Assembly (NCBI RefSeq): GCF_003932495.1
Contig: NZ_QZMT01000004.1
Location: 124,001-188,000 of the forward strand
DNA: 64,000 bases
Direction of reading: 5' to 3'
From: Guyparkeria sp. SCN-R1
GTDB taxonomy: Bacteria; Pseudomonadota; Gammaproteobacteria; Halothiobacillales; Halothiobacillaceae
The notes under the pieces: generated by a model
The model's database searches: none
Told to the model about the DNA's origin: nothing
The model's input: the letters and a program-made list of their open reading frames with translations, nothing else
Program-made: the position numbers and the translations under genes
Shown here: positions 1 to 64,000 of the stretch, in pieces
Numbering within the stretch: position 1 is the stretch's first letter
Layout of the letters: every line of letters begins with the position of its first letter

Positions 1-1
1 A

Positions 2-958
2 GTTCGTCTGCCGGCCGAGGCAGGCGAGCCTCGTGCTACCACCGAGGCGGATCAATTGTTCAACTTGCCCGCAGGGGCAGACGGGTTGGATCCGAGCAAT
101 TTCCAGTGGGACGACCCAAATACCTACACTCAAGCCAATTCTCAGCGGGTATTCGATTCGTTGGGCAACCCTCATACCTTGACAAGCTACTTTGTCAAAG
201 AAGAGCCGGTGGATGCTAGCGGTGATCCAATCACGGATCCTGATGATTATGATCAGGCGGTGAACAAAAACACCTGGCGAGTCTTCTACCAGTTTGACGA
301 CCAAGAGCCGGTGACCAACATTTATCCGGGATCTGTTCCGTCGCAGGATTATCAGCGACTTCAGTTTGATGGCAACGGAGGTTTGGTTGTTAAAAACGGG
401 GCCGGGGATCCGGCTGCCCCGACGAGTAACATCGATGCCGTTGTTGACGGAAGTGGAAACCCCATCACGGCACCCGCGCTAACCTTGGCTAATCCAGGAA
501 CTGGTGCTGATGATCTGACACTCACGATGGATATCAATGATTCCTCAACCCAGTATTCCTCGGAATTCAACATTGGTGACCAAGGTCAAGACGGTTACAC
601 CACGGGTCAGTTGACTGGGGTTTCCGTGGGCAGTGACGGGCTGATCCGCGCTAGCTATAGCAATGGTCAGAACGTCGCCCTCGGCAAGGTTGCGTTGGTG
701 GACTTCCGCAACCCGCAGGCGTTGAAGCAGGTCGGCGACAACCAGTGGATCGAGACGGTCGACTCGGGCGAGCCGCTAGCAGGGGAGGCCGGTAGCGGTA
801 CCTTTGGCGCCATTCAGGGTGGCGCATTGGAAGCGTCCAACGTCGATCTCACCCAGGAGCTGGTCAACCTGATCACCGCGCAGCGGAACTTCCAGGCCAA
901 CTCGCGGGCGATCGAGGCCAACAAGACCTTGAGCGACACCATCATCGGTATCCGCTGA
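2..958 (+). CDS. flgE: Flagellar hook protein FlgE, 3' part
   Basis: The reading frame is open from base 2, so the start lies outside the window; about 318 residues are visible. The C-terminus has the typical FlgE/FlgG-family end: GALEASNVDLTQEL, then LITAQRNFQANSRAIEANK, the helix that packs into the axial D0 core. FlgE subunits polymerise into the hook, the flexible joint between rod and filament. The first 650 or so bases are clearly lower in G+C than the conserved 3' end, as expected for a variable surface domain. A strong terminator follows. Hook identity rests on the C-terminal motif, the length, and the position directly before flgF. Confidence 0.93.
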   Translation, partial: VRLPAEAGEPRATTEADQLFNLPAGADGLDPSNFQWDDPNTYTQANSQRVFDSLGNPHTLTSYFVKEEPVDASGDPITDPDDYDQAVNKNTWRVFYQFDDQEPVTNIYPGSVPSQDYQRLQFDGNGGLVVKNGAGDPAAPTSNIDAVVDGSGNPITAPALTLANPGTGADDLTLTMDINDSSTQYSSEFNIGDQGQDGYTTGQLTGVSVGSDGLIRASYSNGQNVALGKVALVDFRNPQALKQVGDNQWIETVDSGEPLAGEAGSGTFGAIQGGALEASNVDLTQELVNLITAQRNFQANSRAIEANKTLSDTIIGIR

Positions 959-983
959 TCCCCTCGGCGAGTGACCGATTGAC

Positions 984-1008
984 AAGGCGGCCCGCGGGCC
1001 GCCTTTTT
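984..1008 (+). terminator. Rho-independent terminator after flgE
   Basis: A perfect 22-base palindrome at 984-1005 (AAGGCGGCCCG and its complement) runs into a T tract, 26 bases after the flgE stop codon. It separates flgE from the next transcription unit, which has its own promoter. Confidence 0.85.
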
Positions 1009-1058
1009 CGTGCCCGCAAGTATTTCAATCGGCGCGTCTTTCGCTAGTTTTCTTCTCT

Positions 1059-1074
1059 TGGCACACCTCCTGCA
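1059..1074 (+). promoter_or_regulatory. Sigma54-type promoter for flgF operon
   Basis: TGGCAC at 1059-1064 and TGCA at 1071-1074 match the -24/-12 consensus TGGCACG-N4-TTGCW, with correct GG-to-GC spacing. It lies about 60 bases before flgF and just after the flgE terminator. Sigma54 with a FleQ-type activator drives rod and hook genes in several polarly flagellated gammaproteobacteria. No activator site was identified. Confidence 0.75.
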
Positions 1075-1134
1075 TTACCCATGGCAACGGGGCATTTTCC
1101 CCGGTTGTGATTTGTTAATCGTGGAGGTGTTGTG

Positions 1135-1878
1135 ATGGATCGTCTGGCTTATATCGCCATGAGCGGTGCCTCGCAGACATTACGGTCCCAGGCCACCAAC
1201 GCCAATAATTTGGCGAACGTGAACACCCAGGGTTTCAAGGCAGACATCGATGCCTTTGCCGCGCTGCCGGTCTACGGCCCGGGGCAGGCATCGCGGGCCT
1301 ATACCGAGGCGCAGGGCAAGGGCGCGGATTTATCTGCCGGCCCCCTGATGACCACCGGTCGGGATCTAGACATCGCCGTCAAGGGTGAGGGGTTCATGGC
1401 CGTGGAGGCGCCGGATGGCCGGGTGGCTTACACCCGCCGCGGTGATCTTCACCTGACGGCCAATGGCCAGTTGCAGACCGGGCAGGGCGATCCGGTCATG
1501 GGCAATGAGGGTCCGATCGCCATACCCCCGGCCGAGAAGATCGATATTCACGCCGACGGCAGCATCAGCATCATCCCGGTGGGTGGCCAGGCCAATGCCC
1601 CGGCGATGGTCGATCGCATCCGGCTGGTCAATCCGGACCAGGCCGACCTGACCAAGGGGCAGGACGGGCGCTTCTCGCTGCGTGAAGGCGCCGAGGAGCC
1701 GCAGGCCGATGCCGCCGTGCAGGTTGCCAGCGGCGTGCTCGAGGGCAGCAACGTCAATGCCGTCGAGGCGATGGTCAACATGATCGAGTACGGCCGGATG
1801 TTCGAGACACAGAGCCGAATGATTCGCACGGCGGACGAGAACGGCGAAGCCGCCGACCGCCTGATGCGTCTCGGTTAA
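1135..1878 (+). CDS. flgF: Flagellar proximal rod protein FlgF
   Basis: A 247-residue FlgF, one of the rod proteins that form the drive shaft through the periplasm; the family is usually about 250 residues. The N-terminal helix contains [13 protein letters not shown], the hallmark of axial flagellar proteins, and the C-terminal helix contains GVLEGSNVNAVEAMVNMIE. A GTG at 1132 could also start the frame, but GGAGG at 1123-1127 is best spaced for the ATG at 1135. It is the first gene of flgFGHIJ and lies behind a sigma54-type promoter. FlgF and FlgG are close paralogues; FlgF is assigned by position and by the less conserved core. Confidence 0.95.
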   Translation: MDRLAYIAMSGASQTLRSQATNANNLANVNTQGFKADIDAFAALPVYGPGQASRAYTEAQGKGADLSAGPLMTTGRDLDIAVKGEGFMAVEAPDGRVAYTRRGDLHLTANGQLQTGQGDPVMGNEGPIAIPPAEKIDIHADGSISIIPVGGQANAPAMVDRIRLVNPDQADLTKGQDGRFSLREGAEEPQADAAVQVASGVLEGSNVNAVEAMVNMIEYGRMFETQSRMIRTADENGEAADRLMRLG

Positions 1879-1899
1879 ATCAGTTAGGGGAGAGACACC

Positions 1900-2688
1900 A
1901 TGACCACACCCGCACTTTGGACCGCCAAGACCGGCCTGGATGCGCAGCAGACGCGCATGTCGGTGATTTCCAACAACCTTGCCAACGTCAACACCACCGG
2001 CTTCAAGCGTGATCGGGCGGTGTTCGAGGACCTGATCTACCAGAACTACCGCCAGGTCGGCGCGGCGAACAACCAGCAAGACGAGGTGCCGACGGGCCTG
2101 AACGTCGGCACGGGTGTCCGCGTGGTGGCTACCGAGAAGCAGCACACCCAGGGCAATATCCAGCAGACGGACAACGCGTTGGACATGGCCGTCAACGGTC
2201 GCGGTTTCTTCCAGGTGCTCCAGCCGGACGGCAACATCGCCTACACCCGTGACGGCGACTTCTCGCTCAACAGCGACGGCCAGCTGGTCACCGCCAATGG
2301 CCAGCCGGTCGAGCCGGCGATCAACGTCCCGCAGGGTGCCCAGTCGATCACCATCGGTACGGACGGCACGGTCAGTGCGCAGCTGTCCGGGCAGGCCGAG
2401 CCGGTCCAGCTGGGCAACATCCAGCTGGCGGATTTCGTCAATCCGGCGGGCCTGCAGCCGATCGGCGACAACCTGTTCGTCGAGTCCGGGGCCAGCGGGG
2501 CGCCGCAGCTGGACACTCCGGGCCTCAACGGGCTGGGCGCGATTCAGCAGGGCGCGCTGGAGAGCTCGAACGTCAACGTGGTCGAGGAACTGGTCAGCAT
2601 GATCGAGACGCAGCGCTCCTACGAGATGAACTCCAAGGCCATCTCCACGACCGACGGCATGCTCCAGTACCTCAACCAGAACGTCTGA
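1900..2688 (+). CDS. flgG: Flagellar distal rod protein FlgG
   Basis: A 262-residue FlgG, the distal rod subunit that passes through the P and L rings; this is the normal family length. It has the N-terminal motif [22 protein letters not shown] and the C-terminal [28 protein letters not shown] ribosome site precedes the ATG. It lies 21 bases after flgF and 25 before flgH, so the genes are co-transcribed. Base composition is uniformly high-G+C, unlike the surface-exposed flgE, flgK and fliC. Confidence 0.97.
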
Positions 2689-2713
2689 TGACGCCGATCC
2701 GCGGAGGCACGTC

Positions 2714-3406
2714 ATGAAACCGTCAATCCACTCGCTTTTCCGGGCGTCGGTGCTGGTCGCATTCGCGCTGCTGGCCGGCTGCGCCAGTCAGCCGCCGATC
2801 AAACCCGATCCGCAGTTCGAACCCTCCATGCCGCCGGAGGCATCCGAGCACAATCCGGTGCAGAGCAACGGCGCGATCTTCCAGACGGGGCAGGTGGACA
2901 ACATGTTCGCCGACTCGCGGCCGTACCGGGTCGGCGACATCTTGACGGTGGTTCTCGAGGAGCGCATGCAGGCTTCCAAGAGCGCACAGACCTCGACCGG
3001 CAAGAGCCAGGAGACGGGAATCACCCCGCCGAACGTGCTCGGGCTGACCGGCCCGGCGATTGAGCGGCTCAATGCCCAGATCTCCGGCGAGCGCGACTTC
3101 GCCGGTGACGGCGAAAGCAGTCAGCAGAACACCCTCAACGGTCAAATTACCGTCACGGTGGCCCGCGTGCTCTCCAACGGCAATCTGGTGATCCGGGGCC
3201 AGAAGTGGATCGGTATCAACCAGGGTAGCGAGTTCATCAAGCTGGCCGGGATGGTCCGTCCGCAGGACATCGCGGCAGACAACACCATCATGTCCACGCG
3301 GGTGGCCAATGCCCAGATCGCCTACGGCGGTGAAGGCGTGATCAACGAATCCAACAACATGGGCTGGCTGGCTCGCTTCTTCAACAGCCCGGTCTTCCCC
3401 TTCTGA
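2714..3406 (+). CDS. flgH: Flagellar L-ring lipoprotein FlgH
   Basis: A 230-residue outer-membrane L-ring subunit. A lipoprotein signal peptide ends in the lipobox LAGC, with acylated Cys23. The mature protein carries FlgH signatures such as [13 protein letters not shown] and the C-terminal segment with [20 protein letters not shown]. The L ring works with the FlgI P ring as a bushing around the rod. Its stop codon overlaps the first of two candidate flgI starts. Confidence 0.97.
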
Positions 3407-3417
3407 TGGTGGGACGC

Positions 3418-4551
3418 ATGAACATCAACACATCCATTCGAGCCTTCCTTGTCGGTTTTCTGCCCTTGCTGCTCGCGGCGGGGGCGACCGGCTTCGCCCC
3501 GCAGGCGGGTGCCGAACGCATCAAGGACGTGGCGAGCTTCGCCGGGGTGCGTGACAACCAGCTGATCGGCTACGGCATCGTGGTCGGCCTGGCCGGCACC
3601 GGCGATCAGACCACGCAGGTGCCGTTCACTCGTCAGAGCATCCAGAACATGCTCGAGCGTCAGGGGCTGTCGCCCGACGGTGGCAACGTGCAGTTGAACA
3701 ACGTCGCGGCGGTCATGGTTACCGCCAATTTGCCGCCGTTCGCCAAGCCGGGGCAGACGGTCGACGTGACGGTGTCGTCGATCGGCAATGCCGACAGCCT
3801 TCGGGGTGGTGAGCTTCTGATGACACCGCTGAAAGGGGCGGACGACAACATCTATGCCGTTGCCCAGGGGAGCCTGATCGTTGGCGGACTGGATGCCTCG
3901 GGGCGCGATGGCTCGCGCGTGACCGTCAACATTCCTACGGCCGGGCGAGTCCCCAACGGCGCGACCGTCGAGCGCAGCGTGCCGAGCAAGATGGGCGGTG
4001 CCGGGGCGGTGTTCCTCAACCTGCACCAGCCGGACTTCACCACGGCTCGCCGCATGGAAGAGGCCATCAACGGGATGCTCGGCGGTGGTGTGGCCGAGGC
4101 GGTTGACGGGGGCACCGTCAAGATCCGTGCGCCGGATTCGCCCGATCAGCGTGTCGGCTTCATGTCGGTGCTGGAGAACGTCGAGTTCGAGCCCGGCGAG
4201 GGGCCGGCCCGCGTTGTGGTCAATTCGCGTAGCGGCACGGTGGTGATCGGTCAAAACGTGCGCATCGAGGCGGCCGCCGTCTCGCACGGCAATCTCACCG
4301 TTACCGTCGACGAGGATCTGGATGTCTCCCAGCCGGGGCCGTTCTCGCAAGGCGAGACCGTGGTCACCCCGGATTCGGACGTGGCGGTTCAAGAGGAAAA
4401 CAGCCGGGCCTTCCTGTTCGATCCGGGCGTGAAGCTCAACGACATCGTCAATGCCGTGAACGCGGTCGGTGCTTCGCCGTCGGACTTGGTCGCCATTCTC
4501 GAGGCACTGAAAAGCGCCGGGGCACTCAAGGCCCAGTTGATCGTGATCTGA
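3418..4551 (+). CDS. flgI: Flagellar P-ring protein FlgI
   Basis: Periplasmic P-ring subunit, 377 residues from this start. A Sec signal peptide of about 32 residues appears to end near AGA-ER, followed by the conserved start of mature Flg[21 protein letters not shown]. An in-frame ATG at 3406 overlaps the flgH stop but has no ribosome site; GGTGGGA at 3408-3414 suits the ATG at 3418. The C-terminal segment with [20 protein letters not shown] is typical. The gene lies between flgH and flgJ in the usual order. Confidence 0.95.
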
Positions 4552-4560
4552 GGTGACGTG

Positions 4561-5601
4561 ATGGTCAGTCCTGCACAAATCAACTCGTATAGCGACTTCC
4601 AGGGCCTCAACCAGCTCAAGGCCCAGGCCGGCCAGGATCCCGGGCAGGCGCTCAAGCAGGTTGCCTCCCAGTTCGAGACGCAGTTCGTCAAGATGATGCT
4701 GCAATCGATGCGTGAAGCCACGCCGCGTGATGGTCTGTTCAACAGCGAGCAGACCAAGACCTTCGAGGGCATGTTCGATCAGGAGATCGCGCAGAAGCTT
4801 TCCAGCCGCGCCGGTGGCATCGGGCTGGCCGAGATGATCGAGCGCCAGTTGTCCAAGCAAGCCGGCGGCATGGACGGTGAGCGGCCATCGGAGGGCTTTC
4901 CTTTGAAGGTCGCCGAGGACGGGGGCGTGGTCGAGCAGGCGCCACGCGCCTACCCGCTGCCCGATGCCTCCGAATGGACCCTGCGTCCCCATGCCTGGAT
5001 GCAGAAGGACAAGGAGGCCGAAGGCGCCGACACGGACGACAAGAAGCTGGCGCAGCCGGGGCCTACGAAAGAGCGGTTGGCCGCGCTGGACTCAAGCGAA
5101 GCTGCCGCCGGCAATAAACAGCCGGCCTACTGGGAATCGCCGGAGCAGTTCGTGGAGGCCATCCTGCCGCACGCCCGTGAGGCCGCCGACAAGCTGGGGG
5201 TCTCGCCGAAGGTGCTGGTGGCGCAGTCGGCACTGGAAACCGGCTGGGGCAAGCACGTGCCGCATGACGGCGGTGGCGCGGCGAGCAACAACTTCTTCGG
5301 CATCAAGGCCGATCGCAGCTGGGACGGCGAGCGCCAGGTCCACGGGACGCTGGAGTTCGAATCCGGCAGCCTGGTCCGCCGACAGGCGGCCTTCCGCCAG
5401 TACGACTCGATGGCCGCCTCCTTCAATGATTTTGCCCGCTTCATCCAGGAAAACCCGCGTTATGGCAAGGCGTTGGAGGCCCGTGACGACCCCGAGCAGT
5501 TCGCCCGTGAGCTGCAGCAGGCCGGCTACGCCACCGATCCCAAATACGCCGACAAGCTGATCTCCATCATGAACTCGCCGGCGATGAAGGACGCGGTGTG
5601 A
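4561..5601 (+). CDS. flgJ: Peptidoglycan hydrolase / rod cap FlgJ
   Basis: A 346-residue two-domain protein. Residues about 1-110 are the rod-binding domain (VASQFETQFVKMMLQSMREA). Residues about 190-345 are a glucosaminidase-type muramidase domain with LVAQSALETGWGKH (the Glu is the expected catalytic acid) and ASNNFFGIKAD. FlgJ caps the growing rod and opens peptidoglycan for it. A GTG at 4558 is possible, but GAGGTGA at 4550-4556 fits the ATG at 4561. The dual-domain form is usual in beta- and gammaproteobacteria. It is the last gene of this unit; flgK has its own promoter. Confidence 0.95.
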   Translation: MVSPAQINSYSDFQGLNQLKAQAGQDPGQALKQVASQFETQFVKMMLQSMREATPRDGLFNSEQTKTFEGMFDQEIAQKLSSRAGGIGLAEMIERQLSKQAGGMDGERPSEGFPLKVAEDGGVVEQAPRAYPLPDASEWTLRPHAWMQKDKEAEGADTDDKKLAQPGPTKERLAALDSSEAAAGNKQPAYWESPEQFVEAILPHAREAADKLGVSPKVLVAQSALETGWGKHVPHDGGGAASNNFFGIKADRSWDGERQVHGTLEFESGSLVRRQAAFRQYDSMAASFNDFARFIQENPRYGKALEARDDPEQFARELQQAGYATDPKYADKLISIMNSPAMKDAV

Positions 5602-5618
5602 TCGAGCCGATCCGGCGC

Positions 5619-5645
5619 TCAAGTTTTCCCTTAATCGGCCGATAA
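5619..5645 (+). promoter_or_regulatory. Sigma28 (FliA) promoter for flgKL
   Basis: TCAAGTTT, an 11-base spacer and GCCGATAA match the flagellar sigma28 consensus TAAAGTTT-N11-GCCGATAA with one changed base in the -35 element. It lies about 30 bases before the flgK start, implying late-class expression of flgK and flgL. Confidence 0.85.
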
Positions 5646-5675
5646 GGTCGGCAGTAAACCCTTCGAGGCCTCAAC

Positions 5676-7355
5676 ATGGCGGACATCCTCAGCAACTCGG
5701 TCAGCGGCCTGCTCGCGGTGCAACGTGCACTGACGACGACCGGACACAATGTCTCGAACGCCAATACCGAGGGCTACTCGCGCCAGCGGGTGGAGATGAG
5801 CGCGCAGATGCCGCAGTTCATGGGCAACGGCTACATCGGCACCGGCACGAAGGTGGACAGCATCACGCGCACCTTCGACCAGTTCGTCGAGTCGCAACTG
5901 CGCGATGCCACTAGCGACAGCTCTCGCCTGAGTTTTGTGCAGGATTTCGCCAGCCAGGTCACCGGCGTGCTCGGCGATACCGAGACCGGGATGACGCGCA
6001 GCACCGAGGCGTTCTTCAATGCCGCCGGTGACGTCGCCTCGAACCCAACCGATATCACCTCCCGCCAGGCGTTCCTCAACCAGGCCGGCGCGCTGACCGA
6101 CCGCTTCAACCGCATGGACGAGCAGCTGGCGCAATTGAACGCCGGGCTCGGCCAGCAGGCCGACGCGATCACCCGCGAGGTGAACACCTTCGCCCAGGAA
6201 GTGGCCGACCTGAACGGCAAGATCAGCACCGCGTTCGCGCAGAACCCGAATGCATTGCCCAACGACCTGCTCGATCGCCGTGACCAGCTGATCCAGAACA
6301 TCGCCGAGCGCATCAACGTGCGGGTTGATGACGATGGCGCCGGCTCACTCAACCTTGCCGTAGGCTCCGGCCAGTCGTTGGTCACCGCCAATATCGCCAG
6401 CGAGTTGACGGCCATCAACGCCCCAAGTGGCCTGGAAATCCAGATTGAAGGTCGCTCGATCACCAACCGGGTTACTGGTGGGGATCTTGGCGGCATGATT
6501 GAGGCGCAGAACACCCTGATCCAGCCGCTGCGCAGCGAGTTGGGTCGCACGGCGATGGTGATTGCCCAGGAAGTGAATGCGATCCAGAAGGATGGGTTTG
6601 ATCTGGATGGGTTTCAGGGAGAGCCACTGTTCAATGTTGGGCAAAGCGATCCCAATGCTCCGATGATGGGCAATGTCACTGCCAGTCCGAGGAATGGAAG
6701 CTCCGTGAGTGCGAAGGTCGAGATTTCGGACGCTACCTTGCTGGAAAGTGGGCGTTATGTGGCTCGCTACGATGGCACGGATTGGAATCTCACAAAGGAG
6801 GGTGGCTCGGGCGGCACTATTCCGGTGGATGATGTTCCGGGAATGACGATTACGTTTGACGGCATAACGCCAGATAGCGGAGATACGTTATTCATAGACG
6901 CGGGGTTGGGCGCTGCCGGTCGAATTGCTACCGAGGATCTAAGCCCTGCGAGAGTCCCCGCTGCGGGGGGAGTGGATCATGACAATGACTCAGGCACCGC
7001 TTTAGTGTCCGCTGGGTCGCGAGACAACGCCAATATCCAGCAAATCACCGATCTGGCCAACCAGGCGGTGGTCGGTCGTTCGGCCGACGATGAGTTGGAT
7101 GGCCAGACCATTGGCGGCGCGATCTCCTCGGCTGTCAGCCAGGCGGGTTCCGTGGCACGCACGGCAGAGCTGCAGGGTGAATCGGCTCGCGCGGCACTGG
7201 ACAACCTCGAGGCGCGCAAGCAGTCGGTCTCGGGGGTCAACCTCGACGAAGAGGCGGCCAAGCTGCTGCAGTACCAGCAGCAGTACCAGGCGCTCGCCCG
7301 CAGTATTTCCATCTCCGGCGACCTGTTCCAGTCGGTTCTCAATGCCGTTCGCTAA
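5676..7355 (+). CDS. flgK: Flagellar hook-associated protein 1 FlgK
   Basis: A 559-residue hook-filament junction protein. The N-terminus has SNSVSGLLAVQRALTTTGHN and VSNANTEGYSRQRVEM; the C-terminus has SGVNLDEEAAKLLQYQQQYQ, all diagnostic of HAP1. Bases about 6560-7030 (residues 295-450, the outward-facing domain) are much lower in G+C than the ends; one 60-base line at 6841 is 45% G+C. Expression is probably sigma28-dependent. flgL follows after 11 bases. Confidence 0.97.
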   Translation: MADILSNSVSGLLAVQRALTTTGHNVSNANTEGYSRQRVEMSAQMPQFMGNGYIGTGTKVDSITRTFDQFVESQLRDATSDSSRLSFVQDFASQVTGVLGDTETGMTRSTEAFFNAAGDVASNPTDITSRQAFLNQAGALTDRFNRMDEQLAQLNAGLGQQADAITREVNTFAQEVADLNGKISTAFAQNPNALPNDLLDRRDQLIQNIAERINVRVDDDGAGSLNLAVGSGQSLVTANIASELTAINAPSGLEIQIEGRSITNRVTGGDLGGMIEAQNTLIQPLRSELGRTAMVIAQEVNAIQKDGFDLDGFQGEPLFNVGQSDPNAPMMGNVTASPRNGSSVSAKVEISDATLLESGRYVARYDGTDWNLTKEGGSGGTIPVDDVPGMTITFDGITPDSGDTLFIDAGLGAAGRIATEDLSPARVPAAGGVDHDNDSGTALVSAGSRDNANIQQITDLANQAVVGRSADDELDGQTIGGAISSAVSQAGSVARTAELQGESARAALDNLEARKQSVSGVNLDEEAAKLLQYQQQYQALARSISISGDLFQSVLNAVR

Positions 7356-7366
7356 GGGGTGAACTG

Positions 7367-8431
7367 ATGCGCGTATCCACCTCCATGATCTTCCAGACCG
7401 GGCTGCAGAACATGCAGCGCCAGCAGTCGGAAATGCTGCGTGCCCAGACCGATATCTCGACGGGCGTGAAACTGCGCACCGCCGATGCCGACCCGGTCGC
7501 CTTCTCCCGCGTGAGCGAACTCTCCGCACAACAGGAGCGGGTCGAGCAGTTCCTGCGCAACAACGAGATGGCCGAAGGCAAGATCCGCTCGCAGGAAACG
7601 CGACTGGCCAGCAGCACTGACATCCTGCAGCGGGTGCGCGATATCTCGCTGGAGACCGGCAGCATCCTGCAGGACCCAACTTCACGGAAGGCATTGAGCA
7701 ACGAGCTTTCGCAACTCCGCGAGGCGCTCGCCGAGCAAATGAACGCCAAGGATGAACGGGGCGAATACGTTTTCTCGGGCACTCAGGCCAACACCCGTCC
7801 CTTTGACCCTGATTCCGGTCAGGACAGTTTCGTTGCACCCCAAGATGGTGTTTCACGCGCCGTTCGGGTTGATGTGGGTGAGAACCAGCAGGTGACAACC
7901 CAGCGTGTCGGTACGGACATTTTCACAGTGGAGTCGGACAACGGGCCTCGGTATCCAGCATTGGTTGACCCGAACACAACCGGGTTTAATCAAGATGACT
8001 TGCCGGACGATTTTCCATTCAATCTCGTGCTGGATTCCGAAGGAGACAACGATGGTGAACTGGAGTCGACCGATCCTGGCGCGGCTCGTTCTGCTCTTCA
8101 GGTCATCGATGGCCTGAAGTGGGCCATCGACAACCATGACAACCTGGACGACCCCTCCGAGTTCTACTCGGCCAGCCAGCAGGACGTGGACGTGCTGCTC
8201 GAGCAGGTGGTGGTCGCCCGTGGCGAAATGGGTAACGACCTCAACATCCTCGATCGCATGAAGAACGATCAGGAGGCCTGGAAACTCGCCAACGAGACGA
8301 CCGTTTCCAGCATGCGCGACACGGACATGCCCGAGGCGATCACCCGCCTCAACGAGAACTACTTCAACCTGCAGGCCACCCAGCAGAGCATGGTCAAGAT
8401 CCAGGGGCTTTCCCTGTTCAACAATATCTGA
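7367..8431 (+). CDS. flgL: Flagellar hook-associated protein 3 FlgL
   Basis: A 354-residue HAP3, the second junction protein between hook and filament. The flagellin-like N-terminus begins MRVSTSMIFQTGLQNMQRQQ, and EYVFSGTQANTRPF is typical of FlgL. The C-terminal helix ends TQQSMVKIQGLSLFNNI. AGGGGTGA precedes the ATG. The central part, about 7680-8100, is less G+C-rich than the ends, as in flgK. It ends the flagellar block and is followed by the unrelated fabD. Confidence 0.95.
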   Translation: MRVSTSMIFQTGLQNMQRQQSEMLRAQTDISTGVKLRTADADPVAFSRVSELSAQQERVEQFLRNNEMAEGKIRSQETRLASSTDILQRVRDISLETGSILQDPTSRKALSNELSQLREALAEQMNAKDERGEYVFSGTQANTRPFDPDSGQDSFVAPQDGVSRAVRVDVGENQQVTTQRVGTDIFTVESDNGPRYPALVDPNTTGFNQDDLPDDFPFNLVLDSEGDNDGELESTDPGAARSALQVIDGLKWAIDNHDNLDDPSEFYSASQQDVDVLLEQVVVARGEMGNDLNILDRMKNDQEAWKLANETTVSSMRDTDMPEAITRLNENYFNLQATQQSMVKIQGLSLFNNI

Positions 8432-8687
8432 CCGGTCCGTCACGCACTGGCGGCGTTGGTGTTCGGGTCAGTTGCCATTATTCCGCTCTTCGCGACCCGA
8501 CGTGAGTCGATTCGTTTTCCCCCGGTGGAATCCGCCCTTGGTTAGGAGTTACAGGGGTGAGTCCTGCCTCGTGTGCCCCACTCCCTTCGGTTTTTCTCCT
8601 TCGTTCGGTCAGCAGAACTCCGCTGGAGCCCGCGTGGGCGTGCCACGGCGCTGTGATACCATCGCCGCGATTTTCAATCGGCGAGAC
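8432..8687. other. Intergenic gap between flgL and fabD
   Basis: 256 bases with no convincing gene, terminator or repeat. The frame of fabD stays open through most of it, but codon content and the position of the FabD N-terminus argue against coding. It probably contains the promoter of the fab cluster; no clear -35/-10 pair could be chosen. Confidence 0.5.
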
Positions 8688-9620
8688 ATGAATATGATTG
8701 CAGGGGTGTTTCCGGGGCAGGGTTCCCAGTCCATCGGCATGGCCAGCGGCTGGGGCGAACACGAGGATATCGCGCAGGCGGTCTTCGATCGCGCGGGCGA
8801 TGTGCTCGGCTACGACCTCTGGGCGTTGGTCGCCGAGGGCGATCCGGCCCAGCTCAACCAGACGGAGCGCACCCAGCCGGCCATGCTGGCCGCCGACGTG
8901 GCGGCCTGGCAGATCTGGCGTCACAACGACGGTGCCATGCCCGCCGCACTCGCCGGCCATAGCCTGGGCGAATACGCCGCGCTGGTGGCCGCGCAATCCA
9001 TCGATTTCGAGGCGGCAGTCGCCCTGGTCGCCCGGCGTGGCCAGCTGATGCAGTCGGCCGTGGCCGAGGGCCAGGGCGCTATGGCTGCTGTGCTTGGCCT
9101 GGAAGACGATGCCGTACGTGCGGTCTGCGAGAAGGCCGCCGATGGCGAGGTCTGCGAGGCGGTGAACTTCAATGCCCCTGGGCAGGTGGTGATCGCGGGT
9201 GACCGCGCGGCCGTCGAGCGGGCCGAGGCGATTGCCGGCGAGGAGGGCGCCAAGCGCTTCGTCCTGCTACCGGTGAGCGTGCCGTCGCATTCCTCCCTGA
9301 TGCGCGAGGCCGGCGAGCAGTTGCGTGACGAGATCGCACAGGTCGACATTCGTCCCCCGCAGATCCCCGTGATCCACAACGTGGACGCCCTGACCCACGA
9401 CAAGCCCGAGGCCATCGCCACCGCACTGGTCGAGCAGCTGTTCCGGCCGGTGCAGTGGGTGGCCTGCGTTCAGGCGATGCAGGCCATGGGTGCTGGCGAC
9501 CAGGTCGAGTTCGGCCCGGGTAAGGTGCTCACCGGCCTGGCCCGCCGCATCGATCGCAAGATGGGCGCCAAGGCGGTCTTCGACCAGGCCACGCTGGAAA
9601 AGGCACTGGGCGCCGAGTAA
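8688..9620 (+). CDS. fabD: Malonyl-CoA:ACP transacylase FabD
   Basis: A 310-residue enzyme that moves malonyl groups from CoA to acyl carrier protein for fatty acid elongation. It begins with the FabD hallmark GVFPGQGSQSIGMASGW and carries the nucleophile motif GHSLGEY with Ser92, the E. coli position. That agreement selects the ATG at 8688; an ATG at 8694 and an open frame back to 8472 are less likely. VEFGPGKVLTGLARRI near the C-terminus is typical. It heads fabD-fabG-acpP-fabF. The usual upstream plsX and fabH are not here; flagellar genes are next door instead. Confidence 0.96.
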   Translation: MNMIAGVFPGQGSQSIGMASGWGEHEDIAQAVFDRAGDVLGYDLWALVAEGDPAQLNQTERTQPAMLAADVAAWQIWRHNDGAMPAALAGHSLGEYAALVAAQSIDFEAAVALVARRGQLMQSAVAEGQGAMAAVLGLEDDAVRAVCEKAADGEVCEAVNFNAPGQVVIAGDRAAVERAEAIAGEEGAKRFVLLPVSVPSHSSLMREAGEQLRDEIAQVDIRPPQIPVIHNVDALTHDKPEAIATALVEQLFRPVQWVACVQAMQAMGAGDQVEFGPGKVLTGLARRIDRKMGAKAVFDQATLEKALGAE

Positions 9621-9659
9621 GGCAAGCCGATCGAACAAGAATCATCACGAGGAATACTC

Positions 9660-10418
9660 ATGTCAGAACAAGCGACCCAATTTGCCAACCTCGACGGCCG
9701 TGTTGCCCTGGTGACCGGCGCATCGCGCGGGATCGGTGCAGCGATTGCCGATGCCCTGGTGGCAGCCGGGGCGACGGTCATCGGGACGGCCACCTCGGAG
9801 AAGGGCGCCGCTGCCATCGATGAGCGTCTGGGTGAGAATGGCGCCGGAATGGCGCTGGACGTCACTGACGGCGCGCAAGTCGATGCGGTGATCAAGGAGA
9901 TCGAGTCGCGCTTCGGGCCGGTTGCCGTGCTGGTCAACAACGCCGGCATCACCCGTGACACGCTGCTGATGCGCATGAAGGAAGACGACTGGGATGCAAT
10001 CATCCAGACCAACCTCACGTCGGTCTTTCGTCTGTCGCAGAAGGTCATGCGGTCAATGGCCAAGGCCCGCTGGGGGCGCATCATCTCGATCGCCTCGGTG
10101 GTCGGCTCAATGGGCAATGCCGGGCAGACGAACTACGCGGCGGCCAAGGCCGGCATCATGGGCTTTTCCAAGTCGCTGGCGCGCGAGCTCGGCCCGCGCG
10201 GCGTGACGGTCAACGTGGTCGCCCCGGGGTTCATCGAGACCGACATGACCCGCGACCTGCCGGAAAAGCAGAAGGAAGCCCTGCTGGGCAACATCCCCAA
10301 CGGCCGCCTGGGTCAGCCCGAGGAGATCGCCTCGGCGGTACGTTTCCTGGCCGCCCCGGAGGCCGCTTACATCAACGGTCAGACCATCCACGTCAACGGC
10401 GGGATGTACATGGCGTAA
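9660..10418 (+). CDS. fabG: 3-oxoacyl-ACP reductase FabG
   Basis: A 252-residue short-chain dehydrogenase that reduces beta-ketoacyl-ACP with NADPH. Visible motifs are the dinucleotide-binding TGASRGIG, NNAGITRD, the active-site Ser in IASVVGSMG, and Y159-x3-K163 in NYAAAKAG. The C-terminus INGQTIHVNGGMYMA is characteristic of FabG rather than other SDRs. It lies 39 bases after fabD and before acpP. Confidence 0.96.
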   Translation: MSEQATQFANLDGRVALVTGASRGIGAAIADALVAAGATVIGTATSEKGAAAIDERLGENGAGMALDVTDGAQVDAVIKEIESRFGPVAVLVNNAGITRDTLLMRMKEDDWDAIIQTNLTSVFRLSQKVMRSMAKARWGRIISIASVVGSMGNAGQTNYAAAKAGIMGFSKSLARELGPRGVTVNVVAPGFIETDMTRDLPEKQKEALLGNIPNGRLGQPEEIASAVRFLAAPEAAYINGQTIHVNGGMYMA

Positions 10419-10420
10419 GG

Positions 10421-10438
10421 CCCGCCTTGGCGGGTTTT
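10421..10438 (+). terminator. Possible weak terminator after fabG
   Basis: CCCGCC, a two-base loop, GGCGGG and four T residues lie directly after the fabG stop. The stem is only 6 bp and the T run short, so some read-through into acpP is likely. Confidence 0.45.
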
Positions 10439-10459
10439 AGCTCGCCGGGGCATTTTTAT

Positions 10460-10488
10460 TTGGCCTGCCGGGCGGTTTTCACTAGAAT
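10460..10488 (+). promoter_or_regulatory. Sigma70-type promoter for acpP
   Basis: TTGGCC at 10460-10465 and TAGAAT at 10483-10488 are separated by 17 bases, about 80 bases before the acpP start. A separate acpP promoter fits the high level of acyl carrier protein that cells need. Confidence 0.6.
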
Positions 10489-10566
10489 GCCGGGCAGTGT
10501 TGGTCGGGGTTGCCTGGCCAAAATGTTTAACTGATTAGTGTTTGTACCAGAAGAGGTTCGATACGA

Positions 10567-10806
10567 ATGAGCACCGTTGAAGAACGCGTCAAGAAGATTG
10601 TTGTAGAGCAGTTGGGCGTCAAGGAAGAAGAAGTTACCAACGAAGCTTCATTCGTTGACGACCTCGGCGCGGATTCCCTCGACACCGTCGAGTTGGTCAT
10701 GGCCCTGGAAGAAGAGTTCGAGTGCGAGATTCCGGACGAAGAGGCCGAGAAGATCACCACCGTTCAGCAGGCCATCGACTACGTCAATAACCACAAGGAC
10801 GCCTGA
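10567..10806 (+). CDS. acpP: Acyl carrier protein
   Basis: A 79-residue acidic acyl carrier protein. The phosphopantetheine attachment site is Ser37 in [18 protein letters not shown], which is nearly invariant in bacterial ACPs. It carries growing acyl chains between FabD, FabG and FabF. A well-formed promoter lies in the preceding gap. Codon use is heavily biased, as expected for an abundant protein. Confidence 0.98.
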
Positions 10807-10824
10807 ATCGGGCCCTTGTGCGTT

Positions 10825-10896
10825 TCACAGGCCGCTGGCCTGTGACCTGAAAACCGTGTTTCGGCCTTCCTTTCGGGGGGTTGATCGCGGTTTTTT
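10825..10896 (+). terminator. Hairpin and possible terminator after acpP
   Basis: A perfect 9-bp stem with a 3-base loop (TCACAGGCC and complement) lies at 10825-10845. A second, looser pairing of AAAACCG with CGGTTTT at about 10850-10894 ends in a run of six T. This may raise the acpP:fabF transcript ratio. The second stem has a long loop, so the call is tentative. Confidence 0.4.
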
Positions 10897-11001
10897 ACTA
10901 GGGGGCTCAGCCCGATTCGATCGACCTGAGTTTCCCTCGGGATTCGCCAAGCCGATCGGCAGCCCGCCCGGCCGTCAGCCAACGAACTGGAAAAGAGCAT
11001 C

Positions 11002-12249
11002 ATGAGCAAACGTCGCGTCGTGATCACCGGCCTTGGGCTGGTGACCCCGCTGGGGAACAACGTCAAGGATTCATGGGACGGCATTCTTGCCGGCCGGTCG
11101 GGTGTGGCCCCCATCGATCGCTTCGATACCGAGAAGATGGCGGTCAAGTTTGCCGCCACGGTCAAGGATTTCGATCCGACCACGGTCATCCCGGCGAAGG
11201 ACGTGAAAAAGATGGAACCGTTCATCCACTACGCGATGAGCGCATCCATCGAGGCGATCGAGGATGCAAATCTGATCAGCGATTCGCTTGATCTCGACCG
11301 GGTGGGCACCTTCATCGGTTCGGGCATTGGCGGACTGGGCGGCATCGAGCGCAACACGCTGGCCCTGGAGAATCAGGGGCCGCGTCGCGTCTCGCCGTTC
11401 TTTATCCCCGGCGCGATCATCAACATGGCCTCCGGTCAGCTGTCGATCCGCTATGGATTCCGTGGCCCGAACCTCGCCACGGTGACCGCCTGCACCTCGG
11501 GCACCCACAGCATCGGCCAGGCCGCCCGCCTGATCTCCTACGGCGATGCCGACGTGATGATTGCCGGCGGCACCGAGGGTGCCGTCTCGCCGCTGGGCGT
11601 GGCAGGCTTCGCCTCGGCGCGCGCGCTGTCGACTCGCAACGACGATCCCGAGCGCGCGTCGCGACCGTGGGACCGTGATCGTGACGGCTTCGTGCTGGGC
11701 GAGGGCGCCGGCGTGGTGGTGCTCGAGTCGCTGGAACATGCCCAGGCTCGCGGTGCCCACATCTACGGTGAGGTCAAGGGCTTCGGCATGAGTGCGGACG
11801 CCTATCACATGACCTTGCCGGCCGCCGACGGTGACGGCGCGCATCGCTGCATGAGGGCGGCTCTCAAGGACGCCGATCTTCAACCGAGTGATTTGGGCTA
11901 CATCAACGCCCACGGGACCTCCACGCCCGCCGGTGACGGGACCGAGGTAAAGGCGATCAAGAAGCTCTACGGCGACCAGCCGGTGGCGTGCCCGGTCAGC
12001 TCCACCAAGTCGATGACCGGGCACCTGCTTGGCGCGGCCGGTGCAATCGAGGCCGTGTTCTCGGTACTCGCCCTGCGTGATCAGGTGCTGCCGCCGACGA
12101 TCAACCTCGACAACCCCTCCGAGGACTGCGATCTCGACTTCGTGCCCCACGAGGCACGCCGCGTCGAAGGCTTCGAAGTGGCGATGTCCAATTCCTTCGG
12201 CTTCGGCGGGACCAACGGCACGCTCATCTTCGGCCGCACGATCGACTGA
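11002..12249 (+). CDS. fabF: Beta-ketoacyl-ACP synthase II FabF
   Basis: A 415-residue condensing enzyme that elongates acyl-ACP with malonyl-ACP. The Cys-His-His triad is visible: Cys164 in [11 protein letters not shown], His in [13 protein letters not shown] and His in [14 protein letters not shown]. The C-terminus [17 protein letters not shown] is typical of FabF. The start has a GGAAAAGAG ribosome site. The downstream order pabB-pabC-mltG-tmk-holB-pilZ-tatD is a familiar gammaproteobacterial arrangement. Confidence 0.97.
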
Positions 12250-12351
12250 TGGACGCGGGGCGACGCTCGAACCAGCCGGGCGTCCGTCGGTCCTGTCCGG
12301 GCCGGCCGCCAGTGGATTGCATCCGTCAAACGACCCTCGCGTGAACCGCTC

Positions 12352-13806
12352 GTGAGCGAGCCTGTCATCCAACGCCTCGAATCGGAGCCGGGCAGGGCGC
12401 AACCCTCGCTCGCCGAGGTGCTGACGGCCGCCGGCAAGGACGCCAGCCACCTGTTCGAGAGCGTGACTGCCGGCGGCCCCCTGAGCCGTTGGTCGATCCT
12501 GTTTTCCGCCGCCGACGATCGGCTGACCGCGCCACCGACGCCACCAGCCGATGCGCCACGCTTTCTCGATGCCTTCCAGCAGGCCGTATCTCGCCAGCAG
12601 CCCCTGAACGATGGCTTTGCAGCCGACGACTGGCTGGCGACCCAGGGCCTGCCACCGGCGTTCCCTTTTCTCGGCGGCTGGACTTTCTTTCTTGCCTACG
12701 AGATGGCCGCGGAGATCGAGCCCACGCTCGACCTGCCGCCATTTGAGCTCGGGGCCGAGAGTGGCTTTCCGCGCGCGATCGCCGAATATCACCCGGCCGC
12801 CCTGGTGCGGGATCACGACTCGGGTGAGGATATCGTGGTTCACGACGGTAGCGCCCGAGGGGCGAAGCTGGCCGAAGGCCTCATCGCCGCGTGGGTGCAG
12901 GCGGGTAAGACCGCTGGCCGCGACCAGAGCCGTGGTGAGGTCGAGCTGGCGGAACTGCACCCGCCGGCGGGTGCGCCCCACCGAGAGCGGGTGGCTCGTG
13001 TCCGTGACTACCTGTTCGCCGGCGATGTCTTTCAGGCCAATCTCTCGCATGCCTGGCACTTCCGGCTCGCGCCGGGTGTGTCGTCGCAGGCGGTCTACGA
13101 GTCCTTGTGTCGGCGCAATCCCGCCCCTTTTGCCGCGTGGTACCGGCAGCCCGAAGGCGAGATCATCAGCTCCTCCCCGGAGCGACTTCTGCGCGTGGCC
13201 GACGGCCGTGCCGAGACCCGCCCGATTGCCGGCACCCGCCGGCGCGACCCGGACCCCGAGCGCGACCAGGAGCTGATCGAGCAATTGTGCGCCCATCCCA
13301 AGGAGCGCGCCGAGCACGTCATGCTCATCGATCTCGAGCGCAACGATCTTGGCCGGGTCTGTGAGCCCGGCTCGGTGCGGGTCGACGAGTTGATGGTGGT
13401 CGAGTCCTACGCCCAGGTACATCACCTGGTCTCGAATATCGTCGGGACACTTCCTGCGAGTACCTCGCCACTGGCGGCGCTGGCTGCCTGCTTCCCTGGC
13501 GGGACGATCACCGGCTGCCCCAAGGTCCGTTGCATGGAAATCCTCGCCGAGCTGGAGCAGGCCGGTCGCGGGCCCTACACCGGCAGCCTCGGTTACCTGA
13601 GCAACCACGGGCGGCTCGACAGCAACATCCTGATTCGAAGCGTCTTCCTGAGCCCCGACGGGCGTGGTGAATTCCGCACCGGCGGCGGCATCGTGGCCGA
13701 CTCCGACCCGGCGCGGGAACTCGACGAGACCTACCAGAAGGCGCGAGGCGTGCTCGATGCCCTCGGTGGCGAGGCGGCCCTGACCGCCGGGGTGCCGGTC
13801 GGATGA
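12352..13806 (+). CDS. pabB: Aminodeoxychorismate synthase component I PabB
   Basis: A 484-residue chorismate-binding enzyme that, with a PabA glutaminase, makes 4-amino-4-deoxychorismate for folate. Motifs include QANLSHAWHFRL, SSSPERLLRV, RPIAGTRRRDPDPERD, MLIDLERNDLGRVCEPGSV and GGTITGCPKVRCMEI, the last in the catalytic core. PIAGT distinguishes PabB from the PIKGT of some relatives. It starts at GTG with a poor ribosome site; an upstream in-frame GTG is closed by a stop. It overlaps pabC by four bases. No pabA is in the window. Confidence 0.9.
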   Translation: MSEPVIQRLESEPGRAQPSLAEVLTAAGKDASHLFESVTAGGPLSRWSILFSAADDRLTAPPTPPADAPRFLDAFQQAVSRQQPLNDGFAADDWLATQGLPPAFPFLGGWTFFLAYEMAAEIEPTLDLPPFELGAESGFPRAIAEYHPAALVRDHDSGEDIVVHDGSARGAKLAEGLIAAWVQAGKTAGRDQSRGEVELAELHPPAGAPHRERVARVRDYLFAGDVFQANLSHAWHFRLAPGVSSQAVYESLCRRNPAPFAAWYRQPEGEIISSSPERLLRVADGRAETRPIAGTRRRDPDPERDQELIEQLCAHPKERAEHVMLIDLERNDLGRVCEPGSVRVDELMVVESYAQVHHLVSNIVGTLPASTSPLAALAACFPGGTITGCPKVRCMEILAELEQAGRGPYTGSLGYLSNHGRLDSNILIRSVFLSPDGRGEFRTGGGIVADSDPARELDETYQKARGVLDALGGEAALTAGVPVG

Positions 13807-14720
13807 ATCCGGTCGAGTTGTCCGTCACCGATCGTGGCTGCGCCTTTGGCGACGGCCTGTTCGAGACGCTGTTCGTCCGCGAGGGGCGGGTGATCCGGCT
13901 CGCCGATCATCTTGCCCGGCTGCGCTTCGGGCTCGCTAGGATCGGTTTGCCCGAGCCGTCTGGCGAGTGGGTGCTCGCAGCGCTCGACGAAGCGATCACG
14001 CCGGGCTCAACCGGCGTGTGCAAACTGACGGTCACGGCCGGCTCGGGGCCCCGCGGTTATCGTCGTCCCGAACATCCTGAACTGACCGTGGCGGCCACCT
14101 TCGGCCCGCTGCCGCCGGTCCCGACCGCGCCACTGACCCTCGACCCGGTCCCGGTGGCACTGGAGGGGGCAAACGCACTGCGTGGCCTCAAGCACCTCAA
14201 TCGGCTGGTGCAGGTGCTGGCCCAGCAGTCGCTCCCGGGTGGCCGGGTCGAAGGACTGATGCTGGACCCGGCCGGGCGGGTGGTTTCCGGTACGATGGGC
14301 AACGTTTTCTGGCGTGAGCGCGCTGGCTGGCATACGCCGCCGCTGGTCGGTGGCGCGATTGCCGGCACGCGTCGCGCCTGGTGGATCGAGACCCTGGGTG
14401 CTCGAATCACCCCTTGCGCCCCGGGCAGGCTGGCCCTGGCCGAGACGGCGTTTCTCTGCAATGCCGTCTCGGCCTGGCGGCCGGTCGGCACGATGCTCGG
14501 ACGGGCGCTTGCCGAGACCGTTGGCCCGCCCGACGAGGGGCTGGAATGTATCGAGGGCTGCTGGCAACCGCCGGCCGACGTCGCGACGAACGCTTGGCCA
14601 GAGATCTTGTCCGAGGCCTTGGCCGACAGCGCTTGGGGGCGGGTCGCCCGTCGCGAGCTTGGCGCCGAGCGCGCGTGGGGCTCGCCGAGCCCATCATCAC
14701 CGGAATCGAACGAAAGTTAG
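13803..14720 (+). CDS. pabC: 4-amino-4-deoxychorismate lyase PabC
   Basis: A 305-residue fold-type IV PLP enzyme that splits aminodeoxychorismate to p-aminobenzoate and pyruvate. It begins with the family motif DRGCAFGDGLFETLFV. The PLP lysine is in RGLKHLNRLVQVLA, and SGTMGNVFW matches the phosphate-binding region. The ATGA overlap with pabB indicates translational coupling. The C-terminus is about 30 residues longer than E. coli PabC. Branched-chain transaminase is the main alternative, but context supports PabC. Confidence 0.92.
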   Translation: MNPVELSVTDRGCAFGDGLFETLFVREGRVIRLADHLARLRFGLARIGLPEPSGEWVLAALDEAITPGSTGVCKLTVTAGSGPRGYRRPEHPELTVAATFGPLPPVPTAPLTLDPVPVALEGANALRGLKHLNRLVQVLAQQSLPGGRVEGLMLDPAGRVVSGTMGNVFWRERAGWHTPPLVGGAIAGTRRAWWIETLGARITPCAPGRLALAETAFLCNAVSAWRPVGTMLGRALAETVGPPDEGLECIEGCWQPPADVATNAWPEILSEALADSAWGRVARRELGAERAWGSPSPSSPESNES

Positions 14721-14729
14721 GAGTTGCGG

Positions 14730-15755
14730 ATGCGGCGAGCCATTGGTGTGTTCTTGATCTGGGCGGCTGGCATGGGCCTGCTCGCGGCTCTGCTTGTCGG
14801 GGCGGGGCTGGCCATGCACTACTGGCACCAGCCGCTCGCCCAAGAGGCAACCACGGTCACCGTGGAGTCCGGGCAATCCATGCCGAGGATCGCCGCGTCC
14901 ATTCATGAGGTGCAGCCGGCCATTCCGGCCCGGGCGATCGACTGGACCGCTCGTTTCCGTGGTCAGGCCCGCTCCATTCAGGCCGGTGAGTACGAAATCC
15001 GTCCCGGCGAGCGTCTGGCCTCGCTGCTCGATCGCATGGTGGCCGGCGACGTGATCGAATATCGTTTCACCGTGCCGGAGGGCATCACCGCGCAAGGTTT
15101 CCTCGACCGGCTGGCCGAGGCACCGCGCATCCGCCGTACGATCGAGGAGCTGACGCCCGAGGCGGTAATCGAGTCGCTCGACCTGCCCGTCGATCACCTC
15201 GAGGGCTGGCTTTACCCGGACACCTATCAGTACCCCGCCGGCACCAGCGATCGCACCCTGATCAAGCGGGCCTTCCGTCAGATGCGCGAGGCACTCGATG
15301 CCGCCTGGGCGGCACGTGCCGATGATCTGCCGCTCGACGACCCGTACGAGGCCCTGATCCTCGCCTCGGTGATCGAGAAGGAAACCGGGATCTCCGGTGA
15401 GCGCGGCGAAGTTGCGGGCGTATTCGTCAATCGCCTCCGGCGCGGCATGCGCCTGCAGACCGACCCGACCGTCATCTACGGCATGGGCGACGACTACGAC
15501 GGTCGCCTGTACAGCCGGCACCTGCGCGAGGACACGCCTTACAACACCTACACCCGCGACGGGCTGCCGCCGACACCGATCGCCCTGCCATCGGCCGCCT
15601 CGATCGAGGCCGCGACCCGGCCAGCCGAGACCGACGCGTTCTACTTCGTTGCCGACGGCACCGGCGGGCACGCCTTCTCGCGCACGCTCAAGGAACACAA
15701 CCGGGCCGTCGCGCGTTGGCGGATCCATCAGCGCGAGCAGGGAGACCGTCCATGA
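14730..15755 (+). CDS. mltG: Endolytic transglycosylase MltG
   Basis: A 341-residue inner-membrane protein that cuts nascent glycan strands and may set their length. One N-terminal transmembrane helix (about residues 5-27) precedes a LysM-like region and the YceG domain. That domain has LEGWLYPDTYQYPAG, the catalytic Glu in LASVIEKETG, and YNTYTRDGLPPTPIALP. AGGAG at 14719-14723 favours the ATG at 14730 over the TTG at 14724. It overlaps tmk by four bases. Confidence 0.95.
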   Translation: MRRAIGVFLIWAAGMGLLAALLVGAGLAMHYWHQPLAQEATTVTVESGQSMPRIAASIHEVQPAIPARAIDWTARFRGQARSIQAGEYEIRPGERLASLLDRMVAGDVIEYRFTVPEGITAQGFLDRLAEAPRIRRTIEELTPEAVIESLDLPVDHLEGWLYPDTYQYPAGTSDRTLIKRAFRQMREALDAAWAARADDLPLDDPYEALILASVIEKETGISGERGEVAGVFVNRLRRGMRLQTDPTVIYGMGDDYDGRLYSRHLREDTPYNTYTRDGLPPTPIALPSAASIEAATRPAETDAFYFVADGTGGHAFSRTLKEHNRAVARWRIHQREQGDRP

Positions 15756-16390
15756 CCGAACCGCGTGCCACGCCGCGCTTTGTCACCCTTGAGGGGCTAG
15801 AAGGCGCGGGCAAGTCGACCGCGATGGCCTTCGTGCGCGAGTGGTTCGAGGCGCGCGGCGAGACGGTGCTGTGCACCCGCGAACCCGGCGGCACCCCGCT
15901 GGCCGAGGAGTTGCGCTCGGTGCTCAAGGCCGTGCGCGAGGAGCCGGTTGCCGCCTCGACCGAATTGCTGCTGATGTTCGCCGCGCGTGCCCAGCACGTC
16001 GAGCGGGTGATCCGCCCGGCCCTGGCTGCCGGCAAGGTGGTCATCTGCGACCGGTTCACCGATTCCACCCGTGCCTATCAGGGCGCCGGCCGCGGATTGC
16101 CGATGGCGACCATCGACCAGTTGGCCGAGGTGGCACATGCGGGCTGTGATCCCGAGCTGACGATCTGGCTGGATGTGCCGGTGGCGCTCGGTCTCGAGCG
16201 GGCGGCGAGCCGCGAGGCGGCGGATCGATTCGAGCAGGAGACGCTCGCCTTCTTCGAGCGGGTGCGTGGCGGTTTCGAGTCGCTTTGTGAGCGGGAACCG
16301 TCACGGGTACGACGGGTGGATGCCACACGTCCGCTGAACGAGGTGCGTGGACAGATTGAAAGCGTACTGGAGGCCGCTCATGGTGGCTGA
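15752..16390 (+). CDS. tmk: Thymidylate kinase
   Basis: A 212-residue kinase that phosphorylates dTMP to dTDP. It has the P-loop GLEGAGKST, the DR(Y/F) motif in VICDRFTDSTRAYQGAGRG and the thymidine-binding region. The start at 15752 gives an ATGA overlap with mltG; the frame is open to 15716 but that would be an extension inside mltG. It overlaps holB by 11 bases. Confidence 0.96.
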   Translation: MTEPRATPRFVTLEGLEGAGKSTAMAFVREWFEARGETVLCTREPGGTPLAEELRSVLKAVREEPVAASTELLLMFAARAQHVERVIRPALAAGKVVICDRFTDSTRAYQGAGRGLPMATIDQLAEVAHAGCDPELTIWLDVPVALGLERAASREAADRFEQETLAFFERVRGGFESLCEREPSRVRRVDATRPLNEVRGQIESVLEAAHGG

Positions 16391-17429
16391 CACGATGGAC
16401 ACCAACCTGTCGGGGCTGGCCGAACAGCGACTGATCAGCGACCCGGCCACCATCCAGAGTGCCGGTTGGCTGGACGATGCCTGGTCGCAGCTCGAACGGA
16501 TGATTGCCGCCGGGCGCCTGCCACACGGCCTGTTGCTACACGGACGTCTGGGCGCGCCGATGACGGCCCTGCTCGAGACACTGGCGCGTCGCCTGATCTG
16601 CGAGGCGCCGCGCGATGGCTGGCCCTGCGGCGAGTGTCCCGCCTGCCGTCAGGCAGAGCAGGGCAGCTTTCCCGACCTGCATCGGCTGGCGGATGATCCC
16701 GACCATCGCGATATCCCGGTCGATGCCATCCGGACGTTGATCGACGGCGCGTTTATCACCCGCTACGGCCGCATGCGTCTGGTGTTGATCGAGCGTATCG
16801 AACGACTCAATCGCGCCTCGGGCAATGCCTTGCTCAAGCTCCTGGAAGAGCCGCCGGAGTCGATGCAGTTTCTCTGCACGGTCGAGCAGGTCGACCGGTT
16901 GCTGCCCACGATCCGCTCGCGGTTGCAGCGCGTTCGCCTGCGCGAGCCGCGGCCCGAGGAACTGGCCGCGTGGTGGCGGCAGGCCAGCGGGTGTTCGCCC
17001 GAGCGGGCCGAACTGCTGGCGTTCATCGACGATCCCACGCTGGTCGATGGCACCGATCCCACGTTCGACTGGCAGGCGGTCACCAGTGCCTGGGTGCAGC
17101 TGGCCGAGGAACCCCGCTCGCCGTTGGCCCCGATCGCACCGTGGCTGGCGACACCCCGGCCGGTGCTGGCCCGCTGGTTGTTGAGGCTCTGGCCGGCGGT
17201 GGCGCGTCGCCAGACCGGTCTGGCCGATACGCTGCCGGCGGCGATTGTGCCGATGATCGAGCGGCTCGCCCGGGCCCACGACAGCGAGCGGTGGCTGGAG
17301 GTGCAGACCCGCCTGATCCAGTTTGCCCGCGAGGCGGGGCATCCGCTGCATCCCGAGCTTTCGGTTGAGCAGCTGGCGCTCGATCTGGTCGATCCGCGGC
17401 TGGCCCGGCGTCTCGAGCCTATCGGCTAA
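16380..17429 (+). CDS. holB: DNA polymerase III delta' subunit HolB
   Basis: A 349-residue clamp-loader subunit. It shows a degenerate nucleotide-binding region (LLHGRLGAPMTALLETLARR), the zinc-binding cysteines in PCGECPACRQAEQGSFPDL, and the arginine-finger stretch LLPTIRSRLQRV. GGAGG at 16369-16373 supports this ATG inside the end of tmk. Delta' lacks ATPase activity in the family, consistent with the missing Walker A GKT. The tmk-holB-pilZ order is conserved in gammaproteobacteria. Confidence 0.93.
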   Translation: MVADTMDTNLSGLAEQRLISDPATIQSAGWLDDAWSQLERMIAAGRLPHGLLLHGRLGAPMTALLETLARRLICEAPRDGWPCGECPACRQAEQGSFPDLHRLADDPDHRDIPVDAIRTLIDGAFITRYGRMRLVLIERIERLNRASGNALLKLLEEPPESMQFLCTVEQVDRLLPTIRSRLQRVRLREPRPEELAAWWRQASGCSPERAELLAFIDDPTLVDGTDPTFDWQAVTSAWVQLAEEPRSPLAPIAPWLATPRPVLARWLLRLWPAVARRQTGLADTLPAAIVPMIERLARAHDSERWLEVQTRLIQFAREAGHPLHPELSVEQLALDLVDPRLARRLEPIG

Positions 17430-17536
17430 CTTCGACCGTCCCGCGATTACCGTTAGACTGTTCAATCGAATTCCCGCGTTCCGATCCGGCCTACCCGGGC
17501 CGGGCCGATCGACCAACCGTGACGAGGTAGCGTGCA

Positions 17537-17890
17537 ATGGCAGCAGGAGGCGGCCTGGGTGGAGGCATGATCCACCACAACATCCCGGACAAGGACACGC
17601 TCTACAAGTCCTACATGCCGTTCGTGAAGAATGGCGGACTGTTCATTCCGGGGCACACGCAGATACCGATGGGCAAGGAGATCTTCCTTACCCTGACGCT
17701 GATGGGCAGTCCCGAGCGGCTTGCCGTGGCCGCCAAGGTGATCTGGGTCACCCCGCAGGGTTCGCAGGGCGGCAAGGTGGCCGGCATCGGCGTTCAGTTT
17801 GGCCGCATGGACCAGGGCCGCACGCGCCAGCAGATCGAGACCTACCTTGCCGGGGCGCTGGAGAAGGAAACACCGACTTACACCATGTAA
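17537..17890 (+). CDS. pilZ: Type IV pilus PilZ protein
   Basis: A 117-residue single-domain PilZ protein. MIHHNIPDKDTLYKSYMPF and NGGLFIPG match the type IV pilus PilZ class rather than canonical c-di-GMP receptors, and the RxxxR motif is absent. In Xanthomonas this protein bridges FimX and the PilB ATPase. A FimX-like protein is encoded at 56943-59036, so a FimX-PilZ relay is plausible. It directly follows holB as in Pseudomonas. A structured repeat begins one base after its stop codon. Confidence 0.93.
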   Translation: MAAGGGLGGGMIHHNIPDKDTLYKSYMPFVKNGGLFIPGHTQIPMGKEIFLTLTLMGSPERLAVAAKVIWVTPQGSQGGKVAGIGVQFGRMDQGRTRQQIETYLAGALEKETPTYTM

Positions 17891-17891
17891 C

Positions 17892-18153
17892 GGAAGCTCT
17901 ACAGGGTGCAATGGCATCTCTGCGGACGCGCCAAGGGCTCCGCGTTTTAACGGCCTCGCCCTTTGATGAGGGTGGTAACGTCAAAGATGGGTCCTTGGCG
18001 GCCCGCCCAAATGGGGCATGCGGGTTTGTCCGCACTCGGCGTTGCCGTCGCTCGGCGGGCCCGGGTGATTGCTCTGGGCCCGCCTTCGGTCCGGCGCCTT
18101 GATTGCGAACAAACCCGCGAGCCAGAGATGCCATTGCACCCTGCAGAGCTTCC
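17892..18153 (+). repeat. Structured inverted-terminus repeat, copy 1
   Basis: A 262-bp element lies between pilZ and tatD. Its ends, 17892-17922 and 18123-18153, are 31-base inverted repeats matching at 30 positions; each outer end reads GGAAGCTCT and each inner end GGCATCTCTG. Inside, CGCCAAGG (near 17927) pairs with CCTTGGCG (near 17993), GCGGGTTTG (near 18019) pairs with CAAACCCGC (18110-18118), and GGCGGGCCC pairs with GGGCCCGCC. The 3' interior (GCGCCTTGATTGCGAACAAA) is shared with copy 2. No coding capacity or function is evident. Confidence 0.85.
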
Positions 18154-18186
18154 TCCTCGTTCTTTGTGTCCTTATCTCGGAGCACC

Positions 18187-19011
18187 ATGCAACTGTTCGA
18201 CTCGCACTGCCACCTCGACCGGGTGGAACTTGACGCCTTCGGCAACGACTTCGACCGCTTCATGCACACCGCCTGGCTGGAATCGGTCACGCGGATGCTC
18301 TGTGTCTCGATCAAGCCGTCGAGCTGGCCGGCGATGACCGAGCTGGTATCGCCGTATCTTGCCGGCAACCCCGAGCGGCGGGCCGAGCGTCCGGAGGTAT
18401 TCCTCTCCTACGGTCTGCACCCCACCGACGATGCCGGGGCCGTGATCCCCACCGACGAGCTGGTGCGGGCGATCCGCGAGGACCGGCACGCCGATTCGAT
18501 CGTGGCGGTGGGCGAGACCGGGCTGGACTACTTCCACTGCGAGGAAGGCGAGCGTTGGCAGCACGACCGCTTCGTCAATCATATCGAGGCGGCCAAGGCC
18601 GTGGACAAGCCGGTGATCATCCACACGCGCGGGGCACCGGGTGACACCATGGACGTGCTCGAGCGCGAGCATGCCGAGGAGTGCGGCGGAGTGATGCACT
18701 GCTTCGCCGAGGACTGGGAGACCGCACGCCGGGCACTGGACCTGGGGTTCTACATCTCCTTTTCCGGCATCGTCACCTTCAAGTCGGCCGCCTCGTTGCG
18801 CGAAGTGGCGAAGAAGGTGCCCGGTGACCGGATCCTGGTCGAGACCGATTCCCCCTACCTCTCGCCGGTCCCCTTCCGTGGCAAGCCCAACAACCCGATC
18901 CGCGTTCGCCACGTGGCCGAGGTCCTGGCCGACCTGCGCGGCGAGAGCCTGCCGGAAATGGCCGCCCGCGCACACGAGAACACGCGGCGCTGGTTGAAGC
19001 TGGATAACTGA
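18187..19011 (+). CDS. TatD-family metal-dependent hydrolase
   Basis: A 274-residue TIM-barrel hydrolase. Metal-binding motifs are DSHCHLD at the N-terminus, VGETGLDYF, IIHTRGA, MHCFAEDW and the C-terminal ETDSPYLSP. Family members act as DNases or peptidyl hydrolases; the exact substrate cannot be read from sequence. The start at 18187 gives the usual N-terminus; the frame is open upstream into the structured repeat but that is not coding. It ends the fab-pab-tmk cluster and converges on mltD across a bidirectional terminator. Confidence 0.92.
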   Translation: MQLFDSHCHLDRVELDAFGNDFDRFMHTAWLESVTRMLCVSIKPSSWPAMTELVSPYLAGNPERRAERPEVFLSYGLHPTDDAGAVIPTDELVRAIREDRHADSIVAVGETGLDYFHCEEGERWQHDRFVNHIEAAKAVDKPVIIHTRGAPGDTMDVLEREHAEECGGVMHCFAEDWETARRALDLGFYISFSGIVTFKSAASLREVAKKVPGDRILVETDSPYLSPVPFRGKPNNPIRVRHVAEVLADLRGESLPEMAARAHENTRRWLKLDN

Positions 19012-19042
19012 GCGGCGATCGTCGTTCGATTGACTGCCAATG

Positions 19043-19070
19043 AAAAAGGGGCCCTTGTCGGGCCCCTTTT
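19043..19070. terminator. Bidirectional terminator between tatD and mltD
   Basis: AAAAAGGGGCCC, a short loop and GGGCCCCTTTT form a GC-rich stem flanked by A on the left and T on the right. It can therefore end transcription from tatD on the plus strand and from mltD on the minus strand. Confidence 0.88.
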
Positions 19071-19099
19071 CGCGTCTGGTGCGTCCGCTGGTCGGGCAC

Positions 19100-20647
19100 T
19101 CAGTTACTCGCGACCGACAGCTCCTGCCCGGGCTTGAGCGCAGCATCCGGTCCGATGCGATTGAGCGCGGTGAGCTCTTCGACGGTCGTGGAGAACCGCT
19201 GCGCGAGTTGCCAGAGCGTGTCGCCCGGCTGGACCACGTACTTCGAAGGGGCATCGTCGTTGCCACCCGAGACTTCAGCACCGACGATCACCTCGTCGCC
19301 CGGACGCAGCACCGGGTTGTCGCCGTAGGCGTTCATGCGACGCAGCTCGGCGATCTTGACGCCGTGCTTGCGCGAGATGGCCCAGAGCGATTCACCCGGC
19401 TGGACCGTATGGGTGCGCGCATTGCCCGAGGCGATCGCGCTGTCCACACGCCCCAAGGGGACGAGGATTTCCTGTCCGGGGCGGGCGACGGCCGACTGGC
19501 GGCGATTGATTGCCAGTAGCTCATCGACCGAGCTGCCATAGCGCTGCGCGACCCGATAGAAGCTGTCGCCGCGCACGAAGGTGTAGCGCTGCCACTCTTC
19601 GGCGGCACTGGCCGCGGAGTTCAGCGTGTCGACATCGAAGCGCCCCTGGGCCTCGCGTGGGACCAGCAGTTGCCGCGGCGTGTCGCCGGTGATCGACCGT
19701 TCGAAGCCGGGGTTGAGGCGATAGAGCTCGTCGTGGTCCATCCCGGTCATGTCGGCCAACTTGACCAGGCTGACGGAGCGTTCCAGTTCCACCTGCGCGA
19801 GCGCCGGGCGATTCTCGATCGCATGCGGGGTGAATCCGTACTTCTCGGGCTGGGAGAAAATCTTGACCAGGGCGAACAGGCGGGCCGGGTAGTCCTGGGT
19901 TTCCCTGCGGATCTGCTTGAGGCTCCAGAAGTCGGTGGCCTGACCGCGCTGTTCGTTCTGCCGGATGGCATTGAGCAGGGTGCCCTGGCCGCCGTTGTAG
20001 GCGGCGATCACCGTGGGCCAGTCATCGTCGAACATGCCGCGCAACTGGCTGAAATAGGTAACGGCGGCGTCGGTGGAGGCCTCGATGTCCCGTCGGCCGT
20101 CGTAGAACGCGTCGCGATCCAGCTCGAAATAGGTGCCGGTGGAGGGAATGAATTGCCAGATGCCCGCCGCCGAGCTCGACGACAGGGCCTGCGGCAGGTA
20201 GGCGCTCTCCACGATCGGCAACAGGGTCAGCTCCAGCGGCAGATTGGCCGCCTCGAGCTTCTCCACGATCATGTAGAGATATGGTTCGGCGCGTTCGCTG
20301 ACCTCGCGCAGGTACTCCGGATGGCGGGCGTAACGACGGACCTCCGCATCGACCCGGGCATTGTCCGGCACCGACAGGGTGAAGCGACTGGCGACCGCGC
20401 CCCAGAGGTCGTGTTCGTGATCCGTGGCCTGCTGCTCGTCTCCGTCCTGGCGGCTGATCGCCGGCAGGGTGGAGAAACTCGGTCGACTGCTTTCCCGCTC
20501 GTCGACGCCTTGCCGGTCGGCCGGCGGCACCAGGCCGGCACAGCCATGCAGCAGCAGGACGGTCACGGGCAGAAGCAGGCCGCGCAGCAATCTCGACGAC
20601 AAGGCGAGCTGCCGGGAGGAATTCGGGGGAGTCGGCTGTGTAGGCAT
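19100..20647 (-). CDS. mltD: Membrane-bound lytic transglycosylase MltD
   Basis: A 515-residue outer-membrane lipoprotein that cleaves peptidoglycan. The signal ends in the lipobox LHGC (Cys36). The SLT domain (about residues 130-270) has the catalytic Glu in LLPIVESAYLPQA, then AAGIWQFIPSTG and VIAAYNGGQGTLLNAI. At least three LysM modules follow, for example THTVQPGESLWAISRKHGVK and YVVQPGDTLWQLAQRFSTT. It lies 44 bases after gloB, with which it is probably co-transcribed; mltD-gloB adjacency is common in gammaproteobacteria. Confidence 0.95.
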   Translation of the reverse strand: MPTQPTPPNSSRQLALSSRLLRGLLLPVTVLLLHGCAGLVPPADRQGVDERESSRPSFSTLPAISRQDGDEQQATDHEHDLWGAVASRFTLSVPDNARVDAEVRRYARHPEYLREVSERAEPYLYMIVEKLEAANLPLELTLLPIVESAYLPQALSSSSAAGIWQFIPSTGTYFELDRDAFYDGRRDIEASTDAAVTYFSQLRGMFDDDWPTVIAAYNGGQGTLLNAIRQNEQRGQATDFWSLKQIRRETQDYPARLFALVKIFSQPEKYGFTPHAIENRPALAQVELERSVSLVKLADMTGMDHDELYRLNPGFERSITGDTPRQLLVPREAQGRFDVDTLNSAASAAEEWQRYTFVRGDSFYRVAQRYGSSVDELLAINRRQSAVARPGQEILVPLGRVDSAIASGNARTHTVQPGESLWAISRKHGVKIAELRRMNAYGDNPVLRPGDEVIVGAEVSGGNDDAPSKYVVQPGDTLWQLAQRFSTTVEELTALNRIGPDAALKPGQELSVASN

Positions 20648-20691
20648 TGGGTCGTTCGGCTATCCGTAGTTGTTGACCAGCATCAGGGGAG

Positions 20692-21501
20692 TCACAGGCG
20701 CGCCAGGCCGTCGAAGTCGTCCTTCCAGTGACGCAATTGGGCGAAGGCGTCGATGTCGTCCTCGATGCGTTCGCCGACGTAGGCCTCGATCGCCTTGCGC
20801 AGGCCCCGCACACGCACGCGCAGGAACGGGTTGGTGCGCTTCTCGAGGTCCATCGAGGCACTCGCCGTCGGCTCGCCATTCGATCGCTTCTCCGCGACCT
20901 CGCGGACCCGGGCGGCGATGTCGGGGTTGTCGGGTTCGGCATGCGCAGCGAAGCGCAGGCTGTCGGTGGTGTATTCGTGCCCGCAGTAGATGGTCATGTC
21001 GCCATCCTTCTCATCACCAAGGGCTGCCAGACGGTCGAGCGAGTGCAGCATCTGTGCCGCCGTGCCCTCGAACAGTCGCCCGCAACCCGCGGTGAACAGT
21101 GTGTCGCCGCAGAAGATGGCCTGCCCCCTGATATAGCTCAGGTGATCCTGGGTGTGACCGGGGGTGGCCATCACCGAGAACTCGCCCACGCCGGGAACGG
21201 TGAACCGATCACCTTCGCCGACGACGGCGTCGACACCCACCCGCCGGCAGCTGTCGGGGCCGTAAACCGTCATGGGAAAGCGCTGGGTCAGCTCGGCCAG
21301 GCCCTGGACGTGATCGCCATGGTGATGCGTGATCAAGGTGGCCACCGGCTTGAGCCCACGGGCCTCGATGGCCTCGATCACCGGGCCGGCCTCACCGGCA
21401 TCCACGATCACCGTGGCGCGGTCATCCCCCTCGATCAGCCAGACGTAGTTGTCCGATAGGACGGGAATGCAATGGATGGTCGGGGCGGTTGCAGTGCTCA
21501 T
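20692..21501 (-). CDS. gloB: Hydroxyacylglutathione hydrolase (glyoxalase II)
   Basis: A 269-residue metallo-beta-lactamase-fold enzyme that hydrolyses S-lactoylglutathione in methylglyoxal detoxification. The dinuclear metal motif THHHGDHVQGL is present, with further ligands in ATPGHTQDHLSY, CGDTLF and YCGHEYT. The C-terminal substrate-binding region has NPFLRV. Length matches the family. It is transcribed away from comEC and is first in the gloB-mltD pair. Confidence 0.96.
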   Translation of the reverse strand: MSTATAPTIHCIPVLSDNYVWLIEGDDRATVIVDAGEAGPVIEAIEARGLKPVATLITHHHGDHVQGLAELTQRFPMTVYGPDSCRRVGVDAVVGEGDRFTVPGVGEFSVMATPGHTQDHLSYIRGQAIFCGDTLFTAGCGRLFEGTAAQMLHSLDRLAALGDEKDGDMTIYCGHEYTTDSLRFAAHAEPDNPDIAARVREVAEKRSNGEPTASASMDLEKRTNPFLRVRVRGLRKAIEAYVGERIEDDIDAFAQLRHWKDDFDGLARL

Positions 21502-21610
21502 GGCGGCATCTTAACGTAGTCGGACTGGGGCAAGGAATGCCCGTGTGCCGAATGCGGATTGACCGGCGGGTCACCGCGCGACATGGCACGTCAGCAGGGA
21601 CGCGACAACG

Positions 21611-24085
21611 ATGGACAGGGAAGTCATTTCGCCGGGTGAGGACTCGGCGTCCGGGGGAGCATGCGCACGCGTATCGCGGCGGCGTGTGGCCGCTCGCTGG
21701 CTGTTGCTGGCCTGGGCCGGAGCGGCGCTGCTTGCCTGGTTCGTGCCGTGGCAGGTGCTGGTCGGCTCGGGCCTGGCCGCCGTGGGGAGCGGCTGGCCCG
21801 GGATGCTTGCCTTCGGTCTTGCCCTGCTGGCGCTGGTCGCGTGGCGGCAGGATCTCTCGGGCTGGGCCTTGCTGGCGATCGGGCTGGCCGGTGTGTTGCA
21901 TACGCTGGTGCCGGTGGCGAGCCTCGTCGATCGAACCCCGGTGTTCGCCGATCGGGTCGATTGCCGACTCGAGGTAGCGATCGTCGGTCTGGTCGATGAC
22001 CGGGTCGATCGCCGCCGCTTTACCGTTGCAGTGCATGCCGCCCGGGCGGCAGACCCGGATGACAGCGTCGCTGCCCGGATCTGCCAGCAATTGCCTGGGG
22101 GCGGGCGCCTCAAGCTCAGCGACTACACCCCGCTTGCCGAGCGGGTCGACCTGGTTGCCGGTGTCGACTATGACCTCATCGCGCGCCTCAAGCCCCTGCG
22201 CGGCCACGCCAACCCCGGTGGCTTCGACTACCGCCGCTACCTGTTTCGTCACCAGATACTCGCCACGGGCTACCTGCGCGATCATCAACCAACTGCCCTG
22301 GGCAGGGCCTCTGGCTGGCGGGCGACGGTCGACCGCTGGCGGGATGCCGCACGTTCCCGGTTGCAGGAAAGCCTGGCCGTTGCGGAGCGCGACATTGCCG
22401 ATGGGCCGCTGTCGGCCGGGGCGGCGCTGCTGCACGGGCTGGCACTGGGTGATCGCGGCGAGCTGAGCGACCGGCAATGGGAATCGCTGCTGGCCTCCGG
22501 CACCAATCATCTCTTGGCGATCTCCGGGTTGCACGTCGGCATGGTGGCGGGACTGGTGGCCTGGCTGGTACGTGTCGGGTGGGGGCGGTTGGCGATCAGC
22601 CGGGGTTGGCCGGCCCAGCGAGTGGCGGCGCTGGTAGCCGTGTTGGCCGCCTGGAGCTACGCCCTGATTGCCGGGCTGTCGATTCCCACCCTGCGCGCCG
22701 CGCTGATGCTGACGGTCCTGTTGCTCGGAGTGCTGATGCAGCGGCGCTGGCGGCTGCTCGATCTGTGGCTGATCGCCTTCGTGCTGGTGATGGTGATCGA
22801 TCCATTCGCCCCGCTGGACATGGGGTTCTGGTTGTCGTTTGCCGCGGTGCTCCTGATCATCGTCATGATTCGCGGCCGCGACGGGCTCTGGCGGCCCTGG
22901 GAACTGCTGCGGATGCAATGGCTGCTGACCCTTGGGTTGCTGCCGCTGACCTGGGGGCTGTTCGACCGGGTTGCCTTCGCCTCGTTGCCGGCAAACCTCC
23001 TGGCCGTGCCGCTGGTCTCGATGCTGATCACGCCGCTGGCACTACTCACCCTGTTTCTGGCGATCATCAGCCCGGCGGCTGCCGCCTGGCCCGCCTGGCT
23101 GATCGACGGGCTCGGCCAGGGCCTGTTTGCGGTACTGGGCTGGTTGGTGGCGGTATTCCCGGATTCCAATCAAGCGCCACCCGGTCCGCTTTCGCTGGCC
23201 CTGTTTGCCTCGGGTGTGCTCTGGCTCGGGTTGCCGCGGCGGTTTCCGGGACGGGGACTGGCGATCTTGTTGTTGCTGCCGGCATTGTTGGTGGGATCGT
23301 CGCGGCCCGCGCCCGGCCAGTTCGAGGCCGTGGTGCTGGATGTGGGGCAGGGCGCGGCGGTGTTGTTGCGGACCGCTCGCCACGACTTGTTGTATGACGC
23401 CGGGCCACGGCACGGGCGTTTCGATACCGGCGAGGCGATCGTGCTGCCGGCCTTGCGAGCGCTGGATGTCTCACAACTCGACCGGATCGTGATCAGCCAT
23501 GCCGCCATGGATCACGCCGGTGGACTCGCCTCGATCCGGCAGGCCTTTGCGCAGGGCGCGGTTGTCGGTCTGACGGACGGTCGATTCGGTGTCAGTGGGG
23601 AGATCATGGCGTGTCGGCACGGTACGGAGTGGCTGCTTGACGGGGTGCGGTTTTCGCTGCTGCGCGCCCCACGCGGGTCCACCAACGATCGCTCTTGTGT
23701 GCTGCGCGTGGCCGGCCAGTCGGGGAGCCTTCTGTTGACCGGTGACATCGAGGCGGCCGCGGAGCAGTGGCTGCTGCGCCATGCCCGCGTCGATGCCGAG
23801 ACCGTACTGGTGCCGCATCACGGCTCGGCCAGTTCCTCGACCGCCGCGTTCGTTGAGGCCACCGGTGCTCGGCGAGCATTGGTCAGTGCCGGTTTTCTCA
23901 ATCGCTGGGGCCATCCCCGTGCGGAGGTCGTGGACCGTTGGCAAGCCGCTGGGGCACAGGTCTGGCGCACGGATCGACATGGCGCGCTGTTCCTTGAGCG
24001 TGGTCGCATGCGTAGCGAGCGTGCCGGGCTGTGGCCGTTTCCTTGGCGTCGCCCTGCGGCGTTGATGGACTTCTTGCCTCCTTGA
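21611..24085 (+). CDS. comEC: DNA internalization protein ComEC/Rec2
   Basis: An 824-residue multi-pass membrane protein for uptake of single-stranded DNA across the inner membrane. N-terminal helices and a DUF4131-like segment precede the Competence domain (about residues 240-510, with LLAISGLHVGMVAG and GLSIPTLRAALM). The C-terminal metallo-beta-lactamase domain (about residues 560-780) has VVLDVGQGAAVLL, ISHAAMDHAGG, LLLTGDIE and VPHHGSASSST. The second histidine of the HxHxDH motif is replaced. With the pilus-related genes in this window it suggests natural competence, but no other com or pil assembly genes are here. Confidence 0.93.
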   Translation: MDREVISPGEDSASGGACARVSRRRVAARWLLLAWAGAALLAWFVPWQVLVGSGLAAVGSGWPGMLAFGLALLALVAWRQDLSGWALLAIGLAGVLHTLVPVASLVDRTPVFADRVDCRLEVAIVGLVDDRVDRRRFTVAVHAARAADPDDSVAARICQQLPGGGRLKLSDYTPLAERVDLVAGVDYDLIARLKPLRGHANPGGFDYRRYLFRHQILATGYLRDHQPTALGRASGWRATVDRWRDAARSRLQESLAVAERDIADGPLSAGAALLHGLALGDRGELSDRQWESLLASGTNHLLAISGLHVGMVAGLVAWLVRVGWGRLAISRGWPAQRVAALVAVLAAWSYALIAGLSIPTLRAALMLTVLLLGVLMQRRWRLLDLWLIAFVLVMVIDPFAPLDMGFWLSFAAVLLIIVMIRGRDGLWRPWELLRMQWLLTLGLLPLTWGLFDRVAFASLPANLLAVPLVSMLITPLALLTLFLAIISPAAAAWPAWLIDGLGQGLFAVLGWLVAVFPDSNQAPPGPLSLALFASGVLWLGLPRRFPGRGLAILLLLPALLVGSSRPAPGQFEAVVLDVGQGAAVLLRTARHDLLYDAGPRHGRFDTGEAIVLPALRALDVSQLDRIVISHAAMDHAGGLASIRQAFAQGAVVGLTDGRFGVSGEIMACRHGTEWLLDGVRFSLLRAPRGSTNDRSCVLRVAGQSGSLLLTGDIEAAAEQWLLRHARVDAETVLVPHHGSASSSTAAFVEATGARRALVSAGFLNRWGHPRAEVVDRWQAAGAQVWRTDRHGALFLERGRMRSERAGLWPFPWRRPAALMDFLPP

Positions 24086-24325
24086 TCGATTATCGGCACA
24101 CCCGGTTCGCTCAACAGACGGCATCGTAGCGGTATCGGTTGGCGGCATGACTTCTGCTAACCTTCCTATCGAAATGACAATGTCCTGACGCGTTCTGGAT
24201 CAAAGGGGCGTTGTTGAGGTAACCACACCATCGACGTGGCAAATCCACGTACAGTGAGCGGGCATGGCCACGGAATCGGCTCAACGGGCAGGGATGCACG
24301 GCCCCAGAGGTAAGACCGGTCCCTG

Positions 24326-24766
24326 ATGAAATCGACCAGCCTGTATTCCGAGGAGCAGATCCGCGCCGCCGAGCAATACCTCAAGGAGGTCGGCGCCGAG
24401 GACATGAGCCTCGACAATCGCAATGGCCGCAACGGCCAGCCGGAGTCGGTGCGTGCGCTGAATCCGGACGAGCGCGGTATTCGCATTCTCGAGGGTGTCT
24501 ATCTCGATTTCTTCGCCAAGGATCGCCTCGCCCTGATCGTGCCGCGTTACGCCCAGCAACTGCCCTTGACCTGGGCCAAGGAAGGGATGCGCCTGGTGGT
24601 CATGCGTCGCTACGCCGACGAGCAGCTCGGCATCCGCCAGATTCTCGAAGGGCTGGTCGTCAAGACCACCGAGGCACGACGCGACAACGACCCCAATCAG
24701 GCGCTGGTCCTGATCATGCACATCAATCGACAGCGCCAGTTCGATCCGGGTGAAAATCCGGGTTGA
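24326..24766 (+). CDS. Hypothetical protein, 146 aa
   Basis: Not recognised. A 146-residue soluble, highly charged protein beginning MKSTSLYSEEQIRAAEQYLK. It has no signal peptide or membrane segment. The middle (GIRILEGVYLDFFAKDRLAL and RMRLVVMRRYADEQL-like text) looks like a small alpha/beta fold with a final strand, ALVLIMHINRQRQF. It stands alone between comEC and a DUF2853 gene, behind a 240-base gap with no recognisable site. Codon use is typical of the genome, so it is probably a real gene. Its own ribosome site is weak. Confidence 0.65.
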   Translation: MKSTSLYSEEQIRAAEQYLKEVGAEDMSLDNRNGRNGQPESVRALNPDERGIRILEGVYLDFFAKDRLALIVPRYAQQLPLTWAKEGMRLVVMRRYADEQLGIRQILEGLVVKTTEARRDNDPNQALVLIMHINRQRQFDPGENPG

Positions 24767-24922
24767 TCCATGGCGGCCACGTCGGGCCCCGGGCCGGTCG
24801 CTTCCATTACTGACTTGTTAATTCCACCCCTCTGACCTATCTAAGGGTTTGGGGTCTCGTTGATCGAGCGGTCACGGGTCGTGAGCCGTGGGCGAGGCCG
24901 AAGACAGAGCGGAGGAATCGCC

Positions 24923-25264
24923 ATGAGTAGTCGGGATGAACTGGTCGACAAGTACGCGGACGAGATTCAGGAAAAATGCGGCGAGTCGCCGGATCGTGAC
25001 TTGCTGGCGCGCGTGGTCGCCGGGCTGGGGCCCGCGGTCTACAACGCCGATGCCTCGGTGGTCGCGGCAAGTGATCCGGACGAGGTCGAAAGCATCAAGA
25101 AGAATTTCCTGGTCAAGAAGCTGGGGCTGACCGACGGGCCCGATCTGGACGCGGCACTCGACAAGGTGTTCGATCAGTACGGCCGGTCCAATCGGCACAA
25201 GTACCGTGCCGTCGTCTATTACCTGCTCACGCGACACTTCGGCCGGGAGGCGGCTTACGCCTGA
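24923..25264 (+). CDS. DUF2853 family protein
   Basis: A 113-residue protein matching the DUF2853 family by recall, with the signatures LLARVVAGLGPAVYNADAS and KKNFLVKKLGLTDGP. It ends in a positively charged helix (RHKYRAVVYYLLTRHF). Function is unknown. A strong GGAGGAA ribosome site precedes the ATG at 24923; the open frame upstream to 24860 is less likely coding. It converges on ectC across a bidirectional terminator. Confidence 0.85.
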   Translation: MSSRDELVDKYADEIQEKCGESPDRDLLARVVAGLGPAVYNADASVVAASDPDEVESIKKNFLVKKLGLTDGPDLDAALDKVFDQYGRSNRHKYRAVVYYLLTRHFGREAAYA

Positions 25265-25286
25265 ACGGCTACCTCGGTAACACAAC

Positions 25287-25323
25287 AAAAAACCCCGGCC
25301 TGCGAACAGGTCGGGGTTTCTTC
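25287..25323. terminator. Bidirectional terminator, DUF2853 / ectC
   Basis: AACCCCGGCCTG, a CGAA loop and CAGGTCGGGGTT form a 12-bp stem with one G-T wobble, with A residues before and T residues after. It can serve both converging genes. Confidence 0.88.
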
Positions 25324-25352
25324 GTTTCACGGCAACCGGAAGTCGGCCGTGA

Positions 25353-25763
25353 TCAGTCGTCCAGGCTGAGTGCCGGGTAGACGCCGTTCTCGTCGTGGAC
25401 TTCCCGCCCGGTCAGCGGCGGGTTGAACACGCAGATCAGGCGCATGTCCTCGCTGCCACCGCGCAGGTAGTGCTTGTCGGCGGCCGGATCGTTGAGGAGA
25501 TACATCATGCCGTCGCGGATCGGGTAGGTGACATCGTTGTTGATGTCGTGGATCTCCCCGTTGCCGCCTACGCAGTAAACCGCTTCGATGTGATTCTGGT
25601 AGTGGATGAAGGTCTCGGTGCCGGCGCGGATGATGGTGTCGTTGTAGGAAAAACCCACCTTGTCGTCGGCGAGAATCAGGCGACGGCTGACCCAGTTGCC
25701 GTTTTCGGCTTCGACTTCGCGGTCGGTGCCGATGATGTCTCGATCAAGATAACGTACGAGCAT
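25353..25763 (-). CDS. ectC: L-ectoine synthase EctC
   Basis: A 136-residue cupin that cyclises N-gamma-acetyl-diaminobutyrate to ectoine, the last step of compatible-solute synthesis. Typical EctC features are the N-terminal [24 protein letters not shown]-type start (first part seen as [10 protein letters not shown]), [18 protein letters not shown] with the metal-ligand region, and GTMYLL-like [10 protein letters not shown]. It is the distal gene of ectABC. A hairpin lies in the gap to ectB. No hydroxylase gene ectD is nearby. Confidence 0.97.
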
Positions 25764-25787
25764 GTTTGACTCCGTAACTGGTTGATG

Positions 25788-25808
25788 GCCCCGTCGGCAA
25801 GACGGGGC
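25788..25808 (-). other. Intercistronic hairpin, ectB-ectC gap
   Basis: GCCCCGTC, a five-base loop and GACGGGGC form a perfect 8-bp stem without a T tract. It may stabilise the upstream mRNA or modulate ectC translation rather than terminate. Confidence 0.5.
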
Positions 25809-25824
25809 GACGTCATTGGCGTGA

Positions 25825-27102
25825 TCAGCCCTTGCGAGCGGCCGCGGCGGCGTCGACGGACTCGTCGAGCAGGTCCAGGCCCTTGTCCAGCTCGGCCTCG
25901 CTGATGGTCAGCGGGGCGAGGAACTTGATCACCTGGTCGTCGGCGCCCGCGGTCTCGGCCAGCAGGCCGCGCTTGAACGCCTCGGCGGAGACCTCGTTGC
26001 AGAAGTCCTCGGCCTCGGACTGGAGGCCCCAGATCATGCCCAGGCCACGCACGTCGGAGATGAGATCCTTGTGGCGCTCGGCGATGGCGCGGAAGCGTGC
26101 CTCGACCTTCTTGCCCTTTTCGACGACTTCCTTGGAGAACTCGTCGGTGTCCCAGCGCTCCAGTGCGGTCGCGCCGGCGACGAAGGCCAGCGAGTTGCCG
26201 CGGAAGGTGCCGGTGTGCTCGCCCGGCGACCACTCGTCGATGTCCGGGCGCATCAGCACGATCGCCATCGGCAGGCCGGTGCCGATCGACTTGGAGATGG
26301 TGACGATGTCCGGCTTGATCCCGGCACGCTCGAAGCTGAAGAAGTTGCCGGTGCGGCCGTTGCCCACCTGGATGTCGTCGACGATCAGCAGGATGTCGAG
26401 GTCCTTGCACATCTTGTCGAGCTTCTGGAGCCACTCGACCGAGGCGACGTTGATGCCGCCTTCACCCTGGATGGTCTCGACGATGATGCCGGCCGGCAGG
26501 TCGTAGCCCGAGCTCGCATCCTCGTAGTACTGGCGCATCATGTCGATGCTGTCCATCTGGCCTTCGCCGGTCGGGTCGAAGTAGTTGTCGTACGGCATCT
26601 TGGTGACGTTCAACGGCACGCCGTAGAAGTCGTCGTGGTAGAACTCGTTGCCGGTGACTGCCAGGGCACCCAGGGTGTGGCCGTGATAGGCGTTGGTGAA
26701 GGAGACGATCTTGGAGCGCTCCTTGACCTTGCGTGCCAGCTTCAGGGCCGTCTCGACGGCGTTGGTGCCGGTCGGACCGACGAACTGGACCTTGTAGTCC
26801 AGGCCGCGCGGCTGAAGGATGGTTTCCTGCAGCTTCTTGATGAACAGGTACTTGGCGTCGGTCGCCTTGTCGAGCGCGTTGGTGACGCCGTCACGCTCGA
26901 TGAAGTCGATGATCGCGCGCTTGATGGCGGGGTCGTTGTGACCGTAGTTCAGCGAGCCGGCGCCGCCGAAGAAGTCGATGAACGCCTTGCCGTGGTGGTC
27001 CCACATCGTGGCGTTCTTGGATTTGACGAAAATGGTCGGGAACGAGCGGATGTAACCGCGAACGTTGGACTCGTATTTCTCGAACAGGTCGATGTTCATC
27101 AC
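25825..27102 (-). CDS. ectB: Diaminobutyrate--2-oxoglutarate transaminase EctB
   Basis: A 425-residue class III PLP aminotransferase that converts aspartate-semialdehyde to 2,4-diaminobutyrate, the first committed step to ectoine. The PLP lysine is K271 in [12 protein letters not shown]. Other motifs are [34 protein letters not shown] and [14 protein letters not shown]. It begins [17 protein letters not shown], the classical EctB N-terminus. It lies second in ectABC; no lysine-sensitive aspartokinase gene (ask_ect) is attached. Confidence 0.97.
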
Positions 27103-27152
27103 AGGTCCTCGTCTAGAGCTTGAAAAGGAAATCGGGATCGAAAAGAAAATAG

Positions 27153-27182
27153 CACCGCCGGTGGGAATCGCACCGGGCGGTG
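27153..27182 (-). other. Intercistronic hairpin, ectA-ectB gap
   Basis: CACCGCC-GGTG, a seven-base loop and CACC-GGGCGGTG form an 11-bp stem with one bulged base in the 90-base gap. No T tract follows, so it is not an obvious terminator. Confidence 0.5.
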
Positions 27183-27192
27183 ATGTCGTTGA

Positions 27193-27666
27193 TCAGAGAT
27201 CGATGACGTAGAGGTCTTCCGGCTGATGGCCATCGCCGAGAAGCTCGCTGGAGAGATAGGGCTCGTTGCGGATCGAGCGACCCAGCTTTTCCGCCCAGCG
27301 GGTGAACAGGGCCTGGGAGGCCGGGTTGTCCGGGGCGATGGTCAGTTCGATGCGCTTGATGTCGCTGAACCAGTCGCGCTCCTGGAGTTCGTTCAGCAGG
27401 CGGGAGGCGACGCCCTGGCCGCGTGCCGAGGCATCGACGCCGATCTGCCAGACAAACAGCGAGTCGGGGTTGTCCGGCAGGCGGTAGGCAGTGACGAAAC
27501 CGACGAGGTCATCACCGTTTTCCGCGATGGCGCAGGTCGAGCGGAAGTGGTCCGCAAGCAGAAAGTAGAGGTAGGCCGAGTTGAGGTCGAGCGTGCCCGC
27601 TCGCTGGATCAGTTGGTGAATCCGACCCCCATCCTCGAGGCGCGGTTCACGAAAATGAATCGTCAT
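27193..27666 (-). CDS. ectA: L-2,4-diaminobutyrate acetyltransferase EctA
   Basis: A 157-residue GNAT-family enzyme that acetylates 2,4-diaminobutyrate with acetyl-CoA. Typical EctA sequences are LDLNSAYLYFLLADHF, VGFVTAYRLPDNPDSLFVWQ and the acetyl-CoA loop ARGQGVASRLL. The start at 27666 gives the standard N-terminus MTIHFREPRLEDG; the frame is open to 27789 but that would run across the promoter. It is first in ectABC, behind a good sigma70-type promoter. Confidence 0.96.
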   Translation of the reverse strand: MTIHFREPRLEDGGRIHQLIQRAGTLDLNSAYLYFLLADHFRSTCAIAENGDDLVGFVTAYRLPDNPDSLFVWQIGVDASARGQGVASRLLNELQERDWFSDIKRIELTIAPDNPASQALFTRWAEKLGRSIRNEPYLSSELLGDGHQPEDLYVIDL

Positions 27667-27727
27667 GCTTTTTTGCCTGTCCGCGTTAAGTTTCCAGCCG
27701 CGATCAGGTCCGTATAAGTGAGCGGCC

Positions 27728-27755
27728 ATTATAGGGCATGAGGCGCAAAGCTCAA
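27728..27755 (-). promoter_or_regulatory. Sigma70-type promoter for ectABC
   Basis: Read on the minus strand, TTGAGC (27755-27750) and a perfect TATAAT (27733-27728) are 16 bases apart, about 60 bases before the ectA start. Ectoine promoters in halophiles are induced by salt; no specific operator was seen. The rest of the gap, 27756-27970, holds no recognisable gene. Confidence 0.72.
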
Positions 27756-27970
27756 CCGGGCACCCCGGTCGGACAGGCCTGTCGACCACGCTGTAATGGC
27801 GCTGTCATGCGGTTTCTGGTGTCCACGCGTCGCCCCGATATGGCGCGGAATACTCTTGCAGGAGCGTGATCGGCTGATTGGCGTGAGGGGAGCGAGAAGA
27901 CGGTATGGCGGGGCCGTTGCGGCACCGATTGTTCTGGGCACGCGCCGCCCTTTCTTGCAGACAGCGGTTT

Positions 27971-28471
27971 CTATTGCGTGCGTTGCGGGGGCTGACGGTG
28001 AAAGGTTAGTGGGGTTTCACCGGCCGGCAGATGGGCGATATCGGCCAGGGTGTAGCGGTCGAGCACCGCCCAGAATGCCTCCAGGGCCTCGCCGAGAATC
28101 GGTGCCAACCGGCAACTCGCCGTGATCCGGCAGTCGCCGGCCTTCCCGAAGCACTCGACCAGTTCCCAATGACCTTCCATGTCGCGGGCGACAGCGCCCA
28201 GCGAGATGGACGACTCGGGGCGGGCGAGCGCCAAGCCACCACCCTTGCCGCGGCGCGCCTTGACGTAGCCGCGCGCGGCCAGCGTGTTCGCTACCTTCAT
28301 CAGGTGGTTGTAGGAGATGCCGAAGTAATCGGCGATCTCGCGGATTTTCGGCAGGGCAGTCGGTGCCGTAGCCCCATCCGTGGTGGCCTCCGACGCGGTG
28401 TTGCTGGCGGCATGGTCGGCCAGATACATCAGGAGTCGAAAGGCGAAATCGGTCTGCTGGTTGAGCTGCAT
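27971..28471 (-). CDS. nsrR: Rrf2-family NO-sensing repressor, NsrR-like
   Basis: A 166-residue Rrf2 regulator. The winged helix has YFGISYNHLMKVANTLAARGYV and the wing RRGKGGGLALARP. Three cysteines, C107, C114 and C120 (CFGKAGDCRITASC), are placed as in the [2Fe-2S]/[4Fe-4S] site of NsrR, although the first spacing is C-x6-C. About 18 residues rich in Ala, Ser and Thr (near 22-40) are inserted between the first helix and the HTH. NsrR represses NO-detoxification genes until its cluster reacts with NO. The divergent hemerythrin-nnrS genes and the operator between support NsrR over IscR. Confidence 0.85.
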   Translation of the reverse strand: MQLNQQTDFAFRLLMYLADHAASNTASEATTDGATAPTALPKIREIADYFGISYNHLMKVANTLAARGYVKARRGKGGGLALARPESSISLGAVARDMEGHWELVECFGKAGDCRITASCRLAPILGEALEAFWAVLDRYTLADIAHLPAGETPLTFHRQPPQRTQ

Positions 28472-28512
28472 GGCGTCCGTTCTCAGGGGTGGCTCAGGGT
28501 AGGGTCAAGGGT

Positions 28513-28541
28513 TTGTAATATGCAATCAGTATGCATATTCT
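28513..28541 (+). promoter_or_regulatory. NsrR-type operator overlapping hemerythrin promoter
   Basis: AATATGCA at 28517-28524 and TGCATATT at 28532-28539 form a perfect palindrome with a 7-base spacer. The 23-base length and sequence fit the NsrR consensus AAGATGYATTT-N-AAATRCATCTT. TTGTAA at 28513-28518 and TATTCT at 28536-28541 are 17 bases apart and could be the promoter of the hemerythrin-nnrS pair. Bound repressor would cover both hexamers. Confidence 0.75.
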
Positions 28542-28577
28542 GATCGGCCAGTACCAGTCACGCGGGAGGAGCCCCCG

Positions 28578-28982
28578 ATGCAACGTCACGAAAGCCTGCA
28601 GCCCCTGTCTCGCGAACACCATCAGACTTTGAAGATCGCACGGCGATTGCAGTGGGGCGAGCCGGATGCCGACCTGCTTCGGGATCTAACCGAACACCGC
28701 GGCGAGCTCGAGGCGCATTTCGCCACCGAAGAGTCCATTGGGCGTCAGGCGTTAAGGCAATGTCCGACGGATACAACCCTGGCAGGGCAGCTCGATCGGA
28801 TGCAACGCGAACACCGCCAGATCGAGGAGCTCTTGACCGCGGTGCTCGATGGTGACGGCGAGCAATCGAACTGCCATCGCTTGGGTGAATTACTGGTCGC
28901 CCACGTGCGGTTCGAGGAACGTGAGTTGTTCAACCACTTGCAGGAAGGTTGTCTGCCGGGGCAGGCAGGAGAACCGGCATGA
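28578..28982 (+). CDS. Hemerythrin-like HHE-domain protein
   Basis: A 134-residue hemerythrin-fold protein of the YtfE/DnrN kind. Likely di-iron ligands are His in LSREHHQTLK, the His/Glu pair in LEAHFATEE, His in MQREHRQIEELL and the His/Glu set in VAHVRFEERELF. Such proteins protect or repair iron-sulfur proteins under NO stress, or sense O2/NO. It is shorter than YtfE and lacks the N-terminal ScdA part. GGGAGGAG precedes the ATG. Its stop overlaps the nnrS start. Confidence 0.85.
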   Translation: MQRHESLQPLSREHHQTLKIARRLQWGEPDADLLRDLTEHRGELEAHFATEESIGRQALRQCPTDTTLAGQLDRMQREHRQIEELLTAVLDGDGEQSNCHRLGELLVAHVRFEERELFNHLQEGCLPGQAGEPA

Positions 28983-30187
28983 GCGATTGGCGTCACTGGC
29001 CCGTGCTCTCGATCGGGTTCCGGCCCTGGTTTCTGCTAATGCTGGGTTTCGCGACGCTGGCGATGGGTCTGTGGGCCGGCGTCTGGATCGTCGGTGGTTG
29101 GGGTGGGGCCATGCAGGGGCTGTTCGACGGCGGGCAACTCGACTGGCGCTGGCACGCCCATGAGATGACCTTCGGTGTCGGTGTGGCACTGGTGGCCGGC
29201 TTTCTGACTACCGCAGCGCAAAACTGGACCGGTCGGCGCGCCTGGCACCCGGCCGGTCTGCTGGTGGTGCTGGGGCTCTGGCTCGCGGCGCGGCTCGTGT
29301 TTCTGCTCATGGGGGGCAATCCGCTCTGGCCGTACCTCCTTTCGATTGCCGCCGAGATGGGCATCCTGTTCGTCGTCGCCCGGCTGATCCTGCTTTCCCG
29401 GCAATGGCACAACCTGTTGTTCGTGCTTGCGCTGAGCGGGATTGTCCTGGCGGATGCGCTGTTCGCCCTGCAACGACATGAGGGTGGATTGGCCGGCATC
29501 CACGGCTGGTTGGGGCTGTTGCCGATCGTGGCGATGCTGCTGTTCATCGCCCAGCGGGTGGTGCCGCCGTTTTCGGCCAACCGGCTGGGCATACCGCCAC
29601 GGCGCACCGGGCGTTACGTGGCGGCCATTCTCGGTGGTGGGCCGTTGCTGTTGTTCGTTACCCTGCTGGCCGCCCCCATCCTGCCGAACGCAGTGCCACT
29701 GGTCGGAGCGACGATCGCTGCCGTGGTCGCCGTGACCGGCGGTTATGCCCTGACTCGCTGGTGGCACCGTTCGGTGCTTACCGAGCCGATGCTGTGGCTG
29801 CTGTTCCTGGGGGTCTCGGTGGTGCTGCTCGGGCTTGTGTGGCTGGCGGGGGTCCTCGTTGGCTTGCCGGCCGGCGGGCTGGACGGCCCGGTGCATGCGC
29901 TGGGTCTGGGCATGCTCGTGGTGATGGCAATGGGCATGATGACGCGGGTCAGTGCCGGGCACACGGGCCGCCCGATTCACCTGCCCAGGTGGCTGCGGCC
30001 CGTGCTGGTGCTGATGTTGGCGGTGGTGGCCAGCCGGCTGCTGTTGCCGATCTGGCCGGGGTTGGAGCCGGTCTGGCTCGCGATCACGGCCGGAGGGCTG
30101 GCGCTGGTCTACCTGGCGATGCTGGTCGTCATCGGCCCCTGGCTGATCCACGAACGCGCGGATGCCCGTCCGGCGTCTCGTCGTTAG
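28979..30187 (+). CDS. nnrS: NnrS family membrane protein
   Basis: A 402-residue polytopic heme- and copper-containing membrane protein with about 12 helices. It starts with the NnrS signature PVLSIGFRPWFLLMLGFA and carries WHAHEMTFGVGVALVAGFLTTAAQNWTG-like text (WRWHAHEMTFGVG seen). NnrS relieves NO stress in Vibrio and Rhodobacter, and its genes are often in the NsrR regulon. The ATGA overlap with the hemerythrin gene and an AGGAG site fix the start at 28979 rather than 28949. Confidence 0.92.
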   Translation: MSDWRHWPVLSIGFRPWFLLMLGFATLAMGLWAGVWIVGGWGGAMQGLFDGGQLDWRWHAHEMTFGVGVALVAGFLTTAAQNWTGRRAWHPAGLLVVLGLWLAARLVFLLMGGNPLWPYLLSIAAEMGILFVVARLILLSRQWHNLLFVLALSGIVLADALFALQRHEGGLAGIHGWLGLLPIVAMLLFIAQRVVPPFSANRLGIPPRRTGRYVAAILGGGPLLLFVTLLAAPILPNAVPLVGATIAAVVAVTGGYALTRWWHRSVLTEPMLWLLFLGVSVVLLGLVWLAGVLVGLPAGGLDGPVHALGLGMLVVMAMGMMTRVSAGHTGRPIHLPRWLRPVLVLMLAVVASRLLLPIWPGLEPVWLAITAGGLALVYLAMLVVIGPWLIHERADARPASRR

Positions 30188-30190
30188 GGA

Positions 30191-31576
30191 TCAGATCACC
30201 TTGGAGAAGCGCTGACCATCGAGCGTGCCGTGGTACTCGTCGAAGGCCATGCAGACATTGCGGATCAGCAGACGACCGCGTGGCTGGACCTCGATCGAGT
30301 CGGGCGTGATGGTGACCAGTTCGTCGCGGGCCATGTCGGTCAGTTCATCCAGGGCTCCGGCAAAGTGACTGGCGAAGTCGATGTCGAAGCGCTGCTCCAC
30401 GTCACGGATCGATAGCCGGAAGTGACAGATCAGCTCGGTGATCACGTGGCGGCGCAGGATGTCTTCCTCGGTGATCACCACGCCCTTCTCGATCGGTAGC
30501 CGGCAGGCCGTCACCGCCTCGTGGTAGCGATCGAGTTCCTTGACGTTCTGACTGAACGCCCCGCCCACCTGGCTGATCGACGAGGCGCCCATGGCCACCA
30601 TGTCGCACTCGGCGTGGGTGGAGTAGCCCTGGAAGTTGCGCTGCAGCGTGCCCTCGCGCTGGGCGATGGCCAGCGGATCGTCGGGCTTGGCGAAGTGGTC
30701 CATGCCGATCAGCACGTAGCCGGCCTGCTGCAGGTAGCCGATGGTCGAGCCCAGGATGTCGAGCTTTTCCGCCGGGCTGGGCAGATCGTCGCCGGCGATC
30801 CGGCGCTGAGGCTTGAAGCGCTGGGGCAGGTGGGCGTAGTTGAAGATCGACAGGCGGTCGGGGTCGAGCTCGATCACCCGGTCGAGGGTCTTCATGAACC
30901 GCTCGCGCGTCTGAAAGGGCAGGCCGTAGATCAGATCGATGCTCACGCCATGGAAGTTCTGTTCCCGGGCGGTGTCGACCACCTCGCGCGTCTCCTCGAA
31001 GCTCTGCACCCGGTTGACCGCCTTCTGCACGTCCGGGTCGAAGTCCTGCACGCCGAGGCTGATGCGGTTGAAGCCGATCTCGCGCAGCAGGCGGATGGTC
31101 GCGGCATCGGCCTCGCGCGGGTCGATTTCGATCGAGTACTCGCCGGTGTCGTCCGTCTTCAGGGTGAAGTGCTCGCCGGTCTTGCCCATGAGCTCGCGCA
31201 TCTCGTCGTGCGAGAGGAAGGTGGGCGTGCCGCCGCCCCAGTGGAGTTGGTCGACCGGGCGGTCGTCGTCGAACAGCGCCGCCTGCAGTGCCATCTCGCG
31301 ATAGACGTCGTCGAGGTAGGGACGGGCCTTGGCGCGATCCTTGGTGACCACCTTGTTGCAGGCGCAGTAGTAGCAGACCGTGTCGCAGAACGGGATGTGC
31401 ACGTATAGCGAGAGCGGCCCGCCGGCGGCGTTGGAGCGTGCCGCGGCCGCCCGGTAGTCGTCTTCGGTAAAACCGTCGTGGAACTGCACCGCGGTCGGGT
31501 AGGAGGTGTACCGTGGGCCGCTGGTGTCGTAGCGGCGGATCAGCTCGGCGTCGAAGGGGATTTCAATCTGGCTCAT
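30191..31576 (-). CDS. hemN: Oxygen-independent coproporphyrinogen III oxidase
   Basis: A 461-residue radical-SAM enzyme that converts coproporphyrinogen III to protoporphyrinogen IX without O2. The cluster motif is C64-x3-C68-x2-C71-x-C73 in FCDTVCYYCACNK, the HemN pattern that separates it from HemW. LHWGGGTPTFL and GVSIDLIYGLPFQT are conserved. Its stop lies 3 bases from the nnrS stop on the opposite strand. Need for heme under low oxygen or with NO fits the neighbours. No FNR box was found upstream. Confidence 0.95.
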   Translation of the reverse strand: MSQIEIPFDAELIRRYDTSGPRYTSYPTAVQFHDGFTEDDYRAAAARSNAAGGPLSLYVHIPFCDTVCYYCACNKVVTKDRAKARPYLDDVYREMALQAALFDDDRPVDQLHWGGGTPTFLSHDEMRELMGKTGEHFTLKTDDTGEYSIEIDPREADAATIRLLREIGFNRISLGVQDFDPDVQKAVNRVQSFEETREVVDTAREQNFHGVSIDLIYGLPFQTRERFMKTLDRVIELDPDRLSIFNYAHLPQRFKPQRRIAGDDLPSPAEKLDILGSTIGYLQQAGYVLIGMDHFAKPDDPLAIAQREGTLQRNFQGYSTHAECDMVAMGASSISQVGGAFSQNVKELDRYHEAVTACRLPIEKGVVITEEDILRRHVITELICHFRLSIRDVEQRFDIDFASHFAGALDELTDMARDELVTITPDSIEVQPRGRLLIRNVCMAFDEYHGTLDGQRFSKVI

Positions 31577-31805
31577 GGGCGATGAACGCTGTGTCGTTGA
31601 AGGGTATAGGCTCTAACACGGAGTCTAGCGCCACCCGCACCGGCTCGTCCCCCGAGTAGAATGCTGGGAAATTGCCGGCGTTGCCGGCGGCCAGGACTTT
31701 TTTCCCGGCGGCCGACTGGCTATCCTCCGCGATCTTCCGCGCCAGAGGGTTGGGCCGGATGGCCGGATGGTCGGGTGCGGGACAGGATGGACACGGGAGA
31801 CGGGC

Positions 31806-32414
31806 ATGATCGGCGAGGTGTTGCAGGGACTGGATTACTTCGGGACGGCGGTGTTCGCCGTCACGGGCGCCCTGGTGGCCGATCGCAAGCGCATGGACCT
31901 GATGGGGTTCCTGATTCTGGCGACCGTCACCGGCATCGGCGGCGGCACGTTGCGGGATCTTTTGCTCGACCGGCCGGTCTTTTGGTTGACCCAATGGGAG
32001 TACCTGGTGATCGCCGCGGTGACGGCGATCGTCACCTTCTACGTCAGCAAGCCGTTCCACCAGCGCGCCAACTGGCTACCCTGGGCCGATGCGGTCGGGC
32101 TGGCGGCCTTCTGCGTGATCGGCACCCAGATCGCGCTGTCGATGGATGCCAACCCGATGATCGCGGTGATGATGGGCATCATGACCGCCGCCTTCGGCGG
32201 GCTGATCCGCGACGTGCTCGCCGGCGAGCCGCCGTTGCTGCTGCACCGCGAGATCTATGCCTCGGCCGCGTTGGCTGGCGGGATCGTCTATGTTCTGTTC
32301 GCCCATTGGCTGGAGTGGTCGATTGCCGCGGTGATCCTCGGGTTCACCGTCACCCTGGCCGTGCGCGGACTGGGTATTCGCTATCACTGGCACCTGCCGT
32401 CGGCGAACCGCTGA
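31806..32414 (+). CDS. TRIC-family (YicG/YadS-like) cation channel
   Basis: A 202-residue membrane protein with about seven helices and an internal duplication. Each half carries a glycine-rich re-entrant segment, GIGGGTLRDLLLDRP and AAFGGLIRDVLAGEPP, which identifies the UPF0126/TRIC family. Bacterial members are homotrimeric channels for monovalent cations. A GGGAGA site precedes the ATG at 31806; an in-frame upstream start at 31767 is less likely. It stands alone between hemN and the ABC exporter. Confidence 0.9.
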   Translation: MIGEVLQGLDYFGTAVFAVTGALVADRKRMDLMGFLILATVTGIGGGTLRDLLLDRPVFWLTQWEYLVIAAVTAIVTFYVSKPFHQRANWLPWADAVGLAAFCVIGTQIALSMDANPMIAVMMGIMTAAFGGLIRDVLAGEPPLLLHREIYASAALAGGIVYVLFAHWLEWSIAAVILGFTVTLAVRGLGIRYHWHLPSANR

Positions 32415-32460
32415 GGGCCGTGTCGGCTTCACTACACGCTTGACCAATCACGAGTGCTTC

Positions 32461-33405
32461 ATGAGCAATGCCGTCGAGATCTACGAACTCGAGAAGACCT
32501 ATGAGGGGGGCACGCATGCCCTCAAGGGCATCGAGCTTGCCATTGCCGAAGGGGACTTCTTCGCCCTGCTGGGACCCAACGGGGCGGGCAAGTCGACCAC
32601 CATCGGCATCCTCTGTTCCCTGGTGAACAAGACCGCCGGCTCGGTGCGGGTGTTCGGTCACGATCTCGACCGGGATCGGGCCTGGGTGAAATCCCAGATC
32701 GGTGTGGTGCCGCAGGAATTCAACTTCAACCAGTTCGAGCCGGTCGAGGAAGTCGTCATCAACCAGGGCGGCTTCTACGGCATGACCCGCAAGGCGGCGA
32801 AAAAGCGCGCCCACGAGCTGTTGAAGCAGCTTGGGCTCTTTGAGAAGCGCGAGGGCATGGCCCGAGCGCTGTCGGGCGGCATGAAGCGTCGCCTGATGAT
32901 CGCTCGCGCGTTGGTGCATGGCCCGCGCATGCTGATCCTCGACGAGCCCACGGCCGGCGTGGACATTGAACTGCGCCGCGGCATGTGGGACTTCCTGACC
33001 CAGATCAACAAGCAGGGCACCACCATCATCCTCACCACGCACTACCTCGAGGAAGCCGAGGCGCTGTGCCGGAATATCGCGATCATCAACGAGGGCCGGA
33101 TCGTCGAGCACTCCTCGATGAGGAACCTATTGGCCAAGCTCTCGCAGGAGACCTTCGTCCTCTACGCCCGCGAGCCGGTGGAATCGCTGCCGGAGATGCC
33201 GGTGGTCGGTTCGCGCCTGATCGACGACGAGACCATCGAGGTCGATCTCACCCGCGGCCAGGAGCTGACCGGCGTGTTCGACGTGCTGCGCGGTCACGGC
33301 ATCGTGATCGAGCGCATGAAGAACAAGACCAACCGTCTCGAGGAGCTGTTCCTGCGCCTGGTGCAGGACGACGATGCCGCCATCAACGCCGAGGAACGTC
33401 CATGA
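32461..33405 (+). CDS. ABC-2 transporter ATP-binding protein (YadG-like)
   Basis: A 314-residue ATPase of an ABC-2 exporter. It has Walker A GPNGAGKST, signature ALSGGMKRRLMIARAL, Walker B MLILDEP followed by the D-loop TAGVD, and the switch TTHYLEEAE. The last 80 or so residues are a family extension with KNKTNRLEELFLRLV. The start at 32461 follows a weak ribosome site; a TTG at 32440 is possible. It overlaps the permease gene by four bases. Substrate is unknown. Confidence 0.93.
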   Translation: MSNAVEIYELEKTYEGGTHALKGIELAIAEGDFFALLGPNGAGKSTTIGILCSLVNKTAGSVRVFGHDLDRDRAWVKSQIGVVPQEFNFNQFEPVEEVVINQGGFYGMTRKAAKKRAHELLKQLGLFEKREGMARALSGGMKRRLMIARALVHGPRMLILDEPTAGVDIELRRGMWDFLTQINKQGTTIILTTHYLEEAEALCRNIAIINEGRIVEHSSMRNLLAKLSQETFVLYAREPVESLPEMPVVGSRLIDDETIEVDLTRGQELTGVFDVLRGHGIVIERMKNKTNRLEELFLRLVQDDDAAINAEERP

Positions 33406-34238
33406 GTATCCGTTCAGAAAGCGATGCATTCGACCACCAGGGGCCGGGTGAGAAGGCGGTCGGCCTGACGCCGCGCGGGGCGTGGAATGCCTTCATGATG
33501 CTGCTCACCCGCGAGATCCTGCGCTTTGGCCGGATCTGGGTGCAGACGGTGCTGCCGCCGATGATCATGACGGCGCTGTACTTCGTGGTCTTCGGTCACC
33601 TGATCGGCCCGCGCATCGGCGAGATCGACGGGGTGCCCTACATCCAGTACCTGGTGCCCGGCCTGATCCTGATGTCGGTGATCACCCAGAGCTACGCCAA
33701 CTCGGTCTCCTCATTTTTCGGCGCGAAGTTCGCGCGTCACGTCGAGGAGTTGCTGGTCTCGCCGATGCCCAACTGGCTGATCATCGTCGGCTACGTCGCC
33801 GGCGGGGTGGCGCGCGGGCTGACCGTCGGTGGGGCGGTCACCCTGGTCGCGCTGCTGTTCGCCGAGCTCTCGGTCCACAGCGTCCTGAACCTGTTCGGCG
33901 TGGCGTTGATGACCTCGATCCTGTTCGCCCTGGGTGGGCTGATCAACGCGGTCTACGCCACGCACTTTGACCACATCTCGATCGTGCCGACCTTCGTGCT
34001 CACGCCGCTGACCTACCTCGGCGGGGTGTTCTACTCGATCAACATGCTCTCCGAGTTCTGGCAGCAGGCCTCGCTCTACAACCCGATCCTTTACATCATC
34101 AACGGCTTTCGCTACGCGATGCTGGGCATCTCGGACGTACCGGTGTGGAGCACCTACGCCATCCTCGCCGTAGGGATCGTGATCGCCTACCTCTACGTGC
34201 TGCGCCTGTTCCGCAACGGGATTGGTCTGCGGGGGTGA
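33402..34238 (+). CDS. ABC-2 transporter permease (YadH-like)
   Basis: A 278-residue integral membrane protein with six predicted helices. The ABC-2 signature runs FARHVEELLVSPMPNWLIIVG, followed by LTPLTYLGGVFYSINML and YNPILYIINGFRYAMLG, which match YadH. The ATGA overlap with the ATPase gene shows coupling. YadGH-type exporters are broadly distributed with undefined substrates. It is followed by the first cluster of palindromic repeats. Confidence 0.93.
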   Translation: MSIRSESDAFDHQGPGEKAVGLTPRGAWNAFMMLLTREILRFGRIWVQTVLPPMIMTALYFVVFGHLIGPRIGEIDGVPYIQYLVPGLILMSVITQSYANSVSSFFGAKFARHVEELLVSPMPNWLIIVGYVAGGVARGLTVGGAVTLVALLFAELSVHSVLNLFGVALMTSILFALGGLINAVYATHFDHISIVPTFVLTPLTYLGGVFYSINMLSEFWQQASLYNPILYIINGFRYAMLGISDVPVWSTYAILAVGIVIAYLYVLRLFRNGIGLRG

Positions 34239-34299
34239 GGTAGCAGCACCATCAGCCCCACGCCTCGAAGGCGGCGGGGCAATTCAACGCCACACGATC

Positions 34300-34461
34300 G
34301 TCATTCCCGCGAAAGCGGGAATCCAGCCAACGAAGTCGCGACATTCTTGGCTGTCAGTAACCCAGGAAGACGCACGGTGGCCCCAAAAGAGGGGGTAGGG
34401 GGATTGGTCTCGCTGCCTTCGAGGCGACAACGTTATGGATTCCCGCGTCCGCGGGAATGAA
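34300..34461. repeat. dRS3-like palindrome doublet 1
   Basis: A forward copy (34300-34326, GTCATTCCCGCGAAAGCGGG then AATCCAG) and a reverse copy (34436-34461) face each other, about 110 bases apart. Each has the core ATTCCC-N8-GGGAAT. The doublet with the sequence after it is repeated as the next unit, about 253 bases on. The gap 34239-35040 holds no gene, only this and the next two doublets. Confidence 0.9.
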
Positions 34462-34552
34462 GGGGGCGGTGTGGTTCGCGCGTGAATGTCGCGGGCATCC
34501 CAGCCTGACGTAGTCACCAGAGCCATTGGCCCGACGCGCCTCCCCCAGAATC

Positions 34553-34717
34553 GTCATTCCCGCGGACGCGGGAATCCAGCGATCGAAGCCACAACTTCCT
34601 AGGCTGTCAGTAACGCATGAAGACGCACGGTGGCCCCAAAAGAGGGGGCAGGGCGATTTGGTCTCGCTGCCTTCGAGGCGACTCCGTTGTGGATTCCCGC
34701 GTCCGCGGGAATGACGG
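34553..34717. repeat. dRS3-like palindrome doublet 2
   Basis: A forward copy at 34553-34579 and a reverse copy at 34691-34717, both with the variant N8 GCGGACGC or its complement. The interior shares long stretches with doublet 1, such as GACGCACGGTGGCCCCAAAA and CTCGCTGCCTTCGAGGCGAC. It is therefore a tandem duplicate of that unit. Confidence 0.9.
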
Positions 34718-34803
34718 GGCGGTGTGGTTCGCGCGTGAATATCGCGGGCATCCCAGCCTGACCTAGTCGCCAGATCCATTGGCCCGACGGCTTCCCCGGA
34801 ATC

Positions 34804-34961
34804 GTCATTCCCGCGAAAGCGGGAATCCAGCGATCGGAGCCAAGACATGCTCGGTAGGCTGAGGCGCAGGAAAGGCTAGCGGTGTACCCGCTTGGAAACA
34901 GTTGACCGTATTGGCTTCGTGTAACCTTGTTATGGATTCCCGCTTGTGCGGGAATGACGGG
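34804..34961. repeat. dRS3-like palindrome doublet 3
   Basis: A forward copy at 34804-34830 and a reverse copy at 34932-34961. The spacer before it matches the one before doublet 2 (GTGTGGTTCGCGCGTGAAT shared), but the interior differs from doublets 1 and 2. Confidence 0.88.
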
Positions 34962-35040
34962 TGCTGATGCTGAGTACGCCTCAACCGAAAAAGGCCGCTT
35001 GCCGGCCCATTTGCAGAGCATTCGCCGCCGCAATGTCGGC

Positions 35041-35400
35041 TCAACTCTGTTCCAAACGCCCCTCAATGGTGCCGGCCAGCACCCGCGCGTGGTTATGCTC
35101 ACGGTCCTTGGCGGCATAGAGGAGGGTGACCGATCGCTCGGCGGCAATTTCAGCCAGTCTCTCGACTTCCTCGTTGCCTTCAAGCTCATTCCGATAGCGT
35201 TCGGCGAACGCGGCAAACCGGTCCGGGTCATGCCCGAACCAGCGGCGCAGGGCGCCGGACGGGGCGACATTCTTGAGCCACTCGTCGTGATCGAGATCCG
35301 CCTTCTTCACGCCTCGCGGCCAGAGCCGATCGACCAGCACACGATAGCCGTCGTCGCGCTTGGGCGGATCAAAGACCCGTTTTGTTTGCAGGCGGCCCAT
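35041..35400 (-). CDS. DUF488 family protein (YeaO-like)
   Basis: A 119-residue protein of the DUF488/YeaO family, recognised by YRVLVDRLWPRGVKKADL, FGHDPDRFAAFAERYRNEL and the C-terminal VTLLYAAKDREHNHARVL. Function is unknown. Its ATG lies 7 bases after the stop of the small membrane-protein gene at 35408-35587, so the two are probably co-transcribed. A palindrome cluster lies downstream. Confidence 0.88.
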   Translation of the reverse strand: MGRLQTKRVFDPPKRDDGYRVLVDRLWPRGVKKADLDHDEWLKNVAPSGALRRWFGHDPDRFAAFAERYRNELEGNEEVERLAEIAAERSVTLLYAAKDREHNHARVLAGTIEGRLEQS

Positions 35401-35407
35401 CGTTTGA

Positions 35408-35587
35408 TCACTTGGGGCCGAACAGCCACCAGAGGATCAGGCCGAGGATCGGCAGGAACAGGATGATCACGATCCACAGCGCCTTCATGCCGGCCGAGGC
35501 CGAGCTCTGCGCAACCTTGATGATCGCGTAGATATCCAGGAAGAGGATGATCAGGCCAAGCAGGCCACCGTAGGGAAAGTCGAGCAT
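35408..35587 (-). CDS. Small PLDc_N-type membrane protein, 59 aa
   Basis: A short gene found by reading the gap between msrA and the DUF488 gene. The 59 residues begin MLDFPYGGLLGLIILFLDIY and end ILWWLFGPK. There are two hydrophobic helices (about residues 8-25 and 37-55) with KVAQSSASAGMKALW between. The pattern matches the phospholipase D N-terminal-like (PLDc_N) small membrane proteins. AAGGAGATAG is well placed before the ATG. Function unknown. Confidence 0.82.
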   Translation of the reverse strand: MLDFPYGGLLGLIILFLDIYAIIKVAQSSASAGMKALWIVIILFLPILGLILWWLFGPK

Positions 35588-35619
35588 CGCTATCTCCTTG
35601 TGTGTCGTCTAAGGGATGA

Positions 35620-36090
35620 TCAGAGTGCGCCGGCGCGGCGCTTCTCCAGGTAACGTTGATGGTAGTCCTCGGCAGGCCAGAAGGCCGAGGCCGGCACGAT
35701 CTCGGTGACGATCGGGCGACCCAGCGTGGCCTGGTGTTCGTCGCGCACTCGTTCGGCAATTTCGCGCTGGTTGTCGCCACGCGTGAAGATCGCCGAGCGA
35801 TATTGCGTGCCCACGTCCGGGCCCTGTCGATTGGGAGTGGTCGGATCGTGCATCGAGAAGAATGCCCGGGTCAGCGTTTCGAAGTCGATCCGGTCGGGGT
35901 CGAAGCGCACCTCGACCGCCTCGGCGTGTCCGGTGCTGCCAGTACAGACCTGGCGGTAACCCGGGTGATCGACCTGCCCGCCGGTATACCCCGAGATCAC
36001 ATCGATCACGCCGGGCAGCTGACGGAAGCGATCCTCCACGCCCCAGAAGCATCCCGCGGCAAAGGTGGCGATTTCGGTTTCCTGGATCAC
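35620..36090 (-). CDS. msrA: Peptide-methionine (S)-S-oxide reductase MsrA
   Basis: A 156-residue enzyme that repairs methionine S-sulfoxide. The active site is in FAAGCFWGVEDRF, with YTGGQVDHPGY and GTQYRSAIF also conserved. The start is a GTG at 36090 with GGAGG 8 bases upstream; the frame is open further, but only through the next gene in antisense. The resolving-cysteine C-terminus of longer MsrA forms is absent. Confidence 0.94.
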   Translation of the reverse strand: MIQETEIATFAAGCFWGVEDRFRQLPGVIDVISGYTGGQVDHPGYRQVCTGSTGHAEAVEVRFDPDRIDFETLTRAFFSMHDPTTPNRQGPDVGTQYRSAIFTRGDNQREIAERVRDEHQATLGRPIVTEIVPASAFWPAEDYHQRYLEKRRAGAL

Positions 36091-36170
36091 GGTCGGGCCT
36101 CCGGTTTGTTTACCATCCGGTGACAATAGCGCATCCGCCGTCGATTCGAGCCAACCGTGGAGTACACCCC

Positions 36171-37205
36171 GTGACCAACGCCGACAACGGCATCCCTCAT
36201 CCATCGTCCTTCGTCTCTCTGGCCGACTGCCTCGACTGGATCGAGCCGCGGTTGCTCGCGGCCCACCAACACCACCTCGAGCGTGGCGAGCCGGCCAAGG
36301 GAACCTCGGCACGATTGGATGACGTCTCTGCGGGACCTCCAAGGGTCCAGATGCAAGGCGCAGTCCGCCGCGAAGGGCCGTCGCCCTTTGCAAGGGCTGC
36401 AACACCGCAGATGGGCCCTTGGAGGCTCGCCCGGACGGGGCTCGCGGGTTTGCCCGCACTCGGCGTTGCCGCCCCTCGGCGGGCAACGAGCCCGCCTTCG
36501 GTCCGGCGCCTTGATTGCGAACAAACCCGCGAGCCAGAGATGCCATCCAATCGTGCCGAGTTTCCCGGAATGCCGTGGTGGCCGGCCGGCTACGCGCACG
36601 ATGCCGAAGGGCGTGCCTTCGAGATCGCTGTCGGCGCCGTGCTCACCCAGAACACCAACTGGAACAATGTCGAGAAGGCGTTGGCCAACCTGCACGCCGC
36701 CGAGGTGCTGGATGCCGCCCGTATCCTGGATCTGGACGACGAAAACCTGGCCGAACTGATCCGCCCCTCGGGCTTTTTTCGCATCAAGACCCGCCGTCTG
36801 CGGGCCATGACCGAGGCATGGCAGGGCGCCGGGGGACTCGATGGCCTGCAGGCGCGTCCCACCGACGAGTTGCGCGACTGGTTGCTCGGCATCCATGGCG
36901 TCGGCCATGAAACCGCCGACGACATCCTGCTCTACGCCCTGGAACGCCCCGTCTGGGTAATCGACACCTACACCCGCCGTTTGTTCCATCGCCTCGGCTT
37001 CCCCGACACCGCGGCGCGCAAATATGACTTGCTGGCCGACGACCTGCTCACACACACCCGCGAACCTACCGCCACGCGTCTTGCTCGCTGGCACGGCCTG
37101 ATCGTCGAGCACGCCAAGGCGCATTGCCGGGCCAAGCCGGCCTGTGGTGGGTGCCCATTGCTTGAGCGGTGTGCTTATGGGAATGGTTTGGAGGAGGGCA
37201 GGTGA
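36171..37205 (+). CDS. HhH-GPD DNA glycosylase with in-frame repeat
   Basis: A 344-residue endonuclease III-related protein. Residues about 143-344 are the HhH-GPD domain with VGAVLTQNTNWNNVEKAL, the hairpin LLGIHGVGHETADDIL, the catalytic-type Asp in VIDTYTRRLFHR and a [4Fe-4S] motif C319-x5-C325-x2-C328-x5-C334. The Lys of Nth is replaced by His in GVGHETA, so a monofunctional glycosylase or a divergent member is likely. Residues about 43-132 are encoded by structured repeat copy 2, and the frame stays open through it. The start is GTG with GTGGAG upstream. Whether the long linker is tolerated is unknown. Confidence 0.85.
   Translation: MTNADNGIPHPSSFVSLADCLDWIEPRLLAAHQHHLERGEPAKGTSARLDDVSAGPPRVQMQGAVRREGPSPFARAATPQMGPWRLARTGLAGLPALGVAAPRRATSPPSVRRLDCEQTREPEMPSNRAEFPGMPWWPAGYAHDAEGRAFEIAVGAVLTQNTNWNNVEKALANLHAAEVLDAARILDLDDENLAELIRPSGFFRIKTRRLRAMTEAWQGAGGLDGLQARPTDELRDWLLGIHGVGHETADDILLYALERPVWVIDTYTRRLFHRLGFPDTAARKYDLLADDLLTHTREPTATRLARWHGLIVEHAKAHCRAKPACGGCPLLERCAYGNGLEEGR
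36299..36566 (+). repeat. Structured inverted-terminus repeat, copy 2, in frame
   Basis: A 268-bp element inside the HhH-GPD gene. The ends, 36299-36330 and 36535-36566, pair over 32 bases with three mismatches. Inside, CCTCCAAGGG pairs with CCCTTGGAGG (10 bp), AAGGGC pairs with GCCCTT around a CGTC loop, GCTCGCGGGTTTG pairs with CAAACCCGCGAGC (13 bp), and GGCGGGC pairs with GCCCGCC. This predicts a three-way junction. The frame of the host gene is open right through it. Confidence 0.87.
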
Positions 37206-37297
37206 CTACCTGCGGGCCAGCGTAGCCGAGCCGCCTTGGTGCCGTTTTAAGAGGGGAATTGGTGCGCGTGGCGATTGGTGCAGCCGTTGAACCTTCT

Positions 37298-37507
37298 GGA
37301 TTCCCGCTTCCGCGGGAATGACGGAGTGGGGGCTGTCGAGAAGCGGGGAGGGAGCTCTTCGATTCTTCGGCAGGATTGGAGCCATTAAAACGGGGCCCTC
37401 AATCGGAACAACGACGCGTGCCGGTTGAGGGGGAGCGCTTGTCCTCTGCCGCTTCTCGACTAACGACGCCCCCAAACATCGTCATGCCCGAGAAAGCGGG
37501 AATCCAC
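37298..37507. repeat. dRS3-like palindromes, divergent pair
   Basis: A reverse copy at 37298-37324 and a degenerate forward copy at 37481-37507 (GTCATGCCCGAGAAAGCGGG). They face away from each other. The gap 37206-37873 contains these and the following array, and no recognisable gene. Confidence 0.82.
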
Positions 37508-37595
37508 AGGACGAAGCCACCAACCCTCGATCCGAAGAAGCCTGCCTCCGCAAGGGCGGCGAGCAAACACCCAGAGATCGTGACTACCAACCCCC

Positions 37596-37804
37596 GTCAT
37601 TCCCGCGAAGCCTGTCCTCGCGTAGGCGAGGAGCGGTAATCCAGAGAGCAGAGCCACCTCCCCGTCATTCCCGCGGAAGAGGGGAGCCAGTGAACGAAGC
37701 CACCACCCCGTCATTCCCGCGAAATCGGGAATCGAGTGAACGACGCCACCACTTCGTCATTCCCGCGCAAGCATGTCCCCGTGAAAACGGGGGCGGGAAT
37801 CCAG
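37596..37804 (+). repeat. Tandem array of dRS3-like palindromes
   Basis: Four forward copies at 37596-37644, 37664-37690, 37710-37736 and 37756-37804, joined by short linkers of the type GAACGAAGCCACCA. The first and last are longer variants in which a second hairpin (for example CGCGTAGGCG with flanks) is nested in the loop. All copies have the same orientation, unlike the doublets. Confidence 0.85.
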
Positions 37805-37873
37805 AGAACGAAGCCACCAAAACGCTAAAGCCACCCCAACGCCAATCACGCATGCGCGGTCAGACCAACCCCA

Positions 37874-40429
37874 CTACAACCAAACCATCCGTCCCAACTC
37901 ATAGGGATGCAGCAACGTCTCGTGCGTCGGCACAACCCGCAGCCGATAATCGACCTCCCCCGCGAGGTCCCCGGGCAACTCAATCCGATGCAGCCCCCGC
38001 GCCTGTTCATCCACCCACTCAACCAGTTCCCCCACGACCACTCGCCGAGATGCCCCATCACCCAACACCGCCTCGCAGCGAAGCGAGTGGGGCGGCAGCC
38101 TCGGGCTGGTGGTCTCGATGTCGATGCTCAATGATTGGCCTTGTCGCACGATCGATCCGGGCGTGCTGATCACCTTCCCCTCGACACCCGCCCAGTGGGC
38201 TGCCAGCGCTTGCTCGAAATCGGCACGCTCTCGAGCGGCCCGATAGCCGTGCTGTGAAACCAAGCGGCCCGCATCGATGGCCCGCCGGTAATGATGTTCG
38301 GCGTAGTCCCGCACCATGCGCGAGGCATTGAACCGCGGTAGGATGGTGGCGATGGCATGTCGCTGCCAGGCAATCCATTCAAGCGGCAGTCCTTCGGGGG
38401 CGTTATCGGCAGGCGCCTCTCGGCGATCGAACAGCGGGATCACTTCGGTCTCGAGCAATGTCAGCAGGTCATCGGCCTCGCGCTCGTTGCGGTCGGCCGC
38501 CCCCGGCGCCGGTGAAATCGACCAGCCATTGGCGACCCCTGCGCGGTGATCATGGCCCTCGGCCCACCAACCATCGGCCACGGACAGGTTCAGCACGCCG
38601 TTGATCCCCGCTTTCTGCCCGGAGGTGCCCGAGGCCTCCATGGGAAACTCCGGCGTGTTAAGCCAGACATCGCAACCGGCTACCAGCCGGCGCGCCAGCC
38701 CCATGTCGTAGCCCTCGATCAACAGCACGTGCCCGGCAAAGCGCGGGTCAGCGCTTAGTTCATGGACCTCCTTCAACAGCGCCTGCCCCGGCTCGTCGGC
38801 GGGGTGGGCCTTACCGGCAAAAACGAACACCAGCGGCCGCGGGCTGGCCTCGATCAGGCGGGCAAGCCGTTCGCGTTGGCGAAAGAGCAGGCCGGCACGC
38901 TTGTAGGTGGCGAACCGCCGTGCGAATCCCACCATCAGGAAGTTGTCGACCGGCTGGTCCAGTACGCGGCAACGTTGCTTGAGGCGCACGTGAGCCTCGC
39001 CGAACCGCTCCGATTGGCGCTGCAGACTTGCCTTCAGGTCATCGACCAGATGCGCCTTGGCCGACAGGTGCATGGACCAGAGGCGGGCAGGATCGATGCG
39101 CTCGACCAGCTCGCCGATGCCCGCCTCGTGCAGATGGTCTCGCCAGTCGCGACGGGTGGCGTCGAACAGGCGGGTCAGGTCCCGGTTGAGGAAGGTTTCG
39201 ACGTGAACGCCATTGGTCACGTGCGTGAGCGGATTCTCCTCGGCCGGCACCTCGGGCCAGAACGCTTGGCTCATCTGCGCGGCAACCGTGCCATGCACCC
39301 GCGAAACGCCGTTGTGCTGACGTGAGCCACGCAGGGCCAGGGCGGTCATGTTGAAGCGCTTGCCATCATGGGCCGGGTCGGTGCCCAACGACAGCACGGC
39401 GGATGCATCGACACCGAGATCGGCCAGAAACGGTTGGACGTGCGCTTCGACCAGGTCCGGGGCGAAGGTGTCGTGCCCGGCGGGCACTGGCGTGTGGGTG
39501 GTGAACAGGGTCGCGGCGGCCACGGCGTGCCGGGCCGGATCAAATGCCAATCCGTCCTTGGTAAGCTCCCGCACCCGCTCGAGAATCGAGAAGGCGGCAT
39601 GCCCCTCGTTGATATGCCAGGCCGAGGGCATGATGCCCAGCGCCCGCAAGGCGCGCACGCCGCCCACACCCAGCAGCATCTCCTGCTCGAGCCGTCGACG
39701 GCGGTCACCGCCGTAGAGTCGGTGGGTGATCTCCCGGTCCGCGGCCTTGTTGTCGGCCACATCGGTATCCAGCAGATAAACAACCACCCGCCCGACCCGC
39801 ACTTCCCAGACCTGCGCCGTCACCATCCGTCCCGGGAATTCCACACGCACCTCGATGGGCGCGCTGCCCCGAGTGGCTGGCCGAATCGGCAGGTGGGAGA
39901 AATCCAGATCCTCGAAGCGCGGGTGCTGGTGGCCCTCGGCATCGATGCACTGCTGGAAATAGCCCTGCCGGTACAAGAGCCCCACGCCGACCAACGGTAG
40001 ACCGAGGTCCGAGGCCGCCTTGCAGTGATCCCCCGCCAGGATCCCCAGCCCGCCGGAATAGATGGGTAGCGACTCGTGAAAGCCGAACTCCGCGCAGAAA
40101 TACGCCACCGTCTCCTGCGGATCGATCACCGAGCCAAGCACGTCCACGCGCTCATCCGAGCAATGCACCTCGAACTCACGCCAGACCGCCGCCAGTTCCG
40201 CCAGACACGCCGAATCGCCCGCCGCCTGGTCCAGCCGCGCCTGCGGCACCAGTTGCAGGAAGCGCACCGGATTGCCCTCCACCTGCGCCCAGGTCTCCGC
40301 ATCGATGCGGTCAAACAGATCCCGCACCGCCCGCGACCGGCTGTAATACAGATTGCCGGCCAGCTCGTTTAATCGGGAGAGCGCTGGCGGCAGGGAAGGG
40401 CGGAGTTCCAGATGGTGCATGGTGGGCAT
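37874..40429 (-). CDS. Alpha-glucan phosphorylase, DUF3417 type
   Basis: An 851-residue phosphorylase that releases glucose-1-phosphate from alpha-1,4-glucans. An N-terminal DUF3417 region (LNELAGNLYYSRSRAVRDLF) precedes the catalytic domain with EFGFHESLPIYSGGLGILAGDH. The PLP lysine is near residue 606 in EASGTSGQKAGINGVLNLS. This form is distinct from classical GlgP. About 110 C-terminal residues extend past the catalytic fold. No other glycogen genes are in the window. Both flanks carry palindrome clusters. Confidence 0.92.
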   Translation of the reverse strand: MPTMHHLELRPSLPPALSRLNELAGNLYYSRSRAVRDLFDRIDAETWAQVEGNPVRFLQLVPQARLDQAAGDSACLAELAAVWREFEVHCSDERVDVLGSVIDPQETVAYFCAEFGFHESLPIYSGGLGILAGDHCKAASDLGLPLVGVGLLYRQGYFQQCIDAEGHQHPRFEDLDFSHLPIRPATRGSAPIEVRVEFPGRMVTAQVWEVRVGRVVVYLLDTDVADNKAADREITHRLYGGDRRRRLEQEMLLGVGGVRALRALGIMPSAWHINEGHAAFSILERVRELTKDGLAFDPARHAVAAATLFTTHTPVPAGHDTFAPDLVEAHVQPFLADLGVDASAVLSLGTDPAHDGKRFNMTALALRGSRQHNGVSRVHGTVAAQMSQAFWPEVPAEENPLTHVTNGVHVETFLNRDLTRLFDATRRDWRDHLHEAGIGELVERIDPARLWSMHLSAKAHLVDDLKASLQRQSERFGEAHVRLKQRCRVLDQPVDNFLMVGFARRFATYKRAGLLFRQRERLARLIEASPRPLVFVFAGKAHPADEPGQALLKEVHELSADPRFAGHVLLIEGYDMGLARRLVAGCDVWLNTPEFPMEASGTSGQKAGINGVLNLSVADGWWAEGHDHRAGVANGWSISPAPGAADRNEREADDLLTLLETEVIPLFDRREAPADNAPEGLPLEWIAWQRHAIATILPRFNASRMVRDYAEHHYRRAIDAGRLVSQHGYRAARERADFEQALAAHWAGVEGKVISTPGSIVRQGQSLSIDIETTSPRLPPHSLRCEAVLGDGASRRVVVGELVEWVDEQARGLHRIELPGDLAGEVDYRLRVVPTHETLLHPYELGRMVWL

Positions 40430-40598
40430 GTCAGGGGCTCGAGGGGATGAGCTAGCGAGTGTAAGGCTGAATCATGTCGGTGGTGTAACAGCAAGATTGC
40501 CGACCGAGGCGGCAGCGCCACTGCCGGGCCCCTAGGAGGCGTCACCCACCGGACTGGCCCCGCCCACCCCCATTTCGACATTCCCGCGCCACCACCCT

Positions 40599-40751
40599 GT
40601 CATTCCCGCGGAAGCGGGAATCTCGAGAACGCAGCCACCGCGAGTCTCGGTTGGCAGCAGCGTAAAAGACGTCTCATGACATAGGCCGGGAGGATCGGCC
40701 ACATCGGCTCCCTCGAACCAGCCATGGATTCCCGCCTCCGCGGGAATGACG
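40599..40751. repeat. dRS3-like palindrome doublet 4
   Basis: A forward copy at 40599-40625 and a reverse copy at 40726-40751. The interior contains TCGGTTGGCAGCAGCGTA and CATAGGCCGGGAG, shared with doublet 5. The gap 40430-41425 between the phosphorylase and fliC holds doublets 4 and 5, one more copy and the fliC promoter. Confidence 0.9.
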
Positions 40752-40857
40752 TCTTGGTGCGTAATGAAGTCGTGGTTCCGCTTGGCGGGGGTTGCCACCC
40801 GGTCAGCCCAACCCTGTCGCGGACTGCCAGATCACGCACTACCCACCCCACACCCCC

Positions 40858-41017
40858 GTCATTCCCGCGGACGCGGGAATCTCGAGAACGCAGCCACCGC
40901 CAGCCTCGGTTGGCAGCAGCGTAGAAGACATCTCATGCCATAGGCCGGGAGACGGGAGAGTCGGCCATATCGGCTTCGTCGAACCTGTCATGGATTCCCG
41001 CTTCCGCGGGAATGACG
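40858..41017. repeat. dRS3-like palindrome doublet 5
   Basis: A forward copy at 40858-40884 and a reverse copy at 40992-41017. It is a near duplicate of doublet 4, about 259 bases downstream, so the unit was duplicated in tandem here as at 34300-34717. Confidence 0.9.
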
Positions 41018-41137
41018 ACGAGGTGCGTCATGACCACGAGGTGCGCAAAGAGGTCGTGGTGCCTATGTAGGCCGGTGCCATCGCTTGCATTACCGCTGCC
41101 AGGGGCTGCTCTCTTGAGGCCGGCGAGCCCCCACCCT

Positions 41138-41185
41138 GTCGTTCCCGCGAAGCCTGTCCCCGCGTAGGCGGGGAGCGGGAACCCA
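41138..41185 (+). repeat. Extended dRS3-like palindrome, nested hairpin
   Basis: A 48-base forward copy, GTCGTTCCCGCGAAGCCTGT followed by CCCCGCGTAGGCGGGGAGCG and GGAACCCAG. The inner CCCCGC/GCGGGG stem sits within the outer TTCCCGC/GCGGGAA stem. Confidence 0.85.
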
Positions 41186-41334
41186 GCCATCGAAGCCACC
41201 AACAGCCACCGGCAACCCCAACACCAACAGAGCCCAACACACCCCCTGGCATCACCACCCACCCCGTCATACACTCGGCGACAACGCACCAGCACGCCTT
41301 CCGACCACCAAGCAAAAAAAATTCACCCAAGGCC

Positions 41335-41361
41335 TAAAGCTCTGACAAGACACGCCGATAA
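41335..41361 (+). promoter_or_regulatory. Sigma28 (FliA) promoter for fliC
   Basis: TAAAGCTC, an 11-base spacer and GCCGATAA match the sigma28 consensus, about 65 bases before the flagellin start. The -10 element is identical to that before flgK. Confidence 0.9.
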
Positions 41362-41425
41362 GGGAACCGTAACCAAGAGAAAATGCCCCAAGACCGGGGC
41401 CCGTCTGTAAAGAGGAGACGACATC

Positions 41426-42601
41426 ATGGTAATGGGTGTAAACACGAACGTAATGGCCCTGAACGCGCAGCGTCAACTGGGCTCCACGCAGAGCGAGATG
41501 CAGACCGCCATGGAGCGTCTGTCCTCGGGTCTGCGTATCAATAGCGCCGCTGACGATGCCGCGGGTCTGGCGATCACAAACCGCCAGACTTCGCAGATCA
41601 ACGGCCTGAATCAGGCGGTGCGCAACGCCAACGACGGTATTTCTCTGGCGCAGACCGCCGAGGGTGCGATGCAGGAATCTACCAATATCCTGCAGCGGAT
41701 GCGTGAACTGTCGATTCAGTCGGCAAACGGCACCAATTCGGCATCGGACCGCCAAGCGCTGCAGGAGGAGGTTACTGAGCTTCAGGCAGAGCTGACTCGC
41801 ATTTCCGACACCACATCCTTCGGTGCCACTAAGCTGTTCGATGGCAACTTTGGTACACGTGCGTTTCAAGTTGGCGCAAACGCAAACGAAACGGTTAGCT
41901 TAGGCCTGGATTCAATTAGTGCGAGCGACATTGGCACGTCGCGTCAATCAATTACTCAGACAGGCATCACTACCGCCAACCTTGGTAGTGCCACAAACGG
42001 CACAGATCCTCAGGACGAAGTCGTCACGTTTTCAGTCACTACGGCTGAAGGAAGTAACAGCTTCTCTGTAACTGTGGATCAAGGTGACAGCAGCCTGGAT
42101 AACTTTGTTGATTCGATTAACAGCCAAGGCAACGACCTGGGCGTCTATGCCGAGAATGACAATGGTAGCCTTGTCTTGTCCGCGGAAAACGAAGTAACTG
42201 CTTTGACCGTTTCTGCCGACGCTAACGACGACGGCGTGATTGGAGCGAGTCCGGGCCTGGCCCTTGACGGTGCTGACACATATCTGAGCGCGGTTGGGAG
42301 CATTGACATCAGCACCGAAGGTGGTTCTCAAAGCGCTATTAACGTCATTGACGACGCGCTCGGTCAAGTCGACGCTAAGCGTGCGGAACTTGGTGCCTTC
42401 CAGAACCGTCTGGACTACACCATCGCCAACCTGAACAACATCTCGGAGAACGTGAGCGCTGCCCGCTCCCAGATCCAGGACGCGGACTTCGCTCAGGAGA
42501 CTTCCAACCTGAGCCGTTCGCAGATCCTGCAACAGGCCGGCACCGCGATGCTCTCGCAGGCCAACGCCTCGCAGCAGAACGTCCTGAGCCTGCTCGGCTA
42601 A
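41426..42601 (+). CDS. fliC: Flagellin
   Basis: A 391-residue filament subunit. The conserved D0/D1 ends are clear: [20 protein letters not shown] and [20 protein letters not shown] at the N-terminus, [12 protein letters not shown]-type text ([17 protein letters not shown]) and [14 protein letters not shown] at the C-terminus. The middle, residues about 130-315, is variable and its DNA is lower in G+C (one 60-base line at 42001 is 50%). AGAGGAG at 41411-41417 suits the ATG at 41426; another ATG lies at 41432. It is exported by the flagellar type III system and chaperoned by FliS. Confidence 0.97.
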
Positions 42602-42614
42602 TCCGGGCTAACGA

Positions 42615-42641
42615 GATGACGCCCAGCGGACGGGCGTCATC
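42615..42641 (+). other. Hairpin after fliC
   Basis: GATGACGCCC, a 7-base loop and GGGCGTCATC form a perfect 10-bp stem 14 bases after the fliC stop, with no T run. It probably protects the fliC mRNA 3' end or partly attenuates flaG. Confidence 0.6.
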
Positions 42642-42664
42642 ACTTGGATAAAGGGGGTGGCATG

Positions 42665-43075
42665 ATGAGCTCTGAATTGAACACCTCAGATGCCTTCGGC
42701 AAGATGCCGAGCCTTTACACCAGCGCTCGCCCGGTCTCGACCGGCGAGCGCTCTGTCGCATCCGGGCAAACGGTTTCCGGGACGGAGTTGTCGGGTTCGC
42801 GCCCGTCGTCCGCCCAGCCTGCCCGGGCGGGTTCAGGTGATCTGGCCCTGGACCGGGAGGCGCTGGAGGAAAAGGCCGCCGAGCTCTCCGAGTTCATGCA
42901 GTCCCGCCAGCGTGACTTGTCCTTTTCGGTCGACGATGACACCGGGCGCACCGTCGTCAAGGTGATCAACGCGCAGACCGACGAGGTGGTGCGACAGATT
43001 CCGTCGGAAGAACTCCTCGAGATCGCCCGACGGATCGAAGACGGGGAAAGCGGCATGCTCGAGCTGGAGGCTTGA
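42665..43075 (+). CDS. flaG: FlaG family flagellar protein
   Basis: A 136-residue FlaG-like protein. The first 55 or so residues are low-complexity Ser/Gly/Ala. The conserved FlaG core follows: LSFSVDDDTGRTVVKVINAQ and EVVRQIPSEELLEIA. FlaG influences filament length in Pseudomonas and Campylobacter; its mechanism is unclear. Starts at 42662 and 42665 are both possible; AAGGGGG is better spaced for 42665. It lies between fliC and fliD, the usual position. Confidence 0.9.
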   Translation: MSSELNTSDAFGKMPSLYTSARPVSTGERSVASGQTVSGTELSGSRPSSAQPARAGSGDLALDREALEEKAAELSEFMQSRQRDLSFSVDDDTGRTVVKVINAQTDEVVRQIPSEELLEIARRIEDGESGMLELEA

Positions 43076-43123
43076 GTACTGCGTGTTTCGGGTTGTGATG
43101 TTTCGAGTAACGAGGTAACTGAC

Positions 43124-44530
43124 ATGGCGATCACCAGCACGGGCATTGGTTCGGGCATTGACGTAAGCGGCATCGTCAGGGACCTGGTTTCTGCCGAAGC
43201 CCAACCCGCCCGCAATCGCCTGGATCGGCGGGAAGCCGAAATCCAGACCAATATTTCCGCGTTGGGTTCGCTCAAGAGCGTGCTCAACGAATTCAAGGAA
43301 TCGCTGTCTGGCTTGACCGACCTGGATGCCTTTCAGGCGCGCAAGGCGACCAGCAGCGATTCCTCCATCTTCTCGGCCTCGGCGGATGCCAGTGCCGTGG
43401 CAGGCAGCTACCAGGTGAAGGTCGAGCAGTTGGCGCAGGAGCAGAAACTGCGCAGCGGCGACTTCACCGGCAGCGATGCTGTGGTCGGCACCGGCACGCT
43501 CACGCTTGATGTGGGTGGCAACAGCTTCGACATCACGGTCGATGCGAGCAACAACACGCTGGCCGGCATCCGGGATGCCATCAACGGCTCGCCGGATAAC
43601 ACCGGTGTGAGGGCCACGACGGTGAACGTGGATGATGGCGTCGGCGGCACGGTCAGCCGTTTGGTACTCACGTCCGATGCGCCGGGCACGGCAAACGAGA
43701 TCACGCTCTCGACGGTGGACGACGACGGCAGCAATGCCGATGCGGCCGGGCTGTCGCGGCTTTCCAGTGCCTCGGGCGAGATTCAGGAGCTCCGGGCTGC
43801 ACAAGATGCCGTGGTGCAGATCGACGGCCAGACGGTGACCCGCTCGACCAATTCCATCGACGATGCCATCGATGGGGTGACATTGAACCTAAAGAAAGCC
43901 GACGATCTGTCGACATATAACTTGGACGTTGCGTTGAACACGGGCGCGGTGAAATCCAAGGTCAACAGTTTCGTCGAGTCGTACAACGAGTTGGTTAACA
44001 CCACCAATCGACTGCAGTCCTATGACCCGGATTCGGGTCGGGCCGGGCCCCTGCAAGGGGATGCCACGCTGCGCACGGTGATGAACCAGCTGCGCCGCGA
44101 GATCGGTGGGTCGGTCGAAGGTGCCGAGGGCATGTTCCAGACGCTGGCGACCATCGGCATCCAGACCCAGCGAGACGGCACGCTCGCCATCGACGATACG
44201 AAGCTCGACGACGCACTGGCGCAGGATTTCGAGGGAGTGGGCGAGCTGTTCGCCAGTGAAAACGGTTACGCCAGCAAGCTTGACAATCTGCTGGACGGCT
44301 ATGTGGGATTCAATGGAATCCTCTCGAGCCGCACCGACAGCCTGAACAATCGGCTGGACGATATCGGTGACCAGCGCGAGCAGTTGGGTCGCCGGCTGGA
44401 AAGCCTGGAGTCGCGCCTGCTGGACCAGTTCAACGCAATGGACGCCCTGGTTGGGCAGCTCAATTCCACGGGGAATTACCTGTCCCAGCAATTGAATAAC
44501 CTGCCGTTCAACAATCTCAAGAAAGATTGA
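43124..44530 (+). CDS. fliD: Flagellar filament cap protein FliD
   Basis: A 468-residue HAP2 that caps the filament and guides flagellin folding. The N-terminus has ITSTGIGSGIDVSGIVRDLV and the FliD_N domain; the C-terminal FliD_C domain has VNSFVESYNELVNTTNRLQ and a final helix DQFNAMDALVGQLNSTGNYL. Coiled-coil propensity is clear at both ends. AACGAGG precedes the ATG. Base composition is more even than in fliC. Confidence 0.96.
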   Translation: MAITSTGIGSGIDVSGIVRDLVSAEAQPARNRLDRREAEIQTNISALGSLKSVLNEFKESLSGLTDLDAFQARKATSSDSSIFSASADASAVAGSYQVKVEQLAQEQKLRSGDFTGSDAVVGTGTLTLDVGGNSFDITVDASNNTLAGIRDAINGSPDNTGVRATTVNVDDGVGGTVSRLVLTSDAPGTANEITLSTVDDDGSNADAAGLSRLSSASGEIQELRAAQDAVVQIDGQTVTRSTNSIDDAIDGVTLNLKKADDLSTYNLDVALNTGAVKSKVNSFVESYNELVNTTNRLQSYDPDSGRAGPLQGDATLRTVMNQLRREIGGSVEGAEGMFQTLATIGIQTQRDGTLAIDDTKLDDALAQDFEGVGELFASENGYASKLDNLLDGYVGFNGILSSRTDSLNNRLDDIGDQREQLGRRLESLESRLLDQFNAMDALVGQLNSTGNYLSQQLNNLPFNNLKKD

Positions 44531-44559
44531 TTCGGCCTGAGCAAGACGAGGGACTAGCC

Positions 44560-44991
44560 ATGTACGCCAATGCCGCATTCGGTGCCCAGCAATACGCCAG
44601 CGTCGGGGTTCGCGCCGGGATCGAGGATGCCTCCCCGCACCGCCTGATCCAGATGCTGTTCGAAGGCGGCCTGCAGCGCCTCGCAACCGCCAAGGGCGCG
44701 ATGCAGCGCGAGGACCGCGCCGTGAAGGGCGAGCAGATCGGCAAGGCCATCGGCATCATCGGTGGGTTGCGCGAGTCGCTCAACCCGGATGGTGGCGAGC
44801 TCTCCGAGAACCTGGAAAGCCTGTACGCCTACATGCAGCGCCGCCTGCTGGAAGCGAACATCGAGTCCAGTATCGAGAAGCTTGAGGAAGTCTCCACGCT
44901 GCTGCGTGACATCAAGGAAGCCTGGGACGGTATCGCCCCGGAGCAAGTCCGCCAAAAGGCCGAGTCCAATGACACACGCCAATCTGCCTGA
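44560..44991 (+). CDS. fliS: Flagellin chaperone FliS
   Basis: A 143-residue four-helix export chaperone that binds the flagellin C-terminus. Signatures are SPHRLIQMLFEGGLQRLATAK and LNPDGGELSENLESLYAYM. The start at 44560 follows ACGAGGGA; an in-frame start at 44527 would overlap the end of fliD. Its 3' end overlaps fliT by 23 bases. Confidence 0.95.
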   Translation: MYANAAFGAQQYASVGVRAGIEDASPHRLIQMLFEGGLQRLATAKGAMQREDRAVKGEQIGKAIGIIGGLRESLNPDGGELSENLESLYAYMQRRLLEANIESSIEKLEEVSTLLRDIKEAWDGIAPEQVRQKAESNDTRQSA

Positions 44992-45304
44992 CAGGTTACC
45001 GGTAGGGGCCCAGAACCTGCTGGCCATCAGCCAGGGCATGCTGGCCTCGGCCAAGGCGGATGACTGGGAAGCCGTGATCGAGGCGGAGGAAATCCGCCGC
45101 CCGATGATCGACGAAGTCGTCGCCCAGGGCGCACCGAATGACGCGGCGCCGGCTGAATGGATGCGCGAGCTGCTGGAAGAGCTGCAGACGCTCAATGACC
45201 GCGTGGTGGCACTGGGCGAAGAGCGCAAGGCCGAGATTCGCTCTGACCTGAGTGAAGTGCAGACCGGCAGCAAGGCGGTGAAGGCGTACGACCCGGAGCG
45301 GTGA
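44969..45304 (+). CDS. fliT: FliT-like flagellar chaperone
   Basis: A 111-residue, mostly helical protein in the fliT position after fliS. Sequence conservation of FliT is low; SQGMLASAKADDWEAVIEAE and a helical C-terminus with LNDRVVALGEERKAEI fit the family. FliT binds FliD before export. The ATG at 44969 lies inside fliS; the frame is open further upstream but that region is the fliS shadow. A terminator follows. Confidence 0.75.
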   Translation: MTHANLPDRLPVGAQNLLAISQGMLASAKADDWEAVIEAEEIRRPMIDEVVAQGAPNDAAPAEWMRELLEELQTLNDRVVALGEERKAEIRSDLSEVQTGSKAVKAYDPER

Positions 45305-45329
45305 GGTTTGTCGTTCGGTGTACGTGAGG

Positions 45330-45353
45330 AAGGGGCCAAGTGGCCCCTTTCTT
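45330..45353 (+). terminator. Terminator after fliT
   Basis: AAGGGGCCA, a 2-base loop and TGGCCCCTT followed by a T-rich run lie 25 bases after fliT. It closes the fliC-flaG-fliD-fliS-fliT unit. Confidence 0.85.
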
Positions 45354-45393
45354 GTGTTTGGTCGATCTAAAAGCTCGGGTGGTTTCGGTCTCT

Positions 45394-45547
45394 GGATTCC
45401 CGCTTTCGCGGGAATGACGGTTTCTTTTAGAGCGGGCGGGATACGGAAAAAACACGCGTCGTGTCCCCATCTCCCATTGCCGGCCTAATCCCTAACTTGA
45501 TCAAGCGGCACCAAAGGCCACGTCATTCCCGCGAAAGCGGGAATCCA
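45394..45547. repeat. dRS3-like palindrome pair left of GIY-YIG gene
   Basis: A reverse copy at 45394-45420 and a forward copy at 45522-45547, facing away from each other. The sequence after the first (GACGGTTTCTTTT) recurs at the copy at 52230, so those loci share a longer unit. Confidence 0.88.
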
Positions 45548-45592
45548 CGTCCGTCTTCCGAGAGCAGTGAACGTTGACCTTCCATCCCCTGG

Positions 45593-45883
45593 TCAAACGA
45601 TCAACTCATACAAATCCCGCCACTCCGGATTGAACTCTTCAATTAATTCAATCTTCCATACCCGCCGCCATTTCTTGATGGCCTTCTCCCGGGCAATGGC
45701 GCCTTGCATAGTTGGGTGAGCCTCGTACCAGACCAGTGTGTGCACACCGTAGCGACGGGTGAAACCTTCTTCCACCAGGTCATTCTTGTGCTGCCACACG
45801 CGTTGTACGAGATCGCTGGTGACGCCGACGTAGAGCGTGCCGTTGTGCCGACTGGCGAGGAGGTAGACGCAGGGTTGTTTCAT
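45593..45883 (-). CDS. GIY-YIG domain endonuclease, 96 aa
   Basis: A 96-residue single-domain GIY-YIG nuclease of the small COG2827 class. VYLLASRHNGTLYVGVT carries the GIY and YIG strands, with the Arg in LVQRVWQHK, the Glu in AIAREKAIKKWRR and NPEWRDLYE at the end. It begins at the ATG at 45883; the frame is open to 45943 without support. Its G+C is lower than neighbours, and codons such as AAT and ATT are frequent. Palindromic repeats flank it on both sides. Function of this class is undefined. Confidence 0.88.
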   Translation of the reverse strand: MKQPCVYLLASRHNGTLYVGVTSDLVQRVWQHKNDLVEEGFTRRYGVHTLVWYEAHPTMQGAIAREKAIKKWRRVWKIELIEEFNPEWRDLYELIV

Positions 45884-45987
45884 TCCATTGAAACTCCTGG
45901 TTTTGATTTTGTTGTCTCCTAAATGAAGCGATCCGTGCTCCATTGGGAAGACTAGCTACTCGGTTGTATCTGGTGGCTACGTTTCCT

Positions 45988-46204
45988 GGATTCCCGCTTC
46001 CGCGGGAATGACGGGCGGTTGGCGACGGCTAATGGGGTTGGTGTTCCCAGGTCTCTCAGCTCGATCGGAGCCCCTCGCTTAGCTGGATGCCTTCAAACCG
46101 GAAGGCCGTCATTCCCGCGGAAGCGGGAATCCACGGAGCCAAAAGTAATCCATAGCATCGGGGTTGCACCACCAGGACGTCATTCCCGCGGAAGCGGGAA
46201 TCCA
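45988..46204. repeat. dRS3-like palindromes right of GIY-YIG gene
   Basis: A reverse copy at 45988-46014 and forward copies at 46108-46133 and 46179-46204. The gap 45884-46279 contains these and nothing else recognisable. Confidence 0.88.
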
Positions 46205-46279
46205 TGACGTTATCGGGAAGCCTGAGCGCTTGACGGTTTGCATAGCCCGATCAAGAAGTGGCGGCATCCTGCTCGAAAA

Positions 46280-47065
46280 TCACCCGTGCTTCGCGGCCAC
46301 CGCCTTGATCATCGGCATCTCCACGCCAAGGTCTTCCGCCTGAGCCAACGCTCGAGCCATCCGCTGCGGCGCCGAACGCCCCATGCACTGGTGCTGCGGA
46401 TCGCCATCAAAGCCCTTCACCATGCCGTCGATCAGGCGCTGGTGGTCGAGTGACTTGCCGACACGCGCTTCCTGCAGGGCGATGACATCCGCGGCGATAT
46501 CCCGTGCCAACGACTGGTGGTTATTCCACAGATCGTCGACATCACCACCGGTCTCGAGGCCGGCGATGTTGGTGGTCAGGATGTAGACGTTCTTGATCAC
46601 CAGTTCCTCAAGCATGTCGCTGCTGTCATCAACGCGATGGGCGGGGATGTCGAGTGATTCCATCGCGGCGACCAGGGCGTCGGCCTTGGGGCCGTAGACC
46701 GGCGAGGAGATCAGCGGCTTGACCGGCTTGCCGGGTTTCTTCTCGAACCAGATCGAGGCGACGGTGGGCGTCTCGATGCCGTGCTTGCGCCAGTCGTCGG
46801 GGAGCAGTTCGTTCTGGATCAGCACGACGCGGTCGTACCAGGCGGTCGGGATGCGTTCGAGCACCGAATCGAGGTCCTTCTCGCCGACGGCCACCAGCAG
46901 GCCATCGAGGAAGGGGCGGGAGGACAGGGCGGCCTGGATGTTTGTGTCCCGTCCGATCGGAAAGACGGGGTGGCCGGTCTTCAGCAGGCCGTGGGCGAGC
47001 ACGCCGCCGATCTCGCCGGCGCCGATCAGGCCCCACTCGGTGGCAAACGGCTGGGTCATGGACAT
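46280..47065 (-). CDS. Rossmann-fold protein, ketopantoate-reductase-like
   Basis: A 261-residue protein with an N-terminal NAD(P)-binding motif GLIGAGEIGGVLAHGLL, a central region with ISSPVYGPKADALVAAMESL and a helical C-terminal half (ELVIKNVYILTTNIAGL). The arrangement resembles ApbA/PanE or related 6-phosphogluconate-dehydrogenase-fold proteins. Specificity is not clear. Start may be 47065 or 47059. It lies four bases after the roxA stop and is probably co-transcribed with it. Confidence 0.65.
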   Translation of the reverse strand: MSMTQPFATEWGLIGAGEIGGVLAHGLLKTGHPVFPIGRDTNIQAALSSRPFLDGLLVAVGEKDLDSVLERIPTAWYDRVVLIQNELLPDDWRKHGIETPTVASIWFEKKPGKPVKPLISSPVYGPKADALVAAMESLDIPAHRVDDSSDMLEELVIKNVYILTTNIAGLETGGDVDDLWNNHQSLARDIAADVIALQEARVGKSLDHQRLIDGMVKGFDGDPQHQCMGRSAPQRMARALAQAEDLGVEMPMIKAVAAKHG

Positions 47066-47069
47066 CTCC

Positions 47070-48272
47070 TCAGTTTTGTTCGTCTTCGTCGGGGATCAGC
47101 AGCTGGCCCGCGGTGAGTATCTTTTCCAGCAGGATGCGCGCGCTGGCGTTGCTGGCCCGCTCGGCGAGTGCCTCGCCGGGGACGTGGACGTGTTGAGTCA
47201 GCATGCGCGCGAGTGGCAGGGATTCGGCATCCAGTTCGTGGCTCTGCCCGTCGATGCATAGCTGGCCGGGATCGTCGCCGTTCGGCTCGAGCAGCAGCCA
47301 GCGCGAGGCCGGGGTGCGCTGCAGTTCGCTGATCTCGTGCAGGTGATCGAGGATGCCGACGATCTCCTCCTCGTGATAGCGCGGGTAGAGGTCGGCGTGG
47401 TCGACCGGGCGCTCGGTCAGCGTTTCGGCGATCAGGCGATCGAGCTGGTTGGCATCGGCCGTCATCGCCTCGAGCACCCACTCGCGCAGTCGCTGGCGCG
47501 TGGCCGGCTCGAGTTCACCGGGATTGTCGCTCACCGCCAGATCCGGGTCGCGGTAGCGCTCTTCGGCTGCCAGCGTGGCCAGACGGTCGCAGACGCCGCC
47601 GACGAGATCAGCCTGCGTGGGGGCGCGGAAACCGATCGACCAGGTCATGCAGTCGTCGACCGCGATGCCGTGGTGGGGGATGCCGGGCGGCAGGTAGAGC
47701 ATGTCGCCCGGCTCGAGCACCCATTCGTCGGTGGGGGTGAAATCGGTCAGGATGCGTACGTCCAGCCCCTCGCGGTAGGCGGTGTGCACCGGCGGGTTCT
47801 CGATCTGCCAGCGGCGTTGGCCATGGGCCTGCAGCAGAAAGACGTCGTAGTCGTCGATATGCGCACCCACCGAGCCGCCCGGCGGGGCGTAGGAGATCAT
47901 CAGGTCGTCGATGCGCCAGTCGGGCACGAAGCGGAACTGTTCGACGATTTCCATCAGCTCGGGCACCAGCTTCTCGCAGTCGGTGACCAGCAGGGAATAG
48001 CCGTCGTCCGGCAGGGCGCGGAAGTTCTCCTCGGTGAACGGCCCCATCTTGAGTTGCCAGTCACGCTCGTCGCCATGCTCCAGGATCAGGCGCGACGGCG
48101 CATCCGCCTCGCAGGCCAGCCCGGCCAATTCCTCGGGGGAAATCGGGCTCTCGAAGCCCGGGAAGGCGCCGCGGATCAGGACCGGCTTTTTCTGCCAGTA
48201 GTCGCGCAGGAATGTCTCGACGGAGAGGTCGCCGAGGACGTGGTCGATGGAGGCATTCGTCGAACCGGTCAT
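47070..48272 (-). CDS. roxA: 50S ribosomal protein L16 arginine hydroxylase RoxA
   Basis: A 400-residue JmjC-fold 2-oxoglutarate/Fe(II) oxygenase of the YcfD type, which hydroxylates an arginine of ribosomal protein L16. The iron triad is H138, D140 in VGAHIDDYDVFLLQ and His200 or 201 in PPGIPHHGIAV. LEPGDMLYLPP is typical, and the C-terminal part is the dimerisation/winged-helix region. Length matches the family (about 375-400). It lies upstream of a Rossmann-fold gene on the same strand. Confidence 0.92.
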   Translation of the reverse strand: MTGSTNASIDHVLGDLSVETFLRDYWQKKPVLIRGAFPGFESPISPEELAGLACEADAPSRLILEHGDERDWQLKMGPFTEENFRALPDDGYSLLVTDCEKLVPELMEIVEQFRFVPDWRIDDLMISYAPPGGSVGAHIDDYDVFLLQAHGQRRWQIENPPVHTAYREGLDVRILTDFTPTDEWVLEPGDMLYLPPGIPHHGIAVDDCMTWSIGFRAPTQADLVGGVCDRLATLAAEERYRDPDLAVSDNPGELEPATRQRLREWVLEAMTADANQLDRLIAETLTERPVDHADLYPRYHEEEIVGILDHLHEISELQRTPASRWLLLEPNGDDPGQLCIDGQSHELDAESLPLARMLTQHVHVPGEALAERASNASARILLEKILTAGQLLIPDEDEQN

Positions 48273-48404
48273 GGCCGTATCCCTGCAGTTGGGTAAGTGG
48301 GATCAAGTCTAACGGATATGGCGGGGTGGGGGAGAGTGCCATCCGGCCGACGCTCGGGGGGCGGCCCGAAGGTCCGTCAGTCCCGCGAATATGACCAAAC
48401 ACCC

Positions 48405-48546
48405 GTCATTCCCGCGAAAGCGGGAATCCAGTGAACGGAGTCATGGGGCTAACGGATGGCTGCCAGTCGTAACGGGCCAAGAGCGTTGGGCCGGTGAGTC
48501 ATGCCGACAACCTGGCTGTGGATTCCCGCTTCCGCGGGAATGACGG
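48405..48546. repeat. dRS3-like palindrome doublet 6
   Basis: A forward copy at 48405-48431 and a reverse copy at 48520-48546, facing each other. They lie in the 400-base gap 48273-48673 between roxA and sqr, together with the sqr terminator. Confidence 0.9.
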
Positions 48547-48608
48547 ATCCGGTGGTGTCGGTGGCGCAGGGAGGTGCGAGACGGTCAGGCCGTGTCGTTC
48601 GTAGCACG

Positions 48609-48637
48609 AAAAACGGCGCACCCGGAGGCGCGCCGTT
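48609..48637 (-). terminator. Terminator after sqr
   Basis: On the minus strand, AACGGCGC, a GC-rich loop and GCGCCGTT are followed by TTTTT. It lies 37 bases past the sqr stop codon. Confidence 0.85.
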
Positions 48638-48673
48638 AATGGTTTTGCATCGGCCCCTTGTCGCGGCGGTACG

Positions 48674-50041
<1,368 letters not shown>

Positions 50042-50142
50042 CTACAAGGAATGCAATTTCCGCTGACTGGCCGTGCGCAACATCATGGTTTGACGTGGTT
50101 TTCCCGGCGAAATGGAATATTAGTATTCAATAATTAGGCGGT

Positions 50143-51108
50143 TTACTCGCCGCGCCATTGGTCGAGCTGTTCGCGCTTGAAGGCGACGATCGACGACGGG
50201 GCGGGCGAGAGATCCACCCACAGCCCACGGTGTTCGGGCCAGCGCTGATCGAACCAGTGCCGTCCATTGCCCATCTCGATGAAGATCCAGCCGCCGGGGG
50301 AGAGGTGCTCCGTGGCCTGGTCGAGCAGTCGTTCGACCAGTGCCAGGCCCTGGTCGGGGGCGAACAACGCGCCGGCCGGCTCGTGGTGGTATTCGTCGGG
50401 CAGGTCCTCGGCCTCGTCGGGATCGACGTAGGGCGGGTTGCTGACGATCAGGTCGAAGACCAGCGGCTTGTCGTCGGCATCCAGGAGCTGGTCGAAGCCG
50501 TCGGACTGGATCAGCTCGACGCGATCGGCGAGCTGGTAGTCGGCGACGTTGTGCGAAGCGACCGCCAGGGCGCCGAAATCGATGTCGCTGCCGACGACGT
50601 CGGCTTGCGGGAAATGCTCGGCCAATGCGATGGCGATGCAGCCCGAGCCGGTGCCGATATCGAGCAGTCGCTGCGGCGTGGGGCTGCGGGCCAGCAGCCC
50701 CTTGAAGTCGTCGCGGATCAGGTCGCCGAAAGGCGAACGCGGGATCAGCACACGCTCGTCGACGTAGTAGGGCTGGCCCAGGAACCACGCGCGGTTGAGC
50801 AGGTAGGCGGTGGGCGTGTGATCGAGGCAGCGCCGACGAATCAGCTCGACCAGGGTGGTGCGCTCCTCGCTGGTCAGGCGCGCCTGCCACCAGTCATTGC
50901 CCAGGTCCGGTGGCAGCCGCAGGCCCTCGAGCACCAGCCAGGCGGACTCGTCGAGGTAGCTATGGGTGCCGTGACCGAGGAACACGCCGTGCTCGTCCAT
51001 GCGGCTGGCAGCCCAGCGGACGAAATCGAGGATGGTCTCCAGGTGGTCGTGGTTGCCCAGTGTCTCGGGTCGGGTTTCCGGGGTGGTATCGGACGGGGCG
51101 TGGCTCAT
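50143..51108 (-). CDS. prmB: Ribosomal protein L3 N5-glutamine methyltransferase
   Basis: A 321-residue SAM-dependent methyltransferase. It has the PrmB-type N-terminal helical domain, motif I LLDIGTGSGCIAIALAEHF, and the glutamine-methylating signature IVSNPPYVDP. ERVLIPRSPFGDLI separates PrmB from PrmC and HemK. The start at 51108 is chosen by family length; the frame is open to 51249 across the divergent psd start. It is transcribed away from psd. Confidence 0.93.
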   Translation of the reverse strand: MSHAPSDTTPETRPETLGNHDHLETILDFVRWAASRMDEHGVFLGHGTHSYLDESAWLVLEGLRLPPDLGNDWWQARLTSEERTTLVELIRRRCLDHTPTAYLLNRAWFLGQPYYVDERVLIPRSPFGDLIRDDFKGLLARSPTPQRLLDIGTGSGCIAIALAEHFPQADVVGSDIDFGALAVASHNVADYQLADRVELIQSDGFDQLLDADDKPLVFDLIVSNPPYVDPDEAEDLPDEYHHEPAGALFAPDQGLALVERLLDQATEHLSPGGWIFIEMGNGRHWFDQRWPEHRGLWVDLSPAPSSIVAFKREQLDQWRGE

Positions 51109-51236
51109 GCAATGGCTCTTCGGCAAGGGGTAGTCGAAAGCACGTATCGAGGAACGGCTGCTCTGGCACAATGGTACCTGCAGAGCGGCCGGGGCCGGGA
51201 GGCCTCTGCTCATCACCAAGATCACCTCGAGGCGAT

Positions 51237-52151
51237 ATGACCAGCCCAAGTAATAATGTGAAATGGCAATCGCGCCTGTGGGCGCGCATCCAGTACATCT
51301 TGCCGCACCACCTGATCTCCGGGCTGGTGTTCCGGGTGACGCGTTGGCGCGCGCCCTGGACGACTTGGCTGATCCAGCGGTTCGTCAAGGCCTTCGGGGT
51401 CAACCTCGGCGAGGCGGCCAAGACCGACCCGGCCGACTACCCGACCTTCAATGCCTTCTTCACCCGCGCGCTGGCCGAGGGCGTCCGGCCGATCAAGGGC
51501 GAAGCGCACGAGTGGATCAGCCCGGTCGACGGACGGATCAGCCAGATCGGTCACATTCAGTCGGGCAATATCTTCCAGGCCAAGGGCCGGGCCTACACGG
51601 CCACCGAACTGCTGGGCGGTGACAAGTCGTTGGCCGAGCCGTTCAAGGACGGCTCGTTCGCGACGCTCTACCTCTCGCCTTCGGACTACCACCGCATTCA
51701 CATGCCGGTGACCGGCACCCTGCGCGAGATGATCCACGTGCCGGGGCGGCTGTTCTCGGTCTCGACCGGGACGGTTGCCGAGGTGCCGCGCCTGTTTGCC
51801 CGCAACGAACGCCTGGTCTGCCTGTTTGACACCGACGATGGGCCCATGGCGATGGTGCTGGTCGGGGCGATCAACGTCTCGGCCATCGAGACCGTCTGGG
51901 CCGGGCTGGTCACGCCCTCGCCGCAGCGCCAGGTCGGGCGCTGGACGTATGGTGGGGACACCGGGCTGTCGATTCGCCTCGAGCGTGGTGCCGAAATGGG
52001 GCGCTTCAACATGGGCTCGACGGTCATCCTGCTGACAGCCAAAGGCGTCGAGTTCGACACCGCCTGGCAGGCGGAGATGCCGATCAAGCTGGGGCAGCGG
52101 TTGCAGGCGAGTGAGATTGCCGATGAGGGTGGGGTGAGCACCGAAGGTTAA
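51237..52151 (+). CDS. psd: Phosphatidylserine decarboxylase proenzyme
   Basis: A 304-residue proenzyme that makes phosphatidylethanolamine. The self-cleavage site is G260-S261 in FNMGSTVILL, a variant of the LGST motif; the Ser becomes the pyruvoyl group. The catalytic His region is LSPSDYHRIHMPVTG, and PVDGRISQIGHI is conserved. The start at 51237 gives the expected N-terminus; the frame is open far upstream over prmB antisense. It is membrane-associated. Confidence 0.95.
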   Translation: MTSPSNNVKWQSRLWARIQYILPHHLISGLVFRVTRWRAPWTTWLIQRFVKAFGVNLGEAAKTDPADYPTFNAFFTRALAEGVRPIKGEAHEWISPVDGRISQIGHIQSGNIFQAKGRAYTATELLGGDKSLAEPFKDGSFATLYLSPSDYHRIHMPVTGTLREMIHVPGRLFSVSTGTVAEVPRLFARNERLVCLFDTDDGPMAMVLVGAINVSAIETVWAGLVTPSPQRQVGRWTYGGDTGLSIRLERGAEMGRFNMGSTVILLTAKGVEFDTAWQAEMPIKLGQRLQASEIADEGGVSTEG

Positions 52152-52229
52152 GGCGTCGGGCAGTTCGACTCGACGCGGCTGGCCTCGAGTGGCTTGGCGG
52201 CTCGTTCGAGTGTCGTGCCGTGGTTTGCT

Positions 52230-52388
52230 GGATTCCCGCTTTCGCGGGAATGACGGTTTCTTTAGGGCTCGTTGATCAAGCCGGAGTCTGCGGAGCCAAA
52301 CGTGATCGTCGACTTGGCAGCGCGATAGAGCTAGCAGCCAAATTCGAAAGGCTCCTACCCACGTCATTCCCGCGAAAGCGGGAATCCA
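52230..52388. repeat. dRS3-like palindrome pair, psd-epmA gap
   Basis: A reverse copy at 52230-52256 and a forward copy at 52363-52388, facing apart. The text after the first copy resembles that at 45420. These are the last copies seen; none occur from 52.4 kb to the window end. Confidence 0.88.
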
Positions 52389-52438
52389 CTGATCGAAGCC
52401 GCCGGGTTCTGCTGTGATCCACGCGCCTCTTGTGGCCC

Positions 52439-53428
52439 CTAAACCCGCCGCGCCGAGAACGGCAGCACGGCGTCGATATCCTCCGCGCCCGTCAGCCACA
52501 TCAGCAAACGATCCACGCCCATGGCCACACCGCTGCACTCGGGCAGGCCGTGGGCAAGTGCGGCGAGAAAGTGTTGCTGGCTGGGTGAGGGCTGCCGTGA
52601 ACCGGCCGAATCCAATCGGCGGGCCTGCTCGTCGGGATCGACGAGCTCGTGGTAGCCGTTGGCCAGTTCCAGCCCGCCACCGTAGACCTCGAAGCGCGCC
52701 GCCGTATGGATATCCCGGCCCTCGAAGCGAGTGGGCTGGATGCGCGCCATCGCGGCCTGACTGGCCGGGTAGCCTGTCACCACGGTGAGTGCGGCCGTGT
52801 CGAGCCGCGGTTCGATCACCAGGCTCATCAGGAGATCCAGCCAGTCGTCGCGAGTCATATCGGCCGGGTCGGCGAGATCGATGCCGAGATGCCCCGCGGC
52901 CCGAGCTAAGGTGTCGGTGTCCGCCTGGTAGGGGTCGAGGGCGCAGTGGCGGCGAAAGAGTGCGCCGTAATCGTGGTGTTCGACCGGCGCTGGCGACAAC
53001 CCAACCGCCTCTCTCGCCGACTGAATCAGGGAAATCGTCGTGTCGATGGCCGATTTGAGCGTGGCGCCGTTGTCGTACCACTCGAGCATGGTGAACTCGG
53101 GGTTGTGCCGCCGACCGGCCTCATTGGCGCGGAAGACCGGGCCGAGGTAGTAGGCCCCGGGCAAGTTGGGGTAGGCGCAGAGCAGGCGTTTCATCGACAG
53201 TTCGGGCGAGCTGTGCAGACTGCCGGCGGGGGTGCCGTCGGGGAGGGTCGCCCGGAACAGGGCGATGTTGGGCTCGAAATCGGGGCTGTCGATCAGGACG
53301 GGGGCGTCGATCTCCAGCCAGTCACGCGCATCCAGTGTCTCGCGCAGCCAGCGCTTGAGCCGGGCGCGTTGGCGGAGCGTTTCCGGACTGGCGCCGGGGC
53401 GCCAGGTCTCCTGCTCCGGGTCGGACAC
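52439..53428 (-). CDS. epmA: EF-P--(R)-beta-lysine ligase EpmA
   Basis: A 329-residue lysyl-tRNA-synthetase paralogue without the anticodon-binding domain. It attaches beta-lysine to Lys34 of elongation factor P. Class II motifs are LGPVFRANEAGRRHNPEFTM, EWYDNGATL, EVYGGGLELANGYHEL and the motif 3 GVAMGVDRLLMW. The start is a GTG at 53428, 11 bases after efp; the frame is open to 53695 inside efp. It forms an operon with efp. Confidence 0.94.
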   Translation of the reverse strand: MSDPEQETWRPGASPETLRQRARLKRWLRETLDARDWLEIDAPVLIDSPDFEPNIALFRATLPDGTPAGSLHSSPELSMKRLLCAYPNLPGAYYLGPVFRANEAGRRHNPEFTMLEWYDNGATLKSAIDTTISLIQSAREAVGLSPAPVEHHDYGALFRRHCALDPYQADTDTLARAAGHLGIDLADPADMTRDDWLDLLMSLVIEPRLDTAALTVVTGYPASQAAMARIQPTRFEGRDIHTAARFEVYGGGLELANGYHELVDPDEQARRLDSAGSRQPSPSQQHFLAALAHGLPECSGVAMGVDRLLMWLTGAEDIDAVLPFSARRV

Positions 53429-53439
53429 GTCGCGTCGGA

Positions 53440-54009
53440 TCAGTTCTTGACGCGCGAGAGGTATTCGCCGGTGCGGGTGTCGCAGCGCAGCACCTCGCCT
53501 TCCTCGATGAACAGCGGCACCTTCACCACGGCGCCGGTCTCGAGCTTGGCCGGCTTGGTGCCGCCGGTGGCGGTGTCGCCGCGCAGACCCGGATCGGTCT
53601 CGACCACCGCAAGCTCGACGTGGTTGGGCGGCAGCACCTGGATCGGTACGCCATTGAACAGGGTGACCTGGCACATGTCCTGTTCCTTGAGCCACTGGGC
53701 CGAGTCACCCACGGCATCCTTGGTCGCCATGATTTGCTCGAAGGACTCGGGGTCCATAAAGTGCCACTCCTCGCCGTCGGAGAAGAGATACTGCATTTCC
53801 TGCTCATGGATGTCGGCCGCCTCGAGGGAGTCGCCCGACTTGAAGGTGCGCTCGATCGTCTTGCCGGTCTTGAGGTTCTTGAGCTTGGTCCGGTTGAACG
53901 CCTGGCCCTTGCCGGGCTTGACGAACTCGTTCTCGACGATGGTGGCCGGATCGCCGTCGAGCATGACCTTGAGGCCGGCGCGGAATTCGTTGGTGCTGTA
54001 ACTAGCCAT
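53440..54009 (-). CDS. efp: Elongation factor P
   Basis: A 189-residue three-domain factor that rescues ribosomes stalled at polyproline. Lys34 in [10 protein letters not shown] is the site for beta-lysylation, matching the epmA and epmB neighbours. The start at 54009 ([12 protein letters not shown]) gives the standard N-terminus. It is divergent from epmB with a 32-base gap and leads epmA. Confidence 0.97.
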
Positions 54010-54041
54010 GGGAACCTGCAAGTTAATCGAAGTCGTTGGAA

Positions 54042-54974
54042 ATGGCCGCGATCATACCCGATAACCCGTCATCGTCCCAGCCCGCCGCGCGGCCTCGTCA
54101 AGACGCCGATTTCGTCGAGCTGACCACGCCGCTGGTCGAGTCGCAGATCGACTTCGCCGACCCGGACGATCCGGTCGCGCGCCAGTTTCGCGTCGATCCG
54201 CGCGAGGCGCTCGAGGTGCCCGGTTTCGATGCCGATCCGGTGGGCGATCTCGCCGCCAATGCCGTGCCGGGCGTATTGCACAAGTATCGCGGCCGGGCCC
54301 TGCTGGTGCTGACCGGTGCCTGCGCTGTGCATTGCCGCTACTGCTTCCGCCGCCACTTTCCCTACGGCGATCAGCGGCTCGACGAGGACGCGCTCGAGCA
54401 GGCACTCGATTATCTCGCCACCGACCCGGAGATGACCGAGGTGATTCTCTCCGGCGGTGATCCGTTGGTGTTGAGCTCCCGGCGTCTGGCGACCGTGATT
54501 GAACGTCTCGCCGCCTTGCCCCACCTGCGCCGCCTGCGTATCCACAGCCGTATCCCCACGGTCTCGCCCGAGCGGATCGACGAGTCGTTGTGCCAGATGC
54601 TGGCGGCCTTTCCCGCTCAGGTGGTGCTGGTGGCCCACGTCAACCACCCGCGGGAACTGGGGTCGCAGAGTGCCGCGGCATTCGGCCGGCTGCGCGAGGC
54701 CGGGGTCACGTTGCTCAACCAGACCGTGTTGCTGGAAGGGGTGAATAACGACACCGACGTGCTCGCCGAGCTGTCCGAGGCACTGTTCGAGCAGGGGGTG
54801 TTGCCGTACTACCTGCACCAGCTCGACCCGGTCGCCGGCGCCGCCCACTTTGCGGTGGACGTCGAGGTGGGTCGGGAGCGGATCGAGGCCTTGCGTGCCC
54901 GTCTGCCCGGTTATCTCGTGCCGCGGTTCGTGGTCGAGCAGGCCGGTGAGCCCAGCAAGACGCCGATCAGCTGA
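54042..54974 (+). CDS. epmB: Lysine 2,3-aminomutase EpmB
   Basis: A 310-residue radical-SAM enzyme that converts (S)-alpha-lysine to (R)-beta-lysine for EF-P modification. The cluster motif is C-x3-C-x2-C in [17 protein letters not shown]. The [14 protein letters not shown] and [20 protein letters not shown] segments are typical. It is shorter than catabolic lysine 2,3-aminomutases, as expected for EpmB. The start may also be a TTG at 54036. Confidence 0.94.
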
Positions 54975-55089
54975 GCGAAGGCGGTCGTGCCGATGGCGCG
55001 CCGGACGTGGATTCGAGCGGTAGCATTGAATACAGTATGATCGGTGTTCGATCCCGTGTTGGCGGGACGCATGGAGGCAATGTCCTGTT

Positions 55090-55278
55090 AGGGAAGGCCT
55101 TCACGAATACCCAATGCCTCTGGCTGACTGGCTGGTTCGCCATCAAGGCGCCGATTCGAGGGCGGGCTCGGTGTTGCAGCGCTTGCCAATGGCGACGGCC
55201 ATTGGGCGGCGCAATGCGCCTTGCATCTGGACGTCTGACGACCTTCAGAGGCGTTGGCTATTCGTGAAGACCTTCCCT
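55090..55278 (-). repeat. Structured inverted-terminus repeat, copy 3, short
   Basis: A 189-bp element in the epmB-PilZ gap (54975-55302), inverted relative to copies 1 and 2. Its ends, 55090-55122 and 55246-55278, pair over 33 bases with three mismatches. On the minus strand it keeps GTCCAGATGCAAGGCGCA, CCAATGGC-CGTC-GCCATTGG, GCTGCAACACCG and GGCGCCTTGAT, as in copy 2, but lacks about 90 central bases. It ends 24 bases before the ATG of the next gene. Confidence 0.83.
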
Positions 55279-55302
55279 TGGGACGAGACAAGGAGTTCGT
55301 CG

Positions 55303-56946
55303 ATGGCCGGTTTATCTCAGCCACCCCAATCACCTGCCGTGGATGATCTCGAGACCCTGCTCGAGCGGGTCGCGATCGTCGCTCCGACCGAGGCGGCCAG
55401 TCTGCTGGCCGGCTTTCTTGGCCGGACGGATCTGGAAGAGATCAGTGACGAGGCCCTGAGTGGCCTGATTGCCCGGCTCGAGCCGCAGGTCGAGCGCACG
55501 GCGAAGGCCTTGCGCCGCAGCCTGAGACAGAGCCCGCTGCCGATTTCGGCCCGGGCGCGTGAGCAGCTCTCTGCATTGTTCACACTGTATCGAGCGGCTC
55601 AATCGCTGGCCAACCTGCGGTTGGGCCTGGCCCAGAGCGGTGATGTCGGTCAGGCGCAGGCGGCCGCTCATCGCCAGCATGTCGAGTGGGCCGCGCGCCT
55701 GATCCTCGATTGCTATCAGCTCTACGTGGGTGTGCCGAAGCCGCTGTACGCGGACCTGCATCAGTTCGCCCGGGCGGCCTGTCGGGATCTCGAGGGGTCA
55801 CAACCCGAGGCCTGGAGCGCGGTGCGTGACGTCTACGTGGCGGTATTACTCCTGGGGATGGTCAATCCCTATGCGCTGACCGTCGAGGAGATGGCGGTGC
55901 TCTATCCCTGCCTGCGCGAAGTGGGGCGGGCGGTGGAGATTACCGCCGAGCGGCCGACGGGGTCGGCGCGCTTCGTCGACATGACCGGTCGACTGGCGCC
56001 GCATATCGCCATCAGCGGGGGGAGGGCCAACCCGGACGGTGCGGTGTACGTTGGGGTGGATGCGCTGTATCGACGCGAGACCATCCGGGGGCTCGATGCC
56101 GAGTGTCGGGTGGCCCTGCGAGGCTTCCTGCGCCGGCTGCAGTTTTTCCTGAGCTCGCGCGAGGCGCGCCGCCACGATCACTTCGATCGGAAGATTGGCG
56201 AGCGATCGTTGATTACCATCGGTTTTCACAGCGTGCATCACCGGCTGCTCGATGACATGCTCTACAGTCTGCGCGCCTCGCAGCACCTGACCTTTTCGGG
56301 GCTAGACTGGGAGGGCCTCGAGCGGCCAGTGCATGGCCAGGTCAAGGACGGGCCGAGCATTCATGATTTCAAGCTCGAGATCGACTCGGGCAGTCGCAAC
56401 GATATCGACTGGGAGGCCATGCCGGATGCCGAGGGCCGCCGGGCGACGCCGCGCCTCAACGAGCCGGCGACCTGGGACGTGGTCAACCTCTCCGAGCGGG
56501 GGTTGCGGCTACACTGGCGACTGGCCGACAACAGCCGAGCGGCGGTCGACGAGCTGATCCTGATCGAGCGCGACCCGGACGAGGAAGTCGGCGGCCTGGC
56601 CGCCGTGATCGGGGTAGGAGTCATCCGCTGGGTGCGTCACCTCGATGAAGACAATCGCACGATCGACATGGGCGTCGAGCGCCTGCCGGGTGACTGGATG
56701 GCCTATTTTGCCCATCCGGCCGAGGAGAGACCGAATACGGCCGGAACCTGGCCGGTGCTCGCGCGCATCGACGGCGACCGGATCGATCAACTGATCCTGC
56801 CGCCGGATCTCGCCGATCGCGGGCGCCGCGTGACCGTGATCCGCGAGCAGGGCGAGGACACGCACATCAACCTGGAGCGTATCGTGATGGTGGGTTCCCA
56901 TCTGGTCGTGATGGAGACAAGCCCTGACAAGGGAGGCAATTCGTGA
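55303..56946 (+). CDS. PilZ-domain protein upstream of FimX-like gene
   Basis: A 547-residue cytoplasmic protein. The first 350 or so residues are largely helical and unassigned. A PilZ-like domain follows near 380-480, with basic residues in RRATPRLNEP and then VVNLSERGLRLHW, which fits the D/NxSxxG element that contacts c-di-GMP. Its GTGA overlap with the FimX-like gene indicates coupled synthesis. AAGGAG precedes the ATG at 55303; the frame is open into the structured repeat. Function is inferred only from domain and partner. Confidence 0.78.
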   Translation: MAGLSQPPQSPAVDDLETLLERVAIVAPTEAASLLAGFLGRTDLEEISDEALSGLIARLEPQVERTAKALRRSLRQSPLPISARAREQLSALFTLYRAAQSLANLRLGLAQSGDVGQAQAAAHRQHVEWAARLILDCYQLYVGVPKPLYADLHQFARAACRDLEGSQPEAWSAVRDVYVAVLLLGMVNPYALTVEEMAVLYPCLREVGRAVEITAERPTGSARFVDMTGRLAPHIAISGGRANPDGAVYVGVDALYRRETIRGLDAECRVALRGFLRRLQFFLSSREARRHDHFDRKIGERSLITIGFHSVHHRLLDDMLYSLRASQHLTFSGLDWEGLERPVHGQVKDGPSIHDFKLEIDSGSRNDIDWEAMPDAEGRRATPRLNEPATWDVVNLSERGLRLHWRLADNSRAAVDELILIERDPDEEVGGLAAVIGVGVIRWVRHLDEDNRTIDMGVERLPGDWMAYFAHPAEERPNTAGTWPVLARIDGDRIDQLILPPDLADRGRRVTVIREQGEDTHINLERIVMVGSHLVVMETSPDKGGNS

Positions 56947-59036
56947 CGCCCATCGAAACCGTCGAAAACACGCCGTTTTCCATCCTGCACATCATCGGCT
57001 CGGTCAACGACTCGATTGCCCTGCGCGGGGAGTTGCGCAATGCCGGCCTGCAGGCCTCGGTGCACAATGCCGCCGATTTCGATGCCGCGCGCCACGAAAT
57101 CACCCGTACCCCGGTCGACATCATCTACATCGAGTACGGCGCGAATGCCCTCGAGATGCTGACCGCGCTGCGCGAACTGGCTGCCCGTGAGCCGGTGCTG
57201 GCCGGCGTGCCCGTGGTCGTCTACGACGACATCGGCGGGATCGAGGAGACCGAGGCATTTCTCGAGGCCGGGGCGTTCTCGGTGATCAGCCACGAGTCGC
57301 TGGTCGAACCGCTGCTGATGCGTGCCGTGGCCTTCGCGTTGCTCTACCAGGATCGCGAGCGCAAGGCCGCCCAGCTTTCGAAGTCCGAGTTGCGTTGTCA
57401 GAAGCTGATCGACGGCTCGTCCGAGGCGGTCGCCTACCTGCAGGACGGACTGCACATCTACGCCAACCAGACCTATCTCGACCTGCTGGGCTTTGCCGAT
57501 ATCGAGGAGTTGCGCGAGGAGCCGATTCTCGACCTGGCCGCCGGCGATTCGGCCCAGCGCCTGAAAGCCTTTCTCAAGACCGAGGATGCCGAGGAGACCT
57601 TCACCCTCAAGACCAACGGCGGTCACGAGATCGAGGTGCGGATCCACAGCACCGCCGCCTCCTTCGATGGCGAGCCCTGTCTGCAGATCTTCGCCACCCA
57701 GGTGAAGGAGGACGTCGCCGACATCTCCGAGCAACTCGAGTACTTCGCGCGACGCGACCTGCTCACCGGCTTGTACAACCGCAACTACCTGTTCGAGCAG
57801 ATCGAGGCGCGCCGCGCCGAGATCGTCAACGGTGACGAGGAGGAGACCGGGGCATTGCTGCTGCTCGAGATCCTCAACCACGACGAGATCAAGCGTCATG
57901 TCGGTACCACCGGCATGGACAACCTGCTGACCGAATTCGGCAAGAAGGTCGAGGAGCGGGTCGGTGGGCAGGGTCTGGTCGCGCGCCATGGCGCATTCTC
58001 CTTCCTGATCCTGCTGGGAAGGCTCGACCGCCACCGCACCGCCGAACTGGCCGAGGCGCTCAACGAGCTGGCGCGCGAGTATGTCTACACACAGGGCACG
58101 ACCTCGGTGACCGTCTCGACCTCGGCCGGCTACCTGGTGCTCGACGAGAACTCCCCGCAGAACGCCGCCGAACTGGTTGACCGGGTGGAGCGTTCCTCCA
58201 ATCGCGCCGCCCAGGAAGGCAAGTACCAGGCACGTCTGTACGAGCCTGATCTCAAAACCGCCTCGGAACGCGAGCAGGACGAGGCCTGGGCGCGAAAGAT
58301 CAAGACAGCACTGCGCGAGAGCCGCTTCTCGCTGGTGTTCCAGCCGATCGTCTCACTCACCGGGGATCGCGAGATCAGTCGCTACGAGGTGTTCGTGCGG
58401 ATGCTTGACGAGGACGGCAGCCTGATTTCACCGGCCGAGTTCCTCTCGCAGGCCGAGCGTGGCGAGCTGATCCAGTCGATCGACCGCTGGGTGGTGCTCT
58501 CGGCGGTCAAGCAGATCCACAACGGCGTGAAGAACGGCGAGAAGCCCAAGCTCTACATCCGCATCAGCGACGCCTCGCTCCACGATCCCGAGTTCACCAA
58601 ATGGCTCACCCAGCGGTTGCAGATGACCCGGCTGCCGGACACCTTGCTCGCCATCCAGGTGTCGGTCGACAAGGCCGGTCACGCCCTGCGGCACCTGGCG
58701 GACATGCAGCAGGCCCTGCAGCCGCTGGGCGGCGAGCTGATCCTCGACGGCTTCGGTTCCGGCGACGACGGTTTCCGCATCCTCGATCACCTGCCGGTCT
58801 CGACCATCAAGATCGCCCGGCCGCTGTTGGAGAATTTCGCCCAGGAGAGCGCCAACCAGGAACGGGTTGGCGAGGTGGTCAAGCACGCCAAGGACGAGGA
58901 GATGGCGGTGATCGTGCCCAACGTCGAGAATGCGGCCAGCCTGCAGATCCTCTGGCCGATGGGCGTGGATTTCGTTCAGGGCGACTTCATCCAGGCCCCG
59001 CAGGAAAGCCTCGAGTTCGATTTCGCGCAGTTCTGA
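56943..59036 (+). CDS. FimX-like protein, degenerate GGDEF-EAL
   Basis: A 697-residue protein with four apparent domains: a receiver-like region (1-125), PAS (about 135-245), GGDEF-like (about 265-440) and EAL-like (about 450-695). The GGDEF signature is replaced by RHGAFSF, and EAL by EVF in SRYEVFVRML. DDFGTG reads DGFGSG, so both catalytic activities are probably lost. P. aeruginosa FimX (REC-PAS-GDSIF-EVL) has the same layout and binds c-di-GMP to promote type IV pilus assembly. It starts at GTG with GGGAGG upstream. A PilZ gene is coupled upstream; pilZ is at 17537. Confidence 0.85.
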   Translation: MTPIETVENTPFSILHIIGSVNDSIALRGELRNAGLQASVHNAADFDAARHEITRTPVDIIYIEYGANALEMLTALRELAAREPVLAGVPVVVYDDIGGIEETEAFLEAGAFSVISHESLVEPLLMRAVAFALLYQDRERKAAQLSKSELRCQKLIDGSSEAVAYLQDGLHIYANQTYLDLLGFADIEELREEPILDLAAGDSAQRLKAFLKTEDAEETFTLKTNGGHEIEVRIHSTAASFDGEPCLQIFATQVKEDVADISEQLEYFARRDLLTGLYNRNYLFEQIEARRAEIVNGDEEETGALLLLEILNHDEIKRHVGTTGMDNLLTEFGKKVEERVGGQGLVARHGAFSFLILLGRLDRHRTAELAEALNELAREYVYTQGTTSVTVSTSAGYLVLDENSPQNAAELVDRVERSSNRAAQEGKYQARLYEPDLKTASEREQDEAWARKIKTALRESRFSLVFQPIVSLTGDREISRYEVFVRMLDEDGSLISPAEFLSQAERGELIQSIDRWVVLSAVKQIHNGVKNGEKPKLYIRISDASLHDPEFTKWLTQRLQMTRLPDTLLAIQVSVDKAGHALRHLADMQQALQPLGGELILDGFGSGDDGFRILDHLPVSTIKIARPLLENFAQESANQERVGEVVKHAKDEEMAVIVPNVENAASLQILWPMGVDFVQGDFIQAPQESLEFDFAQF

Positions 59037-59143
59037 TTCGCGGTCGCGCAGGGCATGACGGTAAGATGAGCGCGCCCCGGACGCTGTCCGGGCATGCCGC
59101 GCTTAACCCTCCGTTGCACTGAAAACCGCCGAGAACTGACGCC

Positions 59144-59566
59144 GTGACCGACGCCGACCAGCCGCTTGCCCCGCCACTGCCGACCACCCTGCCCACGGAC
59201 CGGATCCTGGTGCAGGGTCTCGAGTTCGAGACCATCATCGGCATCCTGCCCGCTGAGCGCGAAACGCCACAGCCGCTGCGGGTCGACCTGGTGCTCGAGG
59301 TCGAATCCTTCCGGCGGGCCGTGATCAGCGAGCATATCGACCAGACGGTCGATTACGCGGCCGTGTCGCGGCGTGTCATGGAGATCGCCCGCGAGGGCCG
59401 TTTTCAGCTGGTCGAGACGCTGGCCGAGCGCTGCTGCCAGGCCTTGTTGGCCGAATTCCCGGTCCGTCGCGTCACGATGCGCGCGCTCAAGCCGCACGCA
59501 CTGGCCGAGGCAGCCGGCGTGGGCGTGGAGATTACCCGTGAGGTGGCCACCGGGGAGGGCGCATGA
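59144..59566 (+). CDS. folB: Dihydroneopterin aldolase
   Basis: A 140-residue FolB that converts dihydroneopterin to hydroxymethyl-dihydropterin in folate synthesis. RILVQGLEFETIIGILPAER and the Glu in LVETLAERCCQALL are family features; the conserved D-Y in TVDYAAVSRRV is present. About 18 extra residues precede the fold. The start is GTG. The ATGA overlap with the MidA-like gene indicates coupling. Confidence 0.92.
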   Translation: MTDADQPLAPPLPTTLPTDRILVQGLEFETIIGILPAERETPQPLRVDLVLEVESFRRAVISEHIDQTVDYAAVSRRVMEIAREGRFQLVETLAERCCQALLAEFPVRRVTMRALKPHALAEAAGVGVEITREVATGEGA

Positions 59567-60744
59567 GTCCCGGTTCACGCCAGGAAGGATTCGAACTCCC
59601 GGCCCCCAGCCAGGCCGACCAGGCCAAGAGCCTCGAGCTGATCGAACAACTCGTCGAGCGGATGCGTGACGGCCCTATCTCGTTTGCCGATTACATGGCC
59701 ACGGTGCTGTATCACCCCACGCTGGGTTATTACGGCAGCGGCCAGGTTGCCTTCGGCGCCGGGGGCGATTTCATTACCGCCCCGGAACGCTCCCGATTCT
59801 TCACCGCCGGGCTGGCCTACGAGTGGCACCAGGCTCGGGCCGTCGACCTGGGCGGCGAGATCCTCGAGATCGGCGCCGGTTCGGGGCGTCTGGCGATCGA
59901 TCTGCTCGAACGGCTGGCTGCAGACGACGCGCTGCCCGAGCGCTACACCATCCTCGAGATCTCCCCGGCACTCGCCGAACGTCAGGCACGGAACCTGCGC
60001 GAATCGCTGCCGCCGGCGGTGGTCGAGCGCGTGCGCTGGATCGATGCCTGGTCGCAACTGGTGTGGTCGGGCGGCATCGTGGTCGCCAACGAGGTGCTCG
60101 ATGCCATGCCGGTGGAGCGCTTTCGCTGGTGGCCGGGCAAGCCGGAAACGGCCGAGCGACTGATGGTGGGTTTCGACGGCCAACGGTTCGTCTGGCAGGA
60201 ACAACCGCCCGACGCACCGCTGCAGGCGGCGGTCGAGGCGATCACCGCGCGCATCGAGCGTCCGATCGTCACGCCACGAGAGACCGTGCTGGCCGAGTAC
60301 AACCCTGATCTTGCCGACTGGTTGGGCGAGATGCGCGCAGCGCTCGGCAATGGTGGCGAGACCTGGGTCTACCTGTTTGATTACGGCAGTCATACCGCCG
60401 ATATTTACCGCGGTGACCGCGACGAGGGCACGCTCAAGTGCCACTACCGGCACCTGGCTCACGAAGACCCGTTCGTCTACCCGGGACTGCAGGACATTAC
60501 CGCCTGGGTGGATTTTCAGGCCGTCGAGCAGGCCGCGCGCGCGGCCGGGTTCGCGATCGACGGTGAGCGCAGCCAGGCCCAGTGGCTGCTGGGCACCGAC
60601 GTCCCCCGGCTGGTCGAGCGTGAACTGCAGGCGCGCGACTCGCTGACGGATCAGGCCCGCCTGGCGCAGGAGTTCCGCGAGCTGGTGATGCCCACCGAGA
60701 TGGGCGAGCGCTTTCGGGTGATGCGACTGCGTATCGGCGACTGA
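59563..60744 (+). CDS. MidA/NDUFAF7-family methyltransferase
   Basis: A 393-residue class I SAM-dependent methyltransferase of the DUF185/MidA family. Signatures are ISFADYMATVLYHPTLGYY, GAGGDFITAPERS, motif I ILEIGAGSGRLAIDLL and VVANEVLDAMPVERF. The mitochondrial homologue NDUFAF7 methylates an arginine of complex I subunit NDUFS2. The bacterial substrate is not established. It is coupled to folB. Confidence 0.9.
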   Translation: MSPGSRQEGFELPAPSQADQAKSLELIEQLVERMRDGPISFADYMATVLYHPTLGYYGSGQVAFGAGGDFITAPERSRFFTAGLAYEWHQARAVDLGGEILEIGAGSGRLAIDLLERLAADDALPERYTILEISPALAERQARNLRESLPPAVVERVRWIDAWSQLVWSGGIVVANEVLDAMPVERFRWWPGKPETAERLMVGFDGQRFVWQEQPPDAPLQAAVEAITARIERPIVTPRETVLAEYNPDLADWLGEMRAALGNGGETWVYLFDYGSHTADIYRGDRDEGTLKCHYRHLAHEDPFVYPGLQDITAWVDFQAVEQAARAAGFAIDGERSQAQWLLGTDVPRLVERELQARDSLTDQARLAQEFRELVMPTEMGERFRVMRLRIGD

Positions 60745-61515
60745 TCAGGTCGCCTCAGACGTCCCCTCGAGACGTTGAATCGCTCCCGACTCGCCGTGTT
60801 CCAGCCAGTCGAGGAGCGCCGGCATGACCGCGCAGGGCGGCTGGCGATCCTCGGTCAGCTCGCCGGGGAAGCGCGCGTGGCGCAGACGGCTGTTGACCGC
60901 GCCGGGATCGAAGCCGGTGATCCACACCTTCGGCGTTTCCGCCGCCCATTGCCGGATCATCCGCTCGACCCCGGCGTGCGCGATGTCGTGCGCGCTGCCG
61001 TAGGCCTCGGTGCCGCGGTCGGTGAAGAACAGCACCCGCGGCCGGTCGGATTGCCCCAGCAGTGGCCACGCACTGCGGGTCAGGGCGAACGGCGCAGTCA
61101 GGTTGACGTGTAGGCTTTCCTGGAACTTCATCAGGTCTGCCTGGGCGAGCGGCGCGATCTCCCCGGCCGTGCCCATGGCATGAACCAGCATGTCCAGGCG
61201 GCCGTAGGCCTGCTCTATCCCGTCGACGAGTGTCGCGTAGTCCTCCGGCGCGGCGCCCGAAAAATCCACCGGCTGGATCACGGGCGGTTCGCCGCGTGCC
61301 TCGGCGGGCACCTCGGGGAGCACCCGCTGATTGATGTCGTCGGCAAGTCGGTCGAGCTGATCGAGCTTGCGGCCCAGCAGGATCACCGTCGCGCCGCGGG
61401 CGGCCAGCGTCTGGGCGGTGGCGGTGCCCAGCGCACCGGTCGCGCCATTGATCAGCACGACCTGGTCGGCGAACGAGGTATCAGTCGACGGATCGAAGTA
61501 GCGGGTGTCGGTCAT
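60745..61515 (-). CDS. SDR-fold protein with degenerate active site
   Basis: A 256-residue short-chain dehydrogenase-like protein, closest by eye to YciK. The coenzyme motif is INGATGALGTATAQTLAARG. The NNAG motif reads HAMGTAG, and the expected YxxxK helix reads DIAHAGVERM, so both catalytic Tyr and Lys seem absent. It ends one base after the MidA-like stop on the other strand. A non-catalytic or altered role is inferred. Confidence 0.75.
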   Translation of the reverse strand: MTDTRYFDPSTDTSFADQVVLINGATGALGTATAQTLAARGATVILLGRKLDQLDRLADDINQRVLPEVPAEARGEPPVIQPVDFSGAAPEDYATLVDGIEQAYGRLDMLVHAMGTAGEIAPLAQADLMKFQESLHVNLTAPFALTRSAWPLLGQSDRPRVLFFTDRGTEAYGSAHDIAHAGVERMIRQWAAETPKVWITGFDPGAVNSRLRHARFPGELTEDRQPPCAVMPALLDWLEHGESGAIQRLEGTSEAT

Positions 61516-61572
61516 CGGGATGTCTCGGGAGTGTGAGCCCGTGATGATCGGGCTGAGGGATCGGAGTTCGGA

Positions 61573-62472
61573 TCACCAGGCGGCACGCCAGGCAAGCCAC
61601 CATTGGCGCACGGGACTGATTTCAACGCGGCCGCCGGTGAGTTGCGCGGGCGTTTCCTGCATCAGTCGCAGATGCTCGTGGTCGATGGCGCGCAGGATGC
61701 GGAACAGGCGCGGCGGTCGGCCGCTCGCCTGCCAGTCGCCCAACCCGGCGCGAATGGTGTCGAGTTCATGGCGGAACAGTGCCCCGCGCGCCGTGGGCGC
61801 GGGCTCGCGGTACAGGTCGGCCTCGTCCAGCCCGAAGCGATTGAGCGTGTCCTGCGGCAGATAGACCCGTCCGATACGCGCGTGCCGCCCCAGCAGCCGG
61901 GCGCGATCGAGTCGGCCGTGCCAACGCCCCAGCCGGGCCGCGGCCTCGGTCTGCTCGTCGGGCAGGTCCAGCAGGCGACCGTACAGGGCGAACAGGCTGG
62001 CATAGCGCGCGTCGAGAAAGGCCTCGAGGTCCGCCTCGGCGGCAAAGCCTTGGTATTCGAGCTCGATGCGCGCCGCGCCGAGCCGCTCCTCCAGGCGGGC
62101 GATCAGTGGCGAGTCCTCGCGGCGCGCCTCGGCGCCCAGGCCAACCTCGTCGAGCCCCGCGGCGAGCGACTGGATCACCGGGTGCTCGGCTCGCCCCTGG
62201 GTCATGCCCAGCAGCGCCTCGCGCCACCAGTCGAGCTTGGCCATGGCGACCTGGGGCTCGCTGACGGTCTCCGGGATTTCGGCCAGCGAGACATCCAGCG
62301 CCCGCAGGGCCGTCACCGCCCGCTGCCGGGCGGGGGGGAGCTTGAGGCTGGCCAGCCGAAAGGCACTGCCAACCGGGCGGGCCAGGCGTTCGCATTCGGC
62401 GGCAGCCAGATGGGGCTCGACCGACGGGCGGGTGGATTCGGCATTCATGGACAGGGATTCTACCAGTTCCAT
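61573..62472 (-). CDS. Squalene/phytoene synthase-like, NDUFAF6-type
   Basis: A 299-residue all-helical isoprenoid-synthase-fold protein. [10 protein letters not shown] and [14 protein letters not shown] resemble the family, but the paired DxxxD diphosphate-binding motifs are not evident, as in the NDUFAF6-like group. Catalysis is doubtful. Starts at 62472 and 62448 are both possible; GGCGAG supports the first. It lies 58 bases upstream of the SDR gene on the same strand, so the two may be co-transcribed. Confidence 0.72.
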
Positions 62473-62590
62473 CCGCTCGCCAGCCGGGTATCCGGCCGCC
62501 GTCGCCCCTCAAGAAATTGCCCGGCCGACCGATACACCAGCAAGCGTCTATCCTTTCCCGCCATCAACCCCGAGCAAGGTGCCATCCCCA

Positions 62591-63772
62591 ATGAGCCAGC
62601 CCAGCATCCTGCGTCGCCTGAAGTGGTCCTTTGTCGGCATGGGCATTGTCATGGGCGCGATCTTTCCGGTCTTCGCGTCGTTCTTCGTTGAATTCCGGGA
62701 CGGCATGCTGGGCTGGTTCGTGGTCGGCTGTCTCGGCGCGGGCCTGACCGTCGGGTTCGTCAACTACGGGCTCGCCCACCTGATCCTGCTGCGGCGCATG
62801 GGCGCGCTGGCGCGCCTGGCGGGTGCTGTGCGGGAGGGCAATCTCACCGAGAAGTGCCAGATCGTCAGCCATGACTCGCTCGGCGAGATCGTGACCAGCG
62901 TCAACGGCATGATCGACCAGTTGCATGCCCAGATGGGCGATCTCAACCGCAGCAGCGATTCGCTATCCGCGGCCGCCGGCAGCCTCGATCAAAGTGTTTC
63001 CAGCGTGATGACGGCGCAGGGCCGGGTCCAGGCACAGCGCGAGCGTACCCTGGGCGAGGCACGCGAGGTGGCAGACGGCGGCGGGCGGCTGGTCGAGGCA
63101 ATCCTCGAGGCCGGTCAGCAGGCCGGCGAAATGCAGTCGCGTGCCGAGCAGACCCGCGGCCAGGTCGGCGAGAGTGTCGCCTCGATCGCCCGTTCACAGG
63201 AGCGCGTCGAGGAAACCGCCGCGCTGATCACCTCGCTGGTGGGCGCCCGCGACCGGATCAGCGGCATGACGGCGACCATCGATGCCGTCGCGCAGCAGAC
63301 CAACCTGCTGGCACTGAATGCCGCGATCGAGTCCGCCCGTGCCGGCGAGCACGGGCGCGGTTTCGCCGTGGTGGCCGACGAGGTGCGCAAGCTTGCCGGG
63401 CGCAGTGGCGAGGCGGCCCGGGAGATCGGTTTGGTGATGGAAACACTGGGGCGCGACGTGACCGCCGCCGACGAGAAGATGCAGGAGGCCAGTCGGTACT
63501 CCGCGGACGCCGAGCGCTCCCTGCAGACGGCCTCTGGCGGGCTCTCCGACGTGCTCGAGTCGGTGGCCGACACGGTCAAGCTCACCGAGGAGGCGGCCAG
63601 TCACGGGCAACGTCACCAGATGGCGATCGAGCAGCTTACCGCGGATCTCAACTCGCTGATCGAGGTGGTCGAGCGCAATGCCGAGACCATGCAGTCGGCG
63701 AACCAGGCGGTCGATTCGGTCAACCGCGAGGCCGATCGCCTGGTGAGTCAGGTCGCGCGTTTCCGGTTGTGA
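62591..63772 (+). CDS. Methyl-accepting chemotaxis protein
   Basis: A 393-residue chemoreceptor. Two transmembrane helices (about residues 12-32 and 40-62) are joined by a very short loop, so there is no periplasmic ligand domain. A HAMP-like segment follows, then the signalling domain with the highly conserved hairpin [20 protein letters not shown] and [15 protein letters not shown]. It starts at 62591; the upstream open frame to 62066 is antisense to the NDUFAF6-like gene. The input may be cytoplasmic or membrane-borne. Confidence 0.93.
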
Positions 63773-63792
63773 CCGGGACGGGGCCGCTGGTC

Positions 63793-63999
63793 TCAGCCGC
63801 GGCCGGCGACAACCCGCCAGGTGATGCGAATCGCCGCCGTCGCCCACGCCACGGGCGAGCGCGCGGTCTCGGTCTGAAACCAGAGAGAGGGGTCGACCTG
63901 CCGTTCGCGCAGGATCTGCTCGACCCGCACGATCGTCAGCCGATAACGCCAGCCGGCCAGCCATGGGCGACCCAGCGGGGCCGCGCCCTGCAGGATGCC
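63793..63999 (-). CDS. C-terminal part of an unidentified protein
   Basis: A minus-strand frame enters from the right edge and ends at the TGA at 63795-63793, giving 68 visible residues (ILQGAAPLGRPWLAGWRYRL onward, ending WRVVAGRG). Hydrophobic and arginine-rich segments alternate. It converges on the chemoreceptor gene. Not recognised; the rest lies outside the window. Confidence 0.5.
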   Translation of the reverse strand, partial: GILQGAAPLGRPWLAGWRYRLTIVRVEQILRERQVDPSLWFQTETARSPVAWATAAIRITWRVVAGRG

Positions 64000-64000
64000 G

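Follow-up and report, generated by a model that had tools for sequence, protein, structure and literature searches.

The three repeats present in the analysed stretch of the Guyparkeria sp. SCN-R1 genome (64,000 nucleotides of contig NZ_QZMT01000004.1, hereafter the window) are copies of a gene-free mobile DNA element of about 266 bases, an IS5-type MITE according to its ends and target duplications. Taken as a whole, the data make it highly probable that these elements are non-autonomous IS5-type MITEs of about 262–272 bp, in which IS5-type arms subject to arm copying enclose a folded twin-hairpin core whose hairpins are under selection. The covariation of the terminal arms and that of the hairpins have two different sources, and both explanations offered for it in a preliminary description of this DNA are right, each for a different part of the element: a conserved structure of RNA or DNA, and repair of one arm from the other as the element spread.

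All three elements of the preliminary description are present, as are the examples of inner-stem covariation that it quoted, and the exact limits of the copies could be set by their target duplications (Table 1). Within copies 1, 2 and 3, the two arms agree at 30, 28 and 28 of 32 nt, respectively. The genome (2.42 Mb, 68 contigs) contains at least 43 two-ended copies, short and dispersed, together with many remnants, and comparable copy numbers were found in several sister species of the genus. Since more than 40 related copies exist in the own genome and many more in other species, chance is excluded as the source of the three elements. The arms were described earlier as differing between copies in their middle; this holds mainly for the inner half, positions 5–6 and scattered private positions, which differ between copies and agree within each, while the outer 19 bp or so (GGAANNTCTGCACGAAT) are nearly constant in all copies except copy 1, which is an outlier. 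Several remnants consist of almost nothing but arms, with lengths of 55 bp (L353), 68 bp (L168) and 92 bp (L169 and L351); L353 is orthologous to the full copies L104 and L358, so its interior was lost in place.

Table 1. Features of the three element copies in the window, with copy limits set by target duplications
Feature	Position	Strand	Remarks
Copy 1	17892–18153	+	262 bp; begins 1 nt past the stop codon of ORF 17537–17890; next start codon at 18188
Copy 1, left terminal arm (P1)	17892–17922	+	
Copy 1, hairpin A, degenerate	17923–18002 (limits approximate)	+	AAGGCG..CAACGC motif lost, fold retained; unmatched by model R1
Copy 1, hairpin B	18014–18124	motif on minus strand	model R1 match, 40.2 bits, E 5e-8
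Copy 1, right terminal arm (P1')	18123–18153	+	
ORF interrupted in frame by copy 2	35862–37205	+	HhH-GPD domain at residues 257–384
Copy 2	36300–36565	+	266 bp; in frame within HhH-GPD (endonuclease III-like) gene
Copy 2, left terminal arm	36300–36330	+	
Copy 2, hairpin A, conserved motif	36331–36430	+	model R1 match, 80.5 bits, E 1e-18
Copy 2, hairpin B, inverted relative of hairpin A	36438–36536	-	model R1 match, 53.3 bits, E 2e-11
Copy 2, right terminal arm	36535–36565	+	
Copy 3	55092–55276	-	185 bp; internally deleted, much of the interior gone
Copy 3, terminal arm, low-coordinate end	55092–55122	-	
Copy 3, leftover of hairpin A, with motif	55169–55223	-	model R1 match, 39.2 bits, E 9e-8
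Copy 3, terminal arm, high-coordinate end	55246–55276	-	

A search with joined flanks revealed uninterrupted empty sites for all eight of the own loci analysed, each in at least one sister species. The site of copy 1 is empty in sister genomes G001, G002, G006 and G009, and that of copy 3 in G001, G006 and G009. In the clearer alignments, the empty site has a single 4-bp target and the filled site two; in some species a decayed remnant occupies the same locus (L370, L378). The HhH-GPD gene has gained exactly 270 nt through copy 2 and its 4-bp duplication (266 + 4), which keeps the frame. Among 99 copies, 11 have identical non-palindromic 4-bp flanks versus 3.1 expected, and none of 10,000 shuffles reached this number. 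The flank consensus is YTAR-like (C/T-T-A-G/A), so that empty sites and flank statistics together define a 4-bp target duplication of the YTAR type. The preliminary description had argued that a transposon end would be constant across copies. This argument fails, since insertion with target duplications is evident from the empty sites and the outer arm corresponds to inverted repeats of the IS5 family; the ends vary because the arms are homogenised within each copy and different lineages bear the ends of different IS5 relatives.

The terminal arms are about 31 bp long, and their outer 19 bp or so correspond to the inverted repeat of an IS5-family transposon. A plasmid search with the arms of four lineages revealed an IS5-family transposase beside the match in all five loci opened, three of which had been picked partly because an IS5 element was already annotated under or near the match. 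The IS5-family element of pADP-1, located next to atzC, has the ends GGAATCTCTGCACGAATC and GGATGGTCTGCACGAATC, both matching the arms, is flanked by TTAG duplications, and encodes a protein with DDE_Tnp_1 and DUF772 domains. Both ends of IS5-family elements in Burkholderia glumae (862 bp) and Halomonas (863 bp) also match, and thus the MITE shares its ends with autonomous IS5-family elements. A poorer second-end match was found for an IS5 element of Lactiplantibacillus, and no second end within range for one of Azotobacter; two of the five inspected loci have no clean second end (none in L424, 16/22 in L426). Single end matches of 20–23 bp are weak alone (E 0.06 to 4), and therefore the weight lies on the second end, the duplication and the adjoining transposase. 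An IS5 element with the ends GGAAGGTCTGATCAAT is present in a relative from the same family (G019).

Within the genus, no IS5-like transposase with matching ends was found in 11 genomes (G000–G010), and a search for DDE_Tnp_1 yielded only one, unrelated gene (L167). Around 66 sites that have the motif but no compact element, neither an IS5-like gene nor a distant inverted partner was detected. In the complete sister genome G009, matching ends enclosing 3.5 kb, the only large pair there, were considered as an autonomous version and rejected, since they span ordinary genes and represent two separate remnants. An autonomous partner in the same genome or genus is usual for a MITE, although it is not essential for old copies. 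As the 11 genus genomes yielded no IS5-family partner with such ends, mobilisation is deduced from the ends and duplications: an IS5-family transposase supplied in trans would move the elements. In the sampled genomes of the genus, which have dozens of IS5-type MITEs but in which no matching transposase was found, the parasite seems to have survived its helper.

The covariation of the terminal arms fits an origin mainly through copying of one arm onto the other. In 96 genus copies, the 13 outer positions that are constant show 40 deviations in one arm only and 20 identical deviations in both arms, with no discordant ones, while independence predicts about 0.6 identical both-arm deviations. Transversions account for 10 of these 20 changes and cannot be explained via a G·T intermediate, since they cannot pass through one; a few of the both-arm cases are common to orthologues (L077/L407, L071/L414). 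Arm positions 5–6 agree in 87 of the 96 copies versus 32% by chance. Mismatches in the terminal stem (P1) are equally often G·T (93) and A·C (101), as counted in the genus set only, orientation being arbitrary in the wide set, and the terminal stem is therefore without sign of selection as a folded single strand. The arm-to-arm repair proposed earlier is thus borne out for this part of the element. Presumably, the element folds back and one arm is copied onto the other by template switching or a similar process, which would keep the arms complementary; a change in the transposon end gained on one side would spread to the other in the same way. Template switching at quasipalindromes offers a parallel (PMC8604942, PMC8794818). 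Orthologous copies differ mostly by single-sided changes, with one clear double change in situ, from A-T to T-A in a hairpin stem (L183 versus L346), indicating that arm copying is either occasional or tied to transposition.

The core between the arms consists of two hairpins of about 98 nt in inverted orientation, the predicted folds following one another as hairpin A, a small hairpin of the GCCCnnnGGGC type, and hairpin B. Hairpin A carries the bulge motif AAGGCGC-stem-CGCnG-hairpin-CAAG-stem-GCAACGC, and a related motif lies on the opposite strand in hairpin B. Both in the window and outside it, a covariance model (R1) built from hairpin A sequences only also recovers hairpin B, which lies inverted at a distance of about 107 nt. 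In 50 diverse sequences of hairpin A, 86.7% of the pair cells are standard and 29 of 33 pairs have changed on both sides; the covariation score is 0.707, while shuffles gave 0.19 and slid pairings no more than 0.18. The excess of compensatory changes, on which the preliminary description had staked its case, is therefore present in the hairpins by a test simpler than R-scape. On the motif strand of hairpin A, G·T exceeds A·C by 65:22 and 36:0; hairpin B shows the same preference on its own motif strand (16:4, and 113:6 in the genus). These counts carry shared descent uncorrected, with distinct inner stems alone giving the same direction. The idea of a conserved RNA or DNA structure is upheld for these two hairpins by their covariation and strand-specific G·T excess, whereas the terminal arms covary with no wobble preference.

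The massive compensatory change and the G·T excess on the motif strand of each hairpin indicate that selection acts on each as a folded single strand. Likewise, the inverted arrangement points to an element that would work independently of its orientation, presenting one motif-sense hairpin whichever way it lies. The strand-specific wobble bias suggests that something common in the hosts could recognise the folded single strand, either single-stranded DNA or an RNA read through the element, and the hairpins would be kept for this reason. At columns 18/87 of alignment A1, the U-G (T-G) wobble is the commonest pair state, found in 23 of 50 sequences from unrelated hosts, which suggests specific reading. 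Another observation is that the same hairpin-rich insertion of about 72 nt (AACCGGATCGGC...GCCGATCCGGCCGGCGCAAGCCGGCCCGAAGGGC...) occurs at the same site of hairpin A in L083, L170 and L354, and less clearly in L082 and L180; these copies belong to different subfamilies, and the insertion is either a second element with a fixed site or the result of exchange between copies.

With a cutoff of E 0.01, model R1 matched 107 of 398 Pseudomonadota genomes, against about 4 expected by chance if the E-values, which are rough, hold. The motif pattern of hairpin A was found in 53 of 369 genomes of the class versus 4 for the same pattern read backwards. Hosts among the matches listed include Pseudomonas, Stenotrophomonas, Acidovorax, Delftia, Variovorax, Herbaspirillum, Thioalkalivibrio, Halomonas and Azotobacter. 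At least 90 complete elements are among the matches listed, mostly 264–272 bp long across families. In 90 of these, the arms agree on average at 92% of positions within an element and at a median of 40% between elements; 45 of the 90 also have a strict second motif on the opposite strand (0.2% when shuffled), although the search made no such demand. The core thus recurs across Pseudomonadota with almost every paired base replaced and behind many different pairs of arms. Of 72,556 plasmids, 4 carry the Pseudomonas-type element nearly whole, and none of 50,697 phages does; in this near absence from plasmids and absence from phages it is unlike many IS-derived elements, and the plasmid cases include Pseudomonas aeruginosa PA83 (L420) and Azotobacter pAcX50f (L421).

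Some of these elements appear to have exchanged their ends. The cores of L199 and L303 are 91% identical, while their arms are unrelated on both sides, the break falling at the base of the core (TTCAG/CTGAA); L259 versus L276 and L287, and L208 versus L267, are further cases, with core identities of 82–91% across the swaps. Such swaps were judged only from pairs above 0.8 identity, since in global alignment pairs near 0.6 are meaningless (the median of all pairs is 0.57). As closely similar cores carry unrelated pairs of arms, core and ends have separate lines of inheritance, and a new end captured on one side and then copied to the other arm could explain how both arms were replaced. One could tentatively hypothesise, with more doubt than confidence, that the core is a separate phylum-wide unit persisting by repeated change of transposon ends, both arms being replaced through fold-back copying, and that a conserved factor of the host or of transposition recognises its hairpins in folded single-stranded form.

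Strong hairpin covariation and the G·T preference would also be in line with a primarily structured RNA, either a small RNA or a cis-acting mRNA element, that transposition happened to spread; for example, a readthrough transcript would meet the motif-sense hairpin first either way, which could limit insertion polarity or stabilise the message. The location of copies 1–3 within or between co-directional genes, one of them in frame, agrees with this proposal, as does the dyad arrangement, which yields the same 5' hairpin from both strands. However, the G·T preference lies on opposite strands for hairpins A and B, so that no single transcript explains both, it is missing from the terminal stem, and folded DNA also favours the G·T wobble. 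Nor did Rfam provide a match: none at the gathering level was found in the window, and the one match in five other hosts was at chance level and outside the element. A primary role as RNA therefore appears rather unlikely.

An ordinary IS5 MITE in which quasipalindrome template switching alone maintains the pairing of all stems, inside and outside, and the fold is unselected, would account for the arm copying evident in the terminal arms, and such switching can create and maintain stems (PMC8794818). However, it does not predict the conserved unpaired positions of the motif, the constant element length across families, or an excess of G·T over A·C on the motif strand in the hairpins but not in the terminal arms, which makes it improbable. 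Conserved extrahelical bases combined with freely varying stems recall the logic of integron attC sites, which recombine as folded single strands and are moved by a tyrosine recombinase; the 4-bp target duplications and IS5-type ends, together with the lack of an R-box pair (RYYYAAC / GTTRRRY) conserved at the stem base in alignment A1, read by eye, leave very little probability to such an origin. The preferred interpretation, a MITE with copied arms and selected hairpins, separates two usually confounded causes of covariation and provides a natural test of the origin of compensatory changes and of how a small parasite changes the transposase on which it depends. It also cautions against taking covarying stems in a mobile repeat, on their own, as evidence of a functional RNA.

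A gene-free element with very strong structural covariation is thus present in about a quarter of the sampled Pseudomonadota genomes and absent from Rfam and the literature searched: no description of the element or its core was found in the open-access literature searched. A tRNA scan of the window was empty. By its ends and duplications, the element can be filed as an IS5-type MITE with a core for which the literature searched offered no precedent. ERIC, NEMIS and bcr1 are likewise small mobile elements with a potential for RNA or DNA folding, each restricted to one group; to our knowledge, none has twin inverted hairpins or swapped ends. IS5-family insertion sequences, such as that of pADP-1, share the outer 18–23 bp or so of the ends and the 4-bp target duplication of the YTAR type, but the pADP-1 element encodes a transposase and could not accommodate the hairpin core, and its own ends are unlike each other (17/22), while the arms of the element described here are homogenised.

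Among the nearest descriptions found are those of bacterial MITEs, including R0 and R2 of Pseudomonas fluorescens SBW25 (PMC2718517), which are also short, gene-free and dispersed in many copies and share inverted ends with insertion sequences. The present element differs in being GC-rich, in its folded core conserved phylum-wide behind different ends, and in having no insertion sequence partner found in the genus. The Betaproteobacterial repeat elements (BRE) of Bordetella, Delftia and Polaromonas (Hot et al. 2011; PMC3110155), again among the nearest found, are GC-rich, chromosomal and partly from the same host genera; compared by description only, they are units of about 75–91 bp arranged in tandem in variable number, with no terminal arms or fold reported (PMC3110155). 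On the same comparison by description, BRE is possibly one hairpin or a fragment of the element core. REP and REPIN sequences with TnpA-REP (PMC2817692, PMC8266576) are likewise palindromic, chromosomal, multi-copy and devoid of their own transposase, but they are units of 20–40 bp tied to the REP-associated tyrosine transposase, as opposed to 266 bp with IS5-type ends and a target duplication. An assignment to REP/REPIN, defined as a 20–40 bp palindrome with a GTAG-type tag, was rejected, given a unit of 262–272 bp with another conserved motif. Apart from these comparisons, the insertion of copy 2 adds 90 residues to a DNA-repair-type protein, which recalls the palindromic elements of Rickettsia.
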